A stretch of 64,000 bases of DNA from Anaerostipes caccae L1-92 (GTDB taxonomy: Bacteria > Bacillota > Clostridia > Lachnospirales > Lachnospiraceae), in NCBI RefSeq assembly GCF_014467075.1, contig NZ_AP023027.1, positions 1,367,501-1,431,500 of the forward strand, in the 5' to 3' direction. The notes under the pieces are model-generated. The model ran no database searches and had not been told where the DNA came from. It worked only from the letters and a program-made list of their open reading frames with translations. Of this stretch, positions 1-64,000 are shown piece after piece. The translations under genes were made by a program, and so were the position numbers. Position 1 is the first letter of the stretch. Each line of letters starts with the position of its first letter.

Positions 1-2533
<2,533 letters not shown>

Positions 2534-2646
2534 AGGAAAGGTAAGGAAGAAAGTTTGATGGAACGTTCTGTATGTAGTTTTGAAGGTACATAAAATGAAA
2601 AAGCGGGATAAAAAATAAAAGTATTTTTTATCTTTTTGCTGTATAT

Positions 2647-2719
2647 AGGGGCATAGTTCAGTTGGTAGAATAACGGTCTCCAAAACCGCAGGTCGAGGGT
2701 TCAAGTCCTTCTGCCCCTG
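2647..2719 (+). tRNA. tRNA-Trp (anticodon CCA)
   Basis: Cloverleaf folds cleanly. The acceptor AGGGGCA (2647-2653) pairs with TGCCCCT (2712-2718). The D stem is GTTC/GAAT. The anticodon stem carries loop CTCCAAA with anticodon CCA. The T stem is GAGGG/CCTTC around TTCAAGT, and the discriminator is G2719. The 3' CCA is not encoded. It lies 113 bases after the 23S gene, so it is probably co-transcribed with the rRNA operon. Confidence 0.95.
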
Positions 2720-2721
2720 TT

Positions 2722-2757
2722 AAAAAGTCTAGGAAATTAACTTTCCTAGACTTTTTC
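2722..2757 (+). terminator. rRNA/tRNA operon terminator, bidirectional
   Basis: A perfect stem AAAGTCTAGGAAA/TTTCCTAGACTTT with loop TTAAC, flanked by an A run on the left and a T run on the right. It closes the rRNA-tRNA transcript. Read from the other strand it also serves the small gene at 2760-2936. Confidence 0.9.
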
Positions 2758-2759
2758 TT

Positions 2760-2936
2760 TTACTTATTATCACAGTCAGTTTTTTTATCCGTAGGATATC
2801 CGTTTCCCTGTGCATCTGTTCCGGGATCAGCTGATGCCGTGTCATTGCTTTTTTTAAGCGCATGATTTGTGATACCGGCCTCATAGGACCCTTTTGGAAT
2901 TGTATTGATTTCTTTATCGCCTCTTGCTTTTTTCAT
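2760..2936 (-). CDS. small hydrophilic protein of unknown function (58 aa)
   Basis: I do not recognise this protein. It is short, charged and lacks membrane segments. The N-terminal part is basic (MKKARGDKE), the middle carries KGSYEAG, and the C-terminal half is rich in D, N, T and K (TDKKTDCDNK). The start at 2936 is chosen because AAGGAGG lies just upstream of that ATG; an in-frame ATG seven codons further upstream has no such site. It is convergent with the rRNA/tRNA operon and shares its bidirectional terminator. The good ribosome binding site and terminator support a real gene, but no function can be given. Confidence 0.6.
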   Translation of the reverse strand: MKKARGDKEINTIPKGSYEAGITNHALKKSNDTASADPGTDAQGNGYPTDKKTDCDNK

Positions 2937-3112
2937 ATCGGCCTCCTTTTTCTGCATTTATATTATCTCCAAATCAGAAGAAAAGATGAAAGATTTTCAA
3001 ATTAACAGAGTGTCTTTGAAAAGATAAAAAACTCATGCTATTGACAAAACAACAAAAAGGGCTGAAGATGAGATAGTGTTCGGTGAATAGGAAATTGGAA
3101 AGGATCTAAAAT

Positions 3113-3586
3113 ATGAGAAGAAAAGACAGAGAAATTACAGATTTTAATGAAATGCTTGAGATCATGAAAAAATGTGATGTTTGCAGGATTGCATTGAATG
3201 ATGAAGAATTTCCCTATATTGTTCCGCTGAACTTTGGACTAGATATACAAGAAGATAAAGTTTTACTCTATTTTCATTCCGCCATGAAAGGGAAAAAACT
3301 AGATTTGATTACAAAAGACAATCGTGCGGCATTTGAAATGGACTGTGACCACAACTTTATCCTCTATGAAGAGAGAATGAGCTGTACTATGGGGTATGCA
3401 AGTATTACCGGACATGGAATCATAGAATTTGTACCTAAAGAAGATAAATATGAAGCGCTGAAGATATTAATGAGACATTACCATGCAGAGGATTTTAAAT
3501 TTAATACAGATATGATAAAAGTAACGACTGTTTTAAAAATGACAGTTACAGATATGGTCGGAAAGAGGCGAAATAATATCCATTAG
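3113..3586 (+). CDS. NimA-like / pyridoxamine 5'-phosphate oxidase family protein
   Basis: This 157-residue protein has the pattern of the split-barrel flavin-binding family. It opens with MRRKDREI, then MLEIMKKCDVCRIAL, then YIVPLNFGL (first barrel strands), then FHSAMKGKKLDLI, and near residue 100 a SITGHGIIEF strand. Members bind FMN or related cofactors. Some (NimA type) reduce 5-nitroimidazoles, but most have unknown substrates. A TTGACA box lies at 3041-3046 without a convincing -10. It appears monocistronic. Family assignment is firm; nitroimidazole resistance is not implied by sequence alone. Confidence 0.85.
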   Translation: MRRKDREITDFNEMLEIMKKCDVCRIALNDEEFPYIVPLNFGLDIQEDKVLLYFHSAMKGKKLDLITKDNRAAFEMDCDHNFILYEERMSCTMGYASITGHGIIEFVPKEDKYEALKILMRHYHAEDFKFNTDMIKVTTVLKMTVTDMVGKRRNNIH

Positions 3587-3609
3587 AAACTGCATTGCAG
3601 AGCCGGGGA

Positions 3610-3759
3610 TCAGCCCTCTGACTCTGCAACAATTTCCTCCAGAACACGGATGAGGTCGTGAATTGTATTTAACTCCACGTTGCGTTCCAGGATCATATCC
3701 TTTAATTCGATACTGAGCGTTTCAAATTTTGGACGAAGCTCAGGAGAAACATAAGACAT
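3610..3759 (-). CDS. small conserved-looking protein, unknown function (49 aa)
   Basis: A short frame beginning MSYVSPELRPKFETL and ending VLEEIVAESEG. The ATG at 3759 is preceded by a GAGGTGAT ribosome binding site at the usual distance. The sequence is predicted to be almost entirely amphipathic helix, with heptad-like spacing of L, I and V, so a small helical or coiled-coil protein is likely. The residue mix is typical of a real cytosolic protein. It sits 45 bases before the YtaF-like gene's end on the same strand, so the two may share a transcript. The last codons lie in a hairpin (TTGCAGAG/CTCTGCAA, about 3595-3629). No function is assigned. Confidence 0.65.
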   Translation of the reverse strand: MSYVSPELRPKFETLSIELKDMILERNVELNTIHDLIRVLEEIVAESEG

Positions 3760-3804
3760 CTTTATCACCTCATAGAATAGTATGGGCAAACATAACGATT
3801 CTTA

Positions 3805-4392
3805 TTAAATAAATAACTCATAAATACCTAAAATCAAGATTAAAAGGCCGGAAATTAAAGCAGCATAGTTTCCGAAAATATCAGACAGAAATCTTTTTCC
3901 TGCGGCCATACCTGTTGTGAGAAAGAATAAACTGAAAAAAAATGTGAAGGCTGAGGTAAGATATGGATTTAATCCGGTAATTCCGGCACCAAAGCCAAGA
4001 CCAAGGTTATTTAAGGTCAGCGCCATTGAAAGAGCAATTAAAGAAGCAATCGGCATGGCGTGCCGCTTGGTGCGGCCAGTAGCCAAGGCCTTTTTTTCTT
4101 TTTCAGAAAGATCATCCGGTACATTCTTTTTAAAAAAGTAATCCATCATCATCCAGATACCGAGAAAAATAATAATCAGGCAGCCAAAGGTATTTGCTGT
4201 GGAAATTGATAGGATGCTCACCAGCCATTCCCCCAGGAACATAGATAGTAAGGTTCCTATGGAAGTGAGAAAAGAAATTGTAATATTATCTACAATATGA
4301 TACCGGCATCCCTTAGTGCCATAGGCGGCGCCAAGAAAAAAAGCATCGATATTCGCTGAGATCGAAAATAAAATGACAGATATTAGATGCAT
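3805..4392 (-). CDS. YtaF/MntP-family membrane protein (putative cation efflux)
   Basis: A 195-residue integral membrane protein with six predicted transmembrane segments arranged as two three-helix repeats. The first helix contains SANIDAFFLGAAYG and the fourth ALTLNNLGLGFGAG. These paired D/N-containing motifs mark the MntP/YtaF family, in which MntP exports Mn(II). The NIDAF and NNLGLG forms resemble YtaF, called a sporulation membrane protein in Bacillus. A basic cytosolic loop (residues about 95-110) links the halves. The promoter region faces that of the PTS EIIA gene. The leader is too short for a manganese riboswitch. Family confident; transported ion inferred. Confidence 0.85.
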   Translation of the reverse strand: MHLISVILFSISANIDAFFLGAAYGTKGCRYHIVDNITISFLTSIGTLLSMFLGEWLVSILSISTANTFGCLIIIFLGIWMMMDYFFKKNVPDDLSEKEKKALATGRTKRHAMPIASLIALSMALTLNNLGLGFGAGITGLNPYLTSAFTFFFSLFFLTTGMAAGKRFLSDIFGNYAALISGLLILILGIYELFI

Positions 4393-4463
4393 ATGAAATC
4401 CTTTTATTTTGTTGTTTTATATATAATATGGCAAAAGTAAAAATCAGTTCTAAATAAAAATAT

Positions 4464-4524
4464 TATTACAACTGGTAATATATTTATATTACCAGTTGTA
4501 ATATGGTTGGAAATATAGTATAAT
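4464..4524 (+). promoter_or_regulatory. promoter of PTS EIIA with two 17-bp operator palindromes
   Basis: A -35 TTGTAA (4496-4501), 17-bp spacer and -10 TATAAT (4519-4524). Operator A TATTACAACTGGTAATA (4464-4480) and operator B TATTACCAGTTGTAATA (4487-4503) have centres 23 bp apart, and B covers the -35. Both fit the pattern TATWACMNNNKGTWATA seen again at the other promoters of this cluster. Repression by the GntR protein at 10699 is inferred. Confidence 0.8.
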
Positions 4525-4560
4525 AATAATATCAAAAAAGTAAGATCAAGGAGGATAAAA

Positions 4561-5004
4561 ATGGTCGGTATTTTAATTGCTACTCATGGAGGATTTGCTG
4601 AGGGCCTGTTAAGCGCAGTGGAACTGATTGCCGGAAAGCAGGAAAAGGTCGAGACTGTCGGCTTATATCACGGAGACGGAGTCGATGAATTTGAAGGTAA
4701 GATTACAGCTGCAATGGACAAGCTGGATGATGGAGACGGTGTGCTGGTATTCGTAGACATCCTTGGAGGAACACCATCCAATACCGTTATGAGGTGCTTC
4801 TCGAAAAAGGATCATATGAAAGCCATTGCAGGTATGAATATGGCGATGGTAGTTCAGGCGGTCATGATGAGAGAAGGAATGGATCTGGATTCTTTATGTG
4901 ACGAGTGTGTTGAGGTTGGCAATCAGCCGCCGATTCTGCTGCATGACATGTATGCGGACATGGTAAAACAGCAGAGTGAGGATACAGAAGAAGACGAAAT
5001 TTAA
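4561..5004 (+). CDS. PTS mannose/fructose/sorbose-family EIIA component
   Basis: A 147-residue EIIA domain of the mannose PTS family. The phosphorylation-site His lies in ATHGGFAEG (about residue 9), followed by the Rossmann-like strand LVFVDILGGTPSN around residues 60-75. It accepts phosphate from HPr-His-P and passes it to the EIIB encoded at 7196. The C-terminus is an acidic tail (EDTEEDEI). It is a free-standing EIIA with its own operator-controlled promoter and terminator, set 2.2 kb from EIIB with two divergent metabolic genes between. AGGAGG precedes the ATG. Sugar specificity cannot be read from EIIA. Confidence 0.93.
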   Translation: MVGILIATHGGFAEGLLSAVELIAGKQEKVETVGLYHGDGVDEFEGKITAAMDKLDDGDGVLVFVDILGGTPSNTVMRCFSKKDHMKAIAGMNMAMVVQAVMMREGMDLDSLCDECVEVGNQPPILLHDMYADMVKQQSEDTEEDEI

Positions 5005-5017
5005 ATTAGCTTTATGG

Positions 5018-5050
5018 ATGCAGCCGGAAAAACCAGCTGCATTTTTTATT
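5018..5050 (+). terminator. terminator after PTS EIIA
   Basis: Stem ATGCAGC/GCTGCAT with an 11-base loop followed by a T run, 14 bases after the EIIA stop. Confidence 0.8.
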
Positions 5051-5054
5051 CTTC

Positions 5055-5132
5055 AGGAAAGACTTTCACGCAAAGTTGTCAAGCCCTTCAAAGAATCAGG
5101 AGTTGGGGAGATGAGGCGGCTTGCCTACTTTG
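5055..5132. repeat. dispersed hairpin repeat, family R2, copy 1
   Basis: Outer arms CAAAGTTGTCAAGCC (5071-5085) and GGCTTGCCTACTTTG (5118-5132) pair at 13 of 15 positions. The stretch CACGCAAAGTTGTCAAGCCC recurs at 16692-16711, and the leading GACTTTCACGC recurs at 50814-50824. It lies just after the EIIA terminator. Confidence 0.65.
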
Positions 5133-5165
5133 CCCATCCATAAAACAAAATGGATCAGTTTAATT

Positions 5166-5195
5166 AAAAAGGGCACCCACAAAAAGCGGATGCCC
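5166..5195 (-). terminator. terminator after the class II aldolase gene
   Basis: On the minus strand GGGCATCCGC, loop TTTTT, GTGGGTGCCC, then a T run. The stem tolerates two G-T pairs. It lies 31 bases beyond the aldolase stop. Confidence 0.8.
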
Positions 5196-5226
5196 AACCA
5201 ACAAAAATGAGTTAGAGTTACCAAAT

Positions 5227-6111
5227 TTAATCTAAGATACTGCTTGCAAAAACTTTCATAGCAGCCTTTACGTTCTCTTTCATGGCAGATTTGCCGGCAG
5301 CAATGATGTCATGGAAGAATACCTTCTCATCTCCGGCAGCGTTGATGAATTCACGAACTTTGTTTCCGCCAGCCATGGCGCTGTATGTATAGTAGTTGAT
5401 CTTAGTAATTCCGTTCTGGATGGAAGTCTTGAAGTCTTCATCAGAAACACCGGAACCTCCATGCATTACGAATGGAATATCGATCTTATTTTTGATTTCT
5501 GTGATACGGTTTAAGTCAAGTTTTGGCTCTGTCAGGTAAACACCGTGAGTGGTACCGAAAGAGATGGCAAGTGCGTCAACACCAGTTCCCTCTACGAATG
5601 CCTTTGCTGTATCAGGATCTGTATAGCAGTCTTCCAAAGACGCAAAGTCTTCGGCTCCCACAGCTCCGCGTCCTTCTCCGCCTCCTACGGCTGAAGTAAA
5701 GATATGCCCTAATTCGGCTTCAACGGACACGCCGGCGGCATGTGCGATCTTGACCATTTCTTTTGTCTCTTCAAAGTTTTCTTCATAACTCTTTGCAGAA
5801 GCGTCATACATAACAGATGTAAATCCAAGGCGGATTGCCTGAACGCATAAGTCAAAGGAAGCACCGTGATCCAGATGAACACATACAGGAACAGAAGCGC
5901 GTCTTGCATAGTCCAGCATGATTGGCCCAATTTCCTGCATAGTGATTAAGTTTTCATGCACCTCTGCATGCTGGATAATGACAGGAACATTGAGTTCTTC
6001 AGCGGCAGAGATCACTGCCTGTATAGATTCCAGATTAGGAACATTGAATGCGCCGACAGCATACTTTTTCTCTTTTGCATCTTCTAAAATTTCTTTCATT
6101 GTTACTAGCAT
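5227..6111 (-). CDS. class II ketose-bisphosphate aldolase (fructose/tagatose-bisphosphate type)
   Basis: A 294-residue zinc-dependent aldolase of the FbaA/GatY/KbaY family. Zinc and active-site blocks are visible: CVHLDHGAS (about residue 77), VEAELGHI (about 131), SFGTTHGVY (about 185) and FVMHGGSG (about 216). It cleaves a ketose bisphosphate (or a related ketose phosphate) into dihydroxyacetone phosphate and an aldehyde. Whether it acts on fructose-1,6-, tagatose-1,6- or another ketose phosphate cannot be told from these motifs. The start is fixed by GGAGG upstream. Its promoter carries two copies of the cluster operator, so this is a catabolic, substrate-induced aldolase rather than the housekeeping glycolytic enzyme. 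Confidence 0.92.
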   Translation of the reverse strand: MLVTMKEILEDAKEKKYAVGAFNVPNLESIQAVISAAEELNVPVIIQHAEVHENLITMQEIGPIMLDYARRASVPVCVHLDHGASFDLCVQAIRLGFTSVMYDASAKSYEENFEETKEMVKIAHAAGVSVEAELGHIFTSAVGGGEGRGAVGAEDFASLEDCYTDPDTAKAFVEGTGVDALAISFGTTHGVYLTEPKLDLNRITEIKNKIDIPFVMHGGSGVSDEDFKTSIQNGITKINYYTYSAMAGGNKVREFINAAGDEKVFFHDIIAAGKSAMKENVKAAMKVFASSILD

Positions 6112-6154
6112 ATCTTATACCTCCGTGAATCATTCATTACTTGGCTATAACAAA

Positions 6155-6206
6155 ATTATAACCGATGGTAATAATAAAGTCAAATGCAAAATTACCAATG
6201 GTAATA
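6155..6206 (-). promoter_or_regulatory. promoter of aldolase gene with two operators
   Basis: On the minus strand the -35 is TTGACT (6178-6183), the spacer 17 bp and the -10 TATAAT (6155-6160). Operator C TATAACCGATGGTAATA (6157-6173, plus-strand reading) covers the spacer and -10. Operator D AATTACCAATGGTAATA (6190-6206) lies just upstream and overlaps the last codons of the epimerase gene. Occupancy of C should block RNA polymerase. Confidence 0.85.
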
Positions 6207-6902
6207 CTGATTGGTTTGAGAGTGAAGAACGGACAGCAGGATCTCTTTATTCTCCTTGACTGTATGCCCGGATTTAAACAGACCGGAAGTACCACCGGTA
6301 AATATGTCGGCCCCGGCCTGGTAAAGGGTATTTACCGTTGAGGGATTGACATTTCCATCAGCCTGGATGGAGACAGACATCCCGGCTTCTGACAGTCTGT
6401 GTCTCATCTCTTTAATATGTCCGAGACTGTTTTGCTGCATGGTTTGACCGGAAAAGCCCGGATTGACAGTAAGCTTTAAGATCCAGGGAACTTCTTTTGC
6501 CAAAGCAAGGAAATCGTCCGGAGGAGCAGTATCACATTTAAAGGCTAATACAGGCTGGGCACCAAATTTCCTTATCAGATCAAAGGTTTTCAGCGGATGC
6601 TCCATAGCTTCGTAGTGCACGGCTATATAATCTGCACCCAGTTTCGCAAAGCGCTCAATATAAGCATCGGGATTGTATGCGGCCAGGTGCGCCTCGATGG
6701 GCAGGGTTACCTCCGAACGCATCATTTCTAATAATGTATCCCCTAAAATGAAGCATTTGTTAAACTTTCCGTCTACCATATCATAGTGGAAAAATGATAT
6801 GCCGGACTGTTCGGTTTCCACAATCTGTTCCTTTAAATGAAGTAAATCCATACAGGATACAGAAGCAGAAACACAGGGTGGATTTAATATAAGCTGTCTC
6901 AT
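6192..6902 (-). CDS. ribulose-phosphate / allulose-6-phosphate 3-epimerase family enzyme
   Basis: A 236-residue TIM-barrel epimerase. The metal and acid/base residues of the RPE family are present: HYDMVDGKF (about residue 39, His plus catalytic Asp), EAHLAAYNP (about 71) and the second catalytic Asp in QADGNV (about 179). LTVNPGFSGQ (about 146) forms the flexible loop and GGTSGLF (about 203) the phosphate-binding end. Members invert C3 of ketose phosphates: D-ribulose-5-P/xylulose-5-P in RPE, allulose-6-P/fructose-6-P in AlsE. The context with a PTS, dehydrogenase and aldolase points to a dedicated catabolic epimerase. An upstream promoter with one operator precedes it, and it probably also reads on into the aldolase gene. 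Confidence 0.85.
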   Translation of the reverse strand: MRQLILNPPCVSASVSCMDLLHLKEQIVETEQSGISFFHYDMVDGKFNKCFILGDTLLEMMRSEVTLPIEAHLAAYNPDAYIERFAKLGADYIAVHYEAMEHPLKTFDLIRKFGAQPVLAFKCDTAPPDDFLALAKEVPWILKLTVNPGFSGQTMQQNSLGHIKEMRHRLSEAGMSVSIQADGNVNPSTVNTLYQAGADIFTGGTSGLFKSGHTVKENKEILLSVLHSQTNQYYHW

Positions 6903-6958
6903 GGATGAAACCTTCCTTTCTTCTATATAAAATGAGAATAAGTTGTTTCTTACTGTTC

Positions 6959-7008
6959 AGTATAAGAAAGAAAATACAGGAATGCAATAAATATAACCGA
7001 TGGTCATG
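6959..7008 (-). promoter_or_regulatory. promoter of epimerase gene with one operator
   Basis: Minus strand -35 TTGCAT (6982-6987), 17-bp spacer, -10 TATACT (6959-6964). Operator E TATAACCGATGGTCATG (6992-7008), a degenerate copy of the cluster palindrome, sits 4-5 bp upstream of the -35. Confidence 0.65.
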
Positions 7009-7085
7009 AAGTTTGTATAATGTTTATATATTTTTTATAAATTTAAGTCACTTTTCACAAAAAGAGCGAAATATCATAAAAAAAG

Positions 7086-7134
7086 TTGACATTTTAGTGA
7101 GTAGTGGTAATATAGAATATAACCAGTGGTTGTA
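7086..7134 (+). promoter_or_regulatory. promoter of the EIIB-EIIC-EIID-dehydrogenase operon with operator
   Basis: -35 TTGACA (7086-7091), 16-bp spacer, -10 TAATAT (7108-7113). Operator F TATAACCAGTGGTTGTA (7118-7134) covers the start region. A half site (GTGGTAATA, 7104-7112) overlaps the -10, with centres 22 bp apart, echoing the 23-bp A/B spacing. Confidence 0.8.
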
Positions 7135-7195
7135 TTGAGGGGCAGCCAAAAAATGAGTAAGAGTTCATATTTTTCTAACGAAGGGAGCAGGCATT

Positions 7196-7675
7196 ATGAA
7201 GATCGATGGTATTGTATTAGTGAGGATTGATGACAGACTGATTCATGGTCAGGTTATGACTTCCTGGCTGAATTACACCAGTGCAAACAAAATCATGATT
7301 ATTGATGATGAAGTTGCAAATGACGCATTTATGAAGAGCGTGCTGAAAACATGCGTGCCGGCAAATGTAAAGCTGGCAACATTCACAGTGGAAAAGGCAG
7401 CAGCAAGATTAAAGAAAGGTTTTGCAGGAGACAAATGTATTATCCTTGTAAAATATCCAAAAACATTATATCGCCTGATGAGTGAGGGAATTGTTTTTGA
7501 TCACGTCAATATCGGAGGCATGGGAGTAAGCGGTGACCGCACAAAGTTCTTCCGCAACATTTCCGCTTCAGAAGAAGAAAAGAAAATGCTGAAAGAATTA
7601 GTGGAGGCAGGATCTAAAATAGGTGTGAGGATCATTGCCGAAGACAGCGAAACCGACATTTCAAAGATGCTTTAG
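7196..7675 (+). CDS. PTS mannose/fructose/sorbose-family EIIB component
   Basis: A 159-residue EIIB of the mannose family. The phosphorylated His lies in RIDDRLIHGQV (about residue 17), followed by the core IMIIDDEVAND. It takes phosphate from EIIA (4561) and hands it to the sugar bound in the EIIC/EIID membrane complex. AAGGGAG precedes the ATG. It is first in an operon with EIIC, EIID and a zinc dehydrogenase, under an operator-covered promoter. No truncation is seen. Confidence 0.93.
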   Translation: MKIDGIVLVRIDDRLIHGQVMTSWLNYTSANKIMIIDDEVANDAFMKSVLKTCVPANVKLATFTVEKAAARLKKGFAGDKCIILVKYPKTLYRLMSEGIVFDHVNIGGMGVSGDRTKFFRNISASEEEKKMLKELVEAGSKIGVRIIAEDSETDISKML

Positions 7676-7757
7676 AGGGACAGACTACATAACCAACAAG
7701 AGAAACAGAACCATATGAGAAACTATCAATGAAAGCGACGAATAAAGGAGGTTAAGT

Positions 7758-8576
7758 ATGAAAATTACATTAATTCAAGCGCTTTTGATTGGTATCGTTT
7801 ATTACCTGGGTAATATCGGTACACCATGGCTATCACTGCTGGGAAGTATCTCGGTTGTATACAAACCGCTGGTAGCCGGAACTTTAGTAGGTTTTATCTT
7901 AGGAGACCCTGTACAAGGATGTATCATCGGCGCAGCAATCAACCTGCCGTATGTAGCATTTATCTCCGCAGGAGGAACCGCTCCTTAGGACCCGGGCCTT
8001 GCAGGTACAGTTGGAACCGCATGGGCAATGGCAGCAGGAGTAAACCCGGCAGCAGCAGTAACAATCGCTCTTCCGCTTGGACTGCTCGGAACGATGGTCT
8101 GGGTAGCACATATGACCTTGGACGTAACCTTTGTACATATGGCTGATAAAGCAGCAGAAGAAGGAAACCTTGAGAAAATTTGTTTCTGGCACGTAGTACC
8201 GCCGCAAATCCTGATGTTCCTGCTCTGTGTTGTACCGGCAACCGCAGCAACTTATTTTGGATCAACGGCTGTAAAAGGAATTATTGATTCACTGACAGGA
8301 CGCCCGCTGACGGTATTAACCGTAATCGGAGGACTGCTTCCGGCTCTTGGTATTGCCATGAACCTTCGTGCAATCGGAAGACCTGGTACACTCCTGTTCT
8401 TCCTTGTAGGATTTATTCTGGTCGTATATCTGAAACTGCCGGTAATCGCTGTAGCAGTATTAGCCGGAGTTATCGGATATTTCTACACAATGTTAAGTAA
8501 CCAGACACCGCAGGCTGCAGCCGCCGGGGATTCCGGAGGAGCAGCACCTATAGAAGACGATGAGGAGGATTTTTAA
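7758..8576 (+). pseudogene. PTS mannose-family EIIC component, interrupted by an in-frame TAG
   Basis: The frame opens with AAAGGAGG and ATG at 7758 and encodes a mannose-family EIIC permease. It starts MKITLIQALLIGIVYYLGN and contains GDPVQGCIIGAAINLPY near residue 52. At 7986-7988 a TAG interrupts the conserved stretch ISAGGTAP[TAG]DPGLAG. The same frame then continues without any indel to TAA at 8576: loops and transmembrane segments of the rest of EIIC, then an acidic tail (EDDEEDF). Total 271 sense codons plus the TAG, the usual family length. Upstream fragment 76 residues, downstream 195. A restart at the ATG at 8028 lacks a ribosome binding site. TAG is an ordinary stop elsewhere in this window (EIIB, GntR, antiterminator), so recoding is unlikely. 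A recent nonsense change or sequencing error is the simplest reading. Confidence 0.85.
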
Positions 8577-8577
8577 T

Positions 8578-9411
8578 ATGGCTGAAGAAACAAAAAGAAG
8601 TTTAACAAAAAAAGAAGTCGTAAAAGCCTTCTGGAGATGGACCTTCTTCTCTCATGCAAACTACAACTATGAGCGCTTGGAGGCAACAGGTCTCGTATTT
8701 GCCATGAAGCCGGTGATTAAAAAGCTTTATGGAGACAGACCGGATGAATATAAAGCATGTATTCAAAGACATATGCAGTTCTTTAACACAGAGCCTCATA
8801 TCGGAGGTGTTATTCCCGGTATTGTTCTGGCTATGGAAGAAGAGCGCGCAAACGGCGCACCGATCACTGATGAGGCGATCAACGGTGTAAAGACCGGTCT
8901 GATGGGACCTTTTGCAGGTATTGGTGATACATTATGGCAGGGTACACTGACACCGATCCTCTTAGCTTTCGGTATCAGCCTTGGATCTCAGGGAAATCTT
9001 CTGGGACCGGTTATCTACACATTGTTAATGTTCGGTATCATGTTCCCGGTAGCTTATATCTGCTGGATGAAGGGATACAGCTTAGGTAAAGAAGGTATTG
9101 AAAAGATTCTCGGCGGAAACCAGCTTCAGATGCTGATCACAGGTGCATCGGCCATGGGTGCTATCGTACTGGGTGCTCTGTCCGCACAGTTTGTAACTGT
9201 TAAGTGTTCTGCGATCATCAAGCTGGGCGCATTGAAGATGAATGTGCAGGAAACAGTATTTGATCAGTTATTCCAGGGAATCTTACCGCTGGCAGTGACG
9301 CTGTTCACCTTATATCTGCTGAAGAACAAGAAGATGAAAGCCACAACTGTTATGTTGATTCTGGTTGTCATCGGAGTTGTATTAGGTGCGGTCGGCTTCT
9401 TAGGTGCATAA
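8578..9411 (+). CDS. PTS mannose/fructose/sorbose-family EIID component
   Basis: A 277-residue EIID, the partner of EIIC in the membrane channel. It begins MAEETKRSLTKKEVVKAFWR. It has the family blocks FSHANYNYERLEATG (about 26-40), HMQFFNTEPHIGG (about 64) and GLMGPFAGIGDTLWQGT (about 107), then a membrane-rich C-terminal half. The start at 8578 follows GAGGAGG at the end of EIIC, one base after its TAA, so translation is normally coupled to EIIC. It is intact although EIIC is broken. Confidence 0.93.
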   Translation: MAEETKRSLTKKEVVKAFWRWTFFSHANYNYERLEATGLVFAMKPVIKKLYGDRPDEYKACIQRHMQFFNTEPHIGGVIPGIVLAMEEERANGAPITDEAINGVKTGLMGPFAGIGDTLWQGTLTPILLAFGISLGSQGNLLGPVIYTLLMFGIMFPVAYICWMKGYSLGKEGIEKILGGNQLQMLITGASAMGAIVLGALSAQFVTVKCSAIIKLGALKMNVQETVFDQLFQGILPLAVTLFTLYLLKNKKMKATTVMLILVVIGVVLGAVGFLGA

Positions 9412-9448
9412 TATATTAAATTGTCAGAAACGTCGTGGAGGAAGAACA

Positions 9449-10495
9449 ATGGGAGAAATGGCAAGAACCCTTGTGTTTACAGGGGAAAAGCAAATTGAGA
9501 TACAGGAATATCCGATTCCTGAAGTCAGTGATGATATGGTTCTGGTAAAAACAGATGCGTGTGCAATCTGCACATGGGAGCAGAGGGTTTATACCGGAGT
9601 AAAAAAAGTAGATTTTCCGTTTATCGGCGGACATGAAATGGTCGGGAAGATTGTCAAGATGGGCAAAAATGTGGACCAGAGACAGTGGAGTGTCGGTGAT
9701 TTTGTGGCAGTCGGAGTAACGCTGCCATGCAAAAACTGCTATCAGTGTAAGAGCGGAAATGAGCAGAACTGTGAACATTTTGATCACAGCAAACAGTTAG
9801 AGGGACTTCCGGAGAAAGGTATGGGCGGATTGAGTTCTCATCTCTTAGTACATCCGTCAAATCTGTTTCATTTACATGATATCACACCGGAAGAAGCAAC
9901 GATCACAGAACCATTATCCTGTGTGCTGCACAGTGTAGAAACTGCTGATATTCAATTTGGCGACACCGTTGTTGTGATCGGATGCGGAATCATGGGACTG
10001 CTGCACACGATCCTTGCAACAAAACGGGGAGCCTCTGTCATTGTCTCCGACACGAATGAAGAAAGAACAAAGCTGGGCTTAGAGCTGGGCGCAAACTATG
10101 CGGTAAATCCGGCGAAGGAAAAACTGGAAGAACGCGTAAAGGAAATCACAGGCGGAAACATGGCACAGGTTGTGTTTGATACGACACCGATCTCTAAAGT
10201 TGCTGAGGACGCAGTGAAAGCTGTCGCTAACAACGGACGTCTGGTACTTTACAGTTCATTCTATCCGGATACTCCGATCTCTATCAGCCCGGATTGGCTT
10301 CACAAGAGCGGTGCAAAGCTGATGGGTACTGCAAACTCCAACACCGTAGATTTTACAAAAGCGACGAGACTGCTCTCAGAGGGAGTTGTGGATGTAAAAC
10401 CGTTTGTCAGTGAAGTATATGATTTGAGTGATTATCAGAAAGCATTTGAATCTGCCATTAAGGGTGATAAGTTCAGAGTAGTATTAAAATTCTAA
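9449..10495 (+). CDS. zinc-dependent medium-chain alcohol/polyol(-phosphate) dehydrogenase
   Basis: A 348-residue MDR-superfamily enzyme of the threonine/sorbitol dehydrogenase type. Catalytic zinc site: CAICTWEQRVY (about residue 38) with GGHEMVGK (about 59). Structural zinc lobe: CKNCYQCKSGNEQNC (about 95-109). NAD(P) fold: VVIGCGIMG (about 175). The start at 9449 is set by GGAGG eight bases upstream. Last gene of the PTS operon; a terminator follows. In this setting it probably oxidises a polyol phosphate, or reduces a keto-sugar phosphate, made by the PTS and feeds the epimerase and aldolase. The substrate is inference. Confidence 0.88.
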   Translation: MGEMARTLVFTGEKQIEIQEYPIPEVSDDMVLVKTDACAICTWEQRVYTGVKKVDFPFIGGHEMVGKIVKMGKNVDQRQWSVGDFVAVGVTLPCKNCYQCKSGNEQNCEHFDHSKQLEGLPEKGMGGLSSHLLVHPSNLFHLHDITPEEATITEPLSCVLHSVETADIQFGDTVVVIGCGIMGLLHTILATKRGASVIVSDTNEERTKLGLELGANYAVNPAKEKLEERVKEITGGNMAQVVFDTTPISKVAEDAVKAVANNGRLVLYSSFYPDTPISISPDWLHKSGAKLMGTANSNTVDFTKATRLLSEGVVDVKPFVSEVYDLSDYQKAFESAIKGDKFRVVLKF

Positions 10496-10540
10496 AGACG
10501 GGTGACCTTGTTGGTTGCCGCTGTCAGGATGCGGATGAAG

Positions 10541-10583
10541 CAGAGAGGGAGCCGGTTAAATAATGGCTTGCTCTCTGTTTTTC
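10541..10583 (+). terminator. terminator of the PTS operon
   Basis: CAGAGAGGGAGCC pairs with GGCTTGCTCTCTG with two mismatches, followed by a T run, about 45 bases after the dehydrogenase stop. Confidence 0.8.
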
Positions 10584-10698
10584 TAAACAAATGTATATTT
10601 AAAAAACCGCTTTTATCCAACAGGATTTATGGTGTATACTATAGGTATCTGGGGTAATATTCGTTAAGAACTGAGGTCTCTTATACAAAGGAGGGCGT

Positions 10699-11472
10699 AT
10701 GAGTGAAGTGAAAAAAAAGCAGCTGCTGTATATGCAGCTGAGAGATTCCATTTTGGCAGACTATAAGGACAAGCCATACTATTCTCCTTTGCCGGGGGAG
10801 CGTGAACTGTGCGATATTTATTCTGTCAGCCGGCCTACAGTCAGAAAGGCACTTGAAATCCTTGAGGATGAAGGATGTATCATAAGGCTGACAGGAAAAG
10901 GAGCGTTTTTTATCGGCAATAAGGAGTTTGTGGATGCGAATAATGATATGAGGTTCTCAGATATTGCTTTCTACAATCAGGTTAGTCTGAGGGGAGACTA
11001 TACGAGCAGTAAGGTTCTGCTGCAGAAGATTGAGATTGCAGATAAAGAGGTTGCTGTGATGCTGAGACTTCCCAAAAATGCCAAGGTGTTTCATCTGGAG
11101 CGTCTGAGGTATATCAACGGCAAATTGTATTCTCTGGCCAATGCATATATTCCCTATGAGCTTTGCCTTGAGCTTACGGAGTATGATTTTTCAGACCGTT
11201 CTCTGCACAACACACTTTGTCAGTACGGTCATGTGCCGTTTAAAGCGGACAAAACCATAGAAATTTCTAAAGCATCCGAGTATGATGCCATGCATTTGGA
11301 TCTGAAACCAGGGGACCCGATCTCGATTTCTTCCACAGTGACGTACGATGAGCAGGGGAATATGCTGGAATATGCGGTGACGAGGGCTGATGCATATAAG
11401 ACTCTGATACAGATGCAGGTATATAATCAGGATCACGTAAAAGACAAGGTTATGAGAGAGAAGCGCCAGTAG
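10699..11472 (+). CDS. GntR-family (HutC/UTRA) transcriptional regulator
   Basis: A 257-residue repressor-type regulator. The N-terminal winged helix (residues about 8-75) shows the GntR signature: LPGERELCDIYSVSRPTVRKALEILEDEG, quoted as LPGERELCDIY, then VSRPTVRKALE. The C-terminal half is a UTRA ligand domain (LRLPKNAKVFHLERLR at about 122; ending with TVTYDEQGNMLEYAVTR). UTRA regulators usually sense a sugar phosphate or similar metabolite. AAGGAGGG precedes the ATG. It lies between the mannose-type PTS cluster and the GlcNAc operon. The shared palindrome at PTS-cluster promoters makes it the best candidate repressor of that cluster, though control of the nag operon (NagR-like) is also possible. 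Confidence 0.9.
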   Translation: MSEVKKKQLLYMQLRDSILADYKDKPYYSPLPGERELCDIYSVSRPTVRKALEILEDEGCIIRLTGKGAFFIGNKEFVDANNDMRFSDIAFYNQVSLRGDYTSSKVLLQKIEIADKEVAVMLRLPKNAKVFHLERLRYINGKLYSLANAYIPYELCLELTEYDFSDRSLHNTLCQYGHVPFKADKTIEISKASEYDAMHLDLKPGDPISISSTVTYDEQGNMLEYAVTRADAYKTLIQMQVYNQDHVKDKVMREKRQ

Positions 11473-11487
11473 TACGCCGGCGCTTTT
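11461..11487 (+). terminator. weak terminator overlapping the GntR stop
   Basis: AAGCGCC (11461-11467) pairs with GGCGCTT (11479-11485), followed by a short T run. The stop codon TAG (11470-11472) lies in the loop. Confidence 0.6.
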
Positions 11488-11532
11488 CAATTTCTTGTTG
11501 TATTATTTGTATATAAATCAAAATTTAGGGGG

Positions 11533-11561
11533 TTGACATCTGTCAAGCCTGCGGATATAAT
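11533..11561 (+). promoter_or_regulatory. consensus promoter of the GlcNAc operon
   Basis: -35 TTGACA (11533-11538), 17-bp spacer, -10 TATAAT (11556-11561): a perfect sigma-A promoter. A palindrome TGACATCTGTCA (11534-11545) overlaps the -35 and may be an operator. Confidence 0.88.
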
Positions 11562-11601
11562 GAATGCATAAAGAAGAATAACTGGTGATATTTATTATTC
11601 G

Positions 11602-11698
11602 AGGATTGTCACTGTTCGGCAGGCAAAACCGGATTTTACGAGAAGGGAAAGTTTTTTGAGGGAAACTTGTACCGCTCTTGTAGAATTGGGTTTTTTTT
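11602..11698 (+). promoter_or_regulatory. RAT antiterminator site overlapping a terminator (PRD-controlled switch)
   Basis: AGGATTGTCACTGTTCGGCAGGCAAAACC (11602-11630) matches the ribonucleic antiterminator consensus bound by LicT/SacY/GlcT proteins: AGGATTGT, ACTG and GGCAGGCAAAACC blocks are all present. Its 3' part AAAACC (11625-11630) is also the 5' arm of a long terminator that pairs with GGGTTTT (11688-11694). The stem continues through ATTTTACGAGA/TCTTGTAGAAT and ends in a T run to 11698. Protein binding to the RAT hairpin would prevent the terminator. The cognate antiterminator is the next gene. Confidence 0.92.
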
Positions 11699-11728
11699 CT
11701 TTTGTTCATGTTTATGAGGAGAGGCATT

Positions 11729-12583
11729 ATGAAGATAACGAAGGTAATCAACAACAACGTAGTCAGTTCCACAGATGAAGCCGGTAATGAAGTCATTTTG
11801 ATGGGAACCGGACTGGGATTTAAGGGAAAAGAAGGAAAGGTCGTTGACGAGAGCAAGATCCAGAAAATTTTTCATCTGGAAGATGCCGGAGTCAGTCAGA
11901 GGTTTAAGGAGCTGATCACAGATCTTCCGATGGAGCTTTTAAATACGTGCAGCAACATCATCATGTATGCGAAAGGAATTCTCGACACGAAACTCAATGA
12001 AAACATCTACATTACGCTGACAGACCATATCAACTTTGCGCTTCAGAGAATGGAGCAGGATATGATGTATCCGAATCCATTGAGCAGGGAAGTGAAAACG
12101 TTCTATGACCTGGAGTATAAGATCGGAGAGTATGCCCTGGGAATTGTGGAAAAAGACCTGGGAGTAAGACTTCCCAAGGATGAGGCAGTATCCATTGCAC
12201 TCCATGTGGTCAGCGCGGAGTATGACACGAAGGTCCGGGATACGGTTCAGATTACCACCTTTATCAAAAATGTTATAGATAAAGTGAAAGATTATTTTCA
12301 GATGGAACTTACGGAAACTTCTCTGAACTATGAAAGATTTATCACACACCTCAAATTTTTGTCAAGAAAAGTTATGTCAGGAGGAGGGATGGACGAGATT
12401 GAACCAGAGCTCAGGAAGATGATCTCGGCGATGTATCCGGACGAATATCAGTGCAGCAGAGAGATTGCAGAGTATATTAAAAAGGAATACCGCAGAGAGA
12501 TGTCGGAAGGTGAGATTGTATACTTGACAATGCATATTGAACGCATAAAAAGCAGCAATCAGACAAAGAACATCAGTAAATAG
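11729..12583 (+). CDS. LicT/BglG-family transcriptional antiterminator (CAT domain plus two PRDs)
   Basis: A 284-residue RNA-binding antiterminator. The CAT domain (1-55) begins MKITKVINNNVVSSTDEAG and ends near ESKIQKIF. PRD1 (about 65-165) contains LTDHINFAL and LGIVEKDLG. PRD2 (about 170-275) ends with YLTMHIERI. PTS proteins phosphorylate conserved His residues in the PRDs to set activity. The start at 11729 is picked because GAGGAGAGG precedes it; upstream in-frame ATGs lack a site. It controls its own operon through the RAT site 99 bases upstream, so GlcNAc PTS activity should feed back on nag expression. Confidence 0.93.
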   Translation: MKITKVINNNVVSSTDEAGNEVILMGTGLGFKGKEGKVVDESKIQKIFHLEDAGVSQRFKELITDLPMELLNTCSNIIMYAKGILDTKLNENIYITLTDHINFALQRMEQDMMYPNPLSREVKTFYDLEYKIGEYALGIVEKDLGVRLPKDEAVSIALHVVSAEYDTKVRDTVQITTFIKNVIDKVKDYFQMELTETSLNYERFITHLKFLSRKVMSGGGMDEIEPELRKMISAMYPDEYQCSREIAEYIKKEYRREMSEGEIVYLTMHIERIKSSNQTKNISK

Positions 12584-12592
12584 GAGGGAAAT

Positions 12593-13090
12593 ATGTTTGA
12601 GTCTTTTAAGAAAGCGTTTAAGCAGGAAGTGAGGTCGGCAGATGTACTGTCACCGATGAAAGGGACCGTGATCCCGATGAATGAAGTAAAAGATCCCACG
12701 TTTGCAGGAGAAATTCTGGGACCGGGGGTAGCCATTGTGCCGAAAGAGGGAAGAGTCGTATCCCCGGTGGACGGAAAAGTGGGAGTGATGTTTGAAACCA
12801 AACACGCGGTGAGTATTTCCGGTCCGGACGGCGTGGAGATGATCGTCCATGTGGGGATTGATACTGTCCAATTAAAGGGAAAGTATTTTACGTCACACAA
12901 GAATACCGGAGATCCGGTGAAAGCCGGGGATCTGCTGCTGACCTTCGATATGGATGCCATTAAGGAGGCAGGATATGATGTGACAGTTCCGGTGGTAATC
13001 TGTGAAAAAGGGAATTACACGGAGATTGAATGTTTCCACGGGAAAGAGACAGAAGCCGGGGAAGTGATCATCCGGTTAAGAGAAAAGTAA
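12593..13090 (+). CDS. PTS glucose-family EIIA component
   Basis: A 165-residue EIIA of the Crr type. It carries LSPMKGTVIPMNEV (about residue 20), the phosphate-accepting His in MIVHVGIDTVQLKGKYF (about residue 85) and GDLLLTFDMDAIK (about 112). It passes phosphate from HPr to the EIIB domain of the transporter encoded next. AGGAGGG precedes the ATG, nine bases after the antiterminator stop. Being free-standing beside an EIICB it presumably serves that permease and may serve other glucose-family permeases. Confidence 0.93.
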   Translation: MFESFKKAFKQEVRSADVLSPMKGTVIPMNEVKDPTFAGEILGPGVAIVPKEGRVVSPVDGKVGVMFETKHAVSISGPDGVEMIVHVGIDTVQLKGKYFTSHKNTGDPVKAGDLLLTFDMDAIKEAGYDVTVPVVICEKGNYTEIECFHGKETEAGEVIIRLREK

Positions 13091-13126
13091 AGAGATGGAT
13101 TTTAGTATAGAAAGGAAGATTATATT

Positions 13127-14587
13127 ATGATGAAATATTTTCAGAAACTAGGCAAAGCGCTGATGCTTCCGGTTGCGGTTCTTCCGGCAGCGGCAATCCT
13201 GATGGGTATCGGATACCTGATCGATTCCAATGTTATGGCGGCTAACGCAGACAAAGCACCAATCGCAGTGGCAGTTTTCCTTGTGAAGGCCGGAGGGGCC
13301 ATCATCGATAACCTGCCGATCCTCTTTGCAGTAGGTGTCGCACTTGGAATGACAAAGAAAAAGGACGGGGCTGCAGCACTTTCCGGCCTCGTAGCGTACT
13401 TAGTTGTCACAACCATTCTGAAAAGTGACAACATCGCCCTTCTGCTGAATATCCCGGTAGAAGAAGTAGCACCTGCATTCTCAAAGATTCAAAATGCATT
13501 TGTAGGTATTCTGTCCGGTCTGATCGCAGCGGGATGCTTTAACAAATTCGGAGAAGTACAGCTGCCGACCGCATTATCTTTCTTCAGCGGAAAACGCTGT
13601 GTGCCGATCATAACTTCAGCCCTTATGTTAGTGGTATCTGGTATATTGTATTTTGCATGGCCTCCACTGTATAATGTATTAGTCAAATTTGGGGAAAGTA
13701 TCGTGGGATTGGGACCTGTGGGAGCAGGAATCTATGCATTCTTTAACAGACTGCTTATCCCGACAGGATTACATCACGCATTAAACTCTGTATTCTGGTT
13801 TGACGTTGCAGGAATCAATGATATCGGTAACTTCTGGGCTGGAACCGGAACAAAAGGTATTACAGGTATGTATCAGGCAGGATTCTTCCCGGTTATGATG
13901 TTCGGTCTTCCGGCAGGAGCACTGGCTATGTACCATACGGCAAAAGATAATAAGAAAAAGATTGCAGCAGGTTTACTGATTGCGGCAGCCTTTGCTTCCT
14001 TCTTTACCGGTGTTACAGAGCCATTGGAATTCTCCTTCATGTTCCTGGCTCCGGCACTTTATGTTGTCCATGCACTGCTGACCGGTATCTTTGTGGCAGT
14101 GGCTGCAATGCTCCATGCAACCGCAGGGTTCAGTTTTAGTGCAGGTTTGGTTGACTTTTTGTTAAGCTCCAGACTCCCTATGGCAAATAAACCGTGGATG
14201 CTTTTGATTCTCGGAGTCATCGCTTTTGTAGTATATTACGTACTGTTCCGTTTTATCATCGTGAAGTTCAACTTAAAGACTCCGGGACGTGAGGAAGATG
14301 ACGATGTAGAAGAAGAGAAAAATGCAGTGCTGGCTGATAATGACTTTACAAAAGTAGCACAGATTATTTTGGAAGGTCTTGGCGGAAAAGAAAATCTGAC
14401 TTCCATCGACAACTGTATTACAAGGCTCCGTCTGGAAATCAAAGACCAGGATCAGATCGATGAGAAGAAGATCAAATCTGCCGGAATTGCAGGAATCATC
14501 CGTCCGGGCAAAAACAGTATCCAGATTATTGTGGGAACGAAAGTCCAGTTTGTCGCAGATGAATTGATAAAACTTGCTGAAAAGTAA
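13127..14587 (+). CDS. nagE: PTS N-acetylglucosamine-type EIICB permease
   Basis: A 486-residue glucose-family permease. The EIIC domain has about ten membrane segments starting MMKYFQKLGKALMLPVAVLP. It includes the sugar-site block PTGLHHALNSVFWFDVAG (about residue 210) typical of GlcNAc transporters. An acidic linker (EEDDDVEEEKN, about 385) leads to EIIB with the phosphocysteine in SIDNCITRLRLE (about 425). It imports GlcNAc as GlcNAc-6-P, using the EIIA encoded just upstream and yielding the substrate of NagA. Specificity rests on sequence plus the nagB-nagA neighbours. Confidence 0.9.
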   Translation: MMKYFQKLGKALMLPVAVLPAAAILMGIGYLIDSNVMAANADKAPIAVAVFLVKAGGAIIDNLPILFAVGVALGMTKKKDGAAALSGLVAYLVVTTILKSDNIALLLNIPVEEVAPAFSKIQNAFVGILSGLIAAGCFNKFGEVQLPTALSFFSGKRCVPIITSALMLVVSGILYFAWPPLYNVLVKFGESIVGLGPVGAGIYAFFNRLLIPTGLHHALNSVFWFDVAGINDIGNFWAGTGTKGITGMYQAGFFPVMMFGLPAGALAMYHTAKDNKKKIAAGLLIAAAFASFFTGVTEPLEFSFMFLAPALYVVHALLTGIFVAVAAMLHATAGFSFSAGLVDFLLSSRLPMANKPWMLLILGVIAFVVYYVLFRFIIVKFNLKTPGREEDDDVEEEKNAVLADNDFTKVAQIILEGLGGKENLTSIDNCITRLRLEIKDQDQIDEKKIKSAGIAGIIRPGKNSIQIIVGTKVQFVADELIKLAEK

Positions 14588-14674
14588 ATTAAGCGTTATA
14601 TTGTAAGTGATTAGGGATAACATATGGGGAGACAGCAGATACTGTTTCCCCGCATTATAGAAAGGAAGTACAAG

Positions 14675-15412
14675 ATGAGAGTTATTAAGGGAAAAGATTA
14701 CAAGGACATGAGCAGAAAAGCAGCAAATATTATTTCTGCGGAAATTATCACGAAGCCAGATTGTGTTTTGGGACTGGCTACAGGTTCCTCTCCGATCGGG
14801 ATTTATGAAAATTTGGTGCACTGGTATGAGCAGGATGATCTGGATTTCAGTCAGGTAACCTCAGTGAATCTGGATGAGTACAAAGGGCTTCCAAAAGAAA
14901 ATGACCAGAGCTATGATTATTTCATGCATGAATACCTTTTTAATAAGGTAAATATCAAGCCTGAAAACATCAACATTCCGAATGGTATGGAAGAAGATTC
15001 TGAAAAAGAGTGTGCAAGATATAATCAGGTGCTTGAGGACTTGGGAGGAGTTGACCTTCAGCTTCTGGGTATCGGACACAACGGCCATATCGGCTTCAAT
15101 GAGCCGGGAGAAGCATTTGAGAAAGAGACTCACTGTGTGGACCTTACTGAAAGTACAATCAATGCCAATAAAAGATTCTTTGAGAAAGAAGAAGATGTGC
15201 CGAGACAGGCGTATACTATGGGAATCAAATCCATCATGAAAGCAAAGAAAATTCTTCTCATTATCAGTGGAAAAGAAAAAGCAGGCATTGTGAAAGAAGC
15301 ATTTTTCGGACCGGTTACCCCGAAAGTTCCTGCATCTATCTTACAGCTTCACAATGATGTGATTCTGGTAGCAGATGCGGATGCGCTGTCAGAGGTTGAG
15401 GATTTATTATGA
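14675..15412 (+). CDS. nagB: glucosamine-6-phosphate deaminase
   Basis: A 245-residue NagB. It converts glucosamine-6-P to fructose-6-P plus ammonia. Motifs: GLATGSSPIGIYENL (about residue 37), VNLDEYKGLP (about 67, catalytic Asp), GIGHNGHIGFNEPG (about 130, catalytic His) and KAGIVKEAFFGPVTPKVPAS near 210. The start at 14675 follows GAAAGGAAG; a longer reading lacks a site. Last codons overlap nagA by four bases (ATGA), so the two are translationally coupled. Confidence 0.96.
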   Translation: MRVIKGKDYKDMSRKAANIISAEIITKPDCVLGLATGSSPIGIYENLVHWYEQDDLDFSQVTSVNLDEYKGLPKENDQSYDYFMHEYLFNKVNIKPENINIPNGMEEDSEKECARYNQVLEDLGGVDLQLLGIGHNGHIGFNEPGEAFEKETHCVDLTESTINANKRFFEKEEDVPRQAYTMGIKSIMKAKKILLIISGKEKAGIVKEAFFGPVTPKVPASILQLHNDVILVADADALSEVEDLL

Positions 15413-16530
15413 TTATAAAGAACGCAGATGTTTTTTGTGAGGACGGAGTTTTCAGGACAAAAGATATTTGTACAGACGGTGAAAGGATCAGCAGTTCTTC
15501 AGAGAATGATGAGATTCTGGACGCCGAAGGCTGCTATGCGGTTCCCGGGCTGATCGATATTCATTTCCATGGCTGTGTAGGACACGATTTTTGTGACGGA
15601 ACAGAGGAAGCTATAAGAGAAATTGCTTCTTATGAGGCAGAAAATGGAGTGCTTGCCATATGTCCTGCAACGATGACTCTGCCGGAAGAAACACTGATGA
15701 CCATCGCCAAGGCGGCGGCAGCCTACAATGGGGACAGCGGAGCAGATCTGGTTGGAATCAATATGGAGGGGCCGTTTATCAATGAGGCCAAAAAAGGCGC
15801 ACAGAATCCGGCCTATATCCATAAACCGGATGTGGCAATGTATGAAAGACTTCAAAAGGCATCCAATGGTCTGTTTAAGCTGGTGGACATTGCGCCGGAA
15901 AATGAGGGCGCAATGGAATTTATCCGTCAGGTTAAGGATGAGGCAGTGATTTCGATCGCACATACGGCTGCGGATTATGAAACCGCGGTCAAAGCGATTG
16001 AACATGGAGTCAGCCATGTGACGCATCTTTACAACGCCATGCCGGGGTACAGCCACAGGGCACCAGGGGTAATCGGAGCGGCATGTGATCACGGACTGGA
16101 TGTCGAGCTGATCTGTGACGGTATCCACATCCATCCGAGCGCCGTGAGAACAACGTTTAAGATGTTCGGGGATGATAAGATCATTCTGATCAGTGACAGT
16201 ATGATGGCTACCGGAATGGAAGACGGAACTTATCAGCTGGGAGGACAGGACGTGAAGGTGGTCGGCAATCTTGCTACTCTTGCCGAAGGAGGCGCGATTG
16301 CAGGCTCTGCAACCAATCTCATGGATTGTCTGAGAACTGCCGTTAAGACAATGGGAATCCCGCTGAACAGCGCAGTAAAATGCGCCACTGAAAATCCGGC
16401 CAGATCCATTGGCATTTATGACAGCTATGGAAGTATTTCAGAGGGGAAATATGCGAATGTTGTCCTGCTGGATAAAGATCTGGAGATCAAAGCGGTCATA
16501 AAAAAGGGAGAGATCCTGAATCACAAATAA
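15409..16530 (+). CDS. nagA: N-acetylglucosamine-6-phosphate deacetylase
   Basis: A 373-residue amidohydrolase that removes acetate from GlcNAc-6-P. Metal and active-site motifs are all present: PGLIDIHFHGCVGHDF (about residue 47), NMEGPFIN (about 120), SIAHTAADYE (about 182), HLYNAMPGYSHRAPG (about 205), ICDGIHIHP (about 237) and LISDSMMATG (about 262). Final gene of the GlcNAc operon, overlapping nagB by four bases and followed by a strong terminator. Together EIIA, EIICB, NagA and NagB carry GlcNAc to fructose-6-P. Confidence 0.96.
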   Translation: MIIKNADVFCEDGVFRTKDICTDGERISSSSENDEILDAEGCYAVPGLIDIHFHGCVGHDFCDGTEEAIREIASYEAENGVLAICPATMTLPEETLMTIAKAAAAYNGDSGADLVGINMEGPFINEAKKGAQNPAYIHKPDVAMYERLQKASNGLFKLVDIAPENEGAMEFIRQVKDEAVISIAHTAADYETAVKAIEHGVSHVTHLYNAMPGYSHRAPGVIGAACDHGLDVELICDGIHIHPSAVRTTFKMFGDDKIILISDSMMATGMEDGTYQLGGQDVKVVGNLATLAEGGAIAGSATNLMDCLRTAVKTMGIPLNSAVKCATENPARSIGIYDSYGSISEGKYANVVLLDKDLEIKAVIKKGEILNHK

Positions 16531-16543
16531 TAAAAGTTATCAG

Positions 16544-16588
16544 GTACCGGAGGTACGCAGAAAATGCGGACTCCGGTACTTTTTTTTC
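16544..16588 (+). terminator. terminator of the GlcNAc operon
   Basis: Perfect GTACCGGAG/CTCCGGTAC stem around a loop with its own small hairpin, followed by a run of eight Ts. It begins the 329-bp gene-free stretch 16531-16859, which otherwise holds the repeats listed below. Confidence 0.92.
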
Positions 16589-16647
16589 TTTCATAGGAAA
16601 GTTCTGCGACCTTCCCTATGAAAGAAAAACGCTCCGCGGGCTGTACA
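16583..16647. repeat. hairpin repeat family R1, copy 1 (conserved loop, variable stem)
   Basis: A 15-bp perfect stem TTTTTCTTTCATAGG (16583-16597) / CCTATGAAAGAAAAA (16615-16629) encloses AAAGTTCTGCGACCTTC. It is followed by GCTCCG and GTACA. The loop and tail recur at 42192-42258 with different but still pairing stem bases. The 5' arm reuses the T run of the nag terminator. Confidence 0.75.
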
Positions 16648-16690
16648 CAGATGCGTAAGGAAATTATTTGACTGCGTCAAATCGCATCTG
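16648..16690. repeat. nested inverted repeats
   Basis: CAGATGCG (16648-16655) pairs with CGCATCTG (16683-16690). Inside it ATTTGAC-TGC-GTCAAAT (16666-16682) is a second perfect palindrome. No T run follows, so it is not a standard terminator. Confidence 0.7.
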
Positions 16691-16691
16691 G

Positions 16692-16758
16692 CACGCAAAG
16701 TTGTCAAGCCCCTCAAAGATTGAGGGGTCTAAGAGCTTTAGTGGGCTTGCTCACTTTG
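16692..16758. repeat. dispersed hairpin repeat, family R2, copy 2
   Basis: CAAAGTTGTCAAGCC (16696-16710) faces GGCTTGCTCACTTTG (16744-16758), with an inner perfect hairpin CCCCTCA/TGAGGGG (16709-16727). The first 20 bases match the copy at 5067-5086. The remaining 100 bases to the FHA gene show nothing further of note. Confidence 0.65.
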
Positions 16759-16859
16759 TTCCTAAAATTATTAGGAGCAGTTATAAAATGAAATATAGTA
16801 AAATTAAACTATAGAAAGAGGATACAGGAAATTTTCAATGAGGAGAATGGAGGAGGCAT

Positions 16860-17465
16860 ATGTCAATTGTTCAGTGTCCGAAAGGACATAATTATGATAA
16901 TGAAAAACATGCTCAGTGCCCTTACTGCAGCGGAAGTCAGGCCATTGGAATTACTGTGCCGCTTGACAATACCGGGCTGCAGGAGGAGATCCCTGCGGGG
17001 GCAGGAGAAGGGGGATTCCCGAAGACCATGCCTGTCAGCATGGAACCTGCACAGGGACAGGGGCCGGGAGTTACGGAACCTTATCAAAATGTGACTCAGG
17101 GCCTGGATATTAATGAAGAGGGAGTATCTGCAGTCACAGGATGGCTGGTATGTATCGAGGGCAAGAAAAAGGGGAAGGATTTTCGCCTTCACGGAGAACG
17201 GAATTTTGTGGGAAGGGCGGGCTCCAATGACGTTGTCCTGAACTTTGACGATAAAATCTCTTCTGTCGCCAATATTATTATTTCTTATGACGATGAGGAA
17301 AATGAATTTTACATACAGCCGGGAGAACATCAGAAAAATAACGTCAAATTAAACGGAAAACTTTTGCTGATTCCGGAAACTCTGAAGGACAATGACATTA
17401 TAAAGCTGGGAGAGACAAAACTCTTGTTCCGGAAGTTCTGCAACAGTGATTTTTGTTGGGAGTGA
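16860..17465 (+). CDS. zinc-ribbon / FHA-domain protein
   Basis: A 201-residue cytosolic protein. The N-terminus is a small zinc ribbon (CPKGHNYDNEKHAQCPYC, residues about 6-23), then a linker rich in G, P and E. A C-terminal FHA domain covers about 95-200, with GERNFVGRAGSNDVVL. FHA domains bind phosphothreonine peptides. Here the usual Ser-Arg-x-His turn reads SSVANI, so the His is missing and phosphopeptide binding may be altered. GGAGGAGG precedes the ATG. First gene of a tightly packed island with phosphatases, protease and kinase, so it is a likely phospho-dependent adaptor or substrate of the kinase at 21081. Confidence 0.85.
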   Translation: MSIVQCPKGHNYDNEKHAQCPYCSGSQAIGITVPLDNTGLQEEIPAGAGEGGFPKTMPVSMEPAQGQGPGVTEPYQNVTQGLDINEEGVSAVTGWLVCIEGKKKGKDFRLHGERNFVGRAGSNDVVLNFDDKISSVANIIISYDDEENEFYIQPGEHQKNNVKLNGKLLLIPETLKDNDIIKLGETKLLFRKFCNSDFCWE

Positions 17466-17471
17466 TGAAGG

Positions 17472-18332
17472 ATGTTTGGGAGAAAGAAGAAAAAAAAGGC
17501 ATCCAGGATCGGCAGGACTGTTGAAATCCCCAGGGAAAGCCAGGAGCCTGTCAAAGTCAGCTTTCCGGGCATGGAAGCGGAGTTTAAATTCGGCAATGCC
17601 CAGCACATCGGGACGAGAAAGCAGCAGGAAGACTCCTTTGGCTTTTCAGATCTGTCGGATGCAGAACTGCTGAGCAGGAGAGGGATCTGTGCGGTGCTTT
17701 CCGACGGCATGGGAGGACTTTCTTCCGGAAGAGAAGTGAGCGAATTGACGGTGCTGAGAACGCTTGAATTTTTTAAAACTATGAGTGACAAAGAGCCGGT
17801 CTGTTTACAGATGAAAGCGTTTGCTGCAAAGCTTTGTGAACAAGTCTTTGATTTATACGGAAAAGACGGGAGAGCCGGGGCGGGAGCAACACTGGTGGCC
17901 GTTTTCATATACGGGAACAGTCTTTACTGGTGTACAGCAGGAGACAGCCGCCTGTATTTGTTCCGGGGAGGACGTCTGTATCAGATGAATGAAGACCACG
18001 ATTATAAAAACAGGCTTCTTGGGCGCTATATAAGGGGAGAGGGAAGCTTTCAGGAGGCGGTGAGTCATCCGCAGAAAGATGCACTCACCAGTTATATTGG
18101 CTGCCCTTTGATGGAAGAGACCGATGTAAGCCGCTTTGGATTTGTACTGCAGAACGGAGATAAGATTCTAATGGTGACGGACGGAGTGTACCATGCCCTC
18201 ACCGAAGAAGAGATGGCGGGAAGAATGAGAAAAGATCCCCAGGAGGCCTGCCGGAGGATGATCATGGATGCCGTCTCAAAGAATCTTCCGGGACAGGACA
18301 ATATGACTGCTATGGCGGTCAGCTACAATTAG
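17472..18332 (+). CDS. PP2C-family Ser/Thr protein phosphatase (first of two)
   Basis: A 286-residue PPM/PP2C phosphatase with a basic N-terminal extension of about 40 residues (MFGRKKKKKASRIGRT). Metal-binding motifs: GTRKQQEDSFGF (about 51), AVLSDGMGGLSSGRE (about 76), AGATLVAVF (about 138), CTAGDSRLYLF (about 155), MVTDGVYHAL (about 234) and QDNMTAMAV (about 276). It would remove phosphate from Ser/Thr residues set by the kinase of this island. It starts six bases after the FHA gene stop with no terminator between, so co-transcription is expected. Presence of two PP2C enzymes in one island is unusual. Confidence 0.92.
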   Translation: MFGRKKKKKASRIGRTVEIPRESQEPVKVSFPGMEAEFKFGNAQHIGTRKQQEDSFGFSDLSDAELLSRRGICAVLSDGMGGLSSGREVSELTVLRTLEFFKTMSDKEPVCLQMKAFAAKLCEQVFDLYGKDGRAGAGATLVAVFIYGNSLYWCTAGDSRLYLFRGGRLYQMNEDHDYKNRLLGRYIRGEGSFQEAVSHPQKDALTSYIGCPLMEETDVSRFGFVLQNGDKILMVTDGVYHALTEEEMAGRMRKDPQEACRRMIMDAVSKNLPGQDNMTAMAVSYN

Positions 18333-18347
18333 AATGGAGGGAAGGAT

Positions 18348-19565
18348 ATGACAAAAAGGTTAAAAGTTTCAGTTCTTATTTTGTGTACGGCAGTATTTCT
18401 GTTTGCGGTACCGGTAATGGCTTCTACGCCGACAGAGGCCAAGGACAGCGTTGTATGCATCGCCATCAGGGACAGCAGGGGCAGTATGATCGGATGGGGG
18501 TCCGGATTTGCCATCGGGAAGCCGGGGAAAGATATCCAGTATATTGCCACCAATTGTCATGTGGCTCAGCCCACAGATAAATACGGAAATAAGATTCCGT
18601 GTACGCTTACGGTTTACTTTTCGGCGGCAGCACAGCGCTCTATGACTGCCGAGGTCTATTGGAAGAGTGAGGAGCATGATCTGGCGGTATTGAAGCTGCC
18701 GGAACCTACGGACCAGCGTGAGGCGATGGTACTCTGTCCGATGGAAAAGACGGATATGGACGATGACTTTGCGGCTCTGGGATACCCGGCGGCAAGTATG
18801 GCAGCCGATGTGGTCAAGTTTGATGAGAGTGACATTTCCATCACAAGAGGCGGAATATCCAAGCAGGTGCGGGTAAACGGAACAGACTGTTATCTTGTAG
18901 ATGTCGAGATCAGTCAGGGCAATTCCGGCGGTCCCCTTGTGAACTCAAAAGGCCAGGTGGTGGGCGTCAATACGTTTATGATCGGTGAGAAAGCCAAATA
19001 TGCCGTTGTGATCGACGAACTCATAAGAAACCTGGACCAAAATCAGGTGCCCTTTGCCGTGGCAGGGTCCAATGTTCTCCAAATGGTTCTGATCGCAGGC
19101 ATTACTGCGGCAGTGATCCTTGTGGCTGTCATCATTCTTCTGGTCGTGAAAGGCAAGAAAAAGAAACAGGAACCGTCCCCACAGATTCCGGAAGGACATG
19201 AAATACCGCCGGAACCGGTAGCTTCTGCACCGGTGCCGGAACATAACAGCAGAGAGGCGTCGATCCTTGTAGCGGGAACCGGGGGAAAGCTGGCAAACCG
19301 GAAGTACAGAGTGACACAGGCCACAAAGATTGGACGGGACAGCTCAAAATGCGGTATCTCATTTCCGATAGATACAAAAGGAGTGAGTGCTGTGCACTGC
19401 GAGGTAGAACCCTCAGGCAGCGGAATCCTTCTGAGAGACCTTAACTCTACCTACGGAACATTTCTCGGCAACGGGACAAAGGTGGAACCTGGCGAAAACC
19501 GCCGGCTTAGTTCCGGAGATTCTTTTTATCTGGGAGGAGAAGACAATCGATTTGAGGTGAGATAA
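18348..19565 (+). CDS. membrane-anchored trypsin-like (S1C) protease with cytosolic FHA domain
   Basis: A 405-residue protein of three parts. A signal sequence (residues 1-26) is followed by an outside trypsin-like domain with catalytic His in ATNCHVAQP (about 66), Asp in EEHDLAVLKL (about 107) and Ser in QGNSGGPLV (about 190). A transmembrane helix (about 243-265) then leads to a basic stop-transfer KGKKKK. A C-terminal FHA domain (about 300-405) has KIGRDSSKCGIS, VSAVHCEVE and LNSTYGTFLGNG, so its phosphothreonine site looks intact. This topology lets an extracytoplasmic protease be coupled to intracellular phosphorylation. Its stop overlaps the next ATG by one base. Confidence 0.9.
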   Translation: MTKRLKVSVLILCTAVFLFAVPVMASTPTEAKDSVVCIAIRDSRGSMIGWGSGFAIGKPGKDIQYIATNCHVAQPTDKYGNKIPCTLTVYFSAAAQRSMTAEVYWKSEEHDLAVLKLPEPTDQREAMVLCPMEKTDMDDDFAALGYPAASMAADVVKFDESDISITRGGISKQVRVNGTDCYLVDVEISQGNSGGPLVNSKGQVVGVNTFMIGEKAKYAVVIDELIRNLDQNQVPFAVAGSNVLQMVLIAGITAAVILVAVIILLVVKGKKKKQEPSPQIPEGHEIPPEPVASAPVPEHNSREASILVAGTGGKLANRKYRVTQATKIGRDSSKCGISFPIDTKGVSAVHCEVEPSGSGILLRDLNSTYGTFLGNGTKVEPGENRRLSSGDSFYLGGEDNRFEVR

Positions 19566-20293
19566 TGGCAGAAATTGACGCATTTGTTTATACCAGTCCC
19601 GGAGGAAGGACGGTCAATGAAGATTACTGCAGTTTTGAATTGGGCAGCGGGCGGTCCTCTTTTGTGGTAGCCGACGGGCTGGGAGGTCATGAAAAAGGAG
19701 AGATAGCCTCAGAACTCGCAGGCAGGTTTATGATGGAACGGTTAATGTGTATGGATCAGATTACCGTTGAAAGCCTGAAAGAAGCGCTGAGGGAGACGAA
19801 TCAGTGTGTATTGGACGGACAGAATCAATACCCCGGAATGCGGACTACAATGGCAGCAGTGATTGAAGAAAAAGGACAGTTGTGGGAGTGTCATACAGGG
19901 GACAGCAGGATTTACCTTTTTAAAAACAGGTGCCTTTATTTCCAGTCCAGGGACCACTCGGTCGTACAGCTCTCTGCCGAGATGGGCGATATTTCACCGG
20001 AACAGATCCGGTTCCATCCGGACAGGAGCAAACTCTTAAAAGTTCTTGGGGACTCTCAGGAACTGAAGATTGCGCCGTCGCCGGAGAGTTTTGCTTTAGA
20101 ACCGGGAGATGCTTTTCTTCTCTGTACCGATGGCTTTTGGGAATATGTGTGGGAGACAGAGATGGAGGCAGATCTGGTCAAATCGGAAACTCCCGAAGAG
20201 TGGATTGTCTTTATGGTGAAGCGGGTGCTGCTGAAGGCACCCTCAGACCATGATAATTTTACGGCAGCGGCAGGGATGGTCCGGTCTCTCTGA
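19565..20293 (+). CDS. PP2C-family Ser/Thr protein phosphatase (second of two)
   Basis: A 242-residue PP2C lacking the basic extension of the first copy and only distantly similar to it. Motifs: GGRTVNEDYCSFE (about 12), SFVVADGLGGHEKGE (about 31), MRTTMAAVIEE (about 90), CHTGDSRIYLFKN (about 105), LLCTDGFWEYV (about 176) and DHDNFTAAAGM (about 227). ATG overlaps the protease stop (TAATG), so translation is coupled. The two phosphatases may act on different targets, for example kinase versus FHA-bound partners. Confidence 0.92.
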   Translation: MAEIDAFVYTSPGGRTVNEDYCSFELGSGRSSFVVADGLGGHEKGEIASELAGRFMMERLMCMDQITVESLKEALRETNQCVLDGQNQYPGMRTTMAAVIEEKGQLWECHTGDSRIYLFKNRCLYFQSRDHSVVQLSAEMGDISPEQIRFHPDRSKLLKVLGDSQELKIAPSPESFALEPGDAFLLCTDGFWEYVWETEMEADLVKSETPEEWIVFMVKRVLLKAPSDHDNFTAAAGMVRSL

Positions 20294-20316
20294 AAAAATG
20301 TGAAAGGATGATATAT

Positions 20317-21069
20317 ATGGTTTATGCAAATTTTGGCAAACGTCTGCTGGCCTATTTGATTGATGTTCTGATGCTCAATGTACTGTGCGGAATGATTATC
20401 ATCTTCTATGGCTACTATGTATATATGGCCGTATTTTGGGTGGCTGGCGCGCTTTATTATATTTTATTTGAAGGGAGCAGCTGGCATGCGACACTGGGGA
20501 AAAGAGCCATGGGAATTTCAGTGGTGGACGGAAGCGGAAACGGAATAGAATATGGGACCGCGGCAGTCCGGTACCTGGGAAGGATACTTTCATCCCTGAC
20601 GGTTTTTGTCGGATATTTGATGGCGGCATTCACGGAGAATTCTCAGGCACTGCACGATAAGGTGGCGGGAACTTTTGTCATCGATGGTTCTCCTGTGCCG
20701 GGTAGATATCAGACAGGAGCCGGGCAGGCAGGGAATTTTTCCGGAGGACAGAGCGGCAGGCAGATCGTGGGGATCAGCGGTGAATTTGCGGGCAGAGCGG
20801 CAGCGGTTTCCCCGGCGGGTACTATGATCGGCAGAGATCCAGTGGCATGTCAGATCGCCTTGTCAGCATCGGCACCGGGAGTGTCAAGACATCACTGTCA
20901 GGTGGACTATAACCCTCAGACAAGGATGTTTATACTGAATGATCTGGGGTCTACCTACGGAACATATTTATTAAACGGAACCAGATTAAAGAGCGGACAG
21001 CCGGCCGCGCTTAAGTCCGGGGAGCGCTTCTGTGTAGGCAGCAAAGCAAATATTTTTGAGGTGAGATAG
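20317..21069 (+). CDS. RDD-family membrane protein with C-terminal FHA domain
   Basis: A 250-residue protein. The N-terminal RDD domain (about 1-125, three membrane helices) shows FGKRLLAYLIDVLMLN and, after GTLGKRA-like text, ATLGKRAMGISVVDG. A loop of about 45 residues leads to an FHA domain with TMIGRDPVACQIAL (about 172), PGVSRHHCQVDY (about 194) and LGSTYGTYLLNG (about 214). All core phosphothreonine-binding residues are present. The start at 20317 is preferred to the ATG nine bases upstream because GAAAGG is at the right distance only for it. Third FHA protein of the island; likely a membrane docking site for phosphorylated partners. Confidence 0.88.
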   Translation: MVYANFGKRLLAYLIDVLMLNVLCGMIIIFYGYYVYMAVFWVAGALYYILFEGSSWHATLGKRAMGISVVDGSGNGIEYGTAAVRYLGRILSSLTVFVGYLMAAFTENSQALHDKVAGTFVIDGSPVPGRYQTGAGQAGNFSGGQSGRQIVGISGEFAGRAAAVSPAGTMIGRDPVACQIALSASAPGVSRHHCQVDYNPQTRMFILNDLGSTYGTYLLNGTRLKSGQPAALKSGERFCVGSKANIFEVR

Positions 21070-21080
21070 GAGGCGGGACC

Positions 21081-23603
21081 ATGCATCATGTAGAGGATTT
21101 GTATTTATGTGAATATTGTTTTGCGAAGTTAAGCGGCGGGGAAGATGTCTGTCCGGTGTGCGGCTTTCAAAAAGATACATATGAGCCAGAAGCAGGTGTA
21201 CTGCCGGCAGGAGAGATTTTGGCGGGAAAATATTTAATTGGGAAAATGCTGGGCCGTGGAGGCTTCGGTGTTACGTATCTCGGATTCGATATTCCCGGGA
21301 AGAAAAAAGTAGCCATAAAAGAATATCTCCCGGATGGTCTCGCCGCAAGACAGCCTGGACAGACGATGATCTCTGTCTATACCGGAGAAAAAGAAAATCT
21401 GTTTAAAAAAGGGGCCGAACGGTTTTTTGAAGAGGCAAAAATGGTTTCCAGGTTTAATGGAAATCCAAACATTGTATCTGTCTATGAGTTCTTTTATGAA
21501 AATCAGACGGCCTATTTTGTCATGGAATACCTGGACGGAATGGATCTGAAAAAATATACGGCAAAAAATGGCGGAAAGCTGGAAGTCGATGAGGCCGTGC
21601 GGATCATAGAGCCTATCATGGATGCGCTGACGGTTGTACACAGTGCCGGAGTCCTGCACCGGGATATTTCTCCGGACAATATTTTTCTCACAAATGACAA
21701 TGAGGTAAAATTGATCGACTTCGGCGCTGCCAGACAGGTGATCGGGGAACAGAGCAAAAGCCTTTCCATCGTATTGAAACAGGGGTTTGCTCCGATCGAA
21801 CAGTATCAGACCCATGGACATTTCGGGCCCTGGTCAGATATCTATGCCTTGTGTGCTGCCTTTTATTTTATGATTACAGGCAAGGTTCCGGAGGCCGCCA
21901 TGGACCGGATGGAATTAGATCAGCTTATGCCTCCGTCTGCCATGGGGATTGAGATTCCCATCTCTTTAGAACAGATATTGATGAGAGGGCTTTCGTATAA
22001 AGCTGCCGACCGGCCCCAGAGTGTGATCGAACTGAAAGCCGGGTTCATGGAGGCGCTTCCAAAGCAGGAAGAGGAGCCGGGGGAAACGCCGGTCTACATA
22101 AATCCGTATTCTGTTCAGGAGTCTAGCAAAGAGGAACCGTTTACCGAAGAAAAGACGCAGGAGAGCAAAGGATTTCTGTTTGACAAAAATGAAGATTATT
22201 ATCAGAGAGAATTCTCAAAGATCAGGGAAGGGAAACGGGCAGGATTTCACGTACCGGCTTTTTTCCTGACATTCTTTTGGATGTTTTACCGTAAAATGTT
22301 TCTTGGGGGAGGGATTGTTTTAGGTTTCCTTATAGTTTTTCAGGTCATAGCTGCGGGCGCGGCAGGGACATTTGCAGGTTCTGATGCCAGTATGATATTT
22401 ATGGTCCTGTGCTGCGCGGCAGGCTTAGGAGCGGGTATCCTGTGCGGGCTCATGGGCAATTCCTTCTATTATAAATATTATGAGAAGGTCAATCTTCAGG
22501 CCAAGATACAGGGAGAGCAGATCTACCGAAAGAAGAGCGGTGTCTTAACCGGAGCGCCTATGGCGGGAGTGATGGTTGGAGCTTTTATTGTAAATGGACT
22601 GTTTGCAGTGATTTCCTCCCAGGTTCTCGGAAACCTGACCAATTCATATCCTTCTTCCTCACGGGCAGGAACCGGAAATACCGGCAGTTCTGTATCCACC
22701 ACATCCCAGGGCGATCTTCACAAGGCGGTTGTGCAGGATATCAGAAATCAATATTATAACGATGAAGAAAAAGGTGCAACGGTCGGCCAGGTATTTGATC
22801 TTTATTTTGACAACGGAAGATGGGATGCAGTAGGCACCGACTCCTCCAGCTATCATGTGACCTTTCAGGGGCAGGCGTATTATGCCAACCGTCTCAGGAG
22901 TTTTCAGTTTGAGTTTGCCATGGAAGGGCAGGAGATGACGTGTAAAAAGATCCTGATCGGCGGCACGGAGATCGCGTCTGACAAATGGAGTTCTCTTTTA
23001 AAGGTCATTGAAATGTATTATAAGGGCATGTCTGCAAAATCAGTGGATGCGGCGCTGAATCTCATGTTTGTCAACCAGAGGGTATATACGACTCTTCCGG
23101 AAGCACAGTATCTGCTGAGAAAGTCCGGACTTACTTACCAGATGAAAACCAACCGCAGCGGGGAAAGGAAAGAATTGTCTGTGGCGGGAGGGAAAGCGTC
23201 GCTCAGGTTTTATAAAACGGTGCGCACTATGGATACAGTTCCGTATGGAAGTTATCTCTTGATCGTCAAGGACCAGAAGGCAGATGCCACAGCGTTTCTT
23301 ACTTATTGTATGGGGTGGAGCACTTCTTCCGCCACTCAATTTTATTCAGGCACTGACCGGTACCGCCTCAGCGAGAGCGGGCTGAAAAACAAATCGGAGA
23401 CCGAACTTATGATCATGAGAAACGAGATTTTTGCAAGACACTACCGGAAATTTGAAGATCCGCTGCTTCAGGCTGTTTTTCTTACAAAAAACTGGTATCG
23501 CGCCGTATATTCCGATAGCCAGTTTAAAGAAAACTGGAATGATGCGGAGGAATATAACTTAAAATTAATCGTGAAAGTAGAAGAGGATCTGGGATATCGA
23601 TGA
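21081..23603 (+). CDS. transmembrane Ser/Thr protein kinase with YARHG domain
   Basis: An 840-residue kinase. The N-terminal zinc ribbon is CEYCFAKLSGGEDVCPVCG (9-27). The kinase domain spans about 50-320: Gly loop MLGRGGFGVTYLG (about 56), Lys in VAIKEYL (about 77), catalytic loop HRDISPDNIF (about 193) and DFGAAR (about 214). The usual Lys of HRDLKPxN is Ser here. DUF2628-like membrane helices follow (about 395-520), with another helix near 505. The outer part ends in a YARHG domain (about 775-840; LMIMRNEIFARHY). The YARHG domain is thought to act outside the cell, perhaps on peptidoglycan. Overlaps the amidase start by four bases. Confidence 0.93.
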   Translation: MHHVEDLYLCEYCFAKLSGGEDVCPVCGFQKDTYEPEAGVLPAGEILAGKYLIGKMLGRGGFGVTYLGFDIPGKKKVAIKEYLPDGLAARQPGQTMISVYTGEKENLFKKGAERFFEEAKMVSRFNGNPNIVSVYEFFYENQTAYFVMEYLDGMDLKKYTAKNGGKLEVDEAVRIIEPIMDALTVVHSAGVLHRDISPDNIFLTNDNEVKLIDFGAARQVIGEQSKSLSIVLKQGFAPIEQYQTHGHFGPWSDIYALCAAFYFMITGKVPEAAMDRMELDQLMPPSAMGIEIPISLEQILMRGLSYKAADRPQSVIELKAGFMEALPKQEEEPGETPVYINPYSVQESSKEEPFTEEKTQESKGFLFDKNEDYYQREFSKIREGKRAGFHVPAFFLTFFWMFYRKMFLGGGIVLGFLIVFQVIAAGAAGTFAGSDASMIFMVLCCAAGLGAGILCGLMGNSFYYKYYEKVNLQAKIQGEQIYRKKSGVLTGAPMAGVMVGAFIVNGLFAVISSQVLGNLTNSYPSSSRAGTGNTGSSVSTTSQGDLHKAVVQDIRNQYYNDEEKGATVGQVFDLYFDNGRWDAVGTDSSSYHVTFQGQAYYANRLRSFQFEFAMEGQEMTCKKILIGGTEIASDKWSSLLKVIEMYYKGMSAKSVDAALNLMFVNQRVYTTLPEAQYLLRKSGLTYQMKTNRSGERKELSVAGGKASLRFYKTVRTMDTVPYGSYLLIVKDQKADATAFLTYCMGWSTSSATQFYSGTDRYRLSESGLKNKSETELMIMRNEIFARHYRKFEDPLLQAVFLTKNWYRAVYSDSQFKENWNDAEEYNLKLIVKVEEDLGYR

Positions 23604-24427
23604 AAAACAGGATGAAAATTTTAGCCGCGTCAGTGTTGATTTTATGTGCGGCAGTGATTGGATTTGCAGTGCTTTATTTTGTTCGGGGAGACGGAAAAAA
23701 TAAGAACGGTTTATCCGGTACAAAAAGGACTGCATCGAAAAAGACAACTCAAAAGCCAACCCAAAAGCCTGAGAAAAAGACCTATATTGTAGTCATTGAT
23801 CCGGGGCATCAGAGAGAACAGGATACGTCAGAGGAGCCGATCGGGCCGGGAGCCAGTGAGACAAAGCCGAAAGTCTCCTCGGGTACGAGCGGAGTTTCAT
23901 CAGGGCTTCAGGAACATGAGCTGACTCTTCAGGTCTCAAAGAAACTAAAAAAGGAACTGAAAAAGAGGGGCTATACTGTATATATGACCCGGACAACAGC
24001 GGATGTGAACATAAGCAATGCAGAACGGGCGGGCTACGCAAAGAAAATGGGAGCGGACATTTTTATAAGGATTCATGCAAATGGTTCAGAGAGCCATGCG
24101 GTCAGAGGAGCACTTTCCATGGCACCGTCTAAGAAGAATCCATATGCAGCTTCCCTGGCGGTCAAATCTCAAAAGCTTTCCAGAATGGTTCTGGACGAAT
24201 ATTGTAAGGCCACGGGGATGAAAAACAGGGGAGTCATGCTGACAGACCAGATGAGCGGCATTAACTGGGCTTCTATGCCGGTTACAATCCTGGAAATGGG
24301 CTTTATGAGCAATCCAAAAGATGATATGGCCATGAAAGAGAAAGAATTTCAAGAGAAAATGGCAGCAGGAGCGGCAGCCGGCATTGATCGTTATGTACAG
24401 GAACTTGAGAGTGAGGAGGACCGGTAA
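23600..24427 (+). CDS. N-acetylmuramoyl-L-alanine amidase (Amidase_3)
   Basis: A 275-residue secreted or anchored cell-wall hydrolase. A signal or anchor helix (8-30) is followed by a Lys/Thr-rich linker (about 35-60), then the catalytic domain. Zinc ligands: first His in VVIDPGHQ (about 72), Glu in LQEHELTLQVSK (about 105) and His in FIRIHANGS (about 157). A Glu near VTILEMGFMSN (about 235) completes the site. It cleaves the bond between MurNAc and the stem peptide. The ATGA overlap couples it to the kinase gene, so cell-wall cleavage is likely an output of, or is monitored by, this signalling island. Confidence 0.92.
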   Translation: MKNRMKILAASVLILCAAVIGFAVLYFVRGDGKNKNGLSGTKRTASKKTTQKPTQKPEKKTYIVVIDPGHQREQDTSEEPIGPGASETKPKVSSGTSGVSSGLQEHELTLQVSKKLKKELKKRGYTVYMTRTTADVNISNAERAGYAKKMGADIFIRIHANGSESHAVRGALSMAPSKKNPYAASLAVKSQKLSRMVLDEYCKATGMKNRGVMLTDQMSGINWASMPVTILEMGFMSNPKDDMAMKEKEFQEKMAAGAAAGIDRYVQELESEEDR

Positions 24428-24440
24428 CAGGTCCTCTTTG
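24416..24440. terminator. terminator between convergent amidase and response-regulator genes
   Basis: GAGGACC (24416-24422) pairs with GGTCCTC (24430-24436), then TTTG. It overlaps the amidase stop codon. Confidence 0.7.
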
Positions 24441-24441
24441 T

Positions 24442-25026
24442 TTAACATTTTTCTGAAAAAATATGGACTAATTCTTTTTGGCTTTTCAGACCCAGCTTTT
24501 TTAGAACAGAGGTCTTTTGGTTGGCGATCGTCTTAGATGAGGACTGCAGGTCCACCGATTTGCCAAGCATCAGATCGAAAACCGACTTTTCAGCGGGAGA
24601 AAGGCAGGAAAGAATTGCGGCATGGATCAGATACTTTTGAGGGGTGCTGCCGCAGGCGGTATTTCGGATCGTGTCTGTGAGAAGTTCAAACTGACTTTTA
24701 AAAACATAGGCAGAGGCAAACGATCCGACACAGGCATCGATGACAATTTCTGGATCTTCAAAGGCAGTCAGAATGATAATTTTTGCATCAGTTGCAAGCC
24801 GGATCTGCCTCCCTGCTTCGATGCCGTCTAAGTCTGTGGAGGACAGATTTAAGTCCATCAGTACGATATCAGGCTGAAGTTCCATGGCCAAAGCCAAGGC
24901 ATGGGAAGCATCCTGACACTCGCCCAGAACAGAAAAACCATCCAGTGTACTCAGTGTATTTTTTATGAGATAACAAAAGTCAAGATCATCTTCAACAATT
25001 AAAATTCGAATAGTGTTAGTTTTCAT
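24442..25026 (-). CDS. response regulator with C-terminal helix-turn-helix
   Basis: A 194-residue two-component regulator. Receiver domain (1-125): acidic pair VEDDLDF (about 12) and phosphoacceptor Asp in IVLMDLNLSS (about 57), with KSQ near 110 where most receivers have a conserved Lys. A shorter LuxR-like DNA-binding region follows (about 140-194), with LSPAEKSVFDLM and a recognition helix around KTIANQKTSVLKKLG. The ATG overlaps the kinase gene end, so the two form a coupled pair. Target genes are unknown. Confidence 0.88.
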   Translation of the reverse strand: MKTNTIRILIVEDDLDFCYLIKNTLSTLDGFSVLGECQDASHALALAMELQPDIVLMDLNLSSTDLDGIEAGRQIRLATDAKIIILTAFEDPEIVIDACVGSFASAYVFKSQFELLTDTIRNTACGSTPQKYLIHAAILSCLSPAEKSVFDLMLGKSVDLQSSSKTIANQKTSVLKKLGLKSQKELVHIFSEKC

Positions 25027-26467
25027 GGCTCAGTCCTCTCTTCTGGCGAACCAGACGGTACTTTAGGGGAAAATAGAGAAAGAAGATGGTGCCTTTCCCC
25101 GGGATACTCTTTACTTTGATCGCTCCATGGTGTTCTTTCATCACTTTCGTGCAGTAGTAAAGGCCGAGACCCAGGTGATGATTGGTAGTCTTTGTCGTAT
25201 GATACGGTTCGAATAAATAAGGAAGTTCCTCTTTCGGGATGCCGCATCCCTTATCTTCAACAGAGATGACGGTTTGTCTGCGCCCTGCCTGTTCGACACA
25301 TGTCAGCTTGATTTCGCCTTTGGAAGCCGAGGCCTCGATGGCGTTGTTGAGCAGATTATTCATGACCTCCAGGACGTGGGAACTGTCGCAGAGCAGATAC
25401 AGATCCCGGGGACAGCTGACGGAAAACCGGATGCCCTTCCGCATATCTGTTGGGATATTTTGAATGCTTTGTTCCAGCAGGGGACGGACGGGAGTTTCTT
25501 TCAGATCCAATGAAATTCTGTCGGAATAAATTTTTGTCTTGTTGACGAAATTCGTCAGATGGGAGACGGACCGGGAGAGGATATCGAGTTCTTCCCGGAT
25601 TCCTTCCGGATGTTTCTGCTGCATGATGCGCAGACACCACTGAATTTTTGAAAGCTCATTTTTTAGTGCATGTCCCACATATTGGGCATTCTTCTGAATC
25701 ACGGCCTCACTGCCAGTCCAGTCATAAGTTTCCCGTTTCAGTCTGGTACCGAGAATCCCATCTTCAAATAAATTTTTGACGTAGTAGAGCAGAAGAAGGA
25801 AAATGATGAAGATATTGCCCTGCCATACTTTAAACAGGCCCCTGAGTCCCAGCAGATGAATGGCAAACGCGCTGAACAGCCAGTACCAAAGGGGTGTCAG
25901 CACAACGACTGCAGCCATTTTCCGCTGCCGGTAATTAGCCTGGAGCCGTTCACGGACGAGGGTGCTCAGCAGAAGAAATGTCATGAAAATACCGCAGCTC
26001 CAGTTATATATGGCGGCCAGGAGATAATAAGTACGGTCGTTCAGCTGGTAAAATCGCGTGTCTGCAATCGGATATACAACGGAGAAAATGACCGCAGGGA
26101 CAAAGGTAATAAATCTTAAAAGGCGGAATGATTTCGGATGCCTCTGGTCAAAATTACTGAAATAGAAACTGAACATGATGGAACACGGCATGGCCAGATA
26201 GTAAAGAACTCCGGTGAGCACAGAGTAAATATGATAAGAAAGTTCCGGACTATAAAAAGAGAGATCCGCAGTCAGGGAGGGGTCCAGGGAAAAATAAAGA
26301 TATTCTTTAAATACGCCCATACTGAAACAGAATCCCGCAAAAGCACACCACTGATTAGACTTGTTTCTCCTGTTGGAGAGATAAACAAGCAAAAACAATG
26401 CCCATACAAGAATAGTGAACAATAACAGGGCAGTTCCGGGCATGCCCCTGGATGTGCCGACTCCCAT
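25016..26467 (-). CDS. membrane sensor histidine kinase
   Basis: A 483-residue kinase. Seven predicted membrane helices in the N-terminal half (about 10-235) suggest a 7TM sensor. The phosphoacceptor region is around VGHALKNELSKIQW (about 265), an atypical H-box. The ATPase domain follows (about 345-470) with N box NNLLNNAIEAS, G1 VEDKGCGIP and G2 GLGLYYCTKV. GGAGG precedes the ATG. It presumably phosphorylates the regulator encoded next. The ligand is unknown. The neighbouring envelope enzymes (amidase, L,D-transpeptidase) hint at a cell-envelope signal, but that is only context. Confidence 0.9.
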   Translation of the reverse strand: MGVGTSRGMPGTALLLFTILVWALFLLVYLSNRRNKSNQWCAFAGFCFSMGVFKEYLYFSLDPSLTADLSFYSPELSYHIYSVLTGVLYYLAMPCSIMFSFYFSNFDQRHPKSFRLLRFITFVPAVIFSVVYPIADTRFYQLNDRTYYLLAAIYNWSCGIFMTFLLLSTLVRERLQANYRQRKMAAVVVLTPLWYWLFSAFAIHLLGLRGLFKVWQGNIFIIFLLLLYYVKNLFEDGILGTRLKRETYDWTGSEAVIQKNAQYVGHALKNELSKIQWCLRIMQQKHPEGIREELDILSRSVSHLTNFVNKTKIYSDRISLDLKETPVRPLLEQSIQNIPTDMRKGIRFSVSCPRDLYLLCDSSHVLEVMNNLLNNAIEASASKGEIKLTCVEQAGRRQTVISVEDKGCGIPKEELPYLFEPYHTTKTTNHHLGLGLYYCTKVMKEHHGAIKVKSIPGKGTIFFLYFPLKYRLVRQKRGLSHEN

Positions 26468-26669
26468 AATTTTTTCCTCCCATAAATTTCATCAATTCTA
26501 TACTAATATAATCTAAAAAAATCGTCTACATCCTGTCTGGAATTTCTTCCTAAAGTTTATAGGAAGATAATATTTAGCGAATGAATTGTTTGCGTACAAA
26601 TAAAATTTCTCAAAACTCTTTTTTTCTTTGGAATATTTGTGTATAATAACCCGGGAGGGGAATAGAATA

Positions 26670-27350
26670 ATGGTGAAAAAAAGATGGATGGCAATCGTTC
26701 TTATGGCAGTGCTCATTTGGAATATGGCAGGAACAAATTTAGAAACCCGAACGGCCTATGCAGCGTCTAAACAGACAATATGGCAAAAAAAGTTCAGTCA
26801 GTACCGGTATAACAAGTCAGTAAACCAGCTGATTTTTGTGAAATACAAAAAGAAATCAAAAGCAACTGTCTATATGTATCAAAAAAGAGATCATAAATGG
26901 AAGCGCATTTTGAAATGTAAAGGTTATGTAGGGAAAAAAGGAATCCACAAGAAGAGGGAAGGAGATCTGAAGACACCTTCCGGCACTTTTGGATTCACAG
27001 GTGCTTTTGGGATCAAAAAAAATCCGGGTGCAAAGATGAATTATACCAGAGTCAATAAGTACCTCTACTGGTGCGGGGATAAAAAATATTATAATCGGCT
27101 GATAGACGTGAGAAAAAAGAAGCACCGCTGCCGCGGAGAGCATCTGATTGACTATAAACCACATTATTATTATGGAATGTTTCTTAATTATAATCCAAAA
27201 CATAAATATAAAAAAGGATCTGCAATATTTCTCCACTGTAAAGGAAAGAAGCCGTACACGGCAGGATGTATTGCAGTAAGCCGGAAGAACATGAAGAAGA
27301 TCATAAAAAATGCGGAATCTGGGGCAAGGATCTGCATTTACCGAAAATAA
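26670..27350 (+). CDS. secreted L,D-transpeptidase (YkuD domain)
   Basis: A 226-residue exported protein. The signal sequence ends near TAYAA (about residue 31). The YkuD catalytic domain has the motif HCKGKKPYTAGCIAVS (about 187-202) with the nucleophile Cys and upstream His. The domain makes or exchanges 3-3 peptidoglycan crosslinks, or attaches proteins. The chain is very basic (many KK and KY pairs), suggesting wall binding. The start at 26670 follows GGGAGGGG. A TATAAT-like -10 is at 26642-26647. Confidence 0.9.
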   Translation: MVKKRWMAIVLMAVLIWNMAGTNLETRTAYAASKQTIWQKKFSQYRYNKSVNQLIFVKYKKKSKATVYMYQKRDHKWKRILKCKGYVGKKGIHKKREGDLKTPSGTFGFTGAFGIKKNPGAKMNYTRVNKYLYWCGDKKYYNRLIDVRKKKHRCRGEHLIDYKPHYYYGMFLNYNPKHKYKKGSAIFLHCKGKKPYTAGCIAVSRKNMKKIIKNAESGARICIYRK

Positions 27351-27378
27351 AACTGAAAGTTACCAGGAGGAAAGACAA

Positions 27379-28248
27379 ATGGAATATGAAGGAATGGTGT
27401 ACAGACCGCCCAGTGAGGCATACAGTCTGATCATACAAGTGACCATCGGATGCAGCCAGAATGACTGTATCTTCTGTAATATGTACAAAGAAAAAAGATT
27501 CAGGATGAGGCCGCTTCAGGATGTTCTGGCCGATTTCAGGGAGGCAAGAGAGTACTACAATTCAATCGGAAAGATTTTTCTCGCAGACGGAGATGCCCTG
27601 ATTTGTAAAAATGAATATCTGAACGAGATTCTTAAATATATTCGTGAAGAAATTCCGGAATGCCGGCAGGTCACCTGCTATGCTTCCCCTAAGAGTGTCA
27701 TGATTAAAACAAAGGAGGAACTTCGGGAACTGAGAGAAAACGGCCTGGATATGGTATACATGGGCCTGGAATCGGGAAATGCCCAGGTGCTTAAGTTCAT
27801 GAAAAAGGGAGCCACGCCGGATGAGATGATACAGTCTGCATCCAAGATAAAACAGGCGGGTATCCGGCTGTCAGTGACGGCTATTTCGGGGCTGGGAGGA
27901 AAAAAGCTGTGGATGGAGCATGCGGTTGATACAGGGAAAGTTTTTTCTGCAATGAAACCGGATTATATAGGCCTGCTGACATTGATGATAGAACCCGGAC
28001 TTCCGCTGGAAGAAAAGATCAGAAGCGGAGAGTTTGAACTGATCACTCCCTATGATAATCTGAAAGAGACAAAATTGATGCTGGAACATATGGACTGTCC
28101 GGGATGTATCTTCCGGTCCAACCATGCGTCCAATTATGTCAATTTGAGAGGAACCTTGAATGAAGACAGGGATAAAATGATCGCGAAGCTAGATGAGGCG
28201 ATACAGGGCAATCTGCATTTGAAAGAAGAATGGATGAGAGGATTTTAA
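27379..28248 (+). CDS. radical SAM protein
   Basis: A 289-residue radical SAM enzyme. The iron-sulfur motif is CSQNDCIFCNMY (about residue 26), a C-x4-C-x2-C variant. Further blocks are FLADGDAL (about 74), YMGLESGN (about 129) and a terminal CPGCIFRSNHASNY region (about 240). It reduces S-adenosylmethionine to start radical chemistry; substrate unknown. The start at 27379 is chosen for the AGGAGG site 8-9 bases upstream. Monocistronic-looking, ending at a strong bidirectional terminator. Confidence 0.9.
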   Translation: MEYEGMVYRPPSEAYSLIIQVTIGCSQNDCIFCNMYKEKRFRMRPLQDVLADFREAREYYNSIGKIFLADGDALICKNEYLNEILKYIREEIPECRQVTCYASPKSVMIKTKEELRELRENGLDMVYMGLESGNAQVLKFMKKGATPDEMIQSASKIKQAGIRLSVTAISGLGGKKLWMEHAVDTGKVFSAMKPDYIGLLTLMIEPGLPLEEKIRSGEFELITPYDNLKETKLMLEHMDCPGCIFRSNHASNYVNLRGTLNEDRDKMIAKLDEAIQGNLHLKEEWMRGF

Positions 28249-28263
28249 ATTCTTCAGTGACAG

Positions 28264-28309
28264 AAAAAAGAAGGAAAGTGTAATTACATGTACATTTTCC
28301 TTCTTTTTT
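28264..28309. terminator. bidirectional terminator
   Basis: AAAAGAAGGAAAGTGTA pairs with TACATTTTCCTTCTTTT with one mismatch, flanked by A and T runs. It separates the radical SAM gene from the convergent phosphatase gene. Confidence 0.9.
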
Positions 28310-28313
28310 TATA

Positions 28314-29123
28314 TTAAAGCTCAATAAATTCCGGTGACTGGTTCTGGAAAACGGTATAGAACCGGAAGCCGAGAGAAGTGAGGAGTTCCCGGAGCTTTGG
28401 AAAGTCGTATGCCATATGCTCCGGACAGTGTCCGTCAGAGCCGATCGTCAGAATCTCTCCCCCCAGTTCCAAATAGCGTTTGAGAATATCTGGATGGGGG
28501 TTCGGATATCCAAGACCATACTTATATCCGCCGGTGTTGACCTCGATCCCTTTTCCGTCTTCTATGATGGTTTTTAAAATTTCTTCGATCAAATCGGCGT
28601 AATCCTGATAGATAAACTGATAGTTTTTATCGGGACAATAGCGCACGGCATAGTCCAGATGACCATATACGCAGTAGTCATGATAGACTTTGACATTCTG
28701 GAGTATCACCTCTAAATATCTTAAAAGACCTTTTTTTCCAGGATATGTTTCAAAATATATAGGTTCATATGGATCCATTTGGTCAACAATATGAGTAGAA
28801 CCGATGATGAAATCAAAATCATCAGAGCGGGCAAAATCCCGGCATTTGTCATAAGTTGTCGGCATCAGTCCGATTTCGGCGCCGAATAAAATCTTTATCC
28901 GGTCATTGTATTTGTCTTTTAATGATAATAATTCAGATTTATATGAGGGTAGATCCACCAGAAAATCAAAATTTTCTTTATTTTCAGGATAACCGTAATC
29001 CTGATGTTCTGTAAAACAGATTTTGGTGAGACCAAGGTCTATGGCTTTTAAGATCATGGATTCCATTGAAGCCTGTGAGTCAGAAGAGTGACTGGTATGT
29101 AAATGAAAGTCTGAATGAATCAT
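28314..29123 (-). CDS. HisJ-type histidinol-phosphatase (PHP superfamily)
   Basis: A 269-residue PHP-domain phosphatase. Metal-binding motifs: SDFHLHTSHSSDS (about 4), FTEHQDYG (about 37), FGAEIGL (about 80), IGSTHIVD (about 107), YGHLDYAVRY (about 158) and GSDGHCPEH (about 228). Members dephosphorylate histidinol phosphate in histidine synthesis, but other small phosphates are possible. No other his gene is in the window, so the pathway role is not confirmed by context. Confidence 0.88.
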   Translation of the reverse strand: MIHSDFHLHTSHSSDSQASMESMILKAIDLGLTKICFTEHQDYGYPENKENFDFLVDLPSYKSELLSLKDKYNDRIKILFGAEIGLMPTTYDKCRDFARSDDFDFIIGSTHIVDQMDPYEPIYFETYPGKKGLLRYLEVILQNVKVYHDYCVYGHLDYAVRYCPDKNYQFIYQDYADLIEEILKTIIEDGKGIEVNTGGYKYGLGYPNPHPDILKRYLELGGEILTIGSDGHCPEHMAYDFPKLRELLTSLGFRFYTVFQNQSPEFIEL

Positions 29124-29281
29124 GGCGTCTCCTTTATATTTAAAAATATGATTGGTTTTAATCTTATTATATATAATTATTAAAAAAAATACATGAAAAT
29201 CAGATAAGTTACAAAAGTTTTACTTTAAATGAACAATTACCTTATGTTAAACTAAAGATGTTTAATACAGGAGGAAAAAAA

Positions 29282-30955
29282 ATGAGTACATTAGATCATC
29301 TGGGGAACCTGTTTGCCTTTGCCGGCGGATTAGGTATGTTTCTCTATGGAATGAATGTGATGGCGGACGGACTGCAGAAGACTGCCGGCAATAAGATGCG
29401 GCAGCTGCTGGGATATCTGACCAACAACCGCTTCTTAGGAGTTTTAGTGGGAGCTTTGGTCACTGCCATCATCCAGAGCAGTTCGGCAACTACCGTTATG
29501 GTCGTAGGTTTTGTGAATGCAGGCATCATGAACCTTACCCAGGCAGCAGGCGTTATTATGGGTGCGAACGTCGGAACTACGATCACCGCATGGCTTGTAT
29601 CGGCAAATGAATGGGCAGGGGCGCTGAAACCTGAATTTTTTGCACCGCTGATTTTAGCCATCGGAGCATTTATTGTAACTTTTTCAAATAAACAAAAGTT
29701 AAACCAGAAGGCAGAGATTGCCGTAGGTTTCGGTGTTCTCTTCATCGGACTCTCTTTTATGTCCAGTTCCATCGGGGTATATCAGAGCAGCCCTATTTTC
29801 GCAAAGGCTTTTGAAGTTCTCGGGGGGAATCCTATTTTAGGAATTCTTGTAGGAGCTGTCGTTACAGCGATCATTCAGAGTTCTTCCGCATCCGTGGGTA
29901 TTCTCCAGACACTTGCCATGAAGGGCATTGTAAACTGGCGCTCCGCCGTTTTTATTACGCTGGGGCAGAATATCGGTACATGTATCACGGCTCTTTTATC
30001 CAGTGCGGGAGCAAATAAAACCGCAAAAAGGGCGGCGGTGATCCATTTATCTTTTAACATCATCGGAGCTGCTATCTATGGAATTATCATGACCATTTTC
30101 TTCGGCGTGTTTGACCATTTGGCCATGCAGCATATTTCGAGTACGGAGATCTCTATTTTCCATTCTATCTTCAATGTATCAGTTACCGTACTGCTGTTCC
30201 CGTTCGCCAATGTATTGGTGAAACTGTCAGGACTGATTATCCATGAAGAGCCGGAAGATGAGGAAGACGAGGAAGTAGAAGAGATGGTGCTGCGCCACCT
30301 GGATCCGCGTATCTTAGAAACTCCTTCTTTTGCGGTGGAAAACGCAGTCAAAGAAGTAGTGCGCATGGGTGACATCGTTCTGAAGAATATGAAGCGTGTT
30401 ACAAAGGAAGCTATGAATCCGCAGCCGAGTGAGAAACAGCTGGACAAGGTGTTCAGGGATGAAAAGGTCATCAATCATTTAGAAACTATGATCACCGGAT
30501 ATCTTGTGAAGATCAGCAATCTGGCGCTGACGGAGAAACAGAGTAAAATTGTCACGGATTTATTCTACACTATATCGGATATTGAAAGAGCGGGAGATCA
30601 CGTAGAGAATATTGCTGAATTTATGCAGACGAAGCATGACGACAAAATTGCATTTTCTGATCTGGCAAAGGACGAATTGCACAAAATGACGGCACAGGTC
30701 ATTAAAACATTTGATTATGCCATCAGAGCGATTGAGAAAGATGATGTGGAAATTGCAAAACAGGCCATTCAGGGAGAGGAAGAAGTAGACAGAATAGAAA
30801 AACAGTACCGGAAACAGCATATTAAACGGCTGGAACGGGAATCCTGCCTGCCGGAGGCTGGTGTGATCTATATTGATATGATGACAAGTCTGGAGCGTAT
30901 TTCTGACTATGCAGACAATATTGCCAATTATATCATTGATGAGAATGAGAAATAA
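29282..30955 (+). CDS. Na+/phosphate cotransporter family protein with PhoU-like domain
   Basis: A 557-residue NptA/YjbB-type transporter. The membrane part (1-315) contains the two inverted-repeat signatures TAIIQSSSATTVM (about 61) and TAIIQSSSASVG (about 197). A cytosolic PhoU-like helical domain follows (about 340-557), with SDIERAGDHVENIAEF (about 430) and SLERISDYADNIANY near the end. It exports or imports phosphate with sodium. The start at 29282 follows AGGAGG. Neighbours gap onward are separate. Confidence 0.9.
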   Translation: MSTLDHLGNLFAFAGGLGMFLYGMNVMADGLQKTAGNKMRQLLGYLTNNRFLGVLVGALVTAIIQSSSATTVMVVGFVNAGIMNLTQAAGVIMGANVGTTITAWLVSANEWAGALKPEFFAPLILAIGAFIVTFSNKQKLNQKAEIAVGFGVLFIGLSFMSSSIGVYQSSPIFAKAFEVLGGNPILGILVGAVVTAIIQSSSASVGILQTLAMKGIVNWRSAVFITLGQNIGTCITALLSSAGANKTAKRAAVIHLSFNIIGAAIYGIIMTIFFGVFDHLAMQHISSTEISIFHSIFNVSVTVLLFPFANVLVKLSGLIIHEEPEDEEDEEVEEMVLRHLDPRILETPSFAVENAVKEVVRMGDIVLKNMKRVTKEAMNPQPSEKQLDKVFRDEKVINHLETMITGYLVKISNLALTEKQSKIVTDLFYTISDIERAGDHVENIAEFMQTKHDDKIAFSDLAKDELHKMTAQVIKTFDYAIRAIEKDDVEIAKQAIQGEEEVDRIEKQYRKQHIKRLERESCLPEAGVIYIDMMTSLERISDYADNIANYIIDENEK

Positions 30956-31018
30956 AGCTTTTGGTAATCTTGTACAAAGATATGATTTTGTATACATGAG
31001 AGAAATGCTAAAATAGAC

Positions 31019-32141
<1,123 letters not shown>

Positions 32142-32197
32142 TTATCAGCACTGTGGATGCGGACAAGCTTCGCGATTCAGTGCAGTTATAAAGACTC

Positions 32198-32241
32198 AAA
32201 CGGGTCCGGTCTTTTTGGACCGGACCCGTTTCTTGTATTTT
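32198..32241 (+). terminator. terminator after gap
   Basis: AAACGGGTCCGGTC pairs with GACCGGACCCGTTT (loop TTTTTG-like), then a T-rich tail. A second hairpin, GCACTG/CAGTGC (32148-32183), precedes it. Confidence 0.9.
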
Positions 32242-32306
32242 AAGAAAGCGATCCGACAGGATAGGCATTCGATTTAATCCTATAAGAAATCCCAGGAGGA
32301 AAGAAC

Positions 32307-33500
32307 ATGTTAAACAAAAAATCAGTAGATGATATCAACGTAAAAGGAAAGAAAGTCTTAGTGCGCTGTGACTTCAACGTTCCGCTTCAGGACGGGAAGA
32401 TCACAGATGAAAACCGTTTGGTTGCGGCCCTTCCTACATTAAAGAAGTTAATCGCAGACGGCGGAAAACTCATTCTCTGCTCTCATTTAGGAAAGCCGAA
32501 AGGAGAGCCAAAACCGGAATTATCTCTTGCACCGGTAGCAGCACGTTTGAGTGAGTTATTAGGTCAGGAAGTAAAGTTTGCAGCAGACGATAACGTTGTA
32601 GGACCGAATGCGAAAGCAGCGGCAGATGCAATGCAGGACGGAGATGTCATTTTACTCCAGAATACACGTTACAGAGCAGAAGAGACAAAGAATGGGGAAG
32701 AATTCAGCAAAGAACTTGCAGGCCTCTGCGATGTATTTGTAAATGATGCTTTTGGAACTGCTCACAGAGCTCACTGTTCTAACGTGGGAGTTACACAGTT
32801 CGTAGACACTGCAGTTGTAGGATACTTAATGCAGAAAGAGATCGATTTCTTAGGAAATGCAGTCAACAATCCGGAACGCCCTATGGTAGCGATTTTAGGA
32901 GGAGCCAAGGTTTCCTCTAAAATTTCTGTTATCAACAATCTTTTAGACAAGGTTGATACACTGATCATTGGCGGCGGTATGGCTTATACATTCATGAAAG
33001 CATTGGGAGAAGAAGTCGGAGATTCCTTACTGGAAGCTGACTACTTAGACTATGCAAAAGAAATGATGGATAAAGCAAAAGAAAAAGGTGTGAACCTGCT
33101 GATCCCTGTTGATACCGTAGTTGCTGATGACTTCTCCAATGACGCCAACATCAAGACCGTAGAGAGAGGCGGAATTGAAGCAGGATGGCAGGGACTTGAC
33201 ATCGGACCGAAGACAAGAGCATTATTTGCGGATGCCTTAAAAGATGCAAAGACAGTTGTATGGAACGGACCTATGGGATGTTTCGAGATGCCGAACTTTG
33301 CGGCAGGAACTGTGGCAGTTGCAGAGGCACTGGCTGAGATTGATGCTACAACGATCATCGGCGGAGGAGATTCCGCAGCAGCAGTAAACCAGCTTGGTTT
33401 CGGTGATAAGATGACACATATTTCCACAGGCGGCGGAGCATCTCTGGAATTCCTGGAAGGAAAAGAATTACCGGGTGTTGCAGCGGCAAATGATAAATAA
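32307..33500 (+). CDS. pgk: phosphoglycerate kinase
   Basis: A 397-residue [19 protein letters not shown] (about 19), [12 protein letters not shown] (about 61), GGAKVSSKI (about 194), WNGPMGCFE (about 318) and [13 protein letters not shown] (about 350, nucleotide site). Makes ATP from 1,3-bisphosphoglycerate. AGGAGG precedes the ATG. Followed 42 bases later by tpiA, probably one transcript. Confidence 0.98.
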
Positions 33501-33542
33501 GCTTTTTAACTATCAAGGAAAGTAATCGGAGGGTATACCATT

Positions 33543-34289
33543 ATGCGTAAAACAATCGTAGCAGGAAACTGGAAAATGAACAAAACACCTAGCGAGACAG
33601 TAGCTTTAGTAAATGAATTAAAGCCATTGGTAGCGAGTGAAACATCTGATGTAGTATTCTGCGTACCGGCAATCTGTATTCCGGCAGCGATCGAAGCTGC
33701 AAAAGGAAGCAACATCAACATCGGTGCTGAGAACATGTACTATGAAGAGAGCGGTGCTTACACAGGAGAGATCGCTCCAAACATGCTGACGGACTTAGGT
33801 GTAAAATATGTCATCATCGGACATTCAGAGAGAAGAGAATATTTCGCTGAGACAGATGAGACGGTTAATAAAAAAGTTTTAAAAGCTTTTGAACACGGAA
33901 TCACTCCGATCGTTTGCTGCGGAGAAACTCTTGCTCAGAGAGAACAGGGCGTAACCATTGACTTTGTTCGCCAGCAGATCAAGATTGCATTCCAGGGTGT
34001 GACTGCAGATCAGGCAAAGACTGCTGTTATCGCTTACGAGCCAATCTGGGCAATCGGTACAGGAAAAGTTGCAACAACAGAGCAGGCTCAGGAAGTTTGT
34101 AAAGCGATCCGTGAGTGTATCGCAGAAGTGTATGATCAGGCTACTGCTGACGCCATCCGCATCCAGTACGGCGGTTCAGTGTCTGCTGCAAGCGCACCGG
34201 AATTATTCGCACAGGACGACATCGACGGAGGATTAGTCGGAGGAGCTTCTTTAAAACCGGACTTTGGTAAGATCGTAAATTATAAGTAG
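33543..34289 (+). CDS. tpiA: triose-phosphate isomerase
   Basis: A 248-residue [12 protein letters not shown] (about 8, Lys site), [10 protein letters not shown] (about 95, catalytic His), [10 protein letters not shown] (about 165, catalytic Glu) and QYGGSVSA plus GGLVGGASL at the phosphate end. Interconverts DHAP and glyceraldehyde-3-P, so it also serves the DHAP made by the aldolase at 5227. Ends at a strong terminator. Confidence 0.98.
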
Positions 34290-34295
34290 AGAGAT

Positions 34296-34334
34296 AAAGC
34301 TGCTGCAGAAATTATTTGCAGCAGCTTTTTGCTT
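34296..34334 (+). terminator. terminator after tpiA
   Basis: AAAGCTGCTGCA pairs with TGCAGCAGCTTT and is followed by TTG. It separates tpiA from the secreted protein gene. Confidence 0.9.
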
Positions 34335-34366
34335 TAAATTGGTTTAGAGAAAAGGGGAGTAAGATT

Positions 34367-35683
34367 ATGAAAAAGAGATATATAATAATGACATTTTTTT
34401 TGATGGCAGGCTTATTTAGTTGTCCTTCAATTTATGTCAAGAAAGTTGAAGCAAAGGGAAAGACTTATACAATCAGCCCAAATAAAATTCCAAAGTCCGT
34501 TAAAAAATCTTCTGCCTACAATAAAAACACCAGGAATTCTCTTCAGATACAATATTATTTAAAGAAACTGCAAAAAGGAGGTGGCAGACTGGTTCTGAAA
34601 AAGGGGACATATAAGATCTGTTCGACTCTCTTTGTACCATCGAATACAACAATAGAACTTAAAGAAGGTGCAGTACTAAAGAAAATAAACAAAGGTAAAA
34701 GCAATTATAAGCCTACGAAAAATATGTTTTTGCTCTGTTCCTATAAAAACAGAAATAAAACAAATGCATATAAAAAGTTTAACGGGCCCAAAAATATTAA
34801 ATTTATAGGTCACGGAAGTAAGTCGGTTATCGATTTATCTTATATAAAGGGGGCACATGGAGTATCTGGTTCACATAATCAGAATGTGACTTTTCAAAAT
34901 ATAACCTTCAAGGGACAGAATGGAGGACATTATATTGAGATCGCCGGAGTGAAAAATGTAACAGTAAAAGATAACAGATTTCTTTCTGCTAAATCCAGTA
35001 CAAGGAGTTCTGCATACAATAAAGAAGCAATTAATATCGATACACCAGATAAAGCCACCGGTGGATTTACACTTAAGTGGAGCAAAAAAGACCAGACTCC
35101 GAATGTAAATGTCATGATCACTAATAATGTATTTGACGGAGTGAATCGTGCAATCGGAACGCATAAATATTCACAAAAGAAAGACAAAAAAGGAAAATAT
35201 TCGAAGTCTTCGGTAAATGTTTATCATCAGAACATACAGATTAGAAATAATCAGTTTAAAAATATTTACGATAATGCTGTCTTTATGATGAATTGGGAAA
35301 ATACGACGATAGATTCAAATCAGTTTTCAAAAATTGGTATGAAAAATAAAAGAAATACGAATACGGCAAAACACGGTGTAGCAGGAGGAGGCGTCAAAAA
35401 GCTGACATTGACAAATAATCGTTTTATACAAGTGAGAAGCAGCGTTGTATATCTGAGGAGAACTGCGAATAACGGCTCAGGAAGTAAATATTATCCTCTT
35501 CTTGTTTATGTGACAAGTGCTGAACTGCAGAAGATGGGGAGCAATTCTGTTTTAAACTGCAGCAGAGATCCTATTTATCCGTCTTATGATATTCTGATGT
35601 TTAAAGGGGATGGTAATCGCTCCAGAGACAATGCTTACGGGATGAATTTAAAGAGTGGAAAAATAATAGCTGGGATAAAATAG
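34367..35683 (+). CDS. secreted right-handed beta-helix protein
   Basis: A 438-residue exported protein (signal sequence 1-29, ending near KVEAKG) with repeated short strands typical of a parallel beta-helix. Rungs are seen around NIKFIGHGSKSVIDL, NVTFQNITFKGQNGG, NVTVKDNRFLSA, NVMITNNVFDG, NIQIRNNQFKNIYDNAVF and LTLTNNRFIQVRSSVV, spaced about 22-30 residues. This fold is common in polysaccharide lyases and surface proteins. No lyase catalytic signature can be named with confidence. It is lysine-rich and AT-rich relative to the glycolysis genes on either side, with its own ribosome site (GGGGAG) and a terminator upstream. Confidence 0.75.
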   Translation: MKKRYIIMTFFLMAGLFSCPSIYVKKVEAKGKTYTISPNKIPKSVKKSSAYNKNTRNSLQIQYYLKKLQKGGGRLVLKKGTYKICSTLFVPSNTTIELKEGAVLKKINKGKSNYKPTKNMFLLCSYKNRNKTNAYKKFNGPKNIKFIGHGSKSVIDLSYIKGAHGVSGSHNQNVTFQNITFKGQNGGHYIEIAGVKNVTVKDNRFLSAKSSTRSSAYNKEAINIDTPDKATGGFTLKWSKKDQTPNVNVMITNNVFDGVNRAIGTHKYSQKKDKKGKYSKSSVNVYHQNIQIRNNQFKNIYDNAVFMMNWENTTIDSNQFSKIGMKNKRNTNTAKHGVAGGGVKKLTLTNNRFIQVRSSVVYLRRTANNGSGSKYYPLLVYVTSAELQKMGSNSVLNCSRDPIYPSYDILMFKGDGNRSRDNAYGMNLKSGKIIAGIK

Positions 35684-35783
35684 TCTATAGTCAGATTCAA
35701 TCTGTTATTGAATTTATAAAAAATAATCGTTATAATATTAACGGATTATAAATTGACAGCCAATGAAGATAAAGGAGATTATA

Positions 35784-37325
35784 ATGAGCAAGAAACCTAC
35801 CGTTTTAATGATTTTAGATGGTTACGGATTGAATGATAAGAAAGAAGGCAACGCGATTGCGGCAGCCAATACACCGGTCATGGACGAACTGATGAAGACA
35901 TGCCCGTTTGTTCCGGGAAATGCATCCGGCATGGCAGTAGGCCTTCCGGAAGGGCAGATGGGAAATTCTGAAGTGGGACACTTGAATATGGGTGCCGGAA
36001 GAATCGTATATCAGGAGCTGACAAGAATCACAAAAGAGATCCAGGATGGAGATTTCTTTGAGAACGAAGCGCTGCTCCAGGCAGTAGAAAACTGTAAGAA
36101 GAATGGAAGTGCACTTCATGCAATGGGATTAGTATCTGATGGCGGGGTACATAGCCACAATACACATCTGTATGGATTATTAGAACTCGCAAAGAGAAAT
36201 AATATTGAAAAAGTCTATGTACATGCATTCTTAGACGGACGTGATACAGCACCTACTTCCGGAAAAGGATTTGTAGAAGAGCTGGAAGCAAAGATGAAAG
36301 AGATCGGTGTAGGAAAGGTTGCCACTGTCTCCGGACGTTACTATGCAATGGACCGTGACAATCGCTGGGACCGTGTGGAGAAAGCATACAAAGCTCTTGT
36401 CATGGGAGAAGGTGTAATGAAAGACTCCGCCGTGGATGCCATCGCAGATTCCTACAAAGAAGAAGTGAACGATGAGTTCGTTCTGCCGACTGTTATTACT
36501 GAAAATGGAGAACCGACTGCCACGATCAAAGAAAATGATTCTGTCATCTTCTTTAACTTCCGCCCGGACCGGGCAAGAGAAATCACCAGGGCAATCTGTG
36601 ATGACAAATTTGACAGCTTTGAGCGTCCAAATGGTTACTTTAAGACAACTTATGTATGCTTTACAGAATACGATGCTACAATTCCAAATAAGCTGGTGGC
36701 ATTCCACAAAGTAGAGATTAAGAATACATTTGGTGAATTCCTGGCAGAACAGGGGTTAAAACAGCTTCGTCTGGCCGAGACAGAGAAGTATGCACACGTT
36801 ACCTTCTTCTTCAACGGAGGCGTAGAAGTTCCGAATGAAGGAGAGGAGAGAATCCTTGTGAAGTCACCGTCTGTGGCAACTTATGACCTGCAGCCGGAGA
36901 TGAGCGCCATGGAAGTGGGCAGCAAACTTGTGGAAGCTATCGAGTCTGACCAGTATGATGTGATCATCGTTAACTTTGCAAACCCGGATATGGTTGGACA
37001 CACCGGCATCTGTGATGCGGCAGTAAAAGCGATTGAGACTGTGGACGGATGTGTGGGCAGAGCGGTAGAAGCCATCAAAAAGACAGACGGACAGATGTTT
37101 ATCTGTGCTGACCACGGGAATGCAGAGCAGCTGGTGGATTATGTGACAGGAGCTCCGTTTACAGCCCATACAATCAACCAGGTACCGTTTATTTTAGTAA
37201 ATTATAAGGACGGTGTGAAATTGAGAGAGGGCGGATGCCTGGCGGATATCGCGCCGACGCTGATCGAAATGATGGGACTTGAGCAGCCGGAAGATATGAC
37301 CGGAAAATCTTTGTTAGTAAAATAA
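35784..37325 (+). CDS. gpmI: 2,3-bisphosphoglycerate-independent phosphoglycerate mutase
   Basis: A 513-residue manganese-dependent mutase: LMILDGYGLND (about 8), phosphoserine in NSEVGHLNMGAGR (about 60), SDGGVHSHNTHL (about 121), FNFRPDRAREITRA (about 255), NFANPDMVGHTG (about 398) and CADHGNAEQL (about 445). Converts 3-PG to 2-PG. The start at 35784 follows AAGGAG. Confidence 0.98.
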   Translation: MSKKPTVLMILDGYGLNDKKEGNAIAAANTPVMDELMKTCPFVPGNASGMAVGLPEGQMGNSEVGHLNMGAGRIVYQELTRITKEIQDGDFFENEALLQAVENCKKNGSALHAMGLVSDGGVHSHNTHLYGLLELAKRNNIEKVYVHAFLDGRDTAPTSGKGFVEELEAKMKEIGVGKVATVSGRYYAMDRDNRWDRVEKAYKALVMGEGVMKDSAVDAIADSYKEEVNDEFVLPTVITENGEPTATIKENDSVIFFNFRPDRAREITRAICDDKFDSFERPNGYFKTTYVCFTEYDATIPNKLVAFHKVEIKNTFGEFLAEQGLKQLRLAETEKYAHVTFFFNGGVEVPNEGEERILVKSPSVATYDLQPEMSAMEVGSKLVEAIESDQYDVIIVNFANPDMVGHTGICDAAVKAIETVDGCVGRAVEAIKKTDGQMFICADHGNAEQLVDYVTGAPFTAHTINQVPFILVNYKDGVKLREGGCLADIAPTLIEMMGLEQPEDMTGKSLLVK

Positions 37326-37339
37326 ATATTGATATAACG

Positions 37340-37377
37340 GAAAGCAGTATGTATTGAAAGCATACTGCTTTCTTTTT
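37340..37377 (+). terminator. terminator after gpmI
   Basis: GAAAGCAGTATG pairs with CATACTGCTTTC, followed by TTTTT. Confidence 0.9.
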
Positions 37378-37424
37378 GTATTTCAATGTATGGATTTTCA
37401 TCAATCTGGATAAAATACTACTAA

Positions 37425-38744
<1,320 letters not shown>

Positions 38745-38755
38745 AACAACAATAG

Positions 38756-38820
38756 TATACCCGCAGGGCACACCGTATTTTATACTCTTCGGGTGGACGC
38801 GCTTCGCGCGATAAGGTATA
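38756..38820. repeat. structured intergenic element after eno
   Basis: Outer TATACC (38756-38761) and GGTATA (38815-38820) enclose a GGGTG/CACACC-type pairing and a tight GCGCGCTTCGCGC hairpin. Its end (ATAAGGTAT) resembles ACAAGGTAT of the element at 50808-50843. No T run follows, so it is not a clear terminator. Confidence 0.45.
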
Positions 38821-38859
38821 ATAAAAGAAAAAAATATTTCATTGCGGGAGGGGCGGAAG

Positions 38860-41832
38860 ATGAGAAATTATAAAAAAGTTTTATCGTGGATCATGGCAGT
38901 CTGCCTGCTTCTTACTTGGAATATTTCTGTATATGGAGAACAGACCTCAGAGAAAACAGGACAGCGGAGCAACGTTGTCCTGTTTGTACAGTTTCCGGAG
39001 GATGAAACAGCAGATTTTTTTAACACTCATCAGGAAAGACTGACTTATGACAAAGGCTCAGAACTACTGACAGGGTTTGCGGCATATGAGCGGATTTTAA
39101 ATGGCAGGGGAGAACGCAACCGCTCCTCCCTGGCTACTTACATAGACGCAGTTTCAGAAGGAAAATTGAAAATTAAAAATGTGTTTCCCCAGTATAATGG
39201 TGCCAAAATTGTTCCCATTACGATGGAACACAGCGTGGATTATTATGACAGCTATGAGGGAGAAGCCAGATTTTTAGAAGAGGCGGTCAGCAAAGCGGGG
39301 AAGTTGATCAGCCCTTCAGAGAAAGTAGATCAGGATGGTGATCAGGTTGTCGATAATCTGTTGATTTTAGTCCATCACCGAGAAAATTCCAGCAGAGATT
39401 CTGTATTCTATCCACACAAGGCAGACAGTCCGGGCGGTTTGAGTCTGAGTGGAAAATATGTGGGTCCGTATGTGCTGATTAACACAGGAAATTTGTGGAA
39501 CACAGTGGAGAAACAGGGGCTGGTCTGCCATGAATTTCTTCATACCCTTGGCCTTCCGGATTTATACCGGAACCAGAATAGTGCGGGAACTATAAACTAT
39601 CCGGTGGAGAGCTGGGATATCATGGCGAGATCATCCATGTATCTGCAGTATCCTCTGAGCTGGCAGAGGAAGCAGCTTGGATGGATTGATCTTCCGGAAC
39701 AAAATAAATCAGGAACTTATAAGCTGTATGCCCCTGGAACAGAGGGAAAAGATTATTCTTTTGTCATAAAAAGTCCTATGTCAGATACAGAATTTTTTGT
39801 AGTGGAATACAGGAAAAAAGGGGAATCAATTTCAGAGGAACTGGATGTAAAGATTCCAGGCAGCGGTCTGATTATTTATCGGGTGGATACTACAAAGGAG
39901 GAAGTGGGAAATATAGCAGGAGACGATTATCTGTATGTATTTCGTCCAGAGAACAGGGATAATGTGAGTGAATCATTTTTATCAAAAAATAGCGGGAGAA
40001 CGAGTTTCGGTACTTCTGATTGGTCAAAAGGAGTGAAAGATAATGCAATCACCTATTCTGACGGGAGCAACAGCGGTATTGTGATCGATCAGGTCGGAGA
40101 AGCGGCTGATTCTATTACCTTTCGGATGACAATGCCTGATTATGAAGAATTATCACTGTGGAACCGTACTTTTGCGAAAGCGGGTACGGGAAGATATGAT
40201 ACTATCTCTTCTAAAAATGAGGATGTATATTTTGCTGCAGAGAACCAACAGGGAATAGAAGTTAAAAAAAGAGCCGGGAATGTCTGGACAGAAGTAGGAA
40301 GCACGATTCCTAATGCTTATTCTCCGAAGCTTGCAGCTGTGGGAAATGATATTTATCTTGTATATACAGAAGGAAGAGAATTCCACACGGTAATCAGTAA
40401 ATTTAAGGATGGCTCATGGAATCCGATTTTTACATCAGCAGGCACAGGAAATGGAAAGATAGCTGTGGCTGCTGATAACCATAGCATTTATGTCGCTTTC
40501 GATGAAGGAGATAAGTTAATAGCCAAAAGGATAACAGATACATTAGTTGAAGATTTCGGTACTGTTTCAGAGGGACTGACAGCGATTGCTGATCCAGGGA
40601 TGACGCTGTATCAGGGAGAGCCTGTGCTGGTGTTCAGGGACATATTCGGCGATACAGGCCTTCAGATAAAGAACTATGTGGATGGGAAATGGTCGCTTTT
40701 GAGAAAAATAACTACAGATGCAAATTCTTTCAGCTGCTGTTCAGATGACAACCGACTCTATATTAGCGGTGTAGATAGAACTGGAGTTAACTTATATGAA
40801 TATGATAAAAAACAGTGGAAAGATATTGATACATCACCGCTTCCGAAAGGAAGTGGGGGCGCTCTTTCGATGTATCAGGGGCAGCTGCTGATCGGAAGAT
40901 TGGAAGACGGACAAAAAACAGCAAAATGTTATGTCAGAAAAAATGAAACATGGTCTCAGTTGGGGAATTATATAACGAAAGCCGCCGAAGATTCAGAATG
41001 TAAATTTGCGGTGGCCGGTACAGCTGTTTATGGGGCTGTCAACTGCAGTAATGGTTTGGGGATTTTTTTAAAAAATTCAGAAGGACCCGAATCAGGGAAT
41101 ACAGGAAACCCTTCTACAGTAACAACAGCTGTCCAGACAACCACATCAACTGTTGCGTCTACAGAACATGGCAGTACAATGAAACCAACCAATACGGCAG
41201 GTACAACAAGCACGACAAGTACAACGGAATCAAGCAGTACAATAGCCACAGTCAATACCTCTAAACCAGACGGAACATATTCATCCACAGCTATAACGAG
41301 TTCGCAAAAAAATACATCTGCAAAGCCGAAACCAACAAAACCTATGACTTATTATATAGTAAAAGAAGCGAAAATCCGGGTTTCATGGAAAAAATCAAAA
41401 GGACGTTCGGGTTACGTCATTTACGCCAAAAGAGGGAAAAAGGGCAGATATAAAAGAGTAAAAACCGTAAAAAAACAGACTAAGGCAACGCTTCTTCTTG
41501 AATCCGGAAGTAAATATTATTTTAAAGTAAAACCGTACCGGGTGAAGAATAAAAAACGCCGGTATGATAAGATGCGAAAGGCAAAAGGAGGGAAACCGTT
41601 AAATAGTATACGGGTCACATACTCAAATATCAGCGGATACCAGGGCTATGTGGTGGAGATGAAAACAGGGTCAGGGAAATATAAAAAAGTGAAGGAGACA
41701 TCCCGAGGAGGAACAATCCGCTTTGAGAAGAAAAAAATCAATCCAAAAAAGAAGTATCAGTTCCGGCTGAAAGGCTTTCGCAAAGTCAGAGGAAAGCGCA
41801 TCTATACACAGATTTCCGTTAAGAAAAAGTGA
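38860..41832 (+). CDS. secreted M6-type metalloprotease with C-terminal fibronectin-like domains
   Basis: A 990-residue exported protein. The signal sequence (1-31) ends near VYGEQ. The protease domain contains the zinc motif CHEFLHTLGLPDLY (about 223), the HExxHxxGxxD pattern of M6 (immune inhibitor A-like) and related metallopeptidases. A middle region (about 430-730) has repeated beta-propeller-like strands. A Thr/Ser-rich linker (about 745-830) leads to two Fn3-like domains (about 835-990) that are very rich in Lys. No LPXTG or membrane anchor is seen, so the tail may bind the wall by charge. The start at 38860 follows GGGAGGGG. Lies alone between eno and secG. Confidence 0.85.
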   Translation: MRNYKKVLSWIMAVCLLLTWNISVYGEQTSEKTGQRSNVVLFVQFPEDETADFFNTHQERLTYDKGSELLTGFAAYERILNGRGERNRSSLATYIDAVSEGKLKIKNVFPQYNGAKIVPITMEHSVDYYDSYEGEARFLEEAVSKAGKLISPSEKVDQDGDQVVDNLLILVHHRENSSRDSVFYPHKADSPGGLSLSGKYVGPYVLINTGNLWNTVEKQGLVCHEFLHTLGLPDLYRNQNSAGTINYPVESWDIMARSSMYLQYPLSWQRKQLGWIDLPEQNKSGTYKLYAPGTEGKDYSFVIKSPMSDTEFFVVEYRKKGESISEELDVKIPGSGLIIYRVDTTKEEVGNIAGDDYLYVFRPENRDNVSESFLSKNSGRTSFGTSDWSKGVKDNAITYSDGSNSGIVIDQVGEAADSITFRMTMPDYEELSLWNRTFAKAGTGRYDTISSKNEDVYFAAENQQGIEVKKRAGNVWTEVGSTIPNAYSPKLAAVGNDIYLVYTEGREFHTVISKFKDGSWNPIFTSAGTGNGKIAVAADNHSIYVAFDEGDKLIAKRITDTLVEDFGTVSEGLTAIADPGMTLYQGEPVLVFRDIFGDTGLQIKNYVDGKWSLLRKITTDANSFSCCSDDNRLYISGVDRTGVNLYEYDKKQWKDIDTSPLPKGSGGALSMYQGQLLIGRLEDGQKTAKCYVRKNETWSQLGNYITKAAEDSECKFAVAGTAVYGAVNCSNGLGIFLKNSEGPESGNTGNPSTVTTAVQTTTSTVASTEHGSTMKPTNTAGTTSTTSTTESSSTIATVNTSKPDGTYSSTAITSSQKNTSAKPKPTKPMTYYIVKEAKIRVSWKKSKGRSGYVIYAKRGKKGRYKRVKTVKKQTKATLLLESGSKYYFKVKPYRVKNKKRRYDKMRKAKGGKPLNSIRVTYSNISGYQGYVVEMKTGSGKYKKVKETSRGGTIRFEKKKINPKKKYQFRLKGFRKVRGKRIYTQISVKKK

Positions 41833-41847
41833 GATTTAAACGGATCC

Positions 41848-41876
41848 TTGCATTTTATGGTAAGGTGTGCTAGAAT
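41848..41876 (+). promoter_or_regulatory. promoter of secG
   Basis: -35 TTGCAT (41848-41853), 17-bp spacer, -10 TAGAAT (41871-41876), 38 bases before the secG ATG. Confidence 0.7.
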
Positions 41877-41913
41877 AATCAGCAGTGAGCAGAAACATTA
41901 GGAGGAAGAAGCA

Positions 41914-42150
41914 ATGAAGACGGCATTAACTATATTATTTTTAATATCGTGCGTTGTTCTAATCATATTAGTATTGATGCAAGAAGGAAAAGAAGCTGGA
42001 TTGGGATCGCTGACAGGATCTACAACCTCCGGCACATATTGGAGCAAAAACAAAGGCCGTTCCAGAGAAGGGAACATTATAAAAGCGACAACCCTGTTTA
42101 CCGTCATCTTTTTTGTGACAGCAGCGCTCCTTTGTTCCAGATTTCTTTAG
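41914..42150 (+). CDS. secG: preprotein translocase subunit SecG
   Basis: A 78-residue SecG with two membrane helices (3-21 and about 54-74). Family core VLMQEGKEAGLGSLTG (about 20-35) lies in the loop. Part of the SecYEG channel. AGGAGG precedes the ATG. Head of the conserved secG-rnr-smpB order. Confidence 0.95.
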   Translation: MKTALTILFLISCVVLIILVLMQEGKEAGLGSLTGSTTSGTYWSKNKGRSREGNIIKATTLFTVIFFVTAALLCSRFL

Positions 42151-42156
42151 AATGGA

Positions 42157-42198
42157 AACACTTCTTTAAGCAGATAATGTTTAAGAAGTGTTTTTTTA
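42157..42198 (+). terminator. terminator after secG
   Basis: ACACTTCTTTAA pairs with TTTAAGAAGTGT with one small mismatch, followed by seven Ts. Because rnr lies only 88 bases on, rnr may depend on read-through or a promoter in the R1 repeat. Confidence 0.85.
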
Positions 42199-42258
42199 TT
42201 CCGCAGCAAAGTTCTGCGTACCTTCCTGTGGAATGAGAAATGCTCCGAATCGTACAGC
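42192..42258. repeat. hairpin repeat family R1, copy 2 (conserved loop, variable stem)
   Basis: Stem TTTTTTATTCCGCAG (42192-42206) / CTGTGGAATGAGAAA (42226-42240), allowing G-T pairs, encloses CAAAGTTCTGCGTACCTTC. It is followed by GCTCCG and GTACA. Loop and tail match the copy at 16583-16647, but the stem bases differ while remaining paired. Here too the 5' arm starts in the T run of the upstream terminator. Confidence 0.75.
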
Positions 42259-42285
42259 ATTTTTGCAGAAAGTAAAGGAAAGATA

Positions 42286-44457
42286 ATGGAAAAGGAATTA
42301 TTTGATAAAAGAAAAAAAAGAATCAGAGATCTGATTTATGATAAACACTATCAGCCTATGAAACAAAAAGAGATCGGCTATTTACTGCAGGTAGAACCGG
42401 AAGACAGAAAAGAGTTTGTTCAGATTCTTCATGAACTCGTTGATGAGGGAGTCGTGGAAGTCTCTAAGAGAGGAAAATACAGCCCGGTGTCAAAGAAGCT
42501 ATTGAACGGAACGTTTGTATGCACCCAGAAAGGGTTTGGATTTGTTTCGGTGGAAGGTGAAGAAGACGATTTTTATATCAATGAGAATGATATGAACGGA
42601 GCCTTCCACGAAGATACAGTGCAGATCGAAGTGACTGAGGAACGGGCCAGGAACGGCAGGCGCAAAGAAGCCAAAATTGTAAAGATTCTGGAACGGGGAA
42701 TGACGGAAATAGTCGGTACATTTGAAAAATGTAAAAGTTATGGATTTGTGGTTCCGGATAACTTGAGATTTGACAGTGACATTTTTATTCCGAAAGAAGA
42801 ATGTGGAAATCTTACCGATGGATTTAAGGTTCTGGTAAAGATTGTTGACTACGGAGATTTAGGAAAGAGCCCGGAAGGAAGGATACTGGAAGTATTAGGC
42901 CACAGGGATGATCCCAGAGTGGACATCTTATCGATTGTGAAGGCATACAATATTCCAACGGAGTTTGAGGAAGATGTCAAAAAAGAAGTGGGAGCAGTGC
43001 CTTCGGCCATAGAAAAATCTTCGCTGGAAGGGCGGCTGGATCTGAGAGACTGGCAGACAGTGACCATAGACGGAGAGGATGCCAAGGACCTTGACGATGC
43101 GATCACGCTGACCAAAACACCCGGAGGCTATCAGCTGGGCGTCCATATCGCAGATGTCTCCGAGTATGTGAAGGAAAACTCTGCACTGGATAAGGAAGCA
43201 CTGAAAAGAGGGACCAGTGTCTATCTGGTGGACCGGGTCATACCGATGCTTCCTCATCAGCTTTCCAACGGCATATGTTCTCTGAATGCAGGTACAGACC
43301 GGCTGGCACTGAGCTGTATCATGGATCTTGACAGGGAAGGAAATTTAAAAGGGCATCGTATTGCCGAGACAGTTATCCATGTGGATGAACGCATGACCTA
43401 CACGAGCGTGGCACTAATTTTGGACGGTGATGAAAAAGAGCGGAAAAGATACGAAAAACTTGTTCCGATGTTTGAGCAGATGAAAGAGCTCTCTGACATT
43501 CTGCGGGAAGTGAGACATGAACGGGGAAGTGTGGACTTTGATTTCCCTGAATCAAAGATTGTGCTGAATGAAGACGGAAAGGCCATTGACGTGATTCCTG
43601 CCCAGAGAAATAAAGCGACCAAAATTATTGAAGATTTCATGCTCCTTGCAAATGAGACGGTTGCAGAGAATTTTTACTGGCAGGAAATACCGTTTGTATA
43701 CCGTACCCATGACAATCCGGACGGGGAAAAAGTCAGGAAACTCAGGACGTTTCTCGAAAATTTCGGAATCATACTGAAACTTAAAAAGGATGAAATCCAT
43801 CCGAAAGAGATACAGAAACTTTTGACCAAGGTAGAAGGCACTCCGGAGGAGGCTCTGATCAGCAGGCTCACTCTGAGATCTATGAAACAGGCCAGGTATA
43901 CAACTGAGAGCACGGGACATTTCGGATTATCTACAAGTTATTACTGTCATTTCACTTCACCGATCCGCCGGTATCCGGACCTGCAGATTCACAGGATCAT
44001 CAAAGAAACTCTTAGGGGAAAGCTCAATGCCAAAAGAATCCGGCATTACGAGTCTATACTCACAAAAGTCTCAGAGCAGTCGTCCAAGATGGAACGGCGG
44101 GCAGATGAAGTGGAGCGGGAAGTAGAAAAACTGAAAAAAGCAGAGTATATGGAACGCCATATCGGACAGCAGTACAAAGGCGTGATCTCGGGAGTGACCG
44201 GATGGGGCATTTATGTGGAACTTCCGAACACGATCGAGGGAATGGTCCATGTGTCCAAGCTGCCCGGGGATTATTACAATTATGATGAGTCGTCCTATTC
44301 TATGACAGGAGAGAGGACAGGGCGTAAGTGGAAGCTGGGACAGCCGGTAGAGATCGTTGTAGCCGGAGTCGATAAGATTTTGAAGAATATTGATTTTGAG
44401 ATGATTGAGGAGGATGAACATGGCGAAGACGGGCGGAACAAAGCTGATTGCGAATAA
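42286..44457 (+). CDS. rnr: ribonuclease R
   Basis: A 723-residue 3'-5' exoribonuclease. A winged-helix N-terminus (1-65) is followed by two cold-shock domains (about 75-215), the RNB catalytic core with [14 protein letters not shown] (about 262, catalytic Asp residues) and [12 protein letters not shown]. The S1 domain (about 625-705) has [17 protein letters not shown]. It degrades structured RNA and, with tmRNA-SmpB, the messages of stalled ribosomes. smpB overlaps its 3' end by 38 bases, so the pair is coupled. Confidence 0.96.
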
Positions 44458-44890
44458 CAAAAAGGCACGTCATGATTACTTTGTCGAGGAGACGGTTGAG
44501 GCAGGCATCGTATTGTTTGGGACAGAAGTAAAATCTATGAGGCAGGGACACTGCAGTATCAAGGAAGCCTTTATCAGCATTGACAATGGAGAAGTTTTTG
44601 TGAAACAGATGCATATCAGCCCTTATGAGAAGGGAAATATCTTCAACAAAGACCCTCTCAGAGAGAGGAAGCTTTTAATGCACAGTTCCGAGATTACAAG
44701 GATGATGTCGGAAGTAAACAGAAAAGGCTATACATTGATTCCTCTGCGGGTTTATTTTAAAGGAAGTCTGGTCAAAGTTGAGATCGGACTGTGCCGCGGT
44801 AAGAAATTGTATGATAAACGACAGGATATCGCAAAGAAAGATCAGCAGAGAGAAGCGATGAGAGACTTTAAGGTCAGAAATCTGGGTTAG
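44420..44890 (+). CDS. smpB: tmRNA-binding protein SmpB
   Basis: A 156-residue Smp[21 protein letters not shown] (about 12), [10 protein letters not shown] (about 36), [12 protein letters not shown] (about 108) and a basic C-terminal tail [12 protein letters not shown] (about 140). It carries tmRNA to stalled ribosomes. The start at 44420 lies inside rnr, after GGAGG. The tmRNA itself is 5.5 kb downstream. Confidence 0.97.
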
Positions 44891-44950
44891 GACAATGGAA
44901 CGGCACTTTCTTTGGAGCATACTATAATTACAAAAAGACAGGAGGACAGT

Positions 44951-45607
44951 ATGCACAGAAGGAAGGGTATTGACGTAAGCTATGCCGACGGCCGGATTGA
45001 CTGGAGAAGAGTCAGAGAAGACAGGATAGAATTTGCAATGGTCAGGGCCGGATTCGGCGATGGAAATATAGATCAGGAGTTTGAACGGAATGCAAGAGAG
45101 TGCAATCGTGAGAGAATCCCACTCGGAATCTATTGGTTCAGTTATGCATATACAAGAGAGATGGCCAGAAGAGAGGCGAAACAATGTGTAGAGATCATCA
45201 GAAGATATCGGGTTGAATACCCAGTAGCTTTTGATTTTGAAGAAGATTCCATTGATTATGCGAGAGAACATGGTGTTACGATCACAAAAGATCTTGCAAC
45301 AGACTTTACAAGAGAGTTCTGTGATGAGATCCGAAGATCCGGATACAGACCGATGTTTTATACAAATCTCTCTGATTTAGAGGATTATTTTGACATACGG
45401 CGTCTCAGAGAATATGAACTTTGGCTGGCGAAATACCAGCATGTTCTTGGAGTGGATGATGTTGATATGTGGCAGTATTCCGATTCCGGAAGGGTCAGAG
45501 GCATCCGGGGCGAAGTGGACATGGATTATAGTTTTAAAGATTATGAAAAGAGAAATCCAACGGATAGGCACAGCCTGTGTCCGGAGACAAGACGAGAAGA
45601 AGAATAA
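44951..45607 (+). CDS. GH25-family lysozyme (muramidase)
   Basis: A 218-residue glycoside hydrolase family 25 domain: GIDVSYADGRIDWRRV (about 6), FAMVRAGFGDG (about 29), YWFSYAYTREMA (about 68), VAFDFEEDS (about 97, catalytic acids) and MWQYSDSGRVRGIRG near 178. There is no signal peptide; the chain starts MHRRKGID, so export would need another route or a lysis event. The start at 44951 follows GGAGG. Located between smpB and an unrelated lipoprotein. Confidence 0.9.
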   Translation: MHRRKGIDVSYADGRIDWRRVREDRIEFAMVRAGFGDGNIDQEFERNARECNRERIPLGIYWFSYAYTREMARREAKQCVEIIRRYRVEYPVAFDFEEDSIDYAREHGVTITKDLATDFTREFCDEIRRSGYRPMFYTNLSDLEDYFDIRRLREYELWLAKYQHVLGVDDVDMWQYSDSGRVRGIRGEVDMDYSFKDYEKRNPTDRHSLCPETRREEE

Positions 45608-45612
45608 AAGAT

Positions 45613-45664
45613 CCCCATTCTGTATATGCCGGAGACGGCATGCTGCAGAATGGGGTATTTTTTT
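45613..45664 (+). terminator. terminator after the GH25 gene
   Basis: CCCCATTCTG pairs with CAGAATGGGG, with an inner GCCG/CGGC helix, followed by a T run. Confidence 0.92.
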
Positions 45665-45749
45665 AGCAAACCTTCCCCATATTTACAGTGATCCATGGTA
45701 TAATATTTTATAGTGAAGCGGTGTGGAAATTGTCGGGAGGACTGAGAAA

Positions 45750-47060
45750 ATGAAGAGATATCTTGCGGCGGTTTTGTCCTTGATTCTGCTGACGGCAGGA
45801 CTGATCGGCTGCTCTGCCAAACATCCCAAAAATGATTCGGATGCTGCGGTATCCTGCTTCAGAGAGCCGCAGTACAAGCTGAAGGGGGAAGGCAGGCAGA
45901 CACTGGTCTTGTGGTCTCAGGAACCGGAGGCAGAACGTGTCTATATACAGAGAGCTATTAAGAATTTTGAGGAAGCAACGGGAAACCGCGTAAAGGTGAA
46001 GTCTTATCCTAAAGATGAATTTCAAAAACAGATCAGGCAGGCCTTTGCCGGAAAGCAAAAGAAGCCCGACCTGCTTCTGACTTATGGAGGGACCAATATC
46101 GATAAAATTGATCCGGACAAAAATCTATATGACTTTACAGAGGCCGTATGGGTGGATGATCTGACAGACACGTCTGTCAATCAGGCGATCTACCACGGCA
46201 AAGTCATCGGCCTTCCTCACTGGGAAGCATCTGTATCCGGAACGGTCTACAACAAAGAAATTTTTCAGGATCTTCATCTGAAAGTCCCAAAAACACAAGA
46301 AGAGTTTATGAAAGTATGCGAAGTCCTGAAGAAGAATCATATTACACCTGTATATCTCCCGTTTAAAGAGCCATCCATGATGCTATACCAATTTCCGCTC
46401 GACACCATTGTCAGTGATTCGGAAGTTTTGGAAAATCTGAATAGCGGAAAAATCGGCTATGCAGATATTCCCGAGATGAAGACTATTGTAAAATGGTATA
46501 AAACAATGATGAAAAAAGAGTATTTCGGAAAGGATTATGCATTAAATAACTGGGACGGTATGAATGATGCCATGAAGAGCGGGAAATACGGCATGATGTT
46601 CTGCTGGGATACATGGCTTTACACGGACTTTGACGGAGATCCATCCAGGTTTGGCCTTATGCCGGCCTTCATCGGGGTCCCTGAACACGGAACATTTGAA
46701 GGGCCTAACCTGGCATTATTCACTGTAAATAAACATAGTTCTAAATTAACTGCTGCCGTTGATTTCGTTACTTTTTTAGCAGACCCGTATAATTACAATA
46801 AAGCATTCGAGGGGATTTATACTGCACCGGTATTTAAAAATCAGACGGCGAGTATTTCAACTCCTCAGTATATGCAGGCAGAGCGTCTGATTGACCGAAA
46901 TTATCATGATTCTGCAGCATGGCTGAGGATCAGAGGATTTTCACAGACAGACGCCTTGTGTATTCAGGAATATATGGTTTCAGGCCGTAATATAACACCG
47001 GAGCAGTGCTTGGAAAAGATGGACCGGCTGCGAAGACAGAGGATAAGGCAGGAAAAGTGA
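45750..47060 (+). CDS. solute-binding lipoprotein (ABC type family 1), orphan
   Basis: A 436-residue lipoprotein. Lipobox LIGCSAK puts the acylated Cys at residue 21. It has the extracellular solute-binding type-1 fold of sugar ABC systems: LVLWSQEPEAERVYIQRAI (about 54), PDLLLTYGGTN (about 108), GLPHWEASVSGTVYNKEIF (about 158) and MFCWDTWLYTDF (about 287). No permease or ATPase gene is nearby. The next gene is a hybrid sensor kinase 24 bases downstream, so this protein likely serves as that kinase's ligand receptor rather than a transporter part. GGGAGG precedes the ATG. Confidence 0.88.
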   Translation: MKRYLAAVLSLILLTAGLIGCSAKHPKNDSDAAVSCFREPQYKLKGEGRQTLVLWSQEPEAERVYIQRAIKNFEEATGNRVKVKSYPKDEFQKQIRQAFAGKQKKPDLLLTYGGTNIDKIDPDKNLYDFTEAVWVDDLTDTSVNQAIYHGKVIGLPHWEASVSGTVYNKEIFQDLHLKVPKTQEEFMKVCEVLKKNHITPVYLPFKEPSMMLYQFPLDTIVSDSEVLENLNSGKIGYADIPEMKTIVKWYKTMMKKEYFGKDYALNNWDGMNDAMKSGKYGMMFCWDTWLYTDFDGDPSRFGLMPAFIGVPEHGTFEGPNLALFTVNKHSSKLTAAVDFVTFLADPYNYNKAFEGIYTAPVFKNQTASISTPQYMQAERLIDRNYHDSAAWLRIRGFSQTDALCIQEYMVSGRNITPEQCLEKMDRLRRQRIRQEK

Positions 47061-47084
47061 CGATGTGAGTTGGGAGCTGGATAT

Positions 47085-49529
47085 ATGAAAAGATTGAGAG
47101 AATCCATACATAATAAAAAGTTAATCTGCTTTCTTGGCGCAGCCATTGTATTGCTGGCCGTATCCTTCTTTATTATGCTGGCAGCATACTTTAAAAAGTT
47201 TGACAGGACACTGGCAAAGGAAAATGAAAATCGGCTTTCTGAGACAGCTCAGCAGACGGCATCTCATGCGCTGACGATCATAAAGGATACAGGGGTATCC
47301 CTGAGGATGACGGCAGATGCATTATCGTTTATCCCAAGTTCCAGCAAAAAAATATCCTATCTTCAAAGTACTTTGAAGAAACCGGGGGTTGCCTTTATCG
47401 GTTATGCAGGCAGGGATGGAATTCTGCGGTCCCCCAATATGCATAAAACAGAAGATATATCAAAAGAGGACTATTTTCTTTCTGCATGCGGAGGGAAAAC
47501 AGAGGTGACCAATGTTCAGAGAAAAATACTGGAGGACAAAGCAGTTTCGGGTATTATTTTTTCCATGCCGGTTTATGACGGATCAGGACACGCAGAGGGT
47601 GTCCTGATTGCTATGATGGATATAAAGAATTTACAGGATGCGCTGAATATGACCAGTTTCAGCGGAAATGGATATGCATACCTGATCGACATGGACGGGG
47701 AACTGATACTGCGTACAAAAAGTATGGACTATAATAATTACTTTACTGTGCTGGAGAATGTTTCTTTTAGTGACGGATATAGTTTTCAAAAAACAAAGTC
47801 TGATATAAATGCTCATAAAAAGGGGATGACACTTTATGATCATCTCGGCACAGAGCAGTATGCCTATTATCAGCCTCTGGGATTTAACGGCTGGACAATC
47901 ATCAGCATTGTGGCAAAAGATACGGTTTCTGCCAATACCGCGGCTTTGACAAAGGAATTATCAATCCTGGTCACAGCGTGTGCCGGAGTTTTTGTTTTTC
48001 TCTTAACCTGCGTGGCAGTCTCATTTATCAGTTCTAAAAACCAACGGCGCATTGCAGAGATGAAGTCCGCTTTTTTGGCAAATATGAGCCATGAAATACG
48101 TACTCCCATGAATGCTGTCACTGGGGTCAGCGAATTATTATTAAGGGAGGATCTTTCGGCAAAACAAAGGGAGTATGTCAATACGATTGCCCATTCATCC
48201 AATAGTCTCCTCTCTGTCATCAATGATATTCTGGACTTTTCAAAGATTGAATCCGGAAAATTTACGCTGATCGAGGAAGAGTACAGTCTGAGAAGTCTGA
48301 TCACAGATATAACTGCACTGACGGTTTTGAAGATCGGTGCAAAGCCTGTGTGCTTTTATATAGATTTAGATGAGAAGCTTCCGGCTTTTTTGTATGGAGA
48401 TATGACGAGAGTCAAACAGATTATGGTAAACCTGCTTGGAAATGCGGTGAAATTTACAGAGCAGGGGCATATCTGCCTTCGACTCAGCGGCAGAATTGAA
48501 AACGGGGATTTCTGGCTGGTCATGACTGTGGAGGATACAGGGATCGGCATCAGGAAACAGGATATGGACCGTCTGTTTCACAGCTTTGAGCAAGTTGATA
48601 CTCATCACAGTCACAGTACCGGGGGAACCGGTCTGGGACTGGCTATTTCCAGGAATCTGGCGGAGATGATGGAAGGAAGCATTGACGTGGAGAGTGTCTA
48701 TGGTGAGGGAAGTTCTTTTACGGCGGCTGTCCGCCAAAGGCCGCAGGGAGAAGACAAGCTTGTTCATATCACCTGGCCTCGTGAACAGGTTTTGGCTGTA
48801 TATGAGCCGAACAGGGATCTCTGTGCTCTGTATCAGAAGTCACTAGAAGAATACAAGGTTTCCCATTGGATTGAGTCTGATCAGAAAAAATTTATCGATG
48901 CTGTAAGCCGGGGGAGTTATGATTTTATTCTTGCGGATGAGAAAACGCTGTCAATGGCAGAGAGTGCAATAGACCGTCCGGTGAAAGGTATCGTACTTCT
49001 GCGTCAGGAAGAAGACGCTTATGGGGTTCAGGAGCCGGCTGTTTATTCTCCGCTGTTTTGTTTTGGCCTGGAAAGTCTGATGTCTTCTGAAAAGAAGGTC
49101 TTTCGGACAGCCGGTCAATTTGATATTTCCATGATACGGCCGGTTCCGGAGGCAAAAATATTGCTTGTCGACGATAACCAGATCAATCTGGGAGTGGCGG
49201 AGGCACTGATGGCTCCGTACCAGATGCAGATTGATTGTGCAGACTCCGGGAAGCAGGCTGTGCAGGCGGTGACGGAAGTGGACTATGATCTTATTTTTTT
49301 AGATCATATGATGCCTGAGATGGACGGTGTCGAAACATTAAAAGTGATCCGTTCATTGCCGAATAAAAAAAAGAGGGCGGTTCCGGTCATAGCGTTAACA
49401 GCCAATGTGACGAAAGAAGCACAGGAGTTGTTTAAGAAAGAGGGGTTTGACGGGTTTATGCCAAAACCCATTGACATCAGGCTGTTAGATCAAATTCTGA
49501 TGCGGTATTTGAGGATGCATAACCGGTGA
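47085..49529 (+). CDS. hybrid sensor histidine kinase / response regulator with Cache-type sensor
   Basis: An 814-residue protein. An N-terminal helix (about 17-40) and a second (about 290-312) frame an outer sensor domain of the dCache/PDC kind (about 45-285). HisKA: MSHEIRTPMNAVTGVSELL (about 343). ATPase: NLLGNAVKFTEQG (about 450), VEDTGIGI (about 485) and TGGTGLGLAISRNLAEMM (about 515). A degenerate receiver-like region lies around 570-670. A receiver (about 690-812) has KILLVDDNQINLG and phosphoacceptor FLDHMMPEMDG. No HPt or output domain is attached. Probably forms a sensory pair with the lipoprotein. Confidence 0.92.
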   Translation: MKRLRESIHNKKLICFLGAAIVLLAVSFFIMLAAYFKKFDRTLAKENENRLSETAQQTASHALTIIKDTGVSLRMTADALSFIPSSSKKISYLQSTLKKPGVAFIGYAGRDGILRSPNMHKTEDISKEDYFLSACGGKTEVTNVQRKILEDKAVSGIIFSMPVYDGSGHAEGVLIAMMDIKNLQDALNMTSFSGNGYAYLIDMDGELILRTKSMDYNNYFTVLENVSFSDGYSFQKTKSDINAHKKGMTLYDHLGTEQYAYYQPLGFNGWTIISIVAKDTVSANTAALTKELSILVTACAGVFVFLLTCVAVSFISSKNQRRIAEMKSAFLANMSHEIRTPMNAVTGVSELLLREDLSAKQREYVNTIAHSSNSLLSVINDILDFSKIESGKFTLIEEEYSLRSLITDITALTVLKIGAKPVCFYIDLDEKLPAFLYGDMTRVKQIMVNLLGNAVKFTEQGHICLRLSGRIENGDFWLVMTVEDTGIGIRKQDMDRLFHSFEQVDTHHSHSTGGTGLGLAISRNLAEMMEGSIDVESVYGEGSSFTAAVRQRPQGEDKLVHITWPREQVLAVYEPNRDLCALYQKSLEEYKVSHWIESDQKKFIDAVSRGSYDFILADEKTLSMAESAIDRPVKGIVLLRQEEDAYGVQEPAVYSPLFCFGLESLMSSEKKVFRTAGQFDISMIRPVPEAKILLVDDNQINLGVAEALMAPYQMQIDCADSGKQAVQAVTEVDYDLIFLDHMMPEMDGVETLKVIRSLPNKKKRAVPVIALTANVTKEAQELFKKEGFDGFMPKPIDIRLLDQILMRYLRMHNR

Positions 49530-49558
49530 TTCTGCCAGTGTGAGAAGGAATCGTTATT

Positions 49559-50359
49559 ATGATAATACATAAAGAACATACAGCATTTCAACTTAAAACT
49601 TTTGGGGCCATCACGATGTTTTTGGACCATGCATATAAAATATGTTTCTTTTGGATCGTAAGTGGACTGAGCGTATGGCTTCATTTGGGGGAAGAAATAT
49701 GTTATAACATTGTCACTCTGCTGTTCGGCGTTACCTCTATGTCATTTTTTATTTTTGCATTTTTCTGTGCAGAGTCTTGTGGGTATACAAAGCATAGATT
49801 CCGCTATCTAAGAAACCTTTTGGTATTTGCAGTTCTGTCAGAGATTCCATTTCAGTATCTTGTAGATACTATAGAAGGAGAACCCCTGAAACTGCAGTTT
49901 GGATTTACCAATGTTTTATTTACACTGCTGCTGGGGACATGTGCTTGCTTTGCATATGAAGAGATGAAGAAGCGGGGCAAAGGATGGATTGGTCTGTTGG
50001 CCGCTGTACTCTGTGCGGGAATCGCTTGGGTGCTGCACACGGATTATGATATGTACGGGGTTATGGCTGTATTTGCGTGTTATTTTTTTAGAGAGAAAAA
50101 GCAGAAATTTACCGCCCTCGGAATCATCATTTTCTTGCTTTATGGCATACGGATTCCCGCAGAAGATATCTTATCTTATGGGTTTGATTTATATATGCTT
50201 CCCTCTTATTTCATTAAATTATTTTTTTGCCTTGGCACAATACTGGTTCTCCAAACATACCATGGAGTGAAAGGAAAAGGGATGAAATACTTTTTTTATT
50301 TGTTTTATCCTGTTCATATTTCACTGTTGGTCTTCGTTTATGCGGTGTTTTTGGCCTAA
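49559..50359 (+). CDS. TraX-like multi-pass membrane protein
   Basis: A 266-residue protein with about eight membrane helices. It opens IIHKEHTAFQLKTFGAITMFLDHAYK and has FRYLRNLLVFAVLSEIPFQ (about 81), the pattern of the TraX family, so named from F-plasmid pilin acetylation. Most chromosomal members have no known partner. Nothing else of a conjugation system is in the window. The ribosome site AGAAGGA is a little distant from the ATG. Confidence 0.75.
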   Translation: MIIHKEHTAFQLKTFGAITMFLDHAYKICFFWIVSGLSVWLHLGEEICYNIVTLLFGVTSMSFFIFAFFCAESCGYTKHRFRYLRNLLVFAVLSEIPFQYLVDTIEGEPLKLQFGFTNVLFTLLLGTCACFAYEEMKKRGKGWIGLLAAVLCAGIAWVLHTDYDMYGVMAVFACYFFREKKQKFTALGIIIFLLYGIRIPAEDILSYGFDLYMLPSYFIKLFFCLGTILVLQTYHGVKGKGMKYFFYLFYPVHISLLVFVYAVFLA

Positions 50360-50373
50360 TCCATTTCTTTTTA

Positions 50374-50403
50374 TTGACTTTTTCACAAAAAATGGGTTAT
50401 ACT
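50374..50403 (+). promoter_or_regulatory. promoter of tmRNA
   Basis: -35 TTGACT (50374-50379), 18-bp spacer, -10 TATACT (50398-50403), about 17 bases before the mature 5' end. Confidence 0.8.
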
Positions 50404-50419
50404 ATATAAGGAAATATTC

Positions 50420-50763
50420 GGGCTAGTACTGGTTTCGACAGGGATTCTGAAGCTCGGGAAGCCATTCGGAGAGACCACGTTACGGTGTAAACTTAAATTA
50501 AACGCAGATAATAAATTAGCGTACGCTGCAGCCTAAGGGCAGCAGTAGTCTGTGACAGGTCATCTACAGCCTGTCATTAGGCTTCAAATAATGTAGAACC
50601 CTCGTCTGTTTAAGCTTTGCGGCAGATGAAGTATTTATGAAGCTACTGAAGTACTGATCCTGTCTCTGGGAGCAGTATGGAGGGAATGTCAATACAGAGA
50701 CTGTAATGGGAGATGCCTGAGGGGATGGGTTTTTGGACGCGGGTTCGATTCCCGCCTAGTCCA
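50420..50763 (+). ncRNA. ssrA: transfer-messenger RNA (tmRNA)
   Basis: The 5' end GGGCTAG (50420-50426) pairs with CTAGTCC (50756-50762). The tRNA-like T arm is CGCGGGTTCGATTCCCGC-like, near 50739-50755. The tag frame at 50501-50536 reads NADNKLAYAAA then TAA, giving (A)NADNKLAYAAA. The 3' CCA is not encoded. tmRNA rescues stalled ribosomes with SmpB. The length and placement downstream of smpB match the family. Confidence 0.97.
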
Positions 50764-50767
50764 TCGC

Positions 50768-50797
50768 AAAGAGCGCGTGTTTACGTGCTCTTTTTTT
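50768..50797 (+). terminator. terminator after tmRNA
   Basis: AAGAGCGCG pairs with CGTGCTCTT (one G-T pair), followed by seven Ts. Confidence 0.92.
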
Positions 50798-50807
50798 GAA
50801 TGATACT

Positions 50808-50843
50808 AGGGAAGACTTTCACGCATTAGCGTGACAAGGTATT
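50808..50843. repeat. short hairpin repeat related to R2 and the eno element
   Basis: GACTTTCACGC (50814-50824) matches 5061-5071. A TCACGC/GCGTGA hairpin (50819-50834) is followed by ACAAGGTAT, resembling ATAAGGTAT at 38811-38819. As with other repeats it lies just after a terminator. Confidence 0.5.
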
Positions 50844-50862
50844 TTCTAAGTAATAAAAAAAG

Positions 50863-50908
50863 AATGGCTTAGATATGTTTGAAACACATAAATAAGCCAT
50901 TTTTTTAT
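50863..50908. terminator. bidirectional terminator
   Basis: AATGGCTTA (50863-50871) pairs with TAAGCCATT, with inner TATGT/ACATA. A and T runs flank both sides. It terminates the minus-strand surface-protein gene. Confidence 0.85.
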
Positions 50909-50934
50909 TTTCTTCTTTTTGTATGAGAAGCTTG

Positions 50935-51654
50935 TTAGTAGCAGACTTTGCAGGGCCTGCTCTTAGGACAGGAAGACAGGGAGCCATGATAAATCGTCCT
51001 GGAACGGCCCAGAGTCGGGCAGTCTATGGTGCTGTGGTATACAGAACCTCCGGGAGTCCAGTAAACTGTTTCTGTATGTTTCTTTTTTGAAGACTTCTTT
51101 TTAGGAGAAACCTTAATCCGGCAGGTTGCTTTTTTGCCGGACTTCATAGTCACTGTGATCTTGGCAGTGCCTTTTCTTTTTGCTTTTACTTTTCCCTTTT
51201 TTGAGACAGTGGCAATCTTCTTATTGCTGGATTTCCATTTCTTTACGGAATCACCTTTTGCATATTTTATTTTCAGTTTGTAGGTTTTAGAGACTTTTAA
51301 TTTTACGGTTTTCTTCGTAAACTTTACATACGGTTTTAATTTTGCAGTTTTCTTTGACTGTCTTTTATAACATTCAAGACACTCGCGCTGTTTCAGACCT
51401 GTTTTATGGATGGTTGGTTTTTTTACGGTATACCAGTCATCCCATAAATGATCACCTGTTGCAGGGATAGTTTTAGTCTGGCTTTCATAGCAAAGATAAC
51501 ACCAGCGGGATTTTTCTCCGGTATCACTGCATGTAGGTTCAGTCGTAGTATCCCATTCACTCCACTCATGCTGACAAGACTCGGCTGCCGGGATCGCAAG
51601 TGTTGGTATTATCATAGAGAATACCAGAATCATACAAAACAATTTCTTTTTCAT
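50935..51654 (-). CDS. secreted Ig-like (BIG2) surface protein with Cys-rich ends
   Basis: A 239-residue exported protein. The signal sequence (1-25) ends near AIPAAES. Two tandem Cys/His-rich repeats follow: CQHEWSEWDTTTEPTCSDTG with CYLC, then HLWDDWYTVKKPTIHKTG with CLEC. A bacterial Ig-like domain (about 115-190) is rich in Lys, with KKWKSSNKKIATVSKKGKV. A C-terminal module (about 205-239) has VYHSTIDCPTLGRS and CPKSRPCKVCY, a Cys-rich domain that could bind metal. The start at 51654 follows GAGGAGG. Function unknown; surface adhesion or wall binding is plausible. Confidence 0.8.
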   Translation of the reverse strand: MKKKLFCMILVFSMIIPTLAIPAAESCQHEWSEWDTTTEPTCSDTGEKSRWCYLCYESQTKTIPATGDHLWDDWYTVKKPTIHKTGLKQRECLECYKRQSKKTAKLKPYVKFTKKTVKLKVSKTYKLKIKYAKGDSVKKWKSSNKKIATVSKKGKVKAKRKGTAKITVTMKSGKKATCRIKVSPKKKSSKKKHTETVYWTPGGSVYHSTIDCPTLGRSRTIYHGSLSSCPKSRPCKVCY

Positions 51655-51795
51655 AAATACCTCCTCTTTGTTAAATATAAAGTTACCTTCCATTTGTGCA
51701 TACAATTGATGGCAATATATATTAATATACCACAATTTATACCAAAAACACTATAACATATGACATTTTCTACACGATTTCCGTTCGACTCTTAG

Positions 51796-51871
51796 AATGC
51801 GGACATATTATCTGCTGGAGCAGGCACCGTTTGTTTTTAAGCAGCCTGCTCCAGCAGATATTACGTCCATT
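51796..51871. repeat. inverted repeat hairpin
   Basis: ATCTGCTGGAGCAGGC (51810-51825) pairs perfectly with GCCTGCTCCAGCAGAT (51844-51859). Weaker pairing extends outward to 51796 and 51871. An 18-base T-rich loop lies between. Confidence 0.8.
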
Positions 51872-52066
51872 TTGACCAATTTGGAGGCCTTGCATTCGAA
51901 GAGATGTTAGTTTTTCTTCTTTCAGCAAAGGCTTGGAGGCGGTGCGCAGTGCGCAGTGAGGCTGTTTGAGCGTCAGCGAGTTCCGAACGGGCCGCCGGAG
52001 AGGCTTTGCTGAAAGTTAGAAAATCTTACATCTCTGAGACAGCAAGCCGGAAAACTGGTCAAAATG
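51868..52066. repeat. 200-bp imperfect palindrome in the 51655-52211 intergenic gap
   Basis: Symmetric about position 51967. Matching pairs include CATTTTGACC/GGTCAAAATG (51868-51877 with 52057-52066), AGAGATGT/ACATCTCT (51900-51907 with 52028-52035), TTTCAGCAAAG/CTTTGCTGAAA (51920-51930 with 52004-52014) and GGCGG/CCGCC (51938-51942 with 51992-51996). All have the same midpoint. A GC-rich loop with GTGCGCAGTGCGCAGTG lies near 51942-51958. There is no open reading frame and no T run. A palindromic miniature element or structured RNA is possible. The rest of the 556-bp gap shows only a candidate promoter near 52081-52109. Confidence 0.8.
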
Positions 52067-52211
52067 TTATACAAAATAATTTGGAACTTTACCAAACTTA
52101 TATTATACTTACAGCATGTAAAAAATAAATTATAAAAAATGAAAGGATTCCCTTCGGTCATTCGTATTATTGATAGAACGTTAAAAAATATAGAAAGAGA
52201 AGGTGGATCAA

Positions 52212-52541
52212 ATGAAAGTATCAGCAGCGATTATTACGACAGGAATTTTATGTTTAGGAGGATTATCTTCTTTTACCGGAAGCGGGACAGAAAAATATGT
52301 GTCAGCCAGGAAACCTGCCGTTCAGGCAGTCTGTTCTGTAAAATCATGCAGAAAAACAGGTGCACATAAACATCACACAACTGTAAAGCATCATACTAAG
52401 AAAAAGCACCATACGAAAGCTAAACGTTATAACTGCGGTGTTTCAAGTTGTAAAATAACAAAGAAACATACCCATAAACGATACAGCGGACATCATAGAA
52501 AAAGCCACAGAAGCAGTCATCACGGAAGACATCACAGATAA
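52212..52541 (+). CDS. secreted histidine-rich protein
   Basis: A 109-residue exported protein. A hydrophobic signal region (1-20) is followed by a mature chain dominated by His, Lys, Arg and Ser: HHTTVKHHTKKKHHTK (about 55-72), a CGVSSC pair near 77-82 and a tail ending HHGRHHR. An earlier CSVKSCRK holds two more Cys. Such clusters suggest metal-ion (zinc, nickel or copper) or wall binding. No known family can be named. It sits 38 bases before the sigma-factor gene on the same strand, preceded by a candidate promoter TTGGAA-17-TATACT (52081-52109) whose -35 also reads GGAAC, as in many ECF promoters. Confidence 0.75.
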   Translation: MKVSAAIITTGILCLGGLSSFTGSGTEKYVSARKPAVQAVCSVKSCRKTGAHKHHTTVKHHTKKKHHTKAKRYNCGVSSCKITKKHTHKRYSGHHRKSHRSSHHGRHHR

Positions 52542-52579
52542 GATAAAAGCTGAAAAAAGTGACGCCTGGGAGGGCAGAG

Positions 52580-53065
52580 ATGAGAAGTGAAGCAGACCTG
52601 ACAAATACAATAGAGATATATTCTGATATGCTCAGGAAAATATGTTTTATGCATTTAAAGAATTATAGTGATGTGGAAGATGTATTTCAGGATGTATTTT
52701 TAAAGTATATGCAGAGTGACATCAGCTTTGAGAGTGAAGAACACAAAAAAGCCTGGCTGATCAGGGTCACAGTAAACAGATGTAAAGATGTGCTGAAGAA
52801 TTTTTTTCGGAGGAATGCAGTCTCTTATGACTGCATCAGCAAAGAACCCATTTTTTTGCAGGAGAGGGATCTGGATGTTTTTGATGCAGTAACAAAGCTG
52901 CCGACTAAATTTAAAAATGTAGTTTATCTTTTTTATTATGAAGAATATACAGTGCCGGAAATTGCACAGATTCTTCATAAAAAAGAGAACACGATTTATA
53001 CCTGGCTTGGAAGGGCAAGAAAAAAGCTCAAGGAAGATTTAGGAGGTGACTTTTTTGAAGAATGA
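52580..53065 (+). CDS. ECF-type RNA polymerase sigma factor
   Basis: A 161-residue sigma-70 family ECF factor. Region 2: YSDVEDVFQDVFLKYMQ (about 31). Region 4: VVYLFYYEEYTVPEIAQILHKKENTIYTWLGRARKKLKE (about 114-152), quoted as EEYTVPEIAQIL and TIYTWLGRARKKL. The start at 52580 follows GGGAGGG. Its end overlaps the anti-sigma gene by 11 bases, so partner synthesis is coupled. It likely controls its own promoter and the His-rich gene. Confidence 0.92.
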   Translation: MRSEADLTNTIEIYSDMLRKICFMHLKNYSDVEDVFQDVFLKYMQSDISFESEEHKKAWLIRVTVNRCKDVLKNFFRRNAVSYDCISKEPIFLQERDLDVFDAVTKLPTKFKNVVYLFYYEEYTVPEIAQILHKKENTIYTWLGRARKKLKEDLGGDFFEE

Positions 53066-53825
53066 TATACGCAGATCCTTTGAAAAAATCAAGGCGGAAG
53101 AAGGATTAAAGCAAAGCACCAGAGAATCAGTTTTAAATAAGCTAAACGAAAAGCCAAAGCCAAGGAGAAATTTTCAGAGATTATCTCTTGCTGTGGCGGC
53201 AGCGGCATTTTTACTTTTTATTGGAGCCGGTTCTTTTCAGATATATTTCTCGGAGAGCAGTTATATTGATATGGATGTAAATCCCTCCATTGAACTGTCT
53301 GTAAACAGATTTGACCGGGTCATCCGGATGTCTGCATATAACAAAGATGGAAAGGAAGTACTCTCTGAGCTGAATCTTAAACATAAAAGCTACAAAGATG
53401 CGGTAGCTCTCATTTTGAAGAAGATAAAAGAAAAAGGTTATTTAAAGCAGAACGGAATGATCTCTGTGACAGTACAGGGAAAAGACCGTGAGAAAGCCTC
53501 AGAAATTAAAACTTTGCAGACCGAGATTGACCAATGCATCAGTGAACATGGCGGCAGGCAGAATGTGGAGGTGTATGCCGTATCAAAACGACTGAAGAAA
53601 AAATCACACCATCTGAACGTAACGCCGGCTAAGTATCTTGCCATTAAGGAACTTCAAAAGGTGGACCAGACGGCAACGGTAGAAAAGTGCAGGGACCATT
53701 CCATCAGTGAGATAAAGGATTATACAAAACAGTGTGAAGAAGGTCATGAAAACAGCCATGGAAACAGCCAGGACCGGCAGCAGGGAGGACATCACGGCAG
53801 CGGGGGACACCATGGGGAACATTAA
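53055..53825 (+). CDS. RsgI-like anti-sigma factor with histidine-rich tail
   Basis: About 256 residues. A short cytosolic N-terminus (1-45; KNDIRRSFEKIKAEEG) is followed by one membrane helix (about 48-66) and an outer domain. That domain begins SSYIDMDVNPSIELSVNRFDRVI (quoted as YIDMDVNPSIELSVN), the signature of RsgI-family anti-sigma-I proteins. The C-terminus (about 232-256) has repeated HG and HH (GGHHGSGGHHGEH). TTG at 53055 is taken as start because AGGAGG is eight bases upstream; GTG at 53046 overlaps that site. RsgI normally pairs with SigI; here it follows an ECF factor. The His-rich tail may sense metal. Confidence 0.85.
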   Translation: MKNDIRRSFEKIKAEEGLKQSTRESVLNKLNEKPKPRRNFQRLSLAVAAAAFLLFIGAGSFQIYFSESSYIDMDVNPSIELSVNRFDRVIRMSAYNKDGKEVLSELNLKHKSYKDAVALILKKIKEKGYLKQNGMISVTVQGKDREKASEIKTLQTEIDQCISEHGGRQNVEVYAVSKRLKKKSHHLNVTPAKYLAIKELQKVDQTATVEKCRDHSISEIKDYTKQCEEGHENSHGNSQDRQQGGHHGSGGHHGEH

Positions 53826-53826
53826 T

Positions 53827-54729
53827 TTAAAATGAGCTTTTAAAAACGGCTGTAACAGACAGGACATTTCCATCGACCGAAGCTTCGACAGTACCGTGCA
53901 GTTTATTAACCAGAATTTTTACAACAGAAAGGCCCAGTCCCGTACTTTCATTATGACGTGACTGGTCCTTTGTGTAGAAGCGTTCAAACAATCTGCTCAC
54001 CTGAATCTTTTCAGGGTCAGATACCGCATTTGATATTCGAAAAACCACATTGCGGCTTTTGGTCAGAGAAAGACAAATACAAATTTCTCCTGACGTATAG
54101 CGGACTGCATTGGACAGCAGATTCTGAAGAATACGTTCCAGCATGCTGCGGTCCGCCTTTACAAAGACAGAAGATTCGGGCATTGTGATTTGGGGAGAGA
54201 GCTGTCTGCTTTGAAATAATGGGGCACTGTCTGCCAGAAAATCGATCAGAAAGTTAGAAAAATTGAGATCTTCCCAATCAGGTTCTGTATGGTCTGCCTC
54301 CAAAATGGACAGATCATAAAACACATCGATCAGCTCCCTTAAACGGCAGGTTTTTCGCAGGGCAGTTTCAATGCGGTCCTTTTGATCAGGCAATAGCCGG
54401 CTCTTTTGCAGGATTTGGAGGTGGCCGTTGATCACAGTCAGAGGAGTGCGCAGATCATGGGATATATTGGCTATGGAATTTTTCAGTTCTTCTTCATGCT
54501 GTAAGGCTTTTGCAGCCGACTTGCGCTGACAGTCAAAAAAGAGGTTTATTTTTGCCGCCAGCAGTTCCAGGTCCTGATCTGCCAGAGACAAGTCCAGCAT
54601 TTTTTCGGTTTTGCCGCAGGTTACCTGGTCAATCTGAAGGGACATGTGGTTTATCTGCCGTTTCAGCGCAAAATATTTGAAAGATATAATGACAGATAAT
54701 ATGAGGAGAAAGAATAGAACGAGGTTCAT
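53827..54729 (-). CDS. sensor histidine kinase of the lantibiotic-type ABC cluster
   Basis: A 300-residue kinase with one N-terminal membrane helix (1-17) and little outer sequence, so it likely senses in the membrane. HisKA: SIANISHDLRTPLTVINGHL (about 92, His). ATPase: LQNLLSNAVRYTSGE (about 206) and STGLGLSVVKILVNK (about 270). Last gene of the RR-ATPase-permease-permease-kinase series, on the minus strand. Kinases of this size and layout often act with peptide-antibiotic ABC exporters or immunity transporters. Confidence 0.9.
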   Translation of the reverse strand: MNLVLFFLLILSVIISFKYFALKRQINHMSLQIDQVTCGKTEKMLDLSLADQDLELLAAKINLFFDCQRKSAAKALQHEEELKNSIANISHDLRTPLTVINGHLQILQKSRLLPDQKDRIETALRKTCRLRELIDVFYDLSILEADHTEPDWEDLNFSNFLIDFLADSAPLFQSRQLSPQITMPESSVFVKADRSMLERILQNLLSNAVRYTSGEICICLSLTKSRNVVFRISNAVSDPEKIQVSRLFERFYTKDQSRHNESTGLGLSVVKILVNKLHGTVEASVDGNVLSVTAVFKSSF

Positions 54730-54745
54730 ATGATTTTCCTTTCTT

Positions 54746-55501
54746 TTATTTCAGTTCACAGCTTCTGAATGTTTTCCAGGATGCCAGGAGAAGAACGGTA
54801 CTCCAGCACAGCGAAACAGCAAGACTCCCGAAGGTAAGTATTTCGGTACCGCTGATCACTTGACGGATCTGGAAGGATGGCAGAAAGCGGACCGGCAGGT
54901 CCAGCATCATTCCGTATCCCAGATACAGACTTAACACAAAGGTGAGGAGAGCGGCGGCACAGATTGCCCTGGGCATATTTCTCAGAACAAAACACAAAAA
55001 GATTGGAATCAGCAGGACAGGACTGTTAAACAGAAAGGAATCAGCCGCAGCCCTGACAAAATCTGATAAGAAACCGATCAGATCATGAATACCAAAATAA
55101 ATAGATTCTCTGATGCAGCCTGCAGCCGGAAACACCAACGCCAGAAGATTAAAGGCGGTGAGATATACGATGATTTTGCTTATAAATACTGTGAGACGGG
55201 AATGTCCCGCGGCGATTTCCTGCTGGATAGTGCGCCAGGAAAATTCCTGGCCGAGGACCAGTGCCAGGATACAGGAGACGATAATCAGCAGGAAGGTAGA
55301 GTCATACACCATGCCGTTTAGTATATCTGTAAGATTTTCGGCAATTTTTTCTTTGGGGCCGAAGATTTCTGACCTGTAAGCCGGCGCAGTGATGAAGCCA
55401 AGCATAAAGATCATGATCACGCTCCACCAGTAGGTACGGTTGTGTAAAAAATAATACCGTTCAGTCTTTAATAAATTGATCAATGCTTTCACCTCTTTCA
55501 T
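54746..55501 (-). CDS. ABC-2 type permease (lantibiotic-immunity type), second
   Basis: A 251-residue membrane protein with six predicted helices and a short basic N-terminus (MKEVKALINLLKTERYYFL). Blocks such as LALVLGQEFSWRTIQQEIAAGHSR (quoted as GQEFSWRTIQQEIAAGHSR, about 95) resemble the EpiG/MutG-type immunity permeases. It starts at ATG 55501, overlapping the previous gene's stop by four bases (ATGA). Forms a heteromeric complex with the first permease and the ATPase to expel or exclude a peptide or lipid-linked drug. The substrate cannot be read. Confidence 0.8.
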   Translation of the reverse strand: MKEVKALINLLKTERYYFLHNRTYWWSVIMIFMLGFITAPAYRSEIFGPKEKIAENLTDILNGMVYDSTFLLIIVSCILALVLGQEFSWRTIQQEIAAGHSRLTVFISKIIVYLTAFNLLALVFPAAGCIRESIYFGIHDLIGFLSDFVRAAADSFLFNSPVLLIPIFLCFVLRNMPRAICAAALLTFVLSLYLGYGMMLDLPVRFLPSFQIRQVISGTEILTFGSLAVSLCWSTVLLLASWKTFRSCELK

Positions 55502-56196
55502 TTCAAATCTGTTCGGGAAAAATTCCAATAAGCCCAAATACAGCAGATAAAGATCCATAAAAAGTTCGTTAAAAAGACATTTAAACTTGTCAGCTGATCG
55601 AAACACAGCAGCCTTAGCTGCCCCATCGGAAGAACCGCTGCCACAAGGGGATAGTGCCGGCCGTTTAAAAGAAAGAGCATGACAAAAAAGAGGACCAGCG
55701 GCAGAGTCAGCGCCTTTCCAACGCCTTGGAAAAGAAATCCGCAAAGACAGGGAAGCATGGCCATTGCGCATATGATCCAGATAGCCAGCACTGATTTGAG
55801 GAAAAGAGCCGATAAAGAGGCACTGGTGATTCCAAACAGCATACATCCTGCCGCTGCCCCTGCAAACAGAGGAAGACAGAGGATAGAAATACATCCGGTA
55901 AGGTGTACGATGATCTTGACCAGCAGGATGTGCCCCCTTTTATGACCTGCCGAAATATAGCTTTGTATTGTCCGGTTTTCAAAATCCGACCCGATGAACA
56001 GCGCACCGAAGATCATGATTAAGACGTAGAGCAGGGGAGCGGTGTACAGGATATGATTGAAAACATCCAGTGATTTTGCGGGCGGCGATCCGTCGAGCAG
56101 AAGAATACAGCTCAGGACACAGGAAATGACCAAAAGTCCCCAAAAACTTTTCATTCGCCATAGTTTATAAAACTCAGCTTTTAAGATTCTGCGCAT
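55498..56196 (-). CDS. ABC-2 type permease (lantibiotic-immunity type), first
   Basis: A 232-residue permease with six predicted helices. It starts MRRILKAEFYKLWRMKSFW and has FIGSDFENRTIQSYISAGHKR (quoted as GSDFENRTIQSYISAGHKR, about 72), closely parallel to the GQEFSWRTIQQEIAAGH block of its partner, so the two permeases are paralogues. The start at 56196 is preferred; GTG at 56208 is a possible alternative. It overlaps the ATPase gene end. Of the MutE/NisE kind. Confidence 0.82.
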   Translation of the reverse strand: MRRILKAEFYKLWRMKSFWGLLVISCVLSCILLLDGSPPAKSLDVFNHILYTAPLLYVLIMIFGALFIGSDFENRTIQSYISAGHKRGHILLVKIIVHLTGCISILCLPLFAGAAAGCMLFGITSASLSALFLKSVLAIWIICAMAMLPCLCGFLFQGVGKALTLPLVLFFVMLFLLNGRHYPLVAAVLPMGQLRLLCFDQLTSLNVFLTNFLWIFICCIWAYWNFSRTDLK

Positions 56197-57112
56197 GGGA
56201 TACTGCACCAACCTTTCTCAAAAAATAATCTTCCAAAGTATCTCCGGATACATTCAGGGTGGTAACGAGGATGCCGGAATCCGACAGGGTCCGGGCAACC
56301 GTTTCTATATCATCCAGATACTCATACAGGCGGATGGTGCCGTCGGGCATGAGGCGCAGATGCTCTGTGTGCAGGTGTTTTTCCAGTGACAGAAGTGCGT
56401 TCTGCGGCTGATTTGTTTTGATGGCTATATGCCTTTTGCACTGTTCATCCAGTTCTCGGCCTGACAGTTCATCAATGATCCTTCCTTTATGGATCAGGAT
56501 GAACTGTGAAGCGGTCTGGTATAATTCCTCCAGTATATGGCTGGAGACTAAGATTGTCATCCCGTATTTTTGGTTCAGGTCTTTGAGGAGTCTGCGGATT
56601 TCAACGATACCGTTAGGATCAAGACCGTTGATAGGTTCATCCAAAATAAGAAATTCAGGATTGTTTAACAGGGCGGCAGCGATTCCGAGGCGCTGCCTCA
56701 TTCCCAGGGAAAAGTTTCTGACCGGTTTTTTTGCGGTATCTGTAAGACCGGTCATGCGAAGACAGTCTGAAATGACAGATTTTCCGGGAATGCCTCTCTG
56801 AAGCCTCTGCACCTCAAGATTTTGAACTGCTGTCAGGTTGGGATAAAGAGCGGGAGACTCGATCAGACATCCCATCCTTTTTCGCTGCTCCTGGAGACCG
56901 GTTCTGTTCCTCTGTCCCCAAAGTTCAAGAGTACCGTCCGTGGGAAAGGACAGCCCGGCAGTCAAGCGGAGGAATGTGGTCTTTCCGGCGCCGTTCTGTC
57001 CGATAAATCCGTAAATTTTGCCTTTCTCGATCCTTAAATTTATGTGGTCTATAACCAAAGAATGCTTATATTTTTTCGTTAAATTATGTGCTTCTAATAC
57101 AGTAGAATTCAT
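56174..57112 (-). CDS. ABC transporter ATP-binding protein (lantibiotic-immunity type)
   Basis: A 312-residue ATPase. Walker A: GFIGQNGAGKTTFL (about 35). Signature: FSLGMRQRLGIAAALL (about 136). Walker B: FLILDEPINGLDP (about 156), with switch His in VSSHILEEL (about 190). An extra C-terminal part (about 225-312) is typical of BcrA/MutF proteins. First gene after the response regulator; partner of the two permeases. GAAAGGAG precedes the ATG. Confidence 0.92.
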   Translation of the reverse strand: MNSTVLEAHNLTKKYKHSLVIDHINLRIEKGKIYGFIGQNGAGKTTFLRLTAGLSFPTDGTLELWGQRNRTGLQEQRKRMGCLIESPALYPNLTAVQNLEVQRLQRGIPGKSVISDCLRMTGLTDTAKKPVRNFSLGMRQRLGIAAALLNNPEFLILDEPINGLDPNGIVEIRRLLKDLNQKYGMTILVSSHILEELYQTASQFILIHKGRIIDELSGRELDEQCKRHIAIKTNQPQNALLSLEKHLHTEHLRLMPDGTIRLYEYLDDIETVARTLSDSGILVTTLNVSGDTLEDYFLRKVGAVSHAQNLKS

Positions 57113-57228
57113 ATAAACTGCTCCTTTCTTCTCAGACCAGTATAAGACACAATATTAAAGAATTTCTTAATTAGGAACAGAAAATTATAAAATTAAGATA
57201 AAGATGAGAACAATGGATCGTCTATTTT

Positions 57229-57909
57229 TCAGTCTTTGTGCAGCCGGTAGCCGATGCCCCAGACAGTATCAATATATTCGTTTTCGGAAGAAACAGCTTT
57301 GAGCTTGTTTCTCAGATGACTGATATGTACGTTCAGTGTATTGTCCTCACTTAAATATTCACTGCCCCAGATGCTTTGAAACAGATTTGCTTTGGAAAAT
57401 ATTTTGTCCGGATATCTCATCAGCAGCTCAAGAATCCTGAATTCCTTTGCTGTTAAGGAAAGTTCCACGCCTTTGAGATATGCAGTAAGAGAACCGGTAT
57501 CCAAAGTCAGCTCCTGAAATTTAAGGACCTTTTTTTGGAATGTCTGAAGCTTCGATCTTCGGAGGTTGCTTTCAATCCTTGCAAGGGTTTCATCCAGATC
57601 AAAAGGCTTTGTAATATAATCATCCGCGCCGAGACGAAGCAGATCAATTTTATTCTGAGTCGTTACCCGGGCAGAAATGACAATCACGGGAAGATCAGAA
57701 CAGGAACGTATTTCTTTCAGGAGCTGATCGCCGCTTTTATATGGAAGCATGAGATCCAGAAGTACCAGATCGATGTTTTGGTGTCTGATGATTTGACAAA
57801 TACAGCGGCCGTCAGTTTTGCCAACGGCTTCAAAGCCGTATCCGGATAAAAAGTCTGACAGAATTTTCAGGATTTCTTTGTCGTCTTCGATGATTAATAT
57901 TCTTGACAT
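57229..57909 (-). CDS. OmpR-family response regulator
   Basis: A 226-residue regulator: receiver (1-118) with IIEDDKEILK (about 6) and phosphoacceptor LVLLDLMLPYKSGDQ (about 52), then Lys in DDYITKPFD (about 100). An OmpR-type winged helix follows (about 130-225), with LTAKEFRILELLMR and VHISHLRNKLKA. The start at 57909 is chosen because the chain then begins MSRILIIEDD. It heads the minus-strand ABC/kinase cluster and probably induces it, with the kinase at 53827. Divergent from the DUF885 gene. Confidence 0.93.
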   Translation of the reverse strand: MSRILIIEDDKEILKILSDFLSGYGFEAVGKTDGRCICQIIRHQNIDLVLLDLMLPYKSGDQLLKEIRSCSDLPVIVISARVTTQNKIDLLRLGADDYITKPFDLDETLARIESNLRRSKLQTFQKKVLKFQELTLDTGSLTAYLKGVELSLTAKEFRILELLMRYPDKIFSKANLFQSIWGSEYLSEDNTLNVHISHLRNKLKAVSSENEYIDTVWGIGYRLHKD

Positions 57910-58026
57910 ATACAGTACTTGTCCTTTCACTAAGTTTTTAAATAGTATATCATATTTTTAGGTTGCATATCTTTTGCTGTTTATTTAAAATATTCATAAG
58001 GAACAAATAACCGGGAGGATAAATTT

Positions 58027-59820
58027 ATGAAATTTACAAAGAGACTGCTTTCTCTGCTGCTCTCATTGCTGCTGGCGTTTTCACTGAGCGGCTGCAAAAC
58101 ATCAACAGAGCAGGGGAAAAGCGGACAAACCAGCCAGAAGACCGGCCAGGAACAGTCAAAAATCGAGGAACAAAAACAGTTTGACAAATTTTTAGACCGG
58201 CAGGTAAAAGAGACGTTGTCTCAAAATACACTGAATCTTCATTATCAGCTGAAAGATCCTGAGAAGTACGGCATCAAACAGGAGAAGGTTTCCATCGGAC
58301 ATATTTCTCCCGGACAGGATAAGAAAGCACTGAAGGAAAATAAGAAGACAGCAGAAGAACTTTCCGGATTTAAAAGGAGCAGTCTGACAGGAAAACAAAA
58401 ACTTACGTATGATATATTGGAAGACTATCTGAGTATGCTCATAGAGGAAAGCCAATATCCATTATATGATAATATTATCGGGGAGGTTTCCGGCATCCAG
58501 TCCAATCTTCCGGTGACACTGGCAGAGTATCAGTTTTACAGAGAGAAGGATATTCAAGACTATCTCACCCTGCTGTCTCAGGTTACGGGATATCTTCAGG
58601 AGGCAGGAGAGTATCTGAAAGCACAGTCTAAAGCGGGACTGTATGTAACCGATGGGGCGGCAGATACTGCGGCGAAACAGATTGATGATTTTTTGAAAGA
58701 AAGCGGCGAAAAAAATATATTAAGTGCTACATTTAAAGAACGTGTCAATGACTTTTCGGGTATCAGCAAGGAACAGAAAACAACCTATAATAAACAAAAT
58801 AAGAAACTGCTGAAGCAGTCTGTATATCCTGCATTCCGCAGCTTTAAAAAGACGATTCTGTCACTGAAGGGAACCGGAAAAAACAGCGGAGGTGTCTGCA
58901 ATTTAAAAAACGGGAAAAAATACTATCGGCTTGTCTTGAAGGAGCAGACAGGAACAAACAAAACAGTCAGCCAGCTGCTCTCAAGTGTGACAGGCCGCCT
59001 CCAGAGCTCAGTGAAACAGATGGTGAATCTGATCCAGGGCGATGAGAGCCTCCAGAAAAAGTTTTATAATTTTGATCCGGTGATGACCAGTCCTAAAAAG
59101 GTATTGGCCGATCTGGAGAAGAAGGCTAAAACAGATTATCCACCCCTGAAAAAAGTCCATTATAAGATCAAATATGTTCCAAAAGCGCTGGAAGATACTT
59201 TAAGTCCGGCATTTTATATGATCCCGCCGATCGATGATGAGACAGAAAATACCATCTATATCAACAAAGGCTCCACCGATAAGAGCGGAATTTACAATAC
59301 TCTGGCTCATGAAGGGTATCCGGGGCATCTTTATCAAAACAATTATTTTCTCAGCACAGATCCGGACGATATCCGTTTAATCATGGATTTTCCTGGTTAC
59401 TCGGAAGGCTGGGCCTCCTATGTGGAGATGCATGCCTTTGACTATGCTCCGTATGATAAGTCTGTGGCCAAATTGAAACGCATCAATGACGAGATCAATA
59501 TGGCCATCGGAAGTGCTGTCGATATCAATGTCAACTACCGGGGATGGACCCTGGATCAGATCAAGGATATGCTGAAAGAGATGGGATATGGAAGTTCTGC
59601 GGCAGACCAGCTTTACAGGCTCGTATCTTCGGAACCGGGATACTATCTGAAATATTATTCCGGAGCCCTGGAATTTCAGGAATTGAGAAACAAGGCGTCC
59701 AAGGAGCTTGGCAAGAAGTTCCAGACGAAAGAGTTCCACAAGGTGATTCTTGAAAACGGTCCGAGCAATTTTTTACAAGTGAGAAAAGCCGTAGAGGCAT
59801 ATATCGAAGAAAACAAATAG
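58027..59820 (+). CDS. DUF885-family lipoprotein (putative metallopeptidase)
   Basis: A 597-residue lipoprotein. Lipobox LSGCKTS gives the lipidated Cys at 23. A linker rich in Q, S and K leads to a long helical body. The motif NTLAHEGYPGHLYQNNYF (about 424) has HExxxH-like residues characteristic of DUF885, whose structures resemble zinc carboxypeptidases. A second block EGWASYVEMHAFDYAPY (about 460) supplies another Glu. Hydrolysis of peptides outside the cell is the likely role. GGGAGG precedes the ATG. Followed 18 bases later by rimM. Confidence 0.87.
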   Translation: MKFTKRLLSLLLSLLLAFSLSGCKTSTEQGKSGQTSQKTGQEQSKIEEQKQFDKFLDRQVKETLSQNTLNLHYQLKDPEKYGIKQEKVSIGHISPGQDKKALKENKKTAEELSGFKRSSLTGKQKLTYDILEDYLSMLIEESQYPLYDNIIGEVSGIQSNLPVTLAEYQFYREKDIQDYLTLLSQVTGYLQEAGEYLKAQSKAGLYVTDGAADTAAKQIDDFLKESGEKNILSATFKERVNDFSGISKEQKTTYNKQNKKLLKQSVYPAFRSFKKTILSLKGTGKNSGGVCNLKNGKKYYRLVLKEQTGTNKTVSQLLSSVTGRLQSSVKQMVNLIQGDESLQKKFYNFDPVMTSPKKVLADLEKKAKTDYPPLKKVHYKIKYVPKALEDTLSPAFYMIPPIDDETENTIYINKGSTDKSGIYNTLAHEGYPGHLYQNNYFLSTDPDDIRLIMDFPGYSEGWASYVEMHAFDYAPYDKSVAKLKRINDEINMAIGSAVDINVNYRGWTLDQIKDMLKEMGYGSSAADQLYRLVSSEPGYYLKYYSGALEFQELRNKASKELGKKFQTKEFHKVILENGPSNFLQVRKAVEAYIEENK

Positions 59821-59838
59821 GAAGGAATACAGTTTATT

Positions 59839-60351
59839 ATGGAAGATATATTACAGGTAGGAGCGATCGCTTCCACCCACGGTGTCCGCGGAGAGGTCAA
59901 GGTGTATCCGATGACCGATGATGTGGAGCGCTTTAAGGATTTGAAGGAGGTGCTGCTGGATACGGGCAGGGAAATGAAGCTTCTGCATGTGAAGTCCTGT
60001 AAGTTTTTTAAAAACCAGCCGATTCTTAAGTTTGAGGAGTTTGACAATATCAATGATATCGAACAGTATAAACGCTGCGGGCTGTTTGTCACAAGAGAGA
60101 ATGCAGTCAAGCTTGAAGAGAATGAGTTTTTCATTGCCGATATCATTGGGTTCGATGTTTACCGGGAGACCGGAAAGAAGCTGGGAATATTGGATGACGT
60201 GCTTCAGACAGGGGCAAACGATGTGTATGTGGTAAAAATGGATGATGGAAAGGAAGTACTGCTTCCGGCCATAAGAGACTGTATCAAAAAGGTCTCTCTG
60301 GAAGAAAAGAGAATCGATGTTTTTGTAATGAAAGGACTGCTGGATGAATAA
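59839..60351 (+). CDS. rimM: 16S rRNA processing protein RimM
   Basis: A 170-residue RimM: the N-terminal RNA-binding part has [21 protein letters not shown] (quoted as [15 protein letters not shown], about 10), and the C-terminal PRC barrel has [18 protein letters not shown] and [12 protein letters not shown]. It helps mature the 30S head. Its stop overlaps trmD by eight bases. Confidence 0.96.
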
Positions 60352-61033
60352 GTTTCACGTTTTGACTTTATTTCCCGAGATGATCGAGAGCGGATGCAGC
60401 ACGAGTATTTTAGGCCGTGCAAAAGAGGCGGGACATATCGGTGTGGAAGCCGTAAACATCAGGGATTTTACGAGGGACAAGCATAAAAAAGTGGACGATT
60501 ATCCATACGGCGGCGGTGCCGGAATGGTCATGCAGGCGGAGCCGATCTATCTGGCATATCAGCATATTGAGCAAAAGATGGAGAAGAAGCCCCGGGTGAT
60601 TTATGTGACTCCTCAGGGAAAGGTGTTCCACCAGGAGATGGCTAAGGAGCTTGCAGAGGAAGAAGAACTTGTTTTTCTGTGCGGCCATTATGAGGGCGTG
60701 GATGAACGTGTCTTAGAAGAGATTGTCACGGATTATGTCTCCATTGGGGATTACGTTTTGACGGGAGGAGAGCTTCCGGCTATGGTGATGATCGACGCCA
60801 TATCCAGACTGGTTCCGGGAGTACTGAATAACGGAGACTCGGCGGAGTACGAGTCTTTTGAAAACGGGATGCTGGAATATCCCCAGTACACAAGACCGCC
60901 GGAGTTTTTGGGGAGAAAAGTACCGGAGGTGCTGCTTTCAGGTCACCACGGAAGGATCGAAGAGTGGAGGAAAGAGCAGTCTTATTTGAGGACAAAGGAG
61001 AGAAGGCCGGATCTGCTCGATAAAAATAAATAA
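60344..61033 (+). CDS. trmD: tRNA (guanine-N1)-methyltransferase
   Basis: A 229-residue TrmD, slightly shorter than the usual 240-250: [11 protein letters not shown] (about 4), [13 protein letters not shown] (about 50), [12 protein letters not shown] (about 110), [13 protein letters not shown] (about 131) and [11 protein letters not shown] (about 203). It methylates G37 of tRNAs to prevent frameshifting, and its SAM-binding trefoil knot is clear. Overlaps rimM by eight bases. Confidence 0.97.
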
Positions 61034-61036
61034 TTC

Positions 61037-61065
61037 TTGCAAAAGCAGTCTTGTTGTGATATTAT
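61037..61065 (+). promoter_or_regulatory. promoter of rplS
   Basis: -35 TTGCAA (61037-61042), 17-bp spacer, -10 TATTAT (61060-61065). It gives rplS a separate transcript from trmD, with a leader of about 70 bases. Confidence 0.75.
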
Positions 61066-61144
61066 ATAGCAGTTGTTATAAATAGGATGGTCCTCTGTTA
61101 CACAAGGTATTATGAACATCTAAAAAGATTTAAGGAGGAACAAC

Positions 61145-61486
61145 ATGAACGATATCATTAAAAGTATTGAAGATGCACAGTTAAGAGAAGTTGCAGATTT
61201 CAGAACAGGTGACACTGTAAAAGTATACGGAAAAGTAAAAGAGGGAAACCGCGAGAGAATTCAGGTATTTGAAGGAACTGTCATCAAAAGACAGAATGGC
61301 GGAGCACGCGAGACATTTACCGTGCGCAAAAATTCCAACGGCATCGGCGTAGAAAAAACCTGGCCGGTACACTCTCCGATCATCGAGAAGATCGAAGTTG
61401 TGCGCAAAGGTAAGGTTAGACGCGCGAAATTATACTACTTACGTGACCGTGTAGGTAAGGCTGCGAAAGTGAAAGAAAGAGTATAA
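61145..61486 (+). CDS. rplS: 50S ribosomal protein L19
   Basis: A 113-residue L19: [22 protein letters not shown] (quoted as [13 protein letters not shown], about 19), [20 protein letters not shown] around 56 and [21 protein letters not shown] near the end. Structural protein at the subunit interface. AAGGAGG precedes the ATG. Codon use is biased as for abundant proteins. Confidence 0.98.
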
Positions 61487-61497
61487 TATTTTTCAAA

Positions 61498-61538
61498 AAA
61501 ACACAGGGACGAGCCGGAGCTTGTCCCTGTTTTGTTTA
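61498..61538 (+). terminator. terminator after rplS
   Basis: ACAGGGACGAGC (61503-61514) pairs with GCTTGTCCCTGT (61519-61530, one G-T pair) around CGGA, then TTTG. Confidence 0.88.
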
Positions 61539-61557
61539 AAGAAAGGGTGTGAGATCT

Positions 61558-62109
61558 GTGAGCGGATATACGGTTACTTATCAGATGAGGAAGAAAAAAA
61601 GACAGAGGCGGGATAAGATCGCGGCATATGTGCTGACTTTTGTGGCCGTGATTTTTGCGGCTTTTATCATTGTCCGTTTTCTGTGTGCCGGTTATACGGT
61701 ACAGGGGGATTCCATGCTTCCCACCTATGAGAGCGGAGAAAAGCGGCTGGTCAACCGGCTGATTTATAAAGTGAAAAGTCCGGCGCGATATGATATAATA
61801 TTGTTCGAGTCAGAGGACGAGACAAACAAGCAGTATTATGTAAAGAGAGTGGTCGGACTCCCAGGAGAGACGGTTCAGGTCAGGGACGGGAACGTCTATG
61901 TAGACGGCAGGAAGGCCAAAAGCTTCGGAAAAGAACAGATCCTGTCTCCCGGACTGGCAGCAGACGGCGTAAAACTATCCAAGAATCAATATTTTGTCAT
62001 GGGAGATAATTACAATAACAGCGAAGATTCCAGGAGTGCCGTAGTCGGCAATGTAAAAAAGACACAGATCATAGGCAAGGTCGGGATCAAATATTGGCCT
62101 TTTGGATAA
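61558..62109 (+). CDS. lepB: type I signal peptidase, first copy
   Basis: About 183 residues: one N-terminal membrane helix (about 21-43) and the catalytic domain with Ser in VQGDSMLPTY (about 52) and Lys in YYVKRVVGLPGE (about 92). The box VMGDNYNNSEDSR (about 146) is the conserved GDNxxNSxDSR. No ATG is present; GTG at 61558 is preferred for spacing from AAAGGG, with GTG at 61549 as the alternative. Cleaves exported preproteins. One of two copies flanking rbgA; the pair may differ in substrate or expression. Confidence 0.9.
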   Translation: MSGYTVTYQMRKKKRQRRDKIAAYVLTFVAVIFAAFIIVRFLCAGYTVQGDSMLPTYESGEKRLVNRLIYKVKSPARYDIILFESEDETNKQYYVKRVVGLPGETVQVRDGNVYVDGRKAKSFGKEQILSPGLAADGVKLSKNQYFVMGDNYNNSEDSRSAVVGNVKKTQIIGKVGIKYWPFG

Positions 62110-62122
62110 AGAAGGAGGACAC

Positions 62123-62977
62123 ATGCAGTTTCAGTGGTACCCGGGTCATATGACCAAGGCAAAACGAATGATGCAGGAAAATATAAAGCTGATCGATATT
62201 GTGATCGAACTGGTGGATGCGAGAATTCCATTCGGAAGCAGGAATCCCGATATCGACCAGCTGGCACAGAACAAATCCAGACTGATTTTATTAAACAAGA
62301 CGGATCTTGCAGACAGCAGGAAGACAGAACTCTGGGAACAGTATTTTAAAGACAGGGGATTCTTTGTCGGGAAAGTCAATTCCCAAAAGGGAACCGGAGT
62401 CAAAGCTGTCCAGGGCATTGTCATGGAGGCGTGCAGAGAAAAGATCGAGCGGGACCGGAAGAGGGGAATTAAGAACCGGCCTGTCCGCGCCATGATCGCG
62501 GGAATCCCGAATGTAGGGAAATCTACATTTATCAACAGTCTGGCCGGAAAAGCCTGTACGAAAACCGGAAATAAACCGGGTGTGACAAAGGGCAAACAGT
62601 GGATTAAACTGAATAAAAATATCGAGTTATTAGATACACCGGGGATTTTGTGGCCCAAATTTGAGGATCAGACCGTAGGCCTTCATCTGGCATTGATCGG
62701 TTCTATTAAAGAAGAAATATTAAATCAGGAAGAGATGGCCATGGAACTGATCCCATTTCTGGTAAAAGAATATCCGGGTATTTTAGCGGCACGCTACCGG
62801 GTTGAAGAGGACAAGAATACACTGAAAATCCTTGAACAGATCGCGGCTAACCGAAATTGTAAAGAAAAAGGCAATCAGCTGGACTATGAAAAGGCCGCAC
62901 ATATCCTGCTGGAGGAGTACAGGAACGGAAAGCTTGGAAAGATCACGCTGGAAGTACCTGCTGACTATGAGGGGTAA
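62123..62977 (+). CDS. rbgA: ribosome biogenesis GTPase RbgA (YlqF)
   Basis: A 284-residue circularly permuted GTPase: FQWYPGHMTKAKRMM (about 3), then G4 NKTD (about 60), then G1 GIPNVGKST (about 128), then G3 DTPG (about 172). That reversed order is typical of YlqF. It assists late 50S assembly. AAGGAGG precedes ATG at 62123. Confidence 0.96.
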   Translation: MQFQWYPGHMTKAKRMMQENIKLIDIVIELVDARIPFGSRNPDIDQLAQNKSRLILLNKTDLADSRKTELWEQYFKDRGFFVGKVNSQKGTGVKAVQGIVMEACREKIERDRKRGIKNRPVRAMIAGIPNVGKSTFINSLAGKACTKTGNKPGVTKGKQWIKLNKNIELLDTPGILWPKFEDQTVGLHLALIGSIKEEILNQEEMAMELIPFLVKEYPGILAARYRVEEDKNTLKILEQIAANRNCKEKGNQLDYEKAAHILLEEYRNGKLGKITLEVPADYEG

Positions 62978-62985
62978 TCAAACAC

Positions 62986-63540
62986 ATGTCGTTTCGAATA
63001 AGGCGCAGGGCGCATCGTTTTTATTCTGAATTATGCTTCTGGGGATCCACTGTTTTTATCGCAGTTTTTGTCTCCTTTCTTATCATTACCTTTATAGGAG
63101 AGAGGACCGGGGTTTCCGGCCATTCTATGGAGCCGACGCTCCACCATATGGACAGCGTACTGGTTGACAAGCTGACTTATCGGTTCCGGGACCCGAAGCG
63201 CTTTGAAGTCGTGGTATTTCCAAATCCCGCAGACAGAAAAGAAAAGCTGGTAAAGAGAGTCATCGGAATGCCCGGGGAGACAGTGGAGATCCGCAGCGGC
63301 ACAGTCTACATCGACGGCCGGATAATATCCAGGGATTATTCCAAAGATCATATGACATTTCCCATCAATGTGGAGGGCAGCATTACCCTAAAAAAAGACG
63401 AATATTTTGTACTGGGAGATAACCGGAATAACAGCATGGACAGCAGGGACATCCGCGTGGGTCCCATATACAGGAAAGAGATACAGGGAAGGGTTGTTTT
63501 CAGGCTGTTTCCGCTCAAAGATGCGGGAAGAATCTTATAG
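62986..63540 (+). CDS. lepB: type I signal peptidase, second copy
   Basis: A 184-residue peptidase with one membrane helix (about 14-36), Ser in VSGHSMEPTL (about 47), Lys in LVKRVIGMPGE (about 88) and VLGDNRNNSMDSR (about 141). It differs in sequence from the copy at 61558 but retains the dyad. Nine bases follow rbgA. The N-terminus RIRRRAHRFY is positively charged, fixing a cytosolic N-end. Confidence 0.9.
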   Translation: MSFRIRRRAHRFYSELCFWGSTVFIAVFVSFLIITFIGERTGVSGHSMEPTLHHMDSVLVDKLTYRFRDPKRFEVVVFPNPADRKEKLVKRVIGMPGETVEIRSGTVYIDGRIISRDYSKDHMTFPINVEGSITLKKDEYFVLGDNRNNSMDSRDIRVGPIYRKEIQGRVVFRLFPLKDAGRIL

Positions 63541-63550
63541 AGAGGCACTT

Positions 63551-64000
63551 ATGACAAAACAGGAAGAAAAACGGATAGAAAAACTGAAGAAAGAAAAGCA
63601 GCGCATGTATGAGATGTTTTCTTATGAGAGAGAATATGAAAGGTATTCTCATATATGCGGGATTGACGAGGTGGGCCGGGGACCCTTTGCGGGACCCGTG
63701 GTGGCGGCGGCCGTCATTCTGCCGAGAGACTGTGATATTTTATACCTGAACGATTCCAAGAAGGTTTCACCGAAAAAGAGAGAAGCATTGTATGATGAAA
63801 TTTACGAGAAAGCTCTCGCTGTCGGAATCGGGATGGCTTCGGAAAAAGTCATAGATGAGATCAATATTTTAAATGCTACCTATGAAGCGATGAGGACGGC
63901 GGTTTCAAATCTTCCGGTCAAGCCGGATCTGCTGCTAAACGATGCGGTTACGATCCCGGGGATCGGAACAGAGCAGGTTCCGATCATCAAGGGGGATGCA
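63551..64000 (+). CDS. rnhB: ribonuclease HII (3' end outside window)
   Basis: The first 150 codons of RnhB: a Lys/Glu-rich N-terminal extension (1-35), then catalytic GIDEVGRGPFAGPVVAAA (about 37-54, Asp and Glu), then LNDSKKVSPKKRE (about 66) and LLNDAVTIPG (about 128). It removes RNA from DNA hybrids, including misincorporated ribonucleotides. ATG at 63551 follows AGAGG. Window ends within the gene, so the last catalytic Asp region is not seen. Confidence 0.95.
   Translation, partial: MTKQEEKRIEKLKKEKQRMYEMFSYEREYERYSHICGIDEVGRGPFAGPVVAAAVILPRDCDILYLNDSKKVSPKKREALYDEIYEKALAVGIGMASEKVIDEINILNATYEAMRTAVSNLPVKPDLLLNDAVTIPGIGTEQVPIIKGDA

Follow-up and report, generated by a model that had tools for sequence, protein, structure and literature searches.

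Gene content of the locus

Seven ORFs follow one another on the forward strand between positions 16860 and 24427 of the window, that is, the whole 64,000-nucleotide stretch of the Anaerostipes caccae L1-92 genome analyzed here. All seven were found where a previous sequence-only reading had placed them, and Pfam gave their domains in the order FHA; PP2C; Trypsin_2 + FHA; PP2C; RDD + FHA; Pkinase + DUF2628 + YARHG; Amidase_3. The operon-like spacing proposed in that reading also held, the gaps computed from the ORF coordinates being, in order, +6, +15, -1, +14, +11, and -4 bases. The genes and the elements around them are the following:

16760..16776, + strand: palindrome TCCTAAAATTATTAGGA, predicted operator before the operon, overlapping the -35 position (conserved in locus L156)
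16794..16799, + strand: TATAGT, predicted as the -10 box and separated from the palindrome by exactly 17 bp (sequence)
16860..17465, + strand: FHA protein with an N-terminal Cys/His knuckle motif and SxxN in place of SxxH (Pfam, motifs)
17472..18332, + strand: PP2C phosphatase A, metal-binding motifs present (Pfam, motifs)
18348..19565, + strand: protease-FHA protein with an N-terminal signal-like segment, an outer HtrA/MarP-like trypsin domain, a hydrophobic segment (233-273) and an inner canonical FHA domain (Pfam, NCBIfam, motifs)
19565..20293, + strand: PP2C phosphatase B, metal-binding motifs present (Pfam, motifs)
20308..21069, + strand: RDD membrane domain plus canonical FHA domain; accessory, not in L156 (Pfam, motifs, locus comparison)
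21081..23603, + strand: Zn-ribbon, PpkA-like kinase, hydrophobic DUF2628, and outer NTF2-like (weak) and YARHG domains (Pfam, motifs)
23600..24427, + strand: Amidase_3 with a hydrophobic anchor at its N terminus; accessory, missing from both L156 and L012 (Pfam, motifs, locus comparison)
24409..24443, + strand: terminator-like hairpin between the amidase and response regulator genes
24442..25026, - strand: response regulator, receiver with a weak LuxR-type (GerE) output domain (Pfam)
25016..26467, - strand: multi-TM histidine kinase with HATPase_c, neighbor and presumed partner of the response regulator (Pfam, motifs)
26548..26564, - strand: second palindrome copy TCCTATAAACTTTAGGA, lying ahead of the histidine kinase gene (pattern scan)

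The whole genome (3.59 Mb) has four FHA, four PP2C (PF13672), and three kinase places; since three, two, and one of these, respectively, fall inside the seven-gene run, the clustering of the domains is not due to chance.

Domains and motifs of the encoded proteins

Catalytic residues were checked against the usual motif definitions for kinases, PP2C phosphatases, trypsins, and amidases. The kinase has VAIK, HRD, and DFG, the trypsin domain its catalytic His, Asp, and Ser, and the amidase DPGH, IHAN, and EMGF; the four PP2C motifs were found in both phosphatases, the first of them being RKQQED in PP2C A and RTVNED in PP2C B. All of the GR, SxxH, and N(G) motifs are present in the protease FHA domain and in that of the RDD protein. 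The first FHA protein (FHA1) has SVAN at the usual SxxH position, whereas the His is kept in 34 of 38 aligned FHA1 rows, and phosphothreonine docking by this protein is doubtful because of that Asn. It had been described as a zinc-ribbon protein; the FHA domain stands by Pfam, but the zinc part appears only as a knuckle motif (CPYC), with no zinc domain reported by Pfam.

The kinase starts with four invariant Cys spaced CxxC...CxxC. Compared by sequence with solved structures, its catalytic domain was closest to PpkA (5hnv, 172.6 bits), followed by StkP (104.4); by fold, using a poor query model, Foldseek placed PpkA first and VIA-align placed PknB above PpkA. The best NCBIfam kinase model was the PASTA kinase, at 165.2 bits far under its cut-off of 450, and Pfam matched no PASTA repeats on the outer part, where DUF2628 is followed by YARHG. 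The earlier proposal of an outward-facing sensor and an outward-facing protease is supported.

Recurrence in related loci

A search for the same gene order in other genomes found the core of the set in L156 (Anaerostipes sp., the same genus), in Merdimonas faecis (L012), and in L179, which belongs to another family; the RDD-FHA gene is absent from L156. Similar FHA/PP2C/kinase islands were present in 34 of 67 related loci, following a type to which the window conforms: FHA1, PP2C, protease-FHA or kinase-FHA, PP2C, and Zn-ribbon kinase. VWA-FHA proteins occur in 17 of the 67, and relatives pair them with PP2C and Zn-ribbon kinases. Judging from Merdimonas faecis and Anaerostipes sp., the bacterial family sharing such islands is probably the Lachnospiraceae. 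The phospho-signalling logic put forward before, a kinase with two phosphatases and FHA proteins, is thus borne out by a set that recurs as a unit.

A two-component pair and a palindrome beside the operon

The histidine kinase/response regulator pair (24442-26467) begins just beyond the end of the run delimited in the sequence-only reading, which had overlooked both the pair and the palindrome. Such a pair adjoins the FHA/PP2C/kinase cluster in five loci. Histidine kinase matches of any kind were found in only 6 of 67 kinase loci, and only those of L072 and L085 are close to the window's own. The five linked histidine kinases are not grouped in a single clade (at least four changes, a number equally low in 175 of 500 shuffles), and so their linkage to the cluster was gained or lost repeatedly.

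One palindrome pattern, TCCYA-N7-TRGGA, precedes both the operon and the histidine kinase gene. On the operon side it is kept in L156 as an isolated block, and shuffling of the operon upstream zone gave a site of this type in 3 of 2000 trials. It lies 17 bp ahead of a -10 box in three loci, TATAGT in the window and L156 and TATAAT in L012; on the kinase side of L072 and L085 no -10 box was found at 17 bp from the palindrome. Across the whole genome, a refined pattern, picked after the sites had been seen, matches intergenic sequence only before the operon and before the histidine kinase gene, and a loose one occurs in 11 places versus 14 for its reversed control, that is, not more commonly. 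Among 16 zones upstream of histidine kinase genes, the best site has at least two mismatches in four (L129, L133, L136, and L138); exact sites are located farther upstream in L129 and L136.

Proposed function and alternatives

The order of the genes, their domains and catalytic motifs, their recurrence, and, beyond the earlier reading, the linkage of the two-component pair and the common palindrome are observed here; we infer the direction of control, signal, phospho-targets, and output of the module. We think it fairly probable that the locus encodes a compact envelope-signalling module, in which threonine phosphorylation of the PpkA/PppA/Fha type is placed under a dedicated two-component switch. 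An envelope signal would act on the membrane histidine kinase, and the response regulator would bind TCCYA-N7-TRGGA and, judging from the DNA, may activate the operon, where the putative operator lies over the -35 position, together with the genes of the pair itself. The outer YARHG/NTF2-like part of the PpkA-like Ser/Thr kinase may sense the wall; the kinase would phosphorylate threonines on itself and its partners, and the two PP2C phosphatases would undo this. Inside the cell, the FHA domains of the trypsin and RDD proteins could dock on the phosphothreonines and, judging from the domain order, place or gate the outer protease. The amidase may be a local add-on and perhaps, by analogy with MarP-RipA, a target of the protease. 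More tentatively, one portable locus might join two chemistries, with the His-Asp pair setting the level of the PpkA-like module and inner phosphothreonine docking gating a membrane-spanning protease on the wall, optionally via the amidase.

The module could instead serve controlled wall cleavage, with amidase and protease as integral outputs, which was the circuit first proposed for these genes. Part of that circuit stands, as the signalling core recurs and the protease and sensor face out; furthermore, the amidase gene starts within the last 4 bases of the kinase gene and is followed by the terminator-like hairpin, and MarP, the top NCBIfam model of the protease protein, activates a mycobacterial wall hydrolase (excerpt of PMC6628586). 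However, the MarP match reached 62.1 bits, far under the cut-off of 250, the RDD-FHA gene is missing from L156, and the amidase gene was not found in L156 or L012, the two close loci able to show it (the L179 contig stops just after the kinase and is uninformative). In addition, a single amidase match, away from the kinase, turned up in the 67 related loci, of which some are truncated at contig ends. Cleavage of the wall therefore seems to be an accessory feature of the A. caccae L1-92 genome, and we regard it as unlikely to be what the module is for.

It is rather improbable that the adjacency of the two-component pair and the common palindrome reflect coincidence or simple autoregulation, the Ser/Thr operon being controlled otherwise. 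The linked histidine kinases are not one clade, and the palindrome also precedes same-family histidine kinase genes remote from FHA/PP2C/kinase clusters, such that autoregulation alone explains many sites; yet in the window and L156 a separate palindrome stands before the operon, at the same 17 bp from the -10 box and 9.8 kb and 8.2 kb, respectively, from the histidine kinase copy. The PpkA/PppA/Fha1 pathway is tied to type VI secretion, and an equivalent accessory role in a type VI- or type VII-like system would agree with the PpkA-like kinase sequence and with weak matches of two FHA proteins to the NCBIfam model of type VI TagH; with WXG100 proteins at no place in the genome and no secretion gene by Pfam among the ten window genes scanned, we give this very little weight. 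We also consider it improbable that the locus is an anti-phage or stress defence module akin to the TerY-P triads or to defence systems of the kinase type. In PADLOC the kinase matched mad6 and PD-T4-6, PP2C B matched PDC-M21C (2.6e-15), the trypsin part RT-Protease_XI, and the RDD part, weakly, PD-T4-6, and relatives with VWA-FHA, PP2C, and Zn-ribbon kinases resemble the TerY-P triad (excerpt of PMC11090510), but the PADLOC matches are single shared domains with no complete system, Pfam found no nuclease, methylase, or helicase family among the seven genes, and, in our judgement, the outer protease, amidase, and two-component neighbor suit envelope signalling better.

The predicted operator opens a link between the two-component pair and the Ser/Thr module to direct test. 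With its FHA domain on one side of the membrane and its trypsin-like protease on the other, the fusion protein would work as a switch from the inside out, in which cytosolic phosphothreonine controls outer proteolysis.

Comparison with known systems

A literature search aimed at this gene combination found no description of it, in agreement with the earlier statement that no fully described system has this make-up; the core logic, however, is that of the PpkA/PppA/Fha1 and PknA/PknB/phosphatase/FhaA/FhaB systems. PknB carries PASTA repeats, and the window kinase differs from PASTA kinases (PknB/PrkC) in having none. The Mycobacteriales operon fhaA/fhaB-rodA-pbpA-pknA-pknB-phosphatase is likewise envelope-related and combines kinases with a Ser/Thr phosphatase and a pair of FHA proteins, with wall synthesis genes where the window has an amidase; a protease, an RDD protein, and a two-component pair go unmentioned in the passage describing it (PMC11898655). 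The TerY-P triad consists of a VWA protein, a PP2C, and a zinc-ribbon kinase (excerpt of PMC11090510); the window shares the last two, and its relatives add the VWA protein, but its own ribbon is N-terminal rather than C-terminal, VWA is absent from the seven genes, and FHA domains and membrane/outer parts are present. YARHG, here on the outer part of the kinase, was proposed as a wall binder in a paper that names six kinase-linked sequences and, in its text, uses the term FHA zero times (PMC3355149).

MarP, a membrane-anchored, outer, chymotrypsin-like protease, has four N-terminal TM helices (excerpt of PMC6628586). The window protease is of the same kind, but in place of the four helices it has a signal-like segment and one further hydrophobic stretch, and its FHA domain is cytosolic. 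To our knowledge, MarP itself carries no FHA domain. Another close system is the PpkA/PppA/Fha1 pathway of Pseudomonas aeruginosa (excerpt of PMC6213207), with which the locus shares a kinase nearest to PpkA by sequence, a PP2C, and an FHA protein, here in the same operon; it departs from that pathway in having no secretion gene among the ten genes scanned, in its two PP2C phosphatases, the fusion of FHA domains to a protease and to an RDD membrane protein, the outer YARHG, and the neighboring two-component pair with a common palindrome.

The operon and its proteins

The genome carrying the window is a single contig of 3.59 Mb (the window being G000:C1:1367501-1431500), and the elements discussed here are disposed in window positions as follows:

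16760-16776, palindrome before the operon
16794-16799, predicted -10 box TATAGT
16860-24427, forward strand, seven-gene operon: FHA1, PP2C A, trypsin-TM-FHA, PP2C B, RDD-FHA, Zn-ribbon kinase with DUF2628 and YARHG, Amidase_3
24442-26467, reverse strand, histidine kinase/response regulator (HK/RR) pair
26548-26564, palindrome before the HK gene
26628-27350, divergent from the HK gene, protein with a YkuD-type L,D-transpeptidase domain

The sequence-only reading had described seven ORFs and their domains, and both descriptions agree with the ORF coordinates and the domain scan, such that the observation is confirmed overall. Successive genes are spaced by +6, +15, -1, +14, +11 and -4 bases; the amidase gene, last of the operon, is followed by a terminator-like hairpin. 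Catalytic motifs, as commonly defined, were found in the kinase, both PP2Cs, the protease and the amidase. From hydropathy, stretches 1-30 and 233-273 of the trypsin-FHA protein are read as a signal peptide and one transmembrane segment, which would place the protease outside and the FHA domain inside; likewise, stretches 401-435, 427-462 and 486-520 of the kinase are read as three transmembrane segments, leaving the kinase domain inside and YARHG outside. The amidase N terminus also has a hydrophobic stretch. The FHA domains of the protease-FHA and RDD-FHA proteins are canonical; that of FHA1 has SVAN where SxxH is usual. The H is kept in 34 of 38 aligned rows of FHA1-domain relatives and replaced by N in two, one being the window; FHA1 of the same-genus locus L156, outside that alignment, likewise reads SVAN.

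A seemingly patchy module

L156 (genome G397) encodes FHA1 (76% identity to the window), PP2C (59%), protease-FHA (63%), PP2C (63%) and the kinase with DUF2628 and YARHG (51%), followed by convergent RR (66%) and HK (60%). This is the arrangement of the window without RDD-FHA and without the amidase, and its outer flanks are unlike those of the window, NUDIX bordering the locus at one end and a periplasmic-binding protein at the other. L012, from Merdimonas faecis, keeps the first six genes in the same order, has a weakly kinase-like protein in the seventh place and carries a divergent HK/RR upstream of the cluster. In L179, from another family of the same order, the run is kinase, a 174-aa gene, FHA1, PP2C, protease-FHA, PP2C, VWA-FHA, RDD-FHA and Zn-ribbon kinase; the contig stops about 320 bases past the last, and a downstream amidase or HK could lie beyond.

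Kinase relatives (E <= 1e-40) occur in 79 of the 397 family genomes, own included. Among the 67 kinase loci read, some of which end at contig ends, FHA, PP2C and kinase occur together in 34, FHA1 with at least two PP2Cs and kinase in 18, VWA-FHA in 17, protease-FHA and kinase-FHA each in 8, the amidase in one and RDD-FHA in none. FHA, PP2C and kinase were absent from 11 control loci picked solely for an HK relative. A same-strand PP2C adjoins the FHA1 gene in 27 of 36 cases, window and L012 counted. Protease-FHA relatives (E <= 1e-20) were found in 11/397 genomes, own included, G006 and G316 matching through the FHA part only. RDD-FHA relatives to 1e-25 appear in the own genome and two others of the 373 in the order, one of the three matches being partial, at the end of a contig; within the genus, 4 of 11 genomes gave any match, and the own genome alone a full one. 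The module appears patchily distributed and prone to rearrangement, with some optional parts.

Several neighbouring arrangements were also seen. A second, different FHA island (FHA1, VWA-FHA, kinase-FHA, PP2C and FHA proteins) lies in same-genus loci L157 (3458-12506, G397) and L158 (3469-12534, G398); a family scan covering L157 adds, for that locus, an ABC transporter whose N terminus bears two FHA domains, reminiscent of Rv1747 (title cited in PMC6213207). L078 (6904-9369) has two N-terminal FHA domains on an ABC transporter near Zn-ribbon kinases. A PP2C and Zn-ribbon kinase pair sits within a similarly laid-out gene run in L068, L071, L074 and L079; the run of L074, the only one of the four scanned, also has ABC-2 membrane and transglutaminase-core proteins. 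The own genome holds a second PP2C/kinase pair (L140, 8419-11026) and a third (C1:2517669-2519161), and its only FHA place outside the operon is a protein at L139 10083-11237, within a gene run shared with G401 (L159) and pilus-like by eye alone. At L183 (7593-9578, G250), kinase, RDD and FHA matches, separate parts in the window, fall on one protein.

The two-component pair and a predicted operator

HK relatives (E <= 1e-30) were found in 16/397 genomes. HK/RR adjoins an FHA/PP2C/kinase cluster in three of these, the own genome, G250 (L072) and G095 (L085), and in two further loci, L156 and L012; no such cluster lay within the stretches read at 11 other HK loci (L128-L138), the reading covering all of the 16 genomes except G021 and G329. 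The linked HKs require at least four changes on the HK tree, so the association of the pair with such clusters has arisen or been broken repeatedly, which counts against a simple story. The YkuD-type protein beside the HK gene has no relative among L012, L068-L147 and L156-L159.

Aligning the upstream regions of the window and L156 revealed a conserved block standing on its own, the palindrome TCCTAAAATTATTAGGA, followed by a shorter AT-rich block, and a related palindrome stands before HK in the same comparison. The window contains two occurrences of the pattern TCCYA-N7-TRGGA, where 0.25 would be expected. In zones from -350 to +150 around the 16 HK starts, an exact site is present in 10 (shuffles: mean 0.03, maximum 1). 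The pattern was derived from the window, L156 and L012; among the remaining 13 zones, 7 have exact sites and 2 (L085, L134) single-mismatch sites. L129 and L136 have exact sites farther upstream of HK. On the operon side, exactly 17 bp separate the palindrome from TATAGT (window), TATAGT (L156) or TATAAT (L012), a layout similar to that of LuxR-type regulators binding over the -35; it was not found on the kinase side of L072 and L085. Genome-wide, the loose pattern shows no excess over its reversed control (11 places vs 14), and the refined pattern TCCYAWWWNNWWTRGGA, picked after the sites were seen, has five places, the three outside the window all inside ORFs.

Proposed mechanism and known systems

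From sequence, the HK/RR pair most likely raises operon transcription. The outer part of the kinase would read the wall and the kinase would phosphorylate threonines, the two PP2Cs would reset these marks, and the FHA domains would recruit both the membrane protease and the RDD protein to partners bearing a phosphate. Purely by analogy with RipA, which MarP processes (PMC6628586), the amidase could be a processing target of the protease. The earlier interpretation, a circuit sensing the wall outside and adjusting proteolysis and wall cleavage through phosphothreonine docking inside, is supported in part.

Targeted searches of open-licence literature found no system with this gene combination. 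Known sets of kinase, PP2C and FHA include PpkA/PppA/Fha1 (PMC6213207) and a mycobacterial operon (PMC11898655), and TerY-P is a triad of Zn-ribbon kinase, PP2C and VWA (PMC11090510); PMC3355149, on YARHG-domain proteins, PMC1262709 and PMC7159879 were also consulted. Kinase, PP2C and FHA sets as such are already known, and the operon described here is a variant form of them.
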